From positions 1-24,707 of the IMG/VR virus record IMGVR_UViG_3300005935_000131: a DNA stretch of 24,707 bases, one strand, 5' to 3'. The translations under genes and the position numbers were made by a program. Positions 1-24,707 of the stretch are shown here, in pieces. Position 1 is the first letter of the stretch. Each line of letters opens with the position of its first letter. The stretch is from a virus. The notes under the pieces were generated by a model. It did not search any database. It was given only the letters and a program-made list of their open reading frames with translations, and had not been told where the DNA came from.

Positions 1-80
1 AAGCGATTCCATTTCAACGCCCCGAAGGTCATTGCCAGTGCGTAGCAACCGATTAAATGATTAAGGTTGTGTGCGTTCAT
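1..80 (-). CDS. Second copy of a 26-residue mini-protein, running off the left edge
   Basis: The ATG at 78-80 overlaps the TGA of the 139-aa gene (ATGA contact), and the frame stays open to the window edge, so at least 26 residues are visible (MNAHNLNHLIGCYALAMTFG, then ALKWNR). The first 23 residues match the mini-gene at 496-576 except for Asn instead of Asp at residue 5. The copies diverge after Leu-Lys: this one continues as Trp-Asn-Arg, while the other ends in Glu-Gly-Glu-stop. The middle (LIGCYALAMTFGAL) is hydrophobic and could be a short membrane or amphipathic helix. I do not recognise the family. It may be the full-length relative of the shorter copy, but its end is not in the window. 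Confidence 0.5.
   Translation of the reverse strand, partial: MNAHNLNHLIGCYALAMTFGALKWNR
12..80. repeat. 69-bp direct repeat, copy A
   Basis: The 69 bases at 12-80 match 508-576 at 68 of 69 positions; the single difference is t versus c in the codon for residue 5. Both copies begin exactly at the ATG of the mini-gene and end after the Leu-Lys codons. The pair flanks the 139-aa gene, so recombination between them would delete or duplicate that gene. Confidence 0.95.
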
Positions 81-496
81 AAAGCAACACCTCCAAAACC
101 ACACATCTCTTTCCATGATTCACAAACAGGACATTCACCCAGCTCAACAAAACCCCAAATAACTGCTTTGGCTTCATGTTCGGCCGAAATAACGTCATTA
201 TGGTTGGTAATTAATTTTTTATCACGCAACTTATTAACAATTTTAACAGCCAAAACATTCATTCTTTCTATACCGAAAGCTTGATCGTCTATTTCTGGTA
301 TTAATAGATAACCATTCTTTTTGTGTAATTCATCTATTGTGAATCCGGCCATTACTGGCAACCAAGATGAAAGCTGTTCTAATGAATATTTCTTGCCTTT
401 GTAATCATGCTCAAAAATATATTTATTTTCGCTACACCAATTTCTAACATCTTTAATGGTATCACCGGCCTCCAAATAAACCCATTTTAATAGCAT
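77..496 (-). CDS. Hypothetical protein with a C-terminal CPVC motif (139 aa)
   Basis: I chose the ATG at 494-496 (MLLKWVYLEAGD) because a GAGGGGG ribosome site lies just upstream and the TGA of the preceding mini-gene overlaps it (TGATG). The ATG three bases earlier is also possible. The frame is open to 544, but starting there would bury the whole preceding mini-gene and lacks a ribosome site. The protein is mixed alpha/beta and charged, with no signal peptide or membrane segment. Near the C-terminus, ELGECPVCESWKEMC has a CxxC pair plus a third Cys, which may be a metal-binding knuckle. No family recognised. It sits between two copies of the 69-bp repeat and is probably an early or accessory gene transcribed from the promoter near 1240. 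Confidence 0.65.
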   Translation of the reverse strand: MLLKWVYLEAGDTIKDVRNWCSENKYIFEHDYKGKKYSLEQLSSWLPVMAGFTIDELHKKNGYLLIPEIDDQAFGIERMNVLAVKIVNKLRDKKLITNHNDVISAEHEAKAVIWGFVELGECPVCESWKEMCGFGGVAL

Positions 497-512
497 CATT
501 CCCCCTCTTTCA
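495..512. repeat. 18-bp repeat covering an LKEGE stop and the next ribosome site (copy 1)
   Basis: Identical to 702-719. On the minus strand it reads TGAAAGAGGGGGAATGAT, the last codons (Lys-Glu-Gly-Glu-stop) of one gene plus a purine-rich ribosome site for the next. The same module closes the 26-residue gene here and the 93-aa gene at 703. Confidence 0.85.
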
Positions 513-576
513 ACGCCCCGAAGGTCATTGCCAGTGCGTAGCAACCGATTAAATGATTAAGGTCGTGTGCGTTCAT
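496..576 (-). CDS. 26-residue mini-protein, upstream copy
   Basis: Begins MNAHDLNHLIGCYALAMTFG and ends ALKEGE. Its ATG overlaps the TGA of the 42-aa gene upstream (ATGA) and its TGA overlaps the ATG of the 139-aa gene downstream (TGATG), so it sits in a tight chain of translationally coupled small genes. Its coding sequence is repeated with one change at 12-80, and the change alters one residue (Asp to Asn). The last 18 bases, covering LKEGE-stop and the following ribosome site, also match the end of the 93-aa gene at 702-719. Function unknown. Conservation between the copies and the clean stop/start contacts support a real gene despite its size. Confidence 0.5.
   Translation of the reverse strand: MNAHDLNHLIGCYALAMTFGALKEGE
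508..576. repeat. 69-bp direct repeat, copy B
   Basis: Partner of the repeat at 12-80 (68/69 identical, same orientation). It covers codons 1-23 of the 26-residue mini-gene. Confidence 0.95.
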
Positions 577-701
577 TTGGTGGCCTTATTATCAAAATAA
601 ATTGCCACAAGAATATTATAGATTGCCAAATCTAAAGATTTTAAATAAAGAAAAATGACTGACATTACCCAAAACACCCCAGAAGCTAATTTGTACCACA
701 T
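573..701 (-). CDS. Small hydrophobic protein (42 aa), probably membrane-embedded
   Basis: Starts MWYKLASGVFWVMSVIFLYL and continues KSLDLAIYNILVAIYFDNKATK. Two hydrophobic stretches, about residues 5-20 and 23-36, could form two membrane spans or a hairpin. The ATG at 699-701 lies just after the TGA of the 93-aa gene and has a GAGGGGG ribosome site six bases upstream. Its TGA overlaps the ATG of the 26-residue mini-gene. Its place in an early-type cluster of tiny genes fits a phage membrane effector or inhibitor, but this is inference. No family recognised. Confidence 0.55.
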   Translation of the reverse strand: MWYKLASGVFWVMSVIFLYLKSLDLAIYNILVAIYFDNKATK

Positions 702-719
702 ATCATTCCCCCTCTTTCA
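702..719. repeat. 18-bp repeat covering an LKEGE stop and the next ribosome site (copy 2)
   Basis: Identical to 495-512. Here it ends the 93-aa gene and supplies the GAGGGGG ribosome site for the 42-aa gene. Confidence 0.85.
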
Positions 720-984
720 GCACGTCGTCAGGATCATCGGCCAGTTGTTCTAACTGTTTCCTGATTGGCCTGACAGCATCTTTGAATAATTTAAAACTGA
801 CCTTGCCGAGTCTGCGGCTGAGACATGTCGTGTCTCTCGGTGCCTTCTCCTCTTCGGCCATCTGCAATTGCCGGGTGATATATATTTTCTTGGTGTGCAT
901 CATCTTACCCCAAGCGACAATGCCGGGGTAGATTTTCCCCAGACGTTCGTATTCTTCAAGGTTATTGTTTTGATTTTGGGTCAT
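703..984 (-). CDS. Hypothetical small charged protein (93 aa)
   Basis: Begins MTQNQNNNLEEYERLGKIYP and ends DDVLKEGE. It is rich in Lys, Arg and Glu. The segment around LSRRLGKVSFKLFKDAVRPI is strongly basic and could bind nucleic acid, but no known fold is evident. An in-frame TGA lies just before the ATG, so the start is fixed, although only a weak GAG-type ribosome site precedes it. It is the first clear gene after the strong promoter at 1229-1257 and the start of the chain of small genes that runs off the left edge. Family not recognised. Confidence 0.6.
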   Translation of the reverse strand: MTQNQNNNLEEYERLGKIYPGIVAWGKMMHTKKIYITRQLQMAEEEKAPRDTTCLSRRLGKVSFKLFKDAVRPIRKQLEQLADDPDDVLKEGE

Positions 985-1036
985 AATCAGCTCGATTCAG
1001 CCGATCACCGGACGCAAGTCAGCAGCATGTTAAGAG

Positions 1037-1219
1037 CTAACCATTGCCCGGATCACAGCAATCTGTCGGCGGGATAAGCACGGTAGCTAATAGGTCTGCA
1101 ACATCATATAAGGAGCGGTTGCAGTTAAGGTTTTTTCTCCGACCCCGTCGGGCGACTACCTTTATTACCTTGAAACCTGTTTCAGCTTTCCCGCCATAAT
1201 TTGATTGATATATTAACAT
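1037..1219 (-). CDS. Doubtful 60-aa leaderless ORF under the strong promoter
   Basis: Begins MLIYQSNYGGKAETGFKVIK. The ATG is nine bases beyond the -10 box, so the transcript would be essentially leaderless. No ribosome site is possible in that space, and the frame runs through several inverted repeats. The protein has a basic middle (VVARRGRRKN) and matches no family I know. It could be a regulatory leader peptide or chance. Reported for completeness only. Confidence 0.2.
   Translation of the reverse strand: MLIYQSNYGGKAETGFKVIKVVARRGRRKNLNCNRSLYDVADLLATVLIPPTDCCDPGNG
1171..1184. promoter_or_regulatory. 14-bp inverted repeat downstream of the promoter, possible operator
   Basis: TGAAAC-CT-GTTTCA is a perfect 6+6 inverted repeat with a two-base centre, about 40-50 bases past the predicted start of transcription. 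The tight centre favours a dimeric protein-binding site over an RNA hairpin. Which protein would bind is unknown. Confidence 0.3.
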
Positions 1220-1228
1220 GCTAATACG

Positions 1229-1276
1229 AGGATAATCAATGTTTGAATATTTGTCAAGCGAAAAAAAATAAAAAAA
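1229..1276 (-). promoter_or_regulatory. Strong sigma-70-type promoter with A/T tract (UP-like element)
   Basis: On the minus strand the -35 is TTGACA (1252-1257, perfect consensus), the spacer is 17 bases, and the -10 is TATCCT (1229-1234). Directly upstream lies a nearly pure T/A tract (1261-1276: eight, then one, then seven bases), as in UP elements. Predicted start of transcription is near 1222. It follows the late terminator and faces the small genes at the left end, so it is probably a separate, perhaps early, transcription unit. Confidence 0.75.
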
Positions 1277-1397
1277 CCTGCGTCCGTCAGCGGCCTCTCA
1301 GCCCTATTCTCGACCCTTTTGCAAATATGTTTATATCCGGGCGCATAATCGGGAGTTCGCCACGTCAGTCTATGCCCCCGCTTGAACTATATATATT

Positions 1398-1427
1398 AAA
1401 AAACCCGGCCACATTATTGCGACCGGG
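1398..1427 (-). terminator. Intrinsic terminator of the late operon
   Basis: On the minus strand CCCGGTC (1421-1427) pairs with GGCCGGG (1404-1410) across a ten-base loop, followed by six T. It lies about 25 bases after the stop of the outer-membrane protein gene. There is no T run on the plus-strand side, so it works in the late-operon direction only. Confidence 0.9.
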
Positions 1428-1451
1428 CACCGATAAGGAGTTACGAAAACA

Positions 1452-1928
1452 CTAAAGCCGCAGAACGGCTCCAATGGTTATTACAAAATAGCTATATGGA
1501 TTCCCGTCACGGAAAAGAACATCGCCACTTGCGAACATTTCATTCAATTTTACCATTCCTAAATTAAGGCCGATATGCTTTCGTAATTCAAGACCGCCGA
1601 CAAACCCGACGTTTCCGGTTTGTGTTTCATATGTCCCGCCGGTATGCAGGCCGAGTCTCAAGTCCCAAATCGGTAAATCATAGTAATTGATTCCATCCAA
1701 TGTCATTTTATCAAGGGCGAATCCCCAATTCGTTTTGACATATAGAAATCGCCCCTTTAAATTCAGGGTCGTATCAATGTCAAATTCCGTACCAATCAAG
1801 ACACCGAACCCGGGATCTTCCGCATACTGATTAAATGACAAGCCGATTGCGCCAACGGCATCGGCCGCCTGAATATTGCAGGTCAGTAGCATCATTACGA
1901 TAATTGAAAATATTAATATTCTGAACAT
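1452..1928 (-). CDS. Phage-encoded outer-membrane beta-barrel protein (158 aa)
   Basis: A signal peptide (MFRILIFSIIVMMLLTCNIQA, cleavage about residue 21) is followed by a roughly 137-residue domain of alternating polar and hydrophobic residues, such as GFGVLIGTEFDI, LNLKGRFLYVKT, WDLRLGLHTGG, LELRKHIGLNLGMVKL and a final SYFVITIGAVLRL strand. Size and pattern fit a small eight-strand barrel like the Lom/Ail/OmpX group. The ATG overlaps the holin candidate's stop (TAATG), with GGAGGT upstream. Last gene of the late operon, directly before the terminator. Possible roles are superinfection exclusion or receptor change in infected or lysogenic cells, or a part in breaking the outer membrane at lysis. 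The barrel is inferred from strand pattern only, and no sequence family is recognised. Confidence 0.7.
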   Translation of the reverse strand: MFRILIFSIIVMMLLTCNIQAADAVGAIGLSFNQYAEDPGFGVLIGTEFDIDTTLNLKGRFLYVKTNWGFALDKMTLDGINYYDLPIWDLRLGLHTGGTYETQTGNVGFVGGLELRKHIGLNLGMVKLNEMFASGDVLFRDGNPYSYFVITIGAVLRL

Positions 1929-2203
1929 TAAGTACCTCCATTTAATTTAGCTTTGGTTTTGACAACAGCGTGAACACCCTGTGCGGTTGTTCCTATGATA
2001 GCCAATGATGTCATAACTATTGTCTGTGGGTCAAGTCCTGTTATCAAAAAATAGTCCAACAGGAAACCGAACCCGATTGCCAACCCGTTTGAAATAAGGA
2101 AAAATACAAACGGCAAGTCTGATATTTTTCCTTTCAGCCATTGGATGAATGGGACTATCAACCCCCCGCCCACCATTCCAAGTAACGCTTGAAAGTTTTC
2201 CAT
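1928..2203 (-). CDS. Holin candidate (91 aa, three hydrophobic segments)
   Basis: Starts MENFQALLGMVGGGLIVPFI. Hydrophobic segments at about 5-22, 31-54 and 60-80 are followed by a short basic tail (VVKTKAKLNGGT), the layout of a class I-type holin. AGGAG seven bases upstream of the ATG supports the start. It lies one gene after the NlpC/P60 hydrolase, which has no signal peptide and so needs a membrane pore to reach the wall. A holin would fill that role, oligomerising in the inner membrane at the end of infection. Class and family are assigned by topology and position, not by a diagnostic motif. Confidence 0.7.
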   Translation of the reverse strand: MENFQALLGMVGGGLIVPFIQWLKGKISDLPFVFFLISNGLAIGFGFLLDYFLITGLDPQTIVMTSLAIIGTTAQGVHAVVKTKAKLNGGT

Positions 2204-2205
2204 CG

Positions 2206-2376
2206 TTATTCTCCTTTCTGGTTTATACAGTTCTCATATTCAATCTTATAATATTCAGCTTCAAAACGCAACCGCCCGGTTTCAAACCAGAGATAAATTG
2301 ACAGACAGATAAAAATACCAACTGTCAGAAATATCAATACCCTTTTCACCGGGTCAGCGATCATACGCCAGATCAT
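2206..2376 (-). CDS. Single-span membrane protein of the lysis cassette (56 aa)
   Basis: Starts MIWRMIADPVKRVLIFLTVG and ends IEYENCINQKGE. A single hydrophobic span at about 13-30 follows a short basic N-terminus. The rest (FETGRLRFEAEYYKIEYENC) is charged and probably helical. Its ATG overlaps the TGA of the hydrolase gene (ATGA), and its last codons contain the AAAGGAG ribosome site of the holin candidate. The topology predicts cytoplasmic N-terminus and periplasmic C-terminus, which would suit an antiholin, a second holin or a very small inner-membrane spanin. Which one cannot be decided from sequence. Confidence 0.65.
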   Translation of the reverse strand: MIWRMIADPVKRVLIFLTVGIFICLSIYLWFETGRLRFEAEYYKIEYENCINQKGE

Positions 2377-2819
2377 TTGAATAGATTTATGAATCGAGTG
2401 TTTCGATCCGTCCTATAATTTAATGGCACAAAATCAACAAAGGCATTATTCTCGATGGCCGCCTCCTCATCAATGATATCAGAATTTCCCCGCGCTGCCT
2501 GAATTGTGGTTTCCTCGTCAATGCATATCCCGATATGAACCGGCACGCCGCCTTCAAACCAAAAGACCATTGCTCCCCGGGACGGCTCGTGTGATATATT
2601 TTTATCCTCGGTGCTGAATTTATCCCAAAGCATCTGAACATTATAATCTCTCCCCTGATGAATGAACCCCATAGACCGCAGAACATTGCAGACAAAGGCA
2701 GAACAATCAATGCCATTAATCGAGTTACCTCCATATTTATAATATATACCCCACCACCTGTCAGCATATTCAATAAATTTTTGAATTTGTTTTTGTTTTT
2801 TACATTCGTGACAGTTCAT
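2373..2819 (-). CDS. NlpC/P60-family cell-wall hydrolase (endolysin), 148 aa
   Basis: Contains the NlpC/P60 core: YYKYGGNSINGIDCSAFV with candidate nucleophile Cys39, then VPVHIGICID with candidate His95. This family usually cuts peptide bonds in peptidoglycan stems, gamma-D-Glu-diaminopimelate being typical. I prefer the ATG at 2817-2819 (MNCHECKKQK): it has GGAGG five bases upstream and overlaps the previous stop (TAATG). An in-frame ATG four codons earlier at 2831 lacks this. The N-terminus has a CxxC pair. No signal peptide, so release depends on the adjacent holin candidate. Single-domain size with no separate wall-binding module, as is usual for Gram-negative phages. First gene of the lysis cassette. 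Confidence 0.85.
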   Translation of the reverse strand: MNCHECKKQKQIQKFIEYADRWWGIYYKYGGNSINGIDCSAFVCNVLRSMGFIHQGRDYNVQMLWDKFSTEDKNISHEPSRGAMVFWFEGGVPVHIGICIDEETTIQAARGNSDIIDEEAAIENNAFVDFVPLNYRTDRNTRFINLFK

Positions 2820-4891
2820 TAGTCCCTCCATCTTCCGAGTGCATCAAAGGCAACCTGGCTCGTATCATTGACCCAGACGTTCCAAGCATATTTATCAATA
2901 TAGTTTCCGAGCTTATCTTGGAACCTTACCCTGTAATAACTGGTATCGGATAGATTTTCATTTGCATATATCGGGATCTCAAACTGACCATTGACATCGG
3001 CGGTATCGTAAGTGATTTCCTGCATCACCAATGAATCGTGAAAGGTCAGCAAACTATCCTCGGGTACGGCAACCAATCGGAACATGACCAATGCACTATC
3101 ATATCGTTGACCACGCGGATCAATCAGCGTTCCATAAACGACCGCCTTGTTAGCATTGCTGGTATAAGTCCATATTGTATCTGTGAAAACTCCTGAGACG
3201 ACATTGCTGTCAAGGTATGGCGCTAAGCCTGCCGCCGTATGAAAGAACACCCAAGAGGCAGCATCCAGATTGAATTGAGCCAATCCGTTATTATCTGTTA
3301 AATCAAAATAAGGAACGGCCGTCTGCGCATAGTTATTCGCCCAGACCGGAGCCTGCTGAACTGGATCGGTGCCACCGTTGGAACTATCAATGACATAATA
3401 ATTAATTGTGAAAGCGCCATTGCCAGAGCTGCATCCCAATACTGCACGATACAATGCGCCAAAGAAAGAAGCGTTGCCGGTATCAGTTACCAATTTAAAG
3501 AATACACTATCGGCAATATCTCCTTTGTCACTATTAGATATTGATGCAACACCGCCTGCTGTTGATACGAGGGCATCTAAACTATCAAGCAAAACATCAG
3601 CCGCTGATCCGGGGATAGCGGTATATCCATTTAATAATTTACTCCAAACTGAGTCACCAAACTCAGCAGCCAACTCCATACGGTTTGCCAACAATAACGA
3701 ATCAGTATTTCGAGCAAAGTTTTCATCATTCATCATTGCTAATATTTGTGCCGTATCAGTTCCGGTTGCGCCGGAGTCAGATCGGTTTGCTAATGAATCC
3801 CAATATGAATCGCTAAAGTGTGGACCGCGAAATGCTTCAAGTTCAAAATTGGCAGAATCTAATGCCGCAATAAATGAAGCGACAGTCACATCACGCTCAG
3901 CCAGAGTCGATGAATCAGAACCGGTTGCCTTGGTGGTTCCCCATACAATTCGATGAAGCAATCGAGAAATCATTGCCGAATCCACGTTTGCCGCCCCACC
4001 CTGAACATAAGATGCATTCGTCAATGAGTCGCCCATAGTTCCATCCGCAAAAACTGTGTTGAATAATACATTCCAAATGTCTGTAGCTGCTAAGCCTGCC
4101 GCCGTACCTTGCGCGGAGTTAAAAAATTCAGTCGTGAACAGCCATGTCGGGAATGTTTCATTTGTAAAGTCTGCGCTATCAAGATCAAATCCCAATGAAC
4201 TCAACGAGGTCGCCGTCACTAAATATTGAAGCGAGTCACGAATCAAATCAATGTTGGCATCTATACCGTCGTTACCATCGCCGTCAGTGTAGGTAAGAAT
4301 CAAATCAACAATTGCATCGACTGTTGCCAATGCCGCCGATGTCGCCAATGCCGAAACATCTGCCTTATAGTTTGCAGGTGTTGACAGTTCACGGCCGCCA
4401 GTTGTCCAATTGTCTGCTGCACTATGAGTGCTAAAGCCCGTAGCGGTTATCAAATACTGGACCGAATCTCTGATTTTATCAATGTCATTTAATAATTGAG
4501 ACAAAAATGCACCGTCGCCGGTATCGCTTGGCAATCTTGTCTGGAATAAAGAGTCAAGAAAAACGGTAACGCTGGCATATCCGGCCGTATCTAATATGGA
4601 CGGTGTTTTATACACACTTCCAATCGTTTCAGAGTCAGACGATCCAACCGGCCAATAGAAAATCTTTACAAACAGATCTCCAATCTCACTAAGAGTCGGG
4701 ACCGCACCAAAGATCGTTCCATCGTCTTTAAATATCTGAGTCATCTTTAATCGATCCTGATCCCACGCGGTACTATCTTTCCCCATATATATAACGCCAG
4801 AATCAGCAGCTATCGGAGTGCTGAACGTGACCACCTGTGCATCGACATTGCAGGCAATTAACATTAAGAATATTAATAATATCTTTTTCAT
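2819..4891 (-). CDS. Secreted fibre-like protein with C-terminal Ig-like domain (690 aa)
   Basis: The N-terminus MKKILLIFLMLIACNVDAQV is a signal peptide, readable either as a lipoprotein signal (LIAC, Cys14) or as ordinary cleavage at VDA|Q. The body is rich in Asp, Ser, Thr and Ala and has repeated helical units such as DIDKIRDSVQYLITATG and NIDLIRDSLQYLVTATS, typical of elongated, probably trimeric appendages. Residues about 583-690 (AVVYGTLIDPRGQRYDSALV onward, with VNGQFEIPIY) resemble an Ig-like or carboxypeptidase-regulatory-like beta-sandwich. Last of five linked secreted genes; its ATG overlaps the previous TGA and has GAGG upstream. Probably a tail-tip appendage or adhesin. No enzymatic motif seen. 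Confidence 0.75.
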   Translation of the reverse strand: MKKILLIFLMLIACNVDAQVVTFSTPIAADSGVIYMGKDSTAWDQDRLKMTQIFKDDGTIFGAVPTLSEIGDLFVKIFYWPVGSSDSETIGSVYKTPSILDTAGYASVTVFLDSLFQTRLPSDTGDGAFLSQLLNDIDKIRDSVQYLITATGFSTHSAADNWTTGGRELSTPANYKADVSALATSAALATVDAIVDLILTYTDGDGNDGIDANIDLIRDSLQYLVTATSLSSLGFDLDSADFTNETFPTWLFTTEFFNSAQGTAAGLAATDIWNVLFNTVFADGTMGDSLTNASYVQGGAANVDSAMISRLLHRIVWGTTKATGSDSSTLAERDVTVASFIAALDSANFELEAFRGPHFSDSYWDSLANRSDSGATGTDTAQILAMMNDENFARNTDSLLLANRMELAAEFGDSVWSKLLNGYTAIPGSAADVLLDSLDALVSTAGGVASISNSDKGDIADSVFFKLVTDTGNASFFGALYRAVLGCSSGNGAFTINYYVIDSSNGGTDPVQQAPVWANNYAQTAVPYFDLTDNNGLAQFNLDAASWVFFHTAAGLAPYLDSNVVSGVFTDTIWTYTSNANKAVVYGTLIDPRGQRYDSALVMFRLVAVPEDSLLTFHDSLVMQEITYDTADVNGQFEIPIYANENLSDTSYYRVRFQDKLGNYIDKYAWNVWVNDTSQVAFDALGRWRD

Positions 4892-6891
4892 TTTTTAAAC
4901 CTCATCTTTTTTATAATTGCCGCTTCGGTTTCAAAATTAACGGTATCAGCTTTTGTATCCCAACTGACCTCAAGAGTGTCGAAAATTGTTTTACCGTTAT
5001 AAACAACTTGGATTAAAGCTGGATTATAATTAGTTGTATCGGTAGCTGTATTTGATTCATACCAATATTGAAATATCCCTGATGCAATTCCATCAACGCC
5101 CGATGTCGCAAGAAAAGAAGTGTCAGCCGCGACTGAGGTATCAGCTAAATTATTCCAGACGGTCACGGTTGCTCCGGACAACGGAGAACCATTAGACCGA
5201 ACCAATATTTCTAAGGTTGATTGTAACGCAAGTTCCGCCTCTCCCGTCCCAGAAAAGACAATATTTGTATCAGTCGCGCCATTTGTGTAGATACAATCTC
5301 TTCCAACATTATCAGGAGAATCGGAATTATAATACCCCATTGACCACGTTACCGGATCGTGAACAATACCAGAATCAGATGTGGTGTCAATGAATTGCAG
5401 GGTATCTTGATAAAAAGTTATAAATTTGATAGGAAGCCCATTTTCTATGTCGGAACCCCTGACAATAATACTGGAACTAATATAATGATTATTCTGTATT
5501 GTCACCGGAACCTGCGCCTCAGAAGTGAAACTCTGATAGATAGAGGCATTCATGGCACGAGTATCAGTTCCCTCGGTCAACGCCCTTCCTATCACAGTAT
5601 TATTTTCTATGCTGACATGACCATAACCGACATCATTTGGCAATAAGTTAAAGTGTAATACTGCGGCGGTTCTGCCAACTGCGGTAGTAGCGCTTGATGT
5701 ATCGGCGATTCCAATAAACGTATTATTCCTAACAGCAATATAATCACTATGTCCGCCGTCTATTGAACGCAATCTAAAGACTCTGGTTTCACCAAAGGGA
5801 CTCTCACCATTAGGACCATAGTGCGTTTCAATGTAATTGCCGGAAACAATGATTGAATCAGTTTCAGTTCCAGTACAATTTTCAAGACTCATACCCCTGC
5901 CGCCCTGGTGGTCAGGACTTGATGTAATGTGATTATTAAGTATTTTACTTCCCGCATATATCCTGCTTACAAATATTCCGTAACAATTTGTTGAGGATTT
6001 TCCGACTGGACAGATACCCTTTGAAAAACAATCGGTAATAGAATCGCAATTTACTCCCAGTGTATCGGGACAATTGGATGAATCCATGAACTTATATGTC
6101 CCACCATCATAAGGATACCAATAAATATTATTAGTAGTTGTGTCCCAATAAACATTTTGAGCGTCCACCTCTATATTACAGTTTTCAACAAAAACCCTTG
6201 CTTCATTCATGTAAATACCGGCGTGAGGTGTCCTCGCCACAGTAACATTATGTAACTCTAAATTATACTTTCCAGCAGCTGGAGTTTCCTGCACCTGCCC
6301 GAAATATATCGCTATACTACCACCAGCAAAAGATTCTCTGCTTGAATAACTTGTGCTATTATTAGTCCATGTCCCACCATGAAAAACATTATTTACCCCT
6401 GATTGTTCGTTAAATACACAAATAGCATCATGTCCATCCACAGTTACGCCAACCGAATCAAAAGTAACATCGTTCAACCCGTAAGTATTGATGCCAATTT
6501 TTTTTTCGCTAACATCCACACCATCACCTTCATCTGATATAATATGCCCCCCTCGAAAATGAGAGCCATCGCCTCCTCTGATAAATATACCAATAGCCCT
6601 ATCCGATGGAGTCGTGGTTGCGGCAGTATCAAAATATATAACCGTATTACCAAAATCGACATCAACATTAGTGACTTGGTTCATCAAGAGAATATTGTAA
6701 TAATATGATTTACTATCAAAAGAGAATAAAGTCCCACTTCCTACATATATCGTGTCATTGGGATCACTAAATGTAATAGTATCTCCGGTGCTAACGGCAT
6801 AAGGTAAATCGGTCTGTTCAAGAACCACTTGTCCAGCCATTGCACTTGAGGCAAATAATGTTACGACTAATATAGTTAATAAATTTTTCAT
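4888..6891 (-). CDS. Secreted right-handed beta-helix protein, tailspike-like (667 aa)
   Basis: Signal peptide MKNLLTILVVTLFASSAMAG with cleavage near AMA|G (residue 19). Residues about 75-500 are a run of short strands with Asn/Gly turns (FHGGTWTNNSTS, ILNNHITSS, VSGNYIETHYG, VRNNTFIGIAD, IENNTVIGRAL, IQNNHYISSS), the pattern of parallel beta-helices in pectate-lyase-like folds and phage tailspikes. Residues about 555-650 form an Ig-like sandwich (LEILVRSNGSPLSGATVTVW), related in style to the next gene's C-terminus. Tailspike helices often bind or cut surface polysaccharide, but I cannot point to a catalytic site. Coupled by four-base overlaps to the genes on both sides. Confidence 0.75.
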   Translation of the reverse strand: MKNLLTILVVTLFASSAMAGQVVLEQTDLPYAVSTGDTITFSDPNDTIYVGSGTLFSFDSKSYYYNILLMNQVTNVDVDFGNTVIYFDTAATTTPSDRAIGIFIRGGDGSHFRGGHIISDEGDGVDVSEKKIGINTYGLNDVTFDSVGVTVDGHDAICVFNEQSGVNNVFHGGTWTNNSTSYSSRESFAGGSIAIYFGQVQETPAAGKYNLELHNVTVARTPHAGIYMNEARVFVENCNIEVDAQNVYWDTTTNNIYWYPYDGGTYKFMDSSNCPDTLGVNCDSITDCFSKGICPVGKSSTNCYGIFVSRIYAGSKILNNHITSSPDHQGGRGMSLENCTGTETDSIIVSGNYIETHYGPNGESPFGETRVFRLRSIDGGHSDYIAVRNNTFIGIADTSSATTAVGRTAAVLHFNLLPNDVGYGHVSIENNTVIGRALTEGTDTRAMNASIYQSFTSEAQVPVTIQNNHYISSSIIVRGSDIENGLPIKFITFYQDTLQFIDTTSDSGIVHDPVTWSMGYYNSDSPDNVGRDCIYTNGATDTNIVFSGTGEAELALQSTLEILVRSNGSPLSGATVTVWNNLADTSVAADTSFLATSGVDGIASGIFQYWYESNTATDTTNYNPALIQVVYNGKTIFDTLEVSWDTKADTVNFETEAAIIKKMRFKK

Positions 6892-7877
6892 AAATCAATG
6901 CCCCTTAAATTTACAGCCCTCATTTTCTTTGCTCCGGTAAATGATCCTACATAATAAATCCATCCAACTCCATGAGCAACAGCAATTGTATCTGTGGCCG
7001 TCATAGTTATAGTGCCTTTATTATCGACTGCTAAAACATTAATCCTTGTCCCACCGTGCATCTTGAGAACCCCACCGGAGTTAATAGTAATATGAGCAAA
7101 GGTCGTGTCATAGTCGCTGTCAAAATCAGCTCCCTCACAGTCAATCAAACAGTCACCAGTTGAATAAGTTGGCTGAATAACGTGCATTGTATCACCAGTG
7201 GTAATAACTAAACTGTCCTCTTGGGTCGGATTGAAGTATCCTAAATTTTGAGGGTTGTCCCATAAATTGAAACTATCAGTTGCGACCTCACTGGTTGTAT
7301 AAAGATTGTTCGCCCATGTATTAGGAATCCTAACCGTGAAAAATGAGTCAGGATAAAAGGGAATCCAAGTTGGATCATTAAAATATTGTAATACGATATA
7401 TCCTTTATATGGTAGACCCGGTTCTAAATCATAATTTGTCTCATTGACTAAAGTATCAATCCAATGTGAATTTTTGGTGCTGTCGTTAGCACCCAGTGGT
7501 GGTTTTTCAGTGAAATCAATTACTCTTGTTGAATCAGCTGTAAACCATGTCTGCCGGTCAAGAGTATGAACAGAAAATGAGGGGAAATCTTGACACCACC
7601 AAACGCCTTGACTTCCAAATAATTGAGCCATCATATTTGCATCGTCATTATCCCAATCAAGATTTAAACTAAACTGAGATGATGTTATACCAGAAATCGT
7701 TTTCACTAAGTTGGATGGTCGCCGAGATATATGAAACCTATGATGGAAATTATGATACAGTGCATCACCGGGGTCATCGTAACTTGAATATGTTCCCGGA
7801 AAATCAGTCGCTTTCCTGTCGGCTCCAAGCGTTGATACCGCCATCAAGAAAACTAATGTGCATATTAAATATTTCAT
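6888..7877 (-). CDS. Secreted protein of the appendage cluster, unknown fold (329 aa)
   Basis: Signal peptide MKYLICTLVFLMAVSTLGAD (cleavage near residue 19). The mature part is rich in Asp, Thr and aromatic residues. Near the end, HITINSGGVLKMHGGTRINV and VDNKGTITMT look like beta-helix or solenoid rungs, so the C-terminus may be a short helix related to the next gene's domain. The front half (LDWDNDDANMMAQLFGSQG onward) is not recognised. ATGA overlaps on both sides imply co-translation with the neighbouring appendage genes. The ribosome site is weak, so translation probably depends on coupling. Confidence 0.65.
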   Translation of the reverse strand: MKYLICTLVFLMAVSTLGADRKATDFPGTYSSYDDPGDALYHNFHHRFHISRRPSNLVKTISGITSSQFSLNLDWDNDDANMMAQLFGSQGVWWCQDFPSFSVHTLDRQTWFTADSTRVIDFTEKPPLGANDSTKNSHWIDTLVNETNYDLEPGLPYKGYIVLQYFNDPTWIPFYPDSFFTVRIPNTWANNLYTTSEVATDSFNLWDNPQNLGYFNPTQEDSLVITTGDTMHVIQPTYSTGDCLIDCEGADFDSDYDTTFAHITINSGGVLKMHGGTRINVLAVDNKGTITMTATDTIAVAHGVGWIYYVGSFTGAKKMRAVNLRGIDL

Positions 7878-8935
7878 TGTATTATTATCACCCGCGCAAC
7901 ACTTCCACTTACTGCGGCTGTAATATGATGATATACCGTTACATTTATTTGAGTTAATTTTTGAAAACTATGAAAACTAACATCACTTTCCATACCAACC
8001 TCCAAAGCATCTATTTTAGCCACTGACCAAGACCCCGTTGGATGAGCAATTATTTCATTGACTAAAGTATCATATGCTGTGGGCAACTCAGTCGTCTCAT
8101 AAAGTGTGCCATATTCAATATTAGACCCATCATATAAAAATGCTCTCGCTGAGTTGCCTGCAGCTTGTTTATCCGTTTGTATCACAGCCACCACCCTAAC
8201 TGAATCAATAATAGCATCTGCACTTTCTCCTGCATCGGCAACCCAATTTTGTAATCCAAGTGATATTTTTTTGTCCGAAGTTGCGCCAGCCAACGACATA
8301 ATTGTTGTCTCGCCGTCATGCGTAGGCCATTCATCAACTAAATCGTCACAGTCAGTCATCCCGCAGTTCCAAGCAACCTCATATGTTCCTTCGGCATTCG
8401 GCAACAGGACCGTTTCATAACCGGGAGTGTAAACAGCGTAAAAACTGATAGTAACGGCTTGGCCTGCGTCATCATCAGCACTTACTGGCCAAGTGACAAA
8501 GGGCGTTATGAAATTAGTTCTTGTCTCATTAGCCACACCCTCAACATATTTAACTTTAAAACCATCAGACGTAGATTGCGCACTAAGCCAATAATCAGTG
8601 CTTGCCAAGAATCTTATATCTTGAATTACTGACAATGGAATCCATGCTCCACTTTCTCCTAATGTTACTTCGGCAGTTGAATCCATAACTGTGCCCGGTG
8701 TCCCGTCCCCCTCATCACCATAAAAAGATAATTTAACTTCATCGGGAGACGATACATCCCAAGCATATATTACCAATGAGTCTAAAGTTCCGTCAGTTGC
8801 CCCAGACGTTACCTTGCACCATATCATGTTATTGTCATAAGCTCCCTCAAAATAACTAACGGAAGTATTTCCAAATTGTTCTTTTGCCCCAACAATCGAG
8901 AATAATAATAATAATGAAATCAAATATTTAATCAT
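7874..8935 (-). CDS. Secreted virion-type protein with two beta-sandwich domains (353 aa)
   Basis: Signal peptide MIKYLISLLLLFSIVGA (cleavage near residue 17). Residues about 25-170 carry the pattern of a jelly-roll domain seen in many phage and surface proteins: VKLSFYGDEGDGTPGTVMDS, GAWIPLSVIQDIRFLASTDYWLSAQ. Residues about 172-350 follow a second layout common in phage structural proteins: ETVLLPNAEGTYEVAWN, WPTHDGETTIMSL, IIDSVRVVAVIQT, GSWSVAKIDALEVGM, then strands to the end. These modules are usually found in tail-tip or fibre proteins and may bind glycans. A four-base overlap joins it to the 968-aa fibre gene, with GGTGG before the ATG. Confidence 0.7.
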   Translation of the reverse strand: MIKYLISLLLLFSIVGAKEQFGNTSVSYFEGAYDNNMIWCKVTSGATDGTLDSLVIYAWDVSSPDEVKLSFYGDEGDGTPGTVMDSTAEVTLGESGAWIPLSVIQDIRFLASTDYWLSAQSTSDGFKVKYVEGVANETRTNFITPFVTWPVSADDDAGQAVTISFYAVYTPGYETVLLPNAEGTYEVAWNCGMTDCDDLVDEWPTHDGETTIMSLAGATSDKKISLGLQNWVADAGESADAIIDSVRVVAVIQTDKQAAGNSARAFLYDGSNIEYGTLYETTELPTAYDTLVNEIIAHPTGSWSVAKIDALEVGMESDVSFHSFQKLTQINVTVYHHITAAVSGSVARVIIIQ

Positions 8936-11838
8936 TTGTCCACCGTATAATTTATTTTAAATATTGCTTGCGTTATATCATCGTCGGGATCAGCATCAAA
9001 TAAAATATATAAACACTTACCCGCTGGAACAGTTGCATCACCAAAACCAGCTACAACCGTTGTTACTCCCGCTACCGTCGCAGAATCATCTATTACTGCC
9101 GCGCTTGCAAATCCTATTAAGGCATCAGCCCATTTAATTGAATATTCTAATTCGTCTGTAGGATCAGCATTTAATGAAACACTATAACTTACAATTGTGA
9201 TTGCATCCGTTGTGGCTTTATCAAAGCACCATTCATGGTCTAAAGTGTAAAGACCATCAGGATCAGCTAAATTAAAATTATAACTCAATGTGTCGTGTAT
9301 ATTTGTTCTATCAGCAAGTGCTGCCGCTATTTTTGTGCCTAATGTATCAACATCAGTTACCGCTGAGCCAGTGGTATCTATATCTTCCCAACCGATAGTC
9401 GCATCACCAAAATGAGTTGAATCCATTGCCCCATTATCCCAAACCGCAACCGTATCTATAACTTTATTAAGTTGGTCTGTTGTTATTGTAGCACCATCTA
9501 ATATTTCCAACTCGGCTTCAGAAATAACAGCGGCACCGTAAACAAAATGAGAATTTATTACCAGAGAATCGACGTCCATAATAATAGCATCACCAGAATC
9601 AATTCCAGTTTTACCGGGACCACCAAAAGTTTGACTTGTTAAATTTGAGCCAATTGCATAAGTAATATCTCCAGCTCCGTCATTAATACAGATTAAAACA
9701 GTGTCGTTATTTTCATCAATTACATAAGTAGAATCATACCCAACTGCATTATTATCTGATGTCCAAAATTTCTTTACATCGCCTTCTTTAATCACATCGC
9801 CTTTTAAACTATCACCATCATTCAACTGTACTGCATTCATTATTATTCCAGTTGTCGCAACAAGATTTACTGCGGTGGCATCACCTACTCCAGTTATATC
9901 ATTTGTTCCCATTGCAAGATTAGCACCCATTGTTAAAATACCATTAATTTCAGCTACACCATTTACATCCAAACTATCAATATCAACATTGCCATCAAAC
10001 TGAGCTGAATCAGCAATTAGCGTTCCCGTAAAAGATGGATCAACTAATATAGTTGAAGCAAAAGCAGCGGTATCAGATTCCTTTAAATATTGTGTATGAT
10101 CATCATCAGCAAGCCCCGACAGCGCGCCGTGATCTGACGTGGTCGCTCCTACAAATGATGTTGTCCAAGGATATTCAATACTATAAATTCCATCACCTTG
10201 CTTAACTATCACCTTAGCAATAAAAACTCCCGATGAGGCAACAATGCCGGGTAAAGTCGTGACTACCTCCTTACCGAGCGCACCAGCAAGTGAGTATCCT
10301 CCGCTAACAGTAACGGAATCATAGATTGCGACTAATTCGTTATCTGTCATCATATAAATCCAAAATATATTAAATTTGTTAGAAACCAACGTTCTTCTTG
10401 TTCCGTCACCATCATCATAATGAACATCATTTAACATATTTGTATCTAACTTAGTAAAACTACCGGCTCCATTACCCCAATATTGAACCATGCCATCAGT
10501 GAAGCTCGCAACAGATGTTATTACGTTTCTATTGTGCCCTAAATAATAAGCCCCGGCAGTAACATCAATATCATTTGTATCAACATTTGCGCCTGCGCCA
10601 GTAACTATACCAAAACCTCTTTGTAAATTATACAATTCAAATAATCTAAGCGTATTTTTATGACTGTAATTAGAGAAATTTTGCCCGCCTTGCGTGATAT
10701 GCATGTGGTTACCCTCTCGATACACTTTACCCAAAGCAACTTTAGTCGTAAAATCAAGAGTGCTAAAAGCAGCTAATTTTATACTCGGGCTTCCACCATC
10801 ATAGTCAATATAAGACCATAAATCAGTAGAGTCAGTGACTGCTAAATCAACTCCGGCACTAAAATTTAAGAAAACATTCTCGCCAATATCTGAGTTGGTT
10901 TTCTTTAGCACCGCTGTCCCGGAGGTTACATCAAGCTTAGTTGAATCGGTTACATCTTGTGACATTATGCCACCAGATATTATATATGCTGATTGAGTTG
11001 TATTCCACCAATCTGCAAGAGTTTGATATGTGGCACCATCAAGGGTATCGTGAATAATAGTCTCATCTGGTTTTAAAGTTATTTGAATTGCACTATCAAT
11101 TTGATTTATATCTTCTGCCAATACCGCTCTGTTTATATTTGCCAGTATTGACCCTTCAGAAATATGAGCATTTGCTATTGTTCCAACTGGAACAATAAAG
11201 TCACCATTTCCGGGTTTTGTTTCTGTCCACATTCCAGCTGTGATTTCAGACAAAAATATTTGTCCACCTTCGGTTGCACCATCGGTATTCAAGTCCCTTA
11301 TTATACCGTTGGTTGTAATATACCCAAATGTTCCTAATTCAATATCATGTGTAGCAAGACCAATAACTAAAGACGTGGCAACAGCATCAGCTTGAGCTAA
11401 ATCAATAGTTGGTATGTGAGCATTTGTTCCGGTCTGATAAACCAATTCTCCATTATCAATCGCAACATCAGCCTGAACTCTTATCCAGAACTCCTGCCCA
11501 ACTTGCAACGTCACATCTGATTCATCATTATAAAAAGCAAAAGTGTGATTGTCCTTATCATAAAAAAGAAGCCCTTCTTGATGGCTTGGTTCAGTTGTCA
11601 TTAACTCAAAATAAGCATTAAGAACATCGTGAATAGAGTTTGAATCCATTCCAATCGGTCCAAATGTCGTATCACCACCCCTGCTGAAAAAATTCCACGT
11701 GCTATCAATCATCATTGAATCAGGTGGTACAATAATCTGCGCTTGGGCACTCGGGTATATGCCCCACATAACAAAGAAAAATACCGCAATGGTAATCAAC
11801 ATCAATATTTGTCCGGGCGTGTGTTTTTTCAATTTCAT
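8932..11838 (-). CDS. Large tail-fibre protein carrying an N-terminal signal peptide (968 aa)
   Basis: Residues about 569-585 are DHGALSGLADDDHTQYL, a motif typical of phage tail fibres, and about 778-790 is ILDGATITTDQLNKV, another common fibre motif. DGATYQTLADWWNTTQSAY near residue 268 and the DSAQFDGNVDIDSLDVNGVA repeats near 610-640 are also fibre-like. The N-terminus, however, is MKLKKHTPGQ, a hydrophobic stretch (11-28) and PSAQA|Q, a well-formed Sec signal with cleavage near residue 33. GGAG six bases upstream fixes the start. It opens the chain of five secreted appendage genes. Likely the main host-recognition fibre; why it should carry an export signal is unclear. Confidence 0.85.
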   Translation of the reverse strand: MKLKKHTPGQILMLITIAVFFFVMWGIYPSAQAQIIVPPDSMMIDSTWNFFSRGGDTTFGPIGMDSNSIHDVLNAYFELMTTEPSHQEGLLFYDKDNHTFAFYNDESDVTLQVGQEFWIRVQADVAIDNGELVYQTGTNAHIPTIDLAQADAVATSLVIGLATHDIELGTFGYITTNGIIRDLNTDGATEGGQIFLSEITAGMWTETKPGNGDFIVPVGTIANAHISEGSILANINRAVLAEDINQIDSAIQITLKPDETIIHDTLDGATYQTLADWWNTTQSAYIISGGIMSQDVTDSTKLDVTSGTAVLKKTNSDIGENVFLNFSAGVDLAVTDSTDLWSYIDYDGGSPSIKLAAFSTLDFTTKVALGKVYREGNHMHITQGGQNFSNYSHKNTLRLFELYNLQRGFGIVTGAGANVDTNDIDVTAGAYYLGHNRNVITSVASFTDGMVQYWGNGAGSFTKLDTNMLNDVHYDDGDGTRRTLVSNKFNIFWIYMMTDNELVAIYDSVTVSGGYSLAGALGKEVVTTLPGIVASSGVFIAKVIVKQGDGIYSIEYPWTTSFVGATTSDHGALSGLADDDHTQYLKESDTAAFASTILVDPSFTGTLIADSAQFDGNVDIDSLDVNGVAEINGILTMGANLAMGTNDITGVGDATAVNLVATTGIIMNAVQLNDGDSLKGDVIKEGDVKKFWTSDNNAVGYDSTYVIDENNDTVLICINDGAGDITYAIGSNLTSQTFGGPGKTGIDSGDAIIMDVDSLVINSHFVYGAAVISEAELEILDGATITTDQLNKVIDTVAVWDNGAMDSTHFGDATIGWEDIDTTGSAVTDVDTLGTKIAAALADRTNIHDTLSYNFNLADPDGLYTLDHEWCFDKATTDAITIVSYSVSLNADPTDELEYSIKWADALIGFASAAVIDDSATVAGVTTVVAGFGDATVPAGKCLYILFDADPDDDITQAIFKINYTVDK

Positions 11839-11850
11839 CTATTACTCCGA

Positions 11851-12201
11851 TCATATACTGTCTTTATTATTATCAAGTTTGGCACTTATCTGTATAAGCA
11901 ATCTATATTGTTGATCCATCTTGGTATCGATATCTTTTATTTTGTCATTGGCTTGGTCGATCTTTTCACCATTATATTCAACTTGTTCCTGTAGTCGGGT
12001 GCCGTCCTCTTTTGGAAAGAATTTAGCCTCATCTTTTTCGTTGTCATTTTTAATTTCTTTTGTGACAACGGTATCGACCGTGTCTCTGATGTCTGCTTTA
12101 CTCGCAAAGAACATTCCTCCGAGAGCAATGAAACCCAGAACTATACCGATTATTAATCTAACCGTTTTCAATGATACTGTACTGTTTTTTGCCTTCACCA
12201 T
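11851..12201 (-). CDS. Membrane-anchored coiled-coil protein (116 aa)
   Basis: A basic N-terminus (MVKAKNSTVSLKTVR) is followed by one hydrophobic span at about 14-33 and then a charged, probably coiled-coil C-terminal half (LQEQVEYNGEKIDQANDKIK onward to SAKLDNNKDSI). Predicted N-in/C-out topology resembles an inner-membrane spanin or an XhlA-type protein, but it lies between the tail hub and fibre rather than in the lysis cassette. AGGAG precedes the ATG. It could help tether or place the exported appendages, or act at lysis. Both are inference. No family recognised. Confidence 0.6.
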   Translation of the reverse strand: MVKAKNSTVSLKTVRLIIGIVLGFIALGGMFFASKADIRDTVDTVVTKEIKNDNEKDEAKFFPKEDGTRLQEQVEYNGEKIDQANDKIKDIDTKMDQQYRLLIQISAKLDNNKDSI

Positions 12202-12209
12202 AATATCTC

Positions 12210-14486
12210 CTACATGTCATAAAATAAATGAATAGCTTTGATGTATGTTGAATCTAACTTTTGTATGACCTTTGTAATTAAAAATTGCTGACCATCCCAA
12301 GATGGTGCTGTCAGAAATACCGCTTGCAACTGATCATCGAAACTGGCCGCCTCTAATTCAATCCAATCACCGACTTGCAGATCGCAGTTGATGAATCCAA
12401 ATGTTTCGACTTCAATTTGAAAATGTTCATTGGCCCAAAGACCGTCACTGTTTGAATCGCTGCCATCTATTTTCTTAATAAGATGCCGGGCGACGTGCTG
12501 TGCCGATGCCCCGGCGATGTTCGGCCAGTCAGCGTCATATATTACGCCGTCGGCTCTAGTGTTTGTGTAAGTATCATAATCTCGGAAGGTGCCCCCATAT
12601 TCCTGCTGATAACGACTGTTGACATTCAGCGTTTCAACTATCGAGGATAATTTGCTTATTTTTAGTTTGCCCTTAATGAGCTGACTGAATTTTATAATCC
12701 TTGCTGTTGTCGGCCACTGATCGTTCAACGGAATCAACTTGGCCTTGCCTGCTGCCGACATAAAGAAAGTGAATGTCGATTGTTCGCAAATCTTTTTAAT
12801 GACCGTTTGGATATTAGCCCTGTTCGCTTTATGCAGATTCATTCTCATTTTAACTGATGTATTCTCCGCATCGATGAAGCTGGTCAAATCAATGTCAGCA
12901 TCGACGTATGATAATTGAGTCCGTAATAACCATTCAATGATACCGGCCGGATCTTCGATAACATCGCCATCGGCATAATTTGACGACCTGCCCGTGATGT
13001 CGGAGTCGTATTTTAAGCCTTCGCAAGCAACGAAGATTGATGTGTCCAATGCCTCGATTGTTTTTAATATCATCGGGGTTGCCGCTGGACTGGCCGGGAT
13101 ATAAATAGCACCGCGATGATCGGGTGCTATCCTGCCTGCTGATTGGTTCTCTGCCGGAGTGGTGAAATTTCCGGGCCGGAATAATAATCTTGCCCGTAAT
13201 CCATACAATTGGACAACACCGGAAGTAAAATTGTCGGCAACGCCATCGGCCTCTATTGGATAATCAACAGATGCCGAAACTCTAATTGCTTCATATCTGT
13301 CAGGCGTGAGAGCGGTTGGTGTAAGAACTGACCCACTTGCTGTTTGCCAAGTCCCGTCAGCGGTAATATTCATTAAAGTACATGATCCGCTACCATCAAT
13401 GCCTTCAAAATATACGCGGATGAAATGTATAGACGACATCCAACCGGCAAACACTGTCAAGTTTCCTTGAATATTTAAATATGAGCCTCGCTCATAGAAT
13501 AAATTCAAAAATGTATCACCACTGACTATACGAAATACCGCCTCGGCAATCATGACCTCATTATCATCATAAGAATCATATAGTTTTGCAAATGTTGCAT
13601 CGTCACGATCCCATGCATTTTCGGGGTCAATTGGATTTGCATACGCCGCGCTTGAATAATCAGTGTCGTCATTGTCTGATGCATACATATATGCTTTTGC
13701 TGTCGCGCCGGGTGTTGCCGTTCCTCTCGATGAATCATCCGCAGTCAATGTCGGTGAATCATAAATCGCCGGATCATCAAAACCATCCAGACCCAGAAGC
13801 ATTCTTGTGATTGCGTTTAAGACATGATCGGCGATAACACACTTTGGCGGAAATGCAATTTCAGTCGGGACACCAATTGCCAACCCTTTTCCGGTATAAT
13901 CAAAGTCACTCGTATCATCGCCTGAGATTGTAAACTTTCCGTAGACCAATGGAATCGGATCGTTCGCATATTTTGATGGCGTGTCGGCGTAGATGCTCGA
14001 CATGATCGTATTCGGAATAACGATATCATCAAAAACCATTTTGTCAGTCAATTGAATGATAAGGTGTTCGTCATCATAAGCAGGTTCGAGAGCGACAATT
14101 CCTTTAAACCGTTCCAAGCAATTAGTTTCAATGTCAGTCGGGATATCTTTGCCTGCCTGTAAATATATAATAGCCTTACTACCTCGGATATTAAAAAGCA
14201 GGTCCGATAATCTTTGTTTCACGCCGGAAGTATTGACGACAAATGGCAAGTTGTTGAATGTCAATTTGACCTGTGACACTTTCCAAGTCTTCGCCATGAC
14301 ATTAATATCCTCTTTCATGCCAGAGCTTTTTTTGAGTAGTCCATGCACATGCACCGCGCCTAAATCCATATCGGTTTCTGATAGATAATAAGTATTTTCA
14401 AACTGCACTAATTTGACGATAGTGTTATTGATTTGACCTTCACGCCGATAGTAGTCCTCGAAATATGTCGGAGGTATTAAACTCAT
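12210..14486 (-). CDS. Tail hub / tip protein (758 aa)
   Basis: Position after the tape measure and Dit-like genes, together with length, fits a siphovirus tail hub. The N-terminal part (KTWKVSQVKLTFNNLPF, then LFNIRGSKAIIYLQAGKD, then PSKYANDPIPLVYGKFTIS) follows a layout I associate with hub-type minor tail proteins. The middle (about 235-435) looks like an inserted beta-sandwich, with IDPENAWDRDDATFAKLYD and VQLYGLRARLLFRPGNF. The C-terminal part (FSQLIKGKLKISKLSSIVET, GDWIELEAASFDD, DGQQFLITKVIQKL) again has hub-like strands. No lysozyme or peptidase motif seen. Its ATG overlaps the Dit-like gene's TGA and lacks a strong ribosome site, so it is probably translationally coupled. Confidence 0.7.
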   Translation of the reverse strand: MSLIPPTYFEDYYRREGQINNTIVKLVQFENTYYLSETDMDLGAVHVHGLLKKSSGMKEDINVMAKTWKVSQVKLTFNNLPFVVNTSGVKQRLSDLLFNIRGSKAIIYLQAGKDIPTDIETNCLERFKGIVALEPAYDDEHLIIQLTDKMVFDDIVIPNTIMSSIYADTPSKYANDPIPLVYGKFTISGDDTSDFDYTGKGLAIGVPTEIAFPPKCVIADHVLNAITRMLLGLDGFDDPAIYDSPTLTADDSSRGTATPGATAKAYMYASDNDDTDYSSAAYANPIDPENAWDRDDATFAKLYDSYDDNEVMIAEAVFRIVSGDTFLNLFYERGSYLNIQGNLTVFAGWMSSIHFIRVYFEGIDGSGSCTLMNITADGTWQTASGSVLTPTALTPDRYEAIRVSASVDYPIEADGVADNFTSGVVQLYGLRARLLFRPGNFTTPAENQSAGRIAPDHRGAIYIPASPAATPMILKTIEALDTSIFVACEGLKYDSDITGRSSNYADGDVIEDPAGIIEWLLRTQLSYVDADIDLTSFIDAENTSVKMRMNLHKANRANIQTVIKKICEQSTFTFFMSAAGKAKLIPLNDQWPTTARIIKFSQLIKGKLKISKLSSIVETLNVNSRYQQEYGGTFRDYDTYTNTRADGVIYDADWPNIAGASAQHVARHLIKKIDGSDSNSDGLWANEHFQIEVETFGFINCDLQVGDWIELEAASFDDQLQAVFLTAPSWDGQQFLITKVIQKLDSTYIKAIHLFYDM

Positions 14487-15289
14487 AAGACTGCACCATC
14501 AGGGATAAACGGAATTGATTCAAATAGGCACGGAGGCCGATATTGATTATGATCAACATTACTGATATTGAAATCGCCAATGTATCGGACAGCATCAACA
14601 TTGACACCATCGAGGTTTAATATCATGGGCAGGTGACTATTCTGACTGCTCTCAATTGCAGATTCCAGTTCAGTATAATTAGCTGATTTATTGAAAACAA
14701 AATTGCGGCGATACATCGTTTGCTTTGAACTGTTGATTGCTTTAGAGAAAGTTCGCCCACCGGCACCCTTTAATAATCGGCCATGATAATTGAAGCTGTC
14801 ATTTATCGGGTATTCATCGCCTTGCCCGAGATCATGTTCGGTTAAGAAAAATAACCATGATAATTCAGCCAGATTAGTTGCGCCAGCGTCCATGTATAAA
14901 AGCAATCTCCAATAACGATGCGTGGCCTGTGTGATATCATTAATATATATTGGATTGCCAATCGTGTTGGTAATCCCCTCCTGTGCGGCCGCATCGGTAT
15001 ATGATGACATGTCATCGGAATATTGGAACTTGTAAGAATGGCCGTCGGAACCGGCAGTCTTGAAATCGTGACTATTATTATGAATCCAAAATCCAACGGC
15101 ATCAATAGCCTGTGCAGACTGCAAATCAATATCAATCGTTACTGTTGTTTTAGAAGTAAATTTCCAATACGTATTAGGATTGCCGTCAATCATGTGTTCC
15201 TTTTCAAACCCGGTTGGCTCTTGTGAGGCCGAATCAACGACCGCTTCGATCATCGGCTCCATTGTATATAATTTAATAGATTGCGACAT
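14483..15289 (-). CDS. Dit-position tail protein with a discoidin-like domain (268 aa)
   Basis: Residues about 15-150 have the F5/8 type C (discoidin, galactose-binding) layout: EKEHMIDGNPNTYWKF, TVTIDIDLQSAQAIDAVGFW, SYKFQYSDD, then HRYWRLLL and LAELSWLFF. Residues about 165-268 (FNYHGRLLKGAGGRTF to FESIPFIPDG) look like the distal-tail beta domain found in this position. The start has GGAGG five bases upstream and overlaps the end of the tape measure gene by 17 bases. A Dit protein forms a ring linking the tail tube to the hub, and a discoidin module could contact host glycans. Function rests mainly on position and domain pattern. Confidence 0.7.
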   Translation of the reverse strand: MSQSIKLYTMEPMIEAVVDSASQEPTGFEKEHMIDGNPNTYWKFTSKTTVTIDIDLQSAQAIDAVGFWIHNNSHDFKTAGSDGHSYKFQYSDDMSSYTDAAAQEGITNTIGNPIYINDITQATHRYWRLLLYMDAGATNLAELSWLFFLTEHDLGQGDEYPINDSFNYHGRLLKGAGGRTFSKAINSSKQTMYRRNFVFNKSANYTELESAIESSQNSHLPMILNLDGVNVDAVRYIGDFNISNVDHNQYRPPCLFESIPFIPDGAVL

Positions 15290-17009
15290 TAGAGCCTCCG
15301 GTCAGATTTTGTCTTGATATCTCGCTATCGAATTCGGTTGCCTTTGAAAAGACCAGTGACATCGAATCTGGATTGACTTCTGAAATGAAACCCTCAGTGA
15401 AGAACTGACCGGCATGTCTACCCTGATTCACCATCATCATATCGTTTGCCCTGGTATCAAAGATGCTGCCGAGGATGCCGAGTAATTGAGGGACAAGAAA
15501 TGTTGTCATCTTGCTTAATATTTCTTCTATGAATAATGTTGAAAAGTCTGCCGCCATATTTCTAAATACTCCCGATGATTCGGTTTGGAGGAACTTCATT
15601 GAGCCAACTAATCGGTTACTCGTACTCTTCATGGTCCGAGTCAGCACGTTGCGCATTCTATCCATATCCGTTATTCTGGTTGCGATATAGGCATTCCATA
15701 ATGTAGTGGCCTCCTCTACAAGAGCCGCATTAGCACTTCCCCAGTCAGCATCGGCGGCGGCAAGTGATTCCGCATCCCATATTGCCGTTTCGGTATATTC
15801 ATTAATTTCATCAATTGCTTTCTGGTTACGCTTTGAATGGGCAGCCCCCATTTCTTCTTGCTTCCCTTTATATTGCACTGCCAAAACATTAGTGGCATCG
15901 GCGGCATTTGCTCCCATGTCACGGTTTGTATCTTTTATAAATCTACTAAAGTCCGTATATTTATCTTCTATCTCGGCTATTTTATCGGCACCAAATAATT
16001 TCTCTAATACGTTTTCATCTTTTGCGTCAGTCTGATTCCTGATTATTTCTACAAAATCAGGGACATTATTCATTGTTGTAATCAAAGTGTCTATGCTTTT
16101 AATAGCGTCTGGAATTATTGGGTCAACTATATCGGTCAACCATGTATCAATCGCCGTTAAGTAAGCAATGAAAGAGCTATCTTCCTCTTTAAATTTCTCT
16201 AAATCATCAAACGAATTTGTCAGGTCAGTAAATGCTATATCGGAATCTGATATTGCCGTAACAATATTATCTATTCCCGTAACCATGCCTGTTAATATTT
16301 TAACAGTCGCACCAACAGCCGGATTTAATAATTCACCCATTGTCTTATATAAATCTGATGTCTGCGCCGACAATAATTGCATCTTGCCTTTAGTTGTATC
16401 AAGCGCAGCCGCCTCCAAACCGCCGAACTTTGCTGTCTGTCGCATGATCTCATTGAAGATAGCATTCTGCTGAGTGGCCTCATTGATCTCGCAATTCATG
16501 CCATAGAAGCCATCGGTAATCTTTTTATTGACTCTGTCGAGCCTGACGGTCACGCCGATGTTGTCAAGGATGGCCGGATTCAACTGTTTGATAGCTTTAA
16601 TAATCAAAGGCAACTGGACATTAAAATCCTCACCCATTGCAATGGAAGCGTTACGCACCGCGGTTGTCATTTGATTGATTTGGTCAACGTCAAGCTCGGT
16701 CGTCAATCCTTTTAGAAATGTCTCAGCAATCGCCGTCTGTGAAGCCAGCCCGCCCATTTGACCTGTCATCGCTTCTATTGTTTTGGCATAGTCACGCCCA
16801 GTTGTTTCAACTAAGGATTTAATACCAACCATGCTTGATTCGTAACTGGAAAACTCCTCGATTGATTTTTCAATTACATCAGTTGCAATACTCCAAGTTT
16901 TCCATGCAAGGGCAGCGCCACCAATCGCCGCTGCGACCCGGCCAAGTCCAGGAGTCATCTGGTCAACTAAAGATACTCGTGCGCGTATGTTTTCGGTAGT
17001 GGTTCCCAT
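15273..17009 (-). CDS. Tail tape measure protein (578 aa)
   Basis: Starts MGTTTENIRARVSLVDQMTP, then AAAIGGAALAWKTWSI, and FSSYESSMVGIKSLVETTGR, the usual opening of TP901-type tape measure proteins. The rest is long, mostly helical and Ala/Thr/Asp-rich. It sits directly after the frameshifting chaperone pair, the expected place, and its ATG overlaps the chaperone stop (TAATG). It sets tail length and is ejected with the DNA. At 578 residues it is short for the family and predicts a short tail, on the order of 85-90 nm. No lytic domain seen, and no long central transmembrane block beyond the N-terminal hydrophobic region. Confidence 0.85.
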   Translation of the reverse strand: MGTTTENIRARVSLVDQMTPGLGRVAAAIGGAALAWKTWSIATDVIEKSIEEFSSYESSMVGIKSLVETTGRDYAKTIEAMTGQMGGLASQTAIAETFLKGLTTELDVDQINQMTTAVRNASIAMGEDFNVQLPLIIKAIKQLNPAILDNIGVTVRLDRVNKKITDGFYGMNCEINEATQQNAIFNEIMRQTAKFGGLEAAALDTTKGKMQLLSAQTSDLYKTMGELLNPAVGATVKILTGMVTGIDNIVTAISDSDIAFTDLTNSFDDLEKFKEEDSSFIAYLTAIDTWLTDIVDPIIPDAIKSIDTLITTMNNVPDFVEIIRNQTDAKDENVLEKLFGADKIAEIEDKYTDFSRFIKDTNRDMGANAADATNVLAVQYKGKQEEMGAAHSKRNQKAIDEINEYTETAIWDAESLAAADADWGSANAALVEEATTLWNAYIATRITDMDRMRNVLTRTMKSTSNRLVGSMKFLQTESSGVFRNMAADFSTLFIEEILSKMTTFLVPQLLGILGSIFDTRANDMMMVNQGRHAGQFFTEGFISEVNPDSMSLVFSKATEFDSEISRQNLTGGSNVAIY

Positions 17010-17419
17010 TATGAGTCAGCTTTCAAATATGGTTGACTGTCACTCATTGTCGTTTGAATAATATTTGCACCATCAACATAGAGAGCTTGCAATGCATAGT
17101 ATTCCTGCGGGTTGTTCACCTTGCCGATTCCACCGATGGCATTAAACAGTTTCCACGTCTCAACAGAGAAATCAGATATCAACGGTATCGGGCACAGGTT
17201 GTATGATTCCAATATCTTAACAGCGGGAAAGTTTGGATCATCAACGATCTTCCGAAACGATGCAATCGGTTCCTGCCAATCGTCTTTTGTCACAGTGAAT
17301 GACGGCAGGTTGACCGATTTGATTTCTACGCTTTCTTTGTCTAATAAACAATTATGCATTTTACCCTGACAACCCGTGCAATTATATTTGTCTTTCTTTG
17401 CGAACAAATTAAACTGCAC
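17009..17419 (-). CDS. Downstream half of the tail assembly chaperone (T-like domain)
   Basis: This 136-codon frame lies in the -1 phase relative to the upstream chaperone. If read alone it would start at a GTG (17417-17419) with no ribosome site, and that GTG sits inside a hairpin, so it is more likely translated as the C-terminal part of a frameshift fusion. Just after the junction is a cysteine-rich cluster, YNCTGCQGKMHNC (Cys14, Cys17, His22, Cys24 in this frame), which could bind a metal. The remainder (WQEPIASFRKIVDDPNFPAV, WKLFNAIGGIGKVNNPQEYY) is a helical domain that, by analogy with lambda T, would recruit tail tube subunits to the tape measure. Confidence 0.75.
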   Translation of the reverse strand: MQFNLFAKKDKYNCTGCQGKMHNCLLDKESVEIKSVNLPSFTVTKDDWQEPIASFRKIVDDPNFPAVKILESYNLCPIPLISDFSVETWKLFNAIGGIGKVNNPQEYYALQALYVDGANIIQTTMSDSQPYLKADS

Positions 17420-17748
17420 GAGCAGATTTAGTTTTTTTCTTCGGCCTCATCGAAGGTTGATTTATTTGTCAGTATAATCGACAACTCAACCAAACTCTCT
17501 GGGGCCATCAATCTGAGACCCTTTTTAATGTCCCAACCTTCAGGCAGATTACTTATATCGGCAACATGAGGAAGCATTATATTAATTAATGATTGTAATG
17601 GTTCGTCATCGCCGGTTCCAACCCATTCTTTACGGGCTAATTCCATCTTGATTATATCGCCTTGCGGGTAGACTTGTTTTACGGTGCATTTAGTTCCCTG
17701 CACTTCAATCTCAAACTCTTTTTCTGTGTCAATATAACGTATTACCAT
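17009..17748 (-). CDS. Frameshift fusion tail assembly chaperone (GT-like, about 246 aa)
   Basis: Made by a -1 slip at A AAA AAC (17431-17437), immediately before the stop of the upstream gene. After the slip, reading passes through CTA AAT CTG CTC (Leu-Asn-Leu-Leu) straight into the downstream frame with no intervening stop. Predicted product: 106 residues, four junction residues, then 136. This matches the G/GT arrangement between tail tube and tape measure genes in many long-tailed phages, where the minor fusion product coats the tape measure and guides tube assembly. Confidence 0.8.
17414..17437 (-). promoter_or_regulatory. Programmed -1 ribosomal frameshift site: slippery heptamer plus hairpin
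   Basis: In the zero frame the codons are GAA AAA AAC TAA, giving a textbook X XXY YYZ heptamer A AAA AAC in phase. Five bases later (TAAAT) comes CTGC-TCGT-GCAG, a four-base-pair hairpin with a four-base loop, at a spacing that suits -1 frameshifting. The zero-frame stop directly after the heptamer may raise the pause. The stem is short, so the heptamer may do most of the work. Confidence 0.85.
17428..17748 (-). CDS. Tail assembly chaperone, zero-frame product (G-like, 106 aa)
   Basis: Begins MVIRYIDTEKEFEIEVQGTK and ends TFDEAEEKN at the slippery site. It has a beta-rich front (CTVKQVYPQGDIIKMELARK) and a helical back (LPEGWDIKKGLRLMAPESLV). AAGGAG six bases upstream of the ATG supports the start. 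It lies 22 bases after the tail tube gene and just before the tape measure. By analogy with lambda G it would be the abundant chaperone that keeps the tape measure soluble and is not part of the finished virion. Identity comes from position and the frameshift; sequence similarity is not obvious. Confidence 0.8.
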   Translation of the reverse strand: MVIRYIDTEKEFEIEVQGTKCTVKQVYPQGDIIKMELARKEWVGTGDDEPLQSLINIMLPHVADISNLPEGWDIKKGLRLMAPESLVELSIILTNKSTFDEAEEKN

Positions 17749-17770
17749 TTCGTTTCTCCTTACGGTTTAA

Positions 17771-18784
17771 TTACCAAGTCATATCGGTATCATCGGCGAC
17801 AATGACAGTCGCCATTGCGGTCGAGTTCTCTATGTCACCGGTCAACTTGGCATCAATGTCAATACCTAAGAGGTCGTCAACATTCTGCGTGGTCTCTGGT
17901 TTTATCTTGCCATGTAAGGCAAAGTTGAGATCAAGATCGACCGTCCCGGATGAAGCGTTGCCCCATTTGACCGTTATATCAACCGGGGTATTCGCGGCAC
18001 GATTTGCAAATGCTGTCCGAGAAGTGGCATCAAATAAAGCCTTCTCTTTATAAGAGCCACCTTTTTTCTTTAGCATATAAGTATTGAAACTGCCTGATCC
18101 GTCCATGCCGACCGCCTCAACGGTCTGAGCAAATTCAATCTGGAATCCACCAGCATTGATCGGAGTTAATGCACCACCACCGAAATCGATAGTATGCGTC
18201 AACTGGTTTTCTCCGAAATATAATGACTGAACGGCGCGAGTATAGGAACCGGAGGGATTGCTATCAATCGCTACGGGACCACGCCCAACGCATGAAGCGG
18301 TATATTTCAGCGGTTCGCCCGGCTGTTGGTCAAACTTCAATTCGGCCACAACCATATCAGCCACCTTGTGAGCAACACTGGCAACCGATTGGTCAATGAT
18401 CAGCGTAAAGAAATACCCCGCATTAGCGGTGAAATCCGGCTGAGATGCATGGGGAATAAATGTTTTACCGAATGGGGAACCGACTGCCTCGGTCACGCTC
18501 TGGAAGAATCCATACATGAATCGAGCAATATGGTCATTATGAACGATACCGGTAATCTCCACTTTCGGCATAGCTCTATTCTGATGCGTGAAGAATCCCC
18601 GATCATCTTCGACCCTCGAGGCCACAGCCGGATTCGATTCGACAACCTTATCATCGAAATCAAAAGCAACCGTTTCAATATCCAGAATTATACCGGCGGC
18701 ATTATCCAGCCCGGCCGTGCCAAAGGCGGTCTGCTCAACCACGATCACCCGAGCATCTTCTTTAGTCAGTACTGTTAGTGGCAT
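17771..18784 (-). CDS. Major tail tube protein (337 aa)
   Basis: Begins MPLTVLTKEDARVIVVEQTA. The sequence is beta-rich, with patterns usual for siphovirus tube proteins: ESNPAVASRVEDDRGFFTHQ, MPKVEITGIVHNDHIARFMY, AELKFDQQPGEPLKYTASCV, then FQIEFAQTVEAVGMDGSGSF. It forms the hexameric rings of the tail tube. Immediately upstream of the chaperone pair, which is the canonical position. AAAGGAG lies nine bases before the ATG, and the gene overlaps the previous one by 23 bases. Longer than many tube proteins (about 150-250 aa), so it may carry an extra surface domain. Confidence 0.8.
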   Translation of the reverse strand: MPLTVLTKEDARVIVVEQTAFGTAGLDNAAGIILDIETVAFDFDDKVVESNPAVASRVEDDRGFFTHQNRAMPKVEITGIVHNDHIARFMYGFFQSVTEAVGSPFGKTFIPHASQPDFTANAGYFFTLIIDQSVASVAHKVADMVVAELKFDQQPGEPLKYTASCVGRGPVAIDSNPSGSYTRAVQSLYFGENQLTHTIDFGGGALTPINAGGFQIEFAQTVEAVGMDGSGSFNTYMLKKKGGSYKEKALFDATSRTAFANRAANTPVDITVKWGNASSGTVDLDLNFALHGKIKPETTQNVDDLLGIDIDAKLTGDIENSTAMATVIVADDTDMTW

Positions 18785-18977
18785 CTTTGACGGCTCCTTT
18801 CTCTATTTCAATCTCTGTTATTTCAACAAAGCCTTGCTTGATTAAATATTCAAGCGTCTCCGGTTTCAAATCGGGAACATGGCCTTTTAATTGTATGGCC
18901 CGATATTGTTCTTTTGTCATTCCGGGAATGGTTATCATGCGAGGCAACTTTCCCAATAATTTCATTTTACCTTTCAT
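18762..18977 (-). CDS. Small hypothetical protein of the head-tail region (71 aa)
   Basis: Begins MKGKMKLLGKLPRMITIPGM. The N-terminal third is basic, followed by a helical segment (LKPETLEYLIKQGFVEITEI). GAGG five bases upstream fixes the start, and the end overlaps the tail tube gene by 23 bases, which suggests coupled translation. Small proteins of this style are common between tail terminator and tube genes, but I do not recognise a family. Function unknown. Confidence 0.6.
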   Translation of the reverse strand: MKGKMKLLGKLPRMITIPGMTKEQYRAIQLKGHVPDLKPETLEYLIKQGFVEITEIEIEKGAVKDATNSTD

Positions 18978-18984
18978 ATCATCC

Positions 18985-19464
18985 TCATGCCTGTGTATGG
19001 TTTATATAAACGTATATTATTACTTGCATCGAACCGCCCCGGGTCCGGGAATCGTCAAACTCCTGTTGATTGTTCAGCGTTGACGTTAAATCAATCCGGT
19101 ATTTATCACCGAGATCCCGGTTGACATTCAAATAGTTATCTATCGAATTAAGCAGCCTCATATTTTTAACGGTGTCCATCTGGCCGTTTTCATAAGCTGT
19201 GTGAACGTGAATCTCAAACGGAATGATGTATTTAAGATTCACGCCACTGGGCGCACCGACACCCATATACTCGGTTTCAAGATCGGCCATTTCAATTGTA
19301 ACTGCATTCAATTGGAGGTTAGCGACAATGTGATGGTCATAGGCATAATTTAAAGCCGGGTCAGTGCCATCAGTCACCATCGCCAGAATCAACGCATCGA
19401 GCTGAGCCTTGAGCTTATCCCGAGCTAATTCAAAAGTCGCTTCTGCACCCCATACTTCAGACAT
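18985..19464 (-). CDS. Tail terminator / completion-like protein, second copy type (159 aa)
   Basis: Begins MSEVWGAEATFELARDKLKA. The layout, a leading helix, then a VTIEMADLETEYMG segment, a PFEIHVHTAY strand, a helical stretch with NSIDNYLNVNRDLGDKYRID, and a final GGSMQVIIYVYINHT strand, resembles the gpU/gp10-like tail terminator fold. It sits two genes before the tail tube. A protein of similar layout lies at 19848-20288, so this phage appears to have two. One may cap the tail and the other act as a head stopper or joining protein. AAGGG nine bases upstream of the ATG. Fold assigned by pattern only. Confidence 0.6.
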   Translation of the reverse strand: MSEVWGAEATFELARDKLKAQLDALILAMVTDGTDPALNYAYDHHIVANLQLNAVTIEMADLETEYMGVGAPSGVNLKYIIPFEIHVHTAYENGQMDTVKNMRLLNSIDNYLNVNRDLGDKYRIDLTSTLNNQQEFDDSRTRGGSMQVIIYVYINHTQA

Positions 19465-19465
19465 T

Positions 19466-19651
19466 TTAAATGTCCCTTAATTTATATCTTTTGAGCAGTT
19501 CATCGTACGCCTCTTTATCAGGGACTCCGTTCATAATACCATCCGCAAATTCTGGATCGATACCAGTATAGTCAGTAACCCAGTCCATAAATTCGGGATC
19601 ACGAACCTTTATTTCCTGCCATGTTTCATTATGCAATATTGGCTCTGCCAT
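19466..19651 (-). CDS. Tiny acidic protein (61 aa), unknown
   Basis: Begins MAEPILHNETWQEIKVRDPE and ends LLKRYKLRDI. Acidic, probably helical, with no membrane segment. GAGG eight bases before the ATG, within a TTTTAATCATGG context that is repeated at the start of the 63-aa gene. It lies between the small membrane protein and the second tail terminator-like gene. Spacing of a few bases on both sides and a normal ribosome site support it as a real gene. No family recognised. Confidence 0.6.
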   Translation of the reverse strand: MAEPILHNETWQEIKVRDPEFMDWVTDYTGIDPEFADGIMNGVPDKEAYDELLKRYKLRDI

Positions 19652-19653
19652 GA

Positions 19654-19845
19654 TTAAAACCTCGACAATCCTGAACCGCCTTGCGGGGGAGTTGGATTTG
19701 CTTTCGCATTATTAGGATCAGGCTGATAACCACATCCTCTTATATTCCGACTGTGACTTTGAAGCAAGGCTATTCCGATTGCTATTGCCATAATCAAGCC
19801 AGCGATTCCTATAAACATAATCTCTAAATTCGTTAGATTTTCCAT
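19654..19845 (-). CDS. Small single-span membrane protein in the head-tail module (63 aa)
   Basis: Begins MENLTNLEIMFIGIAGLIMA. One hydrophobic span at about 8-28 (IMFIGIAGLIMAIAIGIALL) is followed by a polar, Pro/Gly/Asn-rich tail (YQPDPNNAKANPTPPQGGSG). No lipobox, and the N-terminus lacks a basic charge, so it reads as a membrane protein rather than a secreted one. Membrane proteins are unusual between head-tail joining genes. GGAG precedes the ATG. Possible roles include membrane-linked assembly or a moron, but there is no evidence for either. Confidence 0.6.
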   Translation of the reverse strand: MENLTNLEIMFIGIAGLIMAIAIGIALLQSHSRNIRGCGYQPDPNNAKANPTPPQGGSGLSRF

Positions 19846-19847
19846 GA

Positions 19848-20288
19848 TTAAAACTCCGCTAAACTTGTATAATAGATTATCTGTAAACTCACAACCGCCC
19901 CGGCATCGCCCGCCTCATTCGACACAAAGAAGTCAGCAGTATTTAATATCTCAATTGCCAAACTATTTGAACCGAGATCGATTGGGCTATAAACCAAAAC
20001 ATGAATATCGCTGACCAGCTCTTGAATGATATCTTCCATATCTGCACTGGCGACGACGTAAACATATAATTCAATATCGAAATTTTTCCGCACATTGGTT
20101 GCATCACGAATGACAATCGGGTCTTCGCCGGGCACTATTGATATCGATGGCTGATTCTCAGGCTCGCCGACATTCGGAACCTTGAACTGCTCGACAACTT
20201 TGACTGTGACGTTGTAAGCGTCTTTCTTCTGGATCGTCTTTAGCTTCGTTTCCAGATTATCCAATATGGTTGATGCAACGCTACTCAT
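19848..20288 (-). CDS. Tail terminator / head-tail joining-like protein (146 aa)
   Basis: Begins MSSVASTILDNLETKLKTIQ. The pattern of a leading helix, VTVKVVEQFKVPN, NQPSISIVPGED, NFDIELYVYVVAS, a helix (MEDIIQELVSDIHVLVYS) and a final VVSLQIIYYTSLAEF strand fits the small alpha/beta fold of tail terminator proteins. Its ATG overlaps the stop of the gp10/gpG-like gene by four bases, with AAGGG upstream. The order connector, gp10-like, terminator-like is standard for siphoviruses. It would seal the tail tube and dock it to the head. Confidence 0.65.
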   Translation of the reverse strand: MSSVASTILDNLETKLKTIQKKDAYNVTVKVVEQFKVPNVGEPENQPSISIVPGEDPIVIRDATNVRKNFDIELYVYVVASADMEDIIQELVSDIHVLVYSPIDLGSNSLAIEILNTADFFVSNEAGDAGAVVSLQIIYYTSLAEF

Positions 20289-20809
20289 CTTGCCCTTACC
20301 GGTTTAAAAATTATGTTTTCTAAAGTCCTCATTGCTTTTTTAGCATTCCGCTTGACCGATGGAATAAACCACGCTCGTTTGGGTATAGTCAGGAACTTGG
20401 TTGTCTTTTTCAGCCAGATACCTTTTGACAATCCCAAGAACCAGCGCATCTTTTTTGTGACCGTTATATGTTCGGGTCTAAATTCACCAACGGCGGCATA
20501 CTTTTTGGCCAAGCCACCTGGACCAACCAACACGAATTGAGTCTTGCCACTGCCTCTTGCACCTTTTTGTGGGTCGGTAGTAACAGAACTTCTCAAGACT
20601 CCCGACCGACTTCGTCTTTTGGCATGGCTTGACTTGAATGGTGCGCCCGCTGAACCCGAATGCAAGTCATCCCTCGCACCGGATTTGAACACTCGAGCCG
20701 CCGCCTGCAATCCATTCGGCAGATTCCTCGGCAATCCTCTTTTGAGCGCGTTGAGTTTCTTCGATTGAAACTTACCGCCCGGAAATGTCACTGTGATACC
20801 GCCAGCCAT
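20285..20809 (-). CDS. HK97 gp10 / Mu gpG-like head-tail joining protein (174 aa)
   Basis: Begins MAGGITVTFPGGKFQSKKLN. The middle is very basic with a long flexible stretch (FKSSHAKRRSRSGVLRSSVT), then VLVGPGGLAKKYAAVGEF and a C-terminal helix. The features G..L..SV and YA..vEFG-like (KYAAVGEFRPEHI) are those of gp10/virion-morphogenesis proteins that complete the head-tail joint. It follows the connector by two bases and overlaps the terminator-like gene by four. GAGG lies 11 bases before the ATG, a long spacing, so coupling to the previous gene probably helps. Confidence 0.7.
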   Translation of the reverse strand: MAGGITVTFPGGKFQSKKLNALKRGLPRNLPNGLQAAARVFKSGARDDLHSGSAGAPFKSSHAKRRSRSGVLRSSVTTDPQKGARGSGKTQFVLVGPGGLAKKYAAVGEFRPEHITVTKKMRWFLGLSKGIWLKKTTKFLTIPKRAWFIPSVKRNAKKAMRTLENIIFKPVRAR

Positions 20810-20811
20810 GA

Positions 20812-21405
20812 TTAATGCCGCCTCTTGTAATCTCTGAGTATATCAATGATCCATGAGTTCAAATTAGCGTTATACGCTGTTGACTGATCGCCGATCGCCC
20901 GTGACGATACTCCATGAGTCTTACTGTTGTATTGCGTTCGCCTGATGGCCGCAATCGAAGCACACGCCAACTTTAGATCATCTGGTACATTCTTCTGCTC
21001 ATATCCATATTTATAAGATATCTTCCAATAGTTCGGTATGCCAGTTTCCGCAAACCTATTGCCATCGGTGAATTGTAACTCGCCTAAATCGGAATTCTGC
21101 GAAAAGTTTATATTGGTCAATTCGGTTGCCCAATAGTTGTCACTGAGAAAATATATTGCATCGATGTCGGTTGTCAGCGGCCAATACTTGGTATTAAATA
21201 AAACAGTATCGTCACCATCAAAGTATTCATCAATAGCAGCAGCCGGAGCTATAAACTTCCGGCCAGTGAAGTTCTCAATATACTTCGATGCGTAATTGAT
21301 GAACTGCTCGATATTGGCATCACCTTCTGTTTCACTTACTTTGATCACCGCCAGCACTTTATACTCGGCGACGGTGATCAACGCATTAGCATTTAATCCA
21401 GCCAT
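20812..21405 (-). CDS. Head-tail connector, gp6-like (197 aa)
   Basis: Begins MAGLNANALITVAEYKVLAV. The front half is the usual helical connector pattern (ITVAEYK, then EQFINYASKYIENFTGRKFI). The middle has strands (EYFDGDDTVLFNTKYWPLTT), and the back has KISYKYGYEQKNVPDDLKLA and CASIAAIRRTQYNS, a hallmark of gp6-like adaptors (the GY...VP.dl..A motif). The protein forms a ring under the portal for tail attachment. AAGGA five bases upstream of the ATG. Family match is by motif and position, both good. Confidence 0.85.
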   Translation of the reverse strand: MAGLNANALITVAEYKVLAVIKVSETEGDANIEQFINYASKYIENFTGRKFIAPAAAIDEYFDGDDTVLFNTKYWPLTTDIDAIYFLSDNYWATELTNINFSQNSDLGELQFTDGNRFAETGIPNYWKISYKYGYEQKNVPDDLKLACASIAAIRRTQYNSKTHGVSSRAIGDQSTAYNANLNSWIIDILRDYKRRH

Positions 21406-21413
21406 AATATTCC

Positions 21414-21776
21414 TTACCTGCTAAATCCGGCCTTATTTTGTTCGCCTTTCAACTTCGCTAATTTATCGTCCTCTTCTTTCTTGGCTATCTTCTGACGTTT
21501 GGTGCGGTTGTCCACATGAGCCTTTGCTTTGTGGGCAACATCATCGGCGGCCTTGCCTTTTGATACCATCTCGAAATTGTCAGGCAGATTGTAGAGCATT
21601 TTGGTGGCGAGTTCAGCCTCAACCTGAATGGTTTCGCCATCATCGGCAGCAAACCCATTGCCACTGTATTTTTCAAGCAATGGCATCGTGATACCTTTTT
21701 TATTCACGAAGGTTGATTTCTTGAATTTGAGTTCAATCAACTCAATCTTGGTTTCGACTTTCTTTTCGTCCGTCAT
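21414..21776 (-). CDS. Lys/Glu-rich hypothetical protein after the capsid gene (120 aa)
   Basis: I start at MTDEKKVETKIELIELKFKK (ATG at 21774-21776) because AAGGA lies eight bases upstream. The frame is open 13 codons further, but that stretch runs through an intergenic hairpin. A globular front (GITMPLLEKYSGNGFAADDG, ELATKMLYNLPDNFEMVSKG) is followed by a charged helical tail (DNRTKRQKIAKKEEDDKLAK). Small proteins with this build often occur between capsid and connector genes. It could be a decoration or minor head protein, but I do not recognise it. Confidence 0.65.
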   Translation of the reverse strand: MTDEKKVETKIELIELKFKKSTFVNKKGITMPLLEKYSGNGFAADDGETIQVEAELATKMLYNLPDNFEMVSKGKAADDVAHKAKAHVDNRTKRQKIAKKEEDDKLAKLKGEQNKAGFSR

Positions 21777-21794
21777 CTTTTTTGTCCTTATCAA

Positions 21795-21819
21795 GCAGGT
21801 GGACGGTCTGCCCACCTGC
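21795..21819 (-). promoter_or_regulatory. Perfect hairpin just after the capsid gene
   Basis: GCAGGTGG and CCACCTGC (8 bp) flank a nine-base loop, 20 bases past the capsid stop and before the next ribosome site. No T run follows, so it is not a classical terminator. It could protect or separate the abundant capsid message from the downstream genes. Confidence 0.6.
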
Positions 21820-21839
21820 GGTTAATAGTTAATTCTCAA

Positions 21840-23351
21840 CTAAGCAGTCACCACACCGAAACCGGTCGCGGTGACTGGTTCGGCAGTTGGATCAAACATA
21901 TTCTTGAAATCACCCCGCCAGTATGCAATGATATCATAGACATCATAATACGGGTTGCGAACGATTTCCATCTGAATAGTACGCCACAATCCAAGCATAT
22001 ATGAACTCTTATGGACCATTTGGAGAATAGACCGGTCATTACCGGCAGCAGCATATATACCAGTGGGATCATAAGTGTCGAGAACAAACTCGGACGTTCT
22101 GACATCGGAGCCATTGATCTTGCCCAGTGTTCCGGCAACAACCGTCGCATTCGGGCCGTACTTATCAATGGTTCTGAATGATGGCATTTCATCAGGGTCA
22201 AGGACATGCAACAGGAATCCGACAATCGACATCAGTTGATAGAAATCGTCCGGGTTAGCAAAATACTTACCACCCTTTGACCTCAACAGGTTCAGATTGG
22301 TTTCTGAGAATGTCGAGAGATCGACCTTACTGGCGGCCAGAGTATCAACACGGAATCCGTTCCAACAATATCGGGCATCGGTCGCTCCGGGTGTGTCGCC
22401 CGAATCAAGACCGGTTCCACCGGCATCATCACCGGAAAGCATCGCCCAATCGATTGACCGAGCAATCGAATTTGATACTTTGCCTTCGATATAATCGATG
22501 ACACTGATAATCAAATCCTCGTCAGCTTCACCGGAGTACTGAGTCCGTCCACGCAACTTTTCAGCGGTGTATGTCTTGTTGGCCGATCCCGGAGTCTGTG
22601 ATACCGCGTCAAAACCGGAAACAAGAGTCCCCCGCTGAGTCACACGGGTTGCCAGAGTATCGGCACCCTCAACCGGCAAGACCTGAATGGAAGCGATCAT
22701 CGGGAATGTCGGATGCATCGGAGCAATGACAAGAGCCTGTCGAACCATCGCCGTCATACGAGCCGAGTAACCGGTTTCCAGATATTCAGCGCCCTCGTCT
22801 GATCCCGCAGTATCGAAAGCGGCCTTTGACATCATCTCATATTCTTTGTGGCATTTCAGGTTATTCATTCGGACTTTTCGTGGTGCAGTGAAATAGCCAG
22901 TTCCGGCATGTTTCGACTGTGCGCACATGATGCCATCAACGAGAATGACCTGATCATGTTTTCGCTGCAATGCATCTATCTGCCCTGCCTTCTCAGCGGA
23001 GAACAGGCTTTTGAATTGAGCGGCAGGCATACTCAGCAAATCCTTGACCTCAAAGGGTATTTCATTGCTGCCGCCGTATGGAATTTTGGATTCGGTTAAC
23101 CGCTGAATTTCTTTGGTCTGGGCATCAATCGCTGACTTGACATCGGTGCCAATCTTCTCGACGTATGCTTTTGTCTCGCCCGCCGTTTTTAATTCCCTTT
23201 CGTGGGCACTTTTCATCGTGGCAAGCAATTGATTGACATCGTCGATTTCCTTCCGAACCTCGCCGACTTTCACCGTCGCCGCCTCTGCCGCTGTCTTTGA
23301 TGCTGCGGCTTCATCCTGCAATTTTTTGATTTCCTCAGGAGTCAGAGACAT
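21840..23351 (-). CDS. Probable internal-start product: scaffold plus major capsid protein (503 aa)
   Basis: An in-frame ATG at residue 192 of the fusion (MSLTPEEIKKLQDEAAASKT) has AAAGGA six bases upstream, stronger than the site of the full-length start. It falls exactly between the protease and scaffold regions, where a separate capsid gene would normally begin. Starting here would give the usual HK97-like delta domain (about 100 residues) followed by the capsid fold. It would let the phage make many capsid subunits for each protease copy. This is predicted from the ribosome site and domain boundary. Confidence 0.65.
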   Translation of the reverse strand: MSLTPEEIKKLQDEAAASKTAAEAATVKVGEVRKEIDDVNQLLATMKSAHERELKTAGETKAYVEKIGTDVKSAIDAQTKEIQRLTESKIPYGGSNEIPFEVKDLLSMPAAQFKSLFSAEKAGQIDALQRKHDQVILVDGIMCAQSKHAGTGYFTAPRKVRMNNLKCHKEYEMMSKAAFDTAGSDEGAEYLETGYSARMTAMVRQALVIAPMHPTFPMIASIQVLPVEGADTLATRVTQRGTLVSGFDAVSQTPGSANKTYTAEKLRGRTQYSGEADEDLIISVIDYIEGKVSNSIARSIDWAMLSGDDAGGTGLDSGDTPGATDARYCWNGFRVDTLAASKVDLSTFSETNLNLLRSKGGKYFANPDDFYQLMSIVGFLLHVLDPDEMPSFRTIDKYGPNATVVAGTLGKINGSDVRTSEFVLDTYDPTGIYAAAGNDRSILQMVHKSSYMLGLWRTIQMEIVRNPYYDVYDIIAYWRGDFKNMFDPTAEPVTATGFGVVTA

Positions 23352-23924
23352 ATTATTTCCTTTCTTGATCTGCACCGACTTATTGTGCATGATACTTTTA
23401 AATTCATTACATTGTAATTCAAGGTCAAGTGCAGCAGCCTCAGTGAAGACCGCTTCAAAATTCATACCCAGATTAACCACTGAGATTTCAGAAATTGATT
23501 CAAATTCATTGATAGTCCGAATTCCCTTTTCTTCGTCAATGCTGTATTTCTTGACGCGGTAGGTATATGAGAATGAATTGATGACACCGGCCTTGACCAG
23601 CATGATAACATCTTTACCCATTGATTCGGTTGGCAATAACTGGATGCTTGCCCATAAGCCTTTATGCTCATCAACTCGCAGTGCCAATGCTTTACCGACC
23701 GGCAGATCATGGTAATTGTGCATGAACAGGACGATAGGCTTTTCTTTATATTTAGCGAGAACCTCGGGAGTGAAAGCCTTCGGCTCAACAATATCCATGC
23801 CAGCGTCCAGATCGGGAGTGCTGACATAGCCTTCAATGATAATCGAGCCGTCGATCTGAGCGGCGGCTTTCGATACATCAAAGTTGAATTGTTTCTTGCC
23901 TTCTATGTCGAACTTCTTTTTCAT
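21840..23924 (-). CDS. Fused HK97-type prohead protease and major capsid protein (694 aa)
   Basis: Residues about 15-165 match the HK97 prohead protease (peptidase S78) layout: IIIEGYVSTPDLD, KPIVLFMHNYHDLPVGK with candidate His69, GVINSFSYTYRV with candidate Ser119, and ISEISVVNLGMNFEA with candidate Glu146. Residues about 195-275 are a coiled-coil scaffold (delta) region, and about 320-694 are the HK97-fold capsid with a long N-arm, e.g. YLETGYSARMTAMVRQALVI and MIASIQVLPVEGAD. Protease, scaffold and capsid are thus one frame. The protease would cut away itself and the scaffold during maturation. The ATG at 23922-23924 has only a weak GGGG upstream, in contrast to a strong internal site at 23351. 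Confidence 0.85.
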   Translation of the reverse strand: MKKKFDIEGKKQFNFDVSKAAAQIDGSIIIEGYVSTPDLDAGMDIVEPKAFTPEVLAKYKEKPIVLFMHNYHDLPVGKALALRVDEHKGLWASIQLLPTESMGKDVIMLVKAGVINSFSYTYRVKKYSIDEEKGIRTINEFESISEISVVNLGMNFEAVFTEAAALDLELQCNEFKSIMHNKSVQIKKGNNMSLTPEEIKKLQDEAAASKTAAEAATVKVGEVRKEIDDVNQLLATMKSAHERELKTAGETKAYVEKIGTDVKSAIDAQTKEIQRLTESKIPYGGSNEIPFEVKDLLSMPAAQFKSLFSAEKAGQIDALQRKHDQVILVDGIMCAQSKHAGTGYFTAPRKVRMNNLKCHKEYEMMSKAAFDTAGSDEGAEYLETGYSARMTAMVRQALVIAPMHPTFPMIASIQVLPVEGADTLATRVTQRGTLVSGFDAVSQTPGSANKTYTAEKLRGRTQYSGEADEDLIISVIDYIEGKVSNSIARSIDWAMLSGDDAGGTGLDSGDTPGATDARYCWNGFRVDTLAASKVDLSTFSETNLNLLRSKGGKYFANPDDFYQLMSIVGFLLHVLDPDEMPSFRTIDKYGPNATVVAGTLGKINGSDVRTSEFVLDTYDPTGIYAAAGNDRSILQMVHKSSYMLGLWRTIQMEIVRNPYYDVYDIIAYWRGDFKNMFDPTAEPVTATGFGVVTA

Positions 23925-23939
23925 GCTGTTACCCCGACG

Positions 23940-24539
23940 CTATCTTTTAGGCTGCATGTGAATACGAATCCGGTAACTGACACCAGCCTCAACTCGCCCG
24001 AGAACGTCGCTTGTATCTGCAATCGCATAATTGAAATTGAAGAATACGTTATCGCCGATACCCGATGTGCCGATTCCAGGTGGCAGTGTGAAAAATACCG
24101 TGTCATAAGATTTGCCGCCGGTATAAACCGTGAGTGATCCCACCTCCAATATAGTTTTGACGGTTCGCCCATAATCATAGGACGTGAACATCGTATACGT
24201 CAGTGAATCTTTTGATGTATCGATGACATCTGCGGCTGACGCACCAGTATCACCAGCGAGGATGATTGTCGATTCAATATAAATATATCCTTCAATGTCA
24301 CCATAGTCGCCTAATCCGGTAAAGAAGAACGGCACCGCCGGGCCAACGGTTGAATCAATGCCCTTAGTTGTCGCGGCCGATCCGGTATCAAGCGGAATCT
24401 TTGCGGTCGTATAGGTCATGCTGTATGGCGGCAATGTCCTCGGCCCGGCCTCGGCATCCTCGACAATATTCATCGAGGCGAAGATCCCAGTTACAACCAA
24501 CATCGCTATCGACGGCCACAGTTTCAGTTTTGATTTCAT
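23940..24539 (-). CDS. Signal-peptide-bearing protein in the head module (199 aa)
   Basis: I start at MKSKLKLWPSIAMLVVTGIF (ATG at 24537-24539) because AAGGA lies six bases upstream. A start five codons earlier, overlapping the previous stop, is possible. A basic end, a hydrophobic stretch and VEDAEA|G make a convincing Sec signal (cleavage near residue 31). The mature part is beta-rich and looks like a single sandwich: EGYIYIESTIILAGDTGAS, SLTYTMFTSYDYGRTVKTIL, NVFFNFNYAIAD, VSYRIRIHMQPKR. It lies between minor head protein and protease-capsid, where a scaffold or head protein is expected. A secreted protein there is odd. Family unknown. Confidence 0.65.
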   Translation of the reverse strand: MKSKLKLWPSIAMLVVTGIFASMNIVEDAEAGPRTLPPYSMTYTTAKIPLDTGSAATTKGIDSTVGPAVPFFFTGLGDYGDIEGYIYIESTIILAGDTGASAADVIDTSKDSLTYTMFTSYDYGRTVKTILEVGSLTVYTGGKSYDTVFFTLPPGIGTSGIGDNVFFNFNYAIADTSDVLGRVEAGVSYRIRIHMQPKR

Positions 24540-24550
24540 CTCAATTCCTT

Positions 24551-24707
24551 TCATTCAAAATGCTCAATCGTAGTGCATCGACAGTTGATTGTCTGTCCGG
24601 GTGAACCGGCAGGGTCTAACGGGTATCGCAATTTATCACCACCTACGGTGAACGGCTCATTAATCTCAACTTTCTGCCCATCGGCGAAAGTATGATCAGG
24701 TCGCGTC
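24551..24707 (-). CDS. C-terminus of a Mu gpF-like minor head / head morphogenesis protein (partial)
   Basis: Fifty-one residues are visible before the stop: TRPDHTFADGQKVEINEPFT, VGGDKLRYPLDPAGSPGQTI, NCRCTTIEHFE. The R.DH....DGQ.v.....F..gG..l.yP.DP..spg..iNCRC pattern is the signature C-terminal end of the phage Mu gpF-like head morphogenesis family, with its conserved Asn-Cys-Arg-Cys. These are minor capsid proteins near the portal. The rest of the gene, and presumably portal and terminase, lie beyond 24707. The stop TGA overlaps a possible ATG of the next gene. Confidence 0.9.
   Translation of the reverse strand, partial: TRPDHTFADGQKVEINEPFTVGGDKLRYPLDPAGSPGQTINCRCTTIEHFE

Follow-up and report, generated by a model that had tools for sequence, protein, structure and literature searches.

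Organization of the late region

The window analysed here, that is, the whole stretch of DNA at its full length, is a linear virus record of 24,707 bases. It holds, all on the minus strand, the late region of a tailed phage that appears to be siphovirus-like. In the order of transcription, the head part leads from the end of an SPP1-gp7-like or portal-fused gene to S204, a prohead protease-capsid fusion, and the connectors; the tail part comprises a tail terminator, a tube-like protein, a tape measure, a Dit-like protein with an F5/8C domain, and a 758-aa hub-like protein; and the region ends with a 116-aa membrane/coiled-coil protein, a five-gene cassette, an NlpC/P60 hydrolase, a holin candidate, a 158-aa protein, and a hairpin. 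The features considered below are the following.

23940..24554, minus strand, S204, 204-aa beta-rich protein, predicted to be exported (signal 24447-24554), directly before the capsid gene
21840..23924, minus strand, prohead protease-major capsid fusion (PF04586 and PF05065, phrog_80), no signal
12210..14486, minus strand, 758-aa tail hub-like protein, no signal, with a 69% identical homologue in the related contig L003
11851..12201, minus strand, 116-aa protein, coiled coil plus a single N-terminal membrane helix, in the interval between hub and cassette, with a homologue in L003 (40% identity)
8932..11838, minus strand, F968, 968-aa fiber protein (signal 11740-11838; shaft modules at aa 64-268 and 330-678)
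7874..8935, minus strand, F353, 353-aa protein (signal 8885-8935) with a weak choice-of-anchor R-like domain
6888..7877, minus strand, F329, 329-aa protein (signal about 7821-7877)
4888..6891, minus strand, F667, 667-aa protein (signal 6835-6891) with a cysteine cluster
2819..4891, minus strand, F690, 690-aa protein (signal 4838-4891), possibly a lipoprotein signal (LIAC)
2373..2831, minus strand, NlpC/P60 hydrolase (Pfam PF00877), endolysin-like, overlapping the last cassette gene
1928..2203, minus strand, 91-aa membrane protein, holin candidate by position and hydrophobicity
1452..1928, minus strand, 158-aa protein with a signal peptide, outer-membrane-barrel-like, at the end of the late block (compare lambda Lom)
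1403..1428, minus strand, terminator-like hairpin (11-pair stem and T run) closing the late gene block, the total number of such sites being not above chance

The cassette lies after the tail hub and before the lysis genes, in the same orientation, which is the usual position of tail fiber genes. The five ORFs of 968, 353, 329, 667, and 690 aa are present on the minus strand where the original prediction had placed them, and the four-base stop/start overlaps that it described were found at all four internal junctions, each of which reads ATGA. The F690 gene additionally overlaps the endolysin gene by 13 bases, and the cassette genes are translationally coupled both to each other and to the endolysin gene.

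Signal peptides of the cassette proteins

All five cassette proteins had been proposed to begin with Sec signal peptides, and a rule-based analysis agrees for five of five. In each N terminus, a short basic n-region leads into an uncharged hydrophobic core, which is followed by an end resembling a signal-peptidase site. With the predicted cleavage site marked (^), the N termini are MKLKKHTPGQILMLITIAVFFFVMWGIYPSAQA^Q for F968, MIKYLISLLLLFSIVGA^KE for F353, MKYLICTLVFLMAVSTLGA^DR for F329, MKNLLTILVVTLFASSAMA^GQ for F667, and MKKILLIFLMLIACNVDA^QV for F690. The rule asks for a charged n-region, an uncharged hydrophobic core, and small residues at positions -3 and -1; it passes 12/12 well-known E. 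coli signals, whereas shuffled N termini pass at 1-7%, and it cannot always separate a cleaved signal from an anchor, as in the case of the 116-aa protein. A strict version misses three of the signals of Cellulophaga phage phi10:1 described below, and the survey of reference phages was made with a relaxed version, which accepts 16/1916 internal methionines taken as false starts (about 1%). Under the relaxed rule, 5/5 cassette proteins pass and none of the core structural genes of the window does, the signal-free set comprising portal, capsid, connector, tube, tape-measure, Dit-like, and hub genes. A strict-rule match in the tape measure was rejected as a marginal alanine/glycine-rich stretch that disappeared under the relaxed rule. 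The ATGA overlaps fix the start codons of four cassette genes, and because codon 50 of F690 was the only internal start in the cassette to have a ribosome-binding-like sequence, signal-less forms are not generally encoded. Sec export of the cassette proteins in the window phage is likely real.

Conservation in related phages

Relatives in viral collections are few and consist of the near-identical L002/L004, the pair L003/L005, L017, and L042, and genome scans for a prophage or a host gave no match. The L003 contig, whose hub is 69% identical to that of the window, stops about 90 bases into the gene that follows its homologue of the 116-aa protein; its F968 homologue starts with MKKLGSFKHYVWTVIIFLVVLWFLYPKAEA, as against MKLKKHTPGQILMLITIAVFFFVMWGIYPSAQA in the window. 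The F968 signal is kept, together with its YPxAxA end, in the one close relative whose contig reaches the gene (1/1). Homologues lacking the hydrophobic N terminus had been named as evidence that would speak against the original prediction, and here the outcome is divided, in that the close relative keeps the signal, whereas distant homologues of the shaft, discussed below, are without it.

The same contigs bear on whether the pattern could be an artefact of wrong starts, of hydrophobic N termini arising by chance, or of a chimeric phage-bacterial assembly. The whole cassette occurs on no independent contig, and the contigs of both relatives end at its left edge, as a chimera might lead one to expect; on the other hand, L003 is an independent contig with the same junction and the same signal, on which ground a contig chimera was rejected, and coupling links the cassette to the endolysin gene. 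Wrong starts and chance are opposed by the four starts fixed by four-base overlaps and by a chance pass of about 1% per start. An artefact of any of these kinds is largely refuted, and we give it almost no credence. The L002 and L003 contigs both end at the hub gene or shortly beyond it (window position about 12210), at the left edge of the cassette, which suggests high variability of the cassette among co-occurring phages.

Homology of the cassette proteins

F968 is a real fiber by sequence homology: in tblastn searches it matched tail fibers of 17 phage records at 25-43% identity over aa 64-268 and 330-678, with a best E value of 1e-21. Its shaft modules recur, for example, in Roseobacter phage CRP-6 (gp61), Pseudomonas phage Rollin, phage zth2-2, and the Manatee Spring phages, the fibers of which have no signal but carry other N-terminal regions. 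Signals are absent from all nine annotated fiber-type proteins in the F968-matching records, and in the eight fiber proteins that could be aligned the shared module is preceded by 39-433 other residues, whereas in F968 it starts about 30 residues after the signal. From this comparison, it looks as if the F968 signal replaces the usual N-terminal region of the fiber.

For F353, F329, F667, and F690, on the other hand, there were zero matches in 50,697 phage records and no match of note in the PDB. Direct searches of IMG/VR for homologues of F968 and F667 found none, and there was no match to a PADLOC model of a known anti-phage defence protein. Residues 43-129 of F353 align with the choice-of-anchor R domain found in surface proteins (NF041539), a partial match of 19.7 bits that lies under the curated cut-off of 30. 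Five cysteines of F667 are clustered in a 30-residue stretch (aa 274-303), which would suit an oxidizing compartment, although this is only suggestive. In F690, a sequence conforming to the lipobox pattern [LVI][ASTVI][GAS]C, LIAC, ends at residue 14, and the type I site VDA^Q comes after it. Fiber-type domains had been predicted throughout the cassette; tail-fiber homology is clear in F968, and F353 gives the sub-threshold match to a bacterial surface-protein domain, whereas the beta-helix of F667 and the folds proposed for F329 and F690 were not confirmed.

Signal-bearing cassettes in reference phages

The relaxed rule was applied to 212 ORFs of at least 250 aa from 13 reference phages, some of them partial, mostly infecting Bacteroidota and including lambda and a Rhodothermus phage. 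Six of the 212 passed. Two of these are membrane proteins outside fiber regions (RM378 and crAss001), and the other four are gp91-gp94 of Cellulophaga phage phi10:1, to which gp95 can be added by eye; apart from phi10:1, no comparable signal-bearing fiber cassette was present in the 13 phages. Signals are enriched in the window relative to the survey (Fisher p about 2e-5), a value that serves as a guide only because related genes are mixed in the test. Flavobacterium phage FCL-2 encodes a 147-aa protein, gp71 (L034 45363-45806), in which a signal peptide is followed by the fiber-type motif VGIATTTPTETLDVNGTARV. Riemerella phage RAP44 gp57 (L031 12853-13545), annotated as "structural protein with Ig domain," has a lipoprotein signal and lies moron-like on the opposite strand, and its annotation as a structural protein may be wrong.

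In phi10:1, gp91-gp95 (NC_021802 41847-48878; L053 5848-12879) are five consecutive fiber/pectate-lyase genes, all with signals, flanked by tail genes and lysis genes in the map position that the cassette occupies in the window. The RefSeq products of gp91-gp94 are, in order, structural protein, virion structural protein, pectate lyase, and tail fiber protein, and each record bears the note "annotation based on experimental MS/MS proteomics analysis," referring to the virion. Phage phi19:1 shows the same for gp101-gp104 (NC_021799 47016-53153; L057), with signals in 4/4 and the MS/MS record note in 4/4. Three or four neighboring signal-bearing genes are also found in each of phi13:2 (gp84/86/87), phi19:3 (gp88-90/94), and Ingeline_1 (gp31-34), which belong to two other families. 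Like the cassette of the window, those of the Cellulophaga phages are runs of large fiber-type genes, nearly all with Sec signals. However, the phages belong to different families and probably differ in host, S204 is an addition in the window phage, and no sequence homology was detected between phi10:1 gp87-gp102 and the window proteins, so the two cases may be convergent. By analogy, the window cassette would work like the Cellulophaga cassettes, common ancestry not being implied.

The phi10:1 gp94 protein also shows how such N termini are distributed. It has tblastn matches in 25 records; its residues 1-42 are 90-93% identical in phi13:2 (about 93% in gp87) and Nekkels_1, and the rest of the protein is unmatched in these two. 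What follows the shared 42 residues in phi13:2 gp87 and Nekkels_1 is a different body with a pectate lyase annotation. The module, made up of the signal and about 22 aa after it, is thus common to otherwise different proteins, as would be expected of a fiber virion-attachment module with exchangeable C termini.

Such conservation would also be compatible with the option of uncleaved N-terminal anchors raised in the original prediction. The hydrophobic N termini would then either anchor the proteins in membranes or serve as peptides for attachment to the virion, and assembly would remain cytoplasmic. The hydrophobic core of F968, at about 18 residues, is long enough to be in line with this. The cores of the other four cassette proteins are short, as is typical of cleaved signals, and a charged n-region followed by such a core would be expected to engage Sec. 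The option is further weakened because signal-peptidase-like sites, with their small residues at -3 and -1, persist across relatives while the cores drift, and we consider it improbable.

A signal-bearing gene in the head module

S204 is a further signal-bearing gene, located in the head module and additional to the five of the original prediction. Homologues with 28-58% identity are encoded in L003 (572-1159), L017 (4083-4694), and L042 (852-1379), and no known homologue was found beyond this group. In all four phages the signal is kept (4/4) and the gene stands immediately before the capsid gene. The alignment contains an invariant Ala, which in three of the four occupies the predicted -1 position; in the L042 homologue, an earlier cleavage site is likelier because Pro follows this residue. 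The order of S204 and capsid is that of the decoration gene D and the capsid gene E in lambda, so S204 sits where a head decoration protein is expected and is a candidate for one. A suspected kinship of S204 with the C terminus of F968 was not supported by comparison. In L042, an unrelated 144-aa gene (400-834), encoding an N-terminal hydrophobic segment, lies between the gp7-like gene and the S204 homologue.

A possible two-compartment assembly

The assembly of tailed phages is taught as entirely cytoplasmic. For the window phage, we lean toward the reading that the cassette proteins and S204 are the outermost parts of the virion, exported by Sec and joined to virions outside the cytoplasm around the time of lysis. 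From the signals and their conservation, the late position and coupling of the genes, the homology of F968, and the Cellulophaga arrangement, we infer the following course of export, cleavage, folding, and attachment. The five cassette proteins, as fibers or adhesins, and S204, as head decoration, would be made late as pre-proteins, exported by the host Sec machinery, and cleaved by signal peptidase I (possibly by signal peptidase II in the case of F690). Folding of the mature proteins would take place in the periplasm or on the cell surface, separately from the head and tail core assembled in the cytoplasm. Lysis would then open the cell and allow the exported parts to bind virions outside the cytoplasm. 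Assembly in two compartments fits the distribution of signals because every predicted outer component has one and every core component is without. Fibers and tailspikes can be added in vitro to finished particles, as established for T4 and P22, and joining at this late stage is therefore physically possible.

Several points weigh against placing the proteins in the virion. The MS/MS evidence is a note in the records of other phages, the genes of which have no homology to those of the window, and virion preparations can contain membrane vesicles. If assembly followed lysis, the parts would be diluted. Signals are absent from the related shafts of other phages, and 4/5 of the proteins have no recognizable virion homologue. 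The proteins could instead be exported without being virion parts and be shown on, or released from, the infected cell late in infection, for example masking receptors against re-adsorption to debris or serving as adhesins or polysaccharide binders. Signals on all five proteins, the possible lipobox of F690, the weak match of F353 to a bacterial surface-protein domain, and the clustered cysteines of F667 would all suit such a function, and exported proteins of late regions do exist in phages, as illustrated by lambda Lom, which adjoins the tail fiber genes, by the exported fiber-motif protein of FCL-2, and by the exported Ig-domain lipoprotein of RAP44. However, the records of phi10:1 and phi19:1 list proteins of comparable cassettes as virion components on the basis of MS/MS, the phage would be left without separate fibers at the usual fiber position, and the placement of S204 at the position of a decoration protein would be unexplained. 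We regard a purely cell-surface role, with the proteins co-purifying with virions, as the main alternative but less likely. Among the three options offered in the original prediction (export followed by joining to the virion, a surface layer on infected cells, and uncleaved anchors), the first is the best supported, through the Cellulophaga arrangement and the MS/MS record notes. The claim that this use of fiber-type genes would be entirely new was too strong, in that the pattern is already present, unremarked, in deposited Cellulophaga genomes; no published description of exported tailed-phage fibers was found in the open-access literature searched.

More tentatively, several unrelated phage groups with Gram-negative hosts may build their particles in two compartments, the head and tail core being made in the cytoplasm, the outer fibers and decorations being exported by Sec to the periplasm or surface, and final assembly taking place outside the cytoplasm at lysis. 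If this is true, the folding of fibers (including disulfides and periplasmic chaperones), the way in which co-infecting phages exchange host range, and the coating of debris and lysed cells would all need to be reconsidered.

Other predicted exported proteins

Lambda Lom and similar outer-membrane morons are signal-bearing and lie in or next to the tail fiber region. They are single small barrel proteins, whereas the window carries a coupled run of large fiber-type genes. The 158-aa gene of the window, for which a homologue search found none, may be of the Lom type. Finally, the left arm of L005 encodes two more small proteins predicted to be exported (1360-1806 and 2570-3064), one of them with a lipoprotein signal.

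Follow-up and report, generated by a model that had tools for sequence, protein, structure and literature searches.

A single gene of a viral genome fragment, in which a prohead protease, a scaffold-like segment, and a capsid domain are fused in one frame, very probably encodes two proteins, of 694 and 503 amino acids, as judged from its sequence and from those of its relatives. The fragment, hereafter the window, is the whole 24.7-kb stretch of DNA analyzed (24,707 nucleotides; IMG/VR record IMGVR_UViG_3300005935_000131); a second contig is near-identical to it (2 differences in 6865 bases). Initiation at position 23924 would yield a 694-amino-acid protease–scaffold–capsid protein, and initiation at the ATG at 23351 would yield a 503-amino-acid scaffold–capsid protein. 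The gene is very likely to act as such an in-frame nested pair, the products of which co-assemble and of which the protease removes the scaffold. Specifically, the long and short forms would assemble together into the procapsid, the capsid part of the long form would bring the protease into the shell, so that separate targeting would be unnecessary, and the protease would then cut away the scaffold segments. The claim of two products follows from the comparison across relatives rather than from the site in the window taken singly.

Gene and Domain Organization

The first-pass annotation had placed protease, scaffold, and capsid in one frame, and this is borne out by a single open frame whose domains were assigned by profiles and by a structural model (Table 1). 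The 694-amino-acid protein passes the cut-offs of Peptidase_S78 (PF04586; 58.6 bits, cut-off 21) and TIGR01543 (70.2 bits, cut-off 59). His69 and Ser119, which we take to be the catalytic residues of the predicted protease, are invariant in an 18-sequence alignment. In the capsid half, the Phage_capsid profile (PF05065) gives a weak score of 19.2 bits, below its cut-off of 24.2, and the score of the whole protein against the fusion family NF045541 is 36.4 bits (cut-off 525), by which it is not a member. The AlphaFold2 model of the protein (mean pLDDT 56.8), for which an alignment with 18 rows of fused proteins was used, is confident for protease residues 28–162 and of low confidence for residues 164–196, and shows a long helix from residue 196. 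The helices predicted with low confidence in the scaffold-like segment span residues 196–243, 249–278, and 310–338. The best matches of the model among solved structures are the capsids of DT57C (E 5.8e-15) and T5 (1.5e-13; Foldseek, top matches 5.8e-15 to 2e-11), and thus the capsid half belongs, by its modeled structure, to the T5 branch of HK97-fold capsid proteins.

Table 1. Features of the fused gene in the window.
Feature	Position	Strand	Basis
Full-length frame, 694 amino acids: protease, linker, scaffold-like segment, and capsid	21840..23924	-	Single open frame
Shine–Dalgarno-like GGGGT of the full-length start, six bases before the ATG	23931..23935	-	Duplex −6.3 kcal/mol
S78 (HK97-type) prohead protease domain, residues 25–158	23451..23852	-	PF04586, TIGR01543
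Low-confidence interdomain linker with internal start signals, residues 164–195	23340..23435	-	AlphaFold2 pLDDT < 50
Internal Shine–Dalgarno AAAGGA	23358..23363	-	Duplex −5.6 kcal/mol; counterparts in relatives
Candidate internal initiator ATG, residue 192	23349..23351	-	ATG/GTG at the corresponding place in relatives
Nested frame, predicted 503-amino-acid scaffold–capsid protein	21840..23351	-	Start aligned with that of separate T5-like capsid genes
Helical, scaffold (delta-domain)-like segment, residues 196–338	22911..23339	-	AlphaFold2 helices, low confidence
HK97-fold capsid domain, residues 385–694	21843..22772	-	Foldseek

The Two Candidate Start Sites in the Window

The internal AAAGGA is separated from ATG192 by exactly six bases (AATAAT) and lies at the protease/scaffold boundary, as had been claimed: the protease profile ends at residue 158 and the helix begins at residue 196. 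Pairing of the internal site with ACCUCCUUA amounts to −5.6 kcal/mol, and the mRNA is only weakly structured around ATG192 (15.6th percentile of the gene). Two of the 24 internal in-frame ATGs of the gene reach −5.5 kcal/mol or better. The ATG192 site by itself is not significant, as random synonymous recoding equals its strength in 24% of draws (P about 0.24).

The full-length start, GTCGGGGTAACAGC-ATG, pairs with the anti-Shine–Dalgarno sequence at −6.3 kcal/mol, compared with −5.6 kcal/mol for the internal site, and a simplified model of initiation, in which mRNA structure is taken into account, slightly prefers the full-length start in the window (0.7 vs. 1.7). The earlier statement that the full-length site is weak is thus not upheld. 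Of the original proposal, the second start that yields free scaffold–capsid protein is retained because of the conserved site (see below), whereas the asymmetry of ribosome sites finds no support in the window, either in the pairing energies or in the model.

Among the surrounding genes, the next one upstream (positions 1–1770 of locus L002) appears by eye to encode a portal–MuF fusion, and two fused head genes may therefore stand in a row. As a negative control of one gene, the portal–MuF frame has 2 of 24 ATG/GTG codons at −5.4 kcal/mol or better, neither of which lies, by eye, at the domain junction. Between the portal and protease–capsid genes is a 204-amino-acid frame with a signal-peptide-like start (window 23940–24554, minus strand; L002 1767–2381), for which no match was found in Pfam or PHROG. 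In all, seven frames, each on the minus strand, have starts that resemble Sec signal peptides by eye (1452–1928, 2819–4891, 4888–6891, 6888–7877, 7874–8935, 8932–11838, and 23940–24554). These are mostly located in a block after the tail genes; such starts are unusual for phage structural proteins.

Conservation of the Boundary Start among Fused Genes

Scans of IMG/VR together with phage records gave 185 loci, and 179 frames match a protease query. The E-SVV motif is carried by 167 of these frames, and the twelve without it were left out. A downstream in-frame capsid match defines 120 of the 167 as fused, the other 47 being split or undetermined. The fused frames are redundant, with some contigs fetched repeatedly, and collapse to 51, 33, and 17 lineages at 90, 70, and 50% identity, respectively. 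With the window protein alone as query, the first viral scan retrieved nothing beyond one near-identical contig, and the first scan of genome contigs with the window clade as query retrieved no relative.

A boundary site was defined as an ATG or GTG that lies 15–130 codons after the protease motif and has a duplex energy of −5.4 kcal/mol or lower. Such a site is present in 119 of the 120 fused frames and in 50/51, 32/33, and 16/17 lineages at 90, 70, and 50% identity, whereas in-frame ATGs elsewhere reach the duplex threshold in only 4.9% (120 frames), 4.6% (51 lineages), 5.2% (33), and 6.6% (17) of cases. Conservation of the internal site in related fusions, which the first-pass annotation had proposed as a test, is thus found in 32 of the 33 lineages, and likewise in 21 of the 22 genes of a second clade described below. 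From this conservation we infer that both starts are used in the phage of the window. When synonymous codons were shuffled and the search was repeated (500 shuffles), a mean of 16.9 and a maximum of 23 of the 33 lineages had a site, in comparison with the 32 observed. In a fixed-site test the null mean was 12.6 and the maximum 21 (observed, again, 32/33), and other in-frame ATGs, used as the control, show no excess over their own null. In this S78/T5-like group, the sites were picked as the best in the boundary region, a choice for which the shuffle with repeated search corrects and the fixed-site test does not. Weak sites are found in L102 (only −3.5) and L204 (only −4.3), and the site of L108 is ambiguous.

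The top-scoring codon of the window lineage is the GTG at residue 218 (+62 after the motif), and ATG192 is also above the threshold; the ATG of L002 was set by hand where the script had taken another codon. GTG218 was considered as a start and rejected: its duplex (−7.5 kcal/mol) is better than that of ATG192, yet it lies inside a predicted helix, and no similarly strong counterpart is seen by eye at this place in L008, L027, or L028.

In 29 of the 33 lineages (28 after GC correction), mRNA structure is weaker around the boundary starts than elsewhere in the gene. The residues encoded at the Shine–Dalgarno sequence vary (KKG, CGG, RKE, KKE, EEK, QER) and all three codon phases are used, which indicates that the nucleotides are kept rather than one peptide. 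The conserved Shine–Dalgarno sequence also codes for lysine, glutamate, and glycine, and the amino acids therefore account for part of the signal; the synonymous null alone yields about half of the sites. In L008, the capsid of which is 46% identical to that of the window, a GTG with an upstream GGAGG (−10.6) stands in place of the window ATG, and L208 is the other lineage in which the capsid Met is lost and a GTG with a very strong site is found (−10.8). L027 has AAGGGG-ATG (−7.4), and L028 has AAAGGAG-ATG (−8.2) followed by MSLTD (MSLTP in the window). Where the length of the linker changes, the boundary site is still found, at different distances.

Some fusions have further features in this region. 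In those of about 920 amino acids (L072, L086, L084, and related), roughly 119 codons separate the protease motif from the strong start (GAGGAGG, −11.8), and the region between the protease and this start contains histidine-rich segments (GHYH, GHTHD); L084 and L085 have, in addition, another strong ATG at +81 (−10.6). In L045 and L174, the Shine–Dalgarno sequence overlaps an earlier ATG (ATGGAGAAAACAATG), resulting in two in-frame ATGs four codons apart.

A Second Fused Clade, with Members in Escherichia coli Prophages

Of 5426 complete E. coli genomes, 1241 contain prophage fusions of the NF045541 kind. The sample of this second clade consists of phage and E. coli records plus 26 genome loci, in which 24 frames are fused. 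The best-scoring boundary start is the homologous capsid start itself in 17 of the 24 frames, and in 6 others it is no more than four codons away. In L188, the homologous ATG, which was set by hand where the script chose another codon, is slightly outscored by a neighboring GTG. After the removal of two duplicates (n = 22), the boundary start is ATG in 21 genes and GTG in one, its Shine–Dalgarno sequence passes −5.3 kcal/mol in 21 of 22 (null mean 9.0, maximum 15), and all 22 have low mRNA structure. The 14 fused-gene records inspected (L188, L190, L191, L192, L194, L195, and L223–L230, which include the ClpP-type fusion of mEp043, L225) each present a single coding sequence for the gene, and the nested one is never annotated.

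Fused, Split, and More Distant Relatives

When the fused (55) and split (22) states of 77 rows are mapped on a tree of the protease, 10 changes are required, at least seven of which are forced by well-supported branches. In the T5-like relatives with two genes, the gap between these is 3 bases in JSF10, 2 in PG07, and 17 in T5_ev219, and the internal Met of the window aligns with the capsid gene start of JSF10 and PG07. In split members of the second clade, too, the capsid gene starts at the equivalent position (Moraxella Mcat7 and Mcat6, SOVA965, L215–L217, and L219–L221), with weak sites at some of these starts (L215, −3.2; L216, −4.5; L219, −3.1 and −2.8). Fusion would occur through loss of the protease stop codon, with the capsid start retained. 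In Stenotrophomonas phage SOVA965 (L193), about 120 bases lie between the protease and capsid genes, and the capsid is annotated as two overlapping frames, which suggests a recent break or a frameshift.

Fusions of the c2 and ClpP types are more distant and were examined singly, without a null. In gene l5 of Lactococcus phage c2, AAAGGAG lies ahead of ATG131 (−8.7, 3rd percentile of structure); bIBB27 and STA74 have an AAAGGAG-type boundary site as in c2, and GE1 has a weaker one (−6.0). According to the c2 record, the first residue of the mature capsid protein is encoded by codon 206 of the fused frame. This position is some 75 codons past the proposed internal start, as expected if a scaffold segment is cut off. 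Among the ClpP-type fusions, Gifsy-2 ATG221 (−8.8, 4th percentile of structure) is at the boundary between the protease and the central region, and mEp043 ATG188 (−6.2, lowest structure) and D14L ATG220 (−6.9, 2nd percentile) are at positions homologous to it. RcBaka has ATG214 (−5.6, 7th percentile). ClpP and S78 proteases are unrelated, and a layout shared by both would therefore be convergent.

These comparisons point to what is probably a rule of tailed-phage heads: in-frame fusion of a protease to the capsid protein would require that the capsid retain its own start. The database “fusion proteins,” among them those that about one in four complete E. coli genomes carry, would then be two-product nested genes, split and fused states would be toggled by loss and regain of the protease stop, and the layout would have arisen both with S78 and with the unrelated ClpP type.

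Product Ratio and Alternative Explanations

Compared with the best upstream Shine–Dalgarno sequence, the internal one is the stronger in 15 of 32 lineages and the weaker in another 15, with 2 ties. When pairing, spacing, start codon, and mRNA folding are combined in a crude model, the internal start is favored in 22 of 33 lineages (the opposite in 8) and in 18 of 20 genes of the second clade, two of the 22 having been left out because they lack an upstream candidate; in the window it is not favored. It is rather unlikely that, given two starts, the full-length form predominates in this phage. The slightly stronger full-length Shine–Dalgarno sequence of the window and the slight preference of the simplified model agree with such a balance, but the model is crude, the difference amounts to about 1 kcal/mol, and the lineages as a whole favor the internal start. 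An output of few fusions and many capsid subunits is plausible. The reported content of HK97 procapsids is about 60 proteases to 415 capsid proteins, and that of D3 procapsids about 90 proteases (PMC12749128), which suggests that a modest product ratio would suffice.

The same HK97 figure bears on whether a short product is needed at all. Improbably, the full-length protein might be the only one made, with the protease cutting the linker to free the capsid and the internal site being a relic of once-separate genes. Prohead proteases of this type are described as cutting themselves and their neighbors, for example P2 gpO (PMC7552001), and the c2 record indicates that cleavage does occur in fusions, with the cut well past the internal start. 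However, a relic would decay, whereas the site persists among lineages less than 50% identical to each other, exceeds the synonymous nulls, lies in open mRNA, and is found at varying distances as linker length varies; in addition, one protease per capsid subunit would be far in excess of the HK97 number (PMC12749128).

If both starts of the nested pair are used, free capsid protein could in principle come mainly from a separate internal transcript, as with the UL26.5 promoter inside herpesvirus UL26. A sigma-70-like match is present just upstream of the internal start (23418–23389, minus strand), but promoter-like matches are at chance level (7 found vs. 5.0 ± 2.5 expected) and the UL26.5 promoter is described as a eukaryotic arrangement (PMC2949831); this source of the short product is very unlikely, and an internal promoter was rejected for it. 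Least credible is the idea that the linker Shine–Dalgarno sequence is no start but delays ribosomes and thereby gives the protease time to fold ahead of the capsid part: the site does lie between two domains, but a pause requires no initiator codon, the homology-defined capsid start of the second clade itself bears the site in most frames (and is at most four codons away in nearly all others), the open mRNA structure is typical of starts, and split relatives start a gene at the same place. That all 55 sites of the fixed-site test are initiators is no evidence in itself, as they were chosen among ATG/GTG codons.

Comparison with Known Systems

Protease–capsid fusions and nested in-frame protease/scaffold genes are already known. 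The former include a ClpP–capsid fusion in 17 siphovirus prophages of Paracoccus (PMC6536676), a fusion in a thaumarchaeal provirus (PMC6563490), and, by annotation, PAJU2. Among the papers listed by searches of the open-licence full text of PMC, none was seen to describe an internal start in a protease–capsid fusion. In a one-gene protease–capsid design, a nested start would be a way to avoid one protease per shell subunit, and current annotation would overlook a major virion protein.

The closest capsid fold is that of T5 and its relatives, which have a homologous protease and a capsid gene that starts where the internal start of the window lies; they differ in that the two genes are separate and adjacent. 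In NF045541 fusions (E. coli prophages, PAJU2), the domain order and the kind of boundary start are the same, but the window protein scores far below the family cut-off, as given above, and its capsid is T5-like. Salmonella phage Gifsy-2 likewise has a tripartite frame (Effantin 2010) of protease, central region, and capsid, and ATG221 lies at the boundary, but its protease is of the ClpP type, not S78. The l5 gene of Lactococcus phage c2 shares the protease–capsid fusion and the AAAGGAG before ATG131, but its full-length frame starts with a TTG preceded by a very strong site, and it is absent from the listed matches of the window protein.

In lambda, the Nu3 scaffold is translated from an internal start within the protease gene C. 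As predicted for the window, a protease gene thus holds, in the same frame, a shorter product with the same C-terminal part; however, the nested product of lambda is the scaffold, the capsid protein E being separate, whereas that of the window would include the major capsid protein. An interaction between C and Nu3 has been described (PMC3224144). Herpesvirus UL26 and UL26.5 are nested in-frame genes for the capsid maturation protease and the scaffold (PMC2949831). UL26.5 differs from the nested frame of the window in having its own promoter and in encoding scaffold only. The gene of the window would be a translational parallel to herpesvirus UL26/UL26.5 and to retroviral Gag/Gag-Pol.
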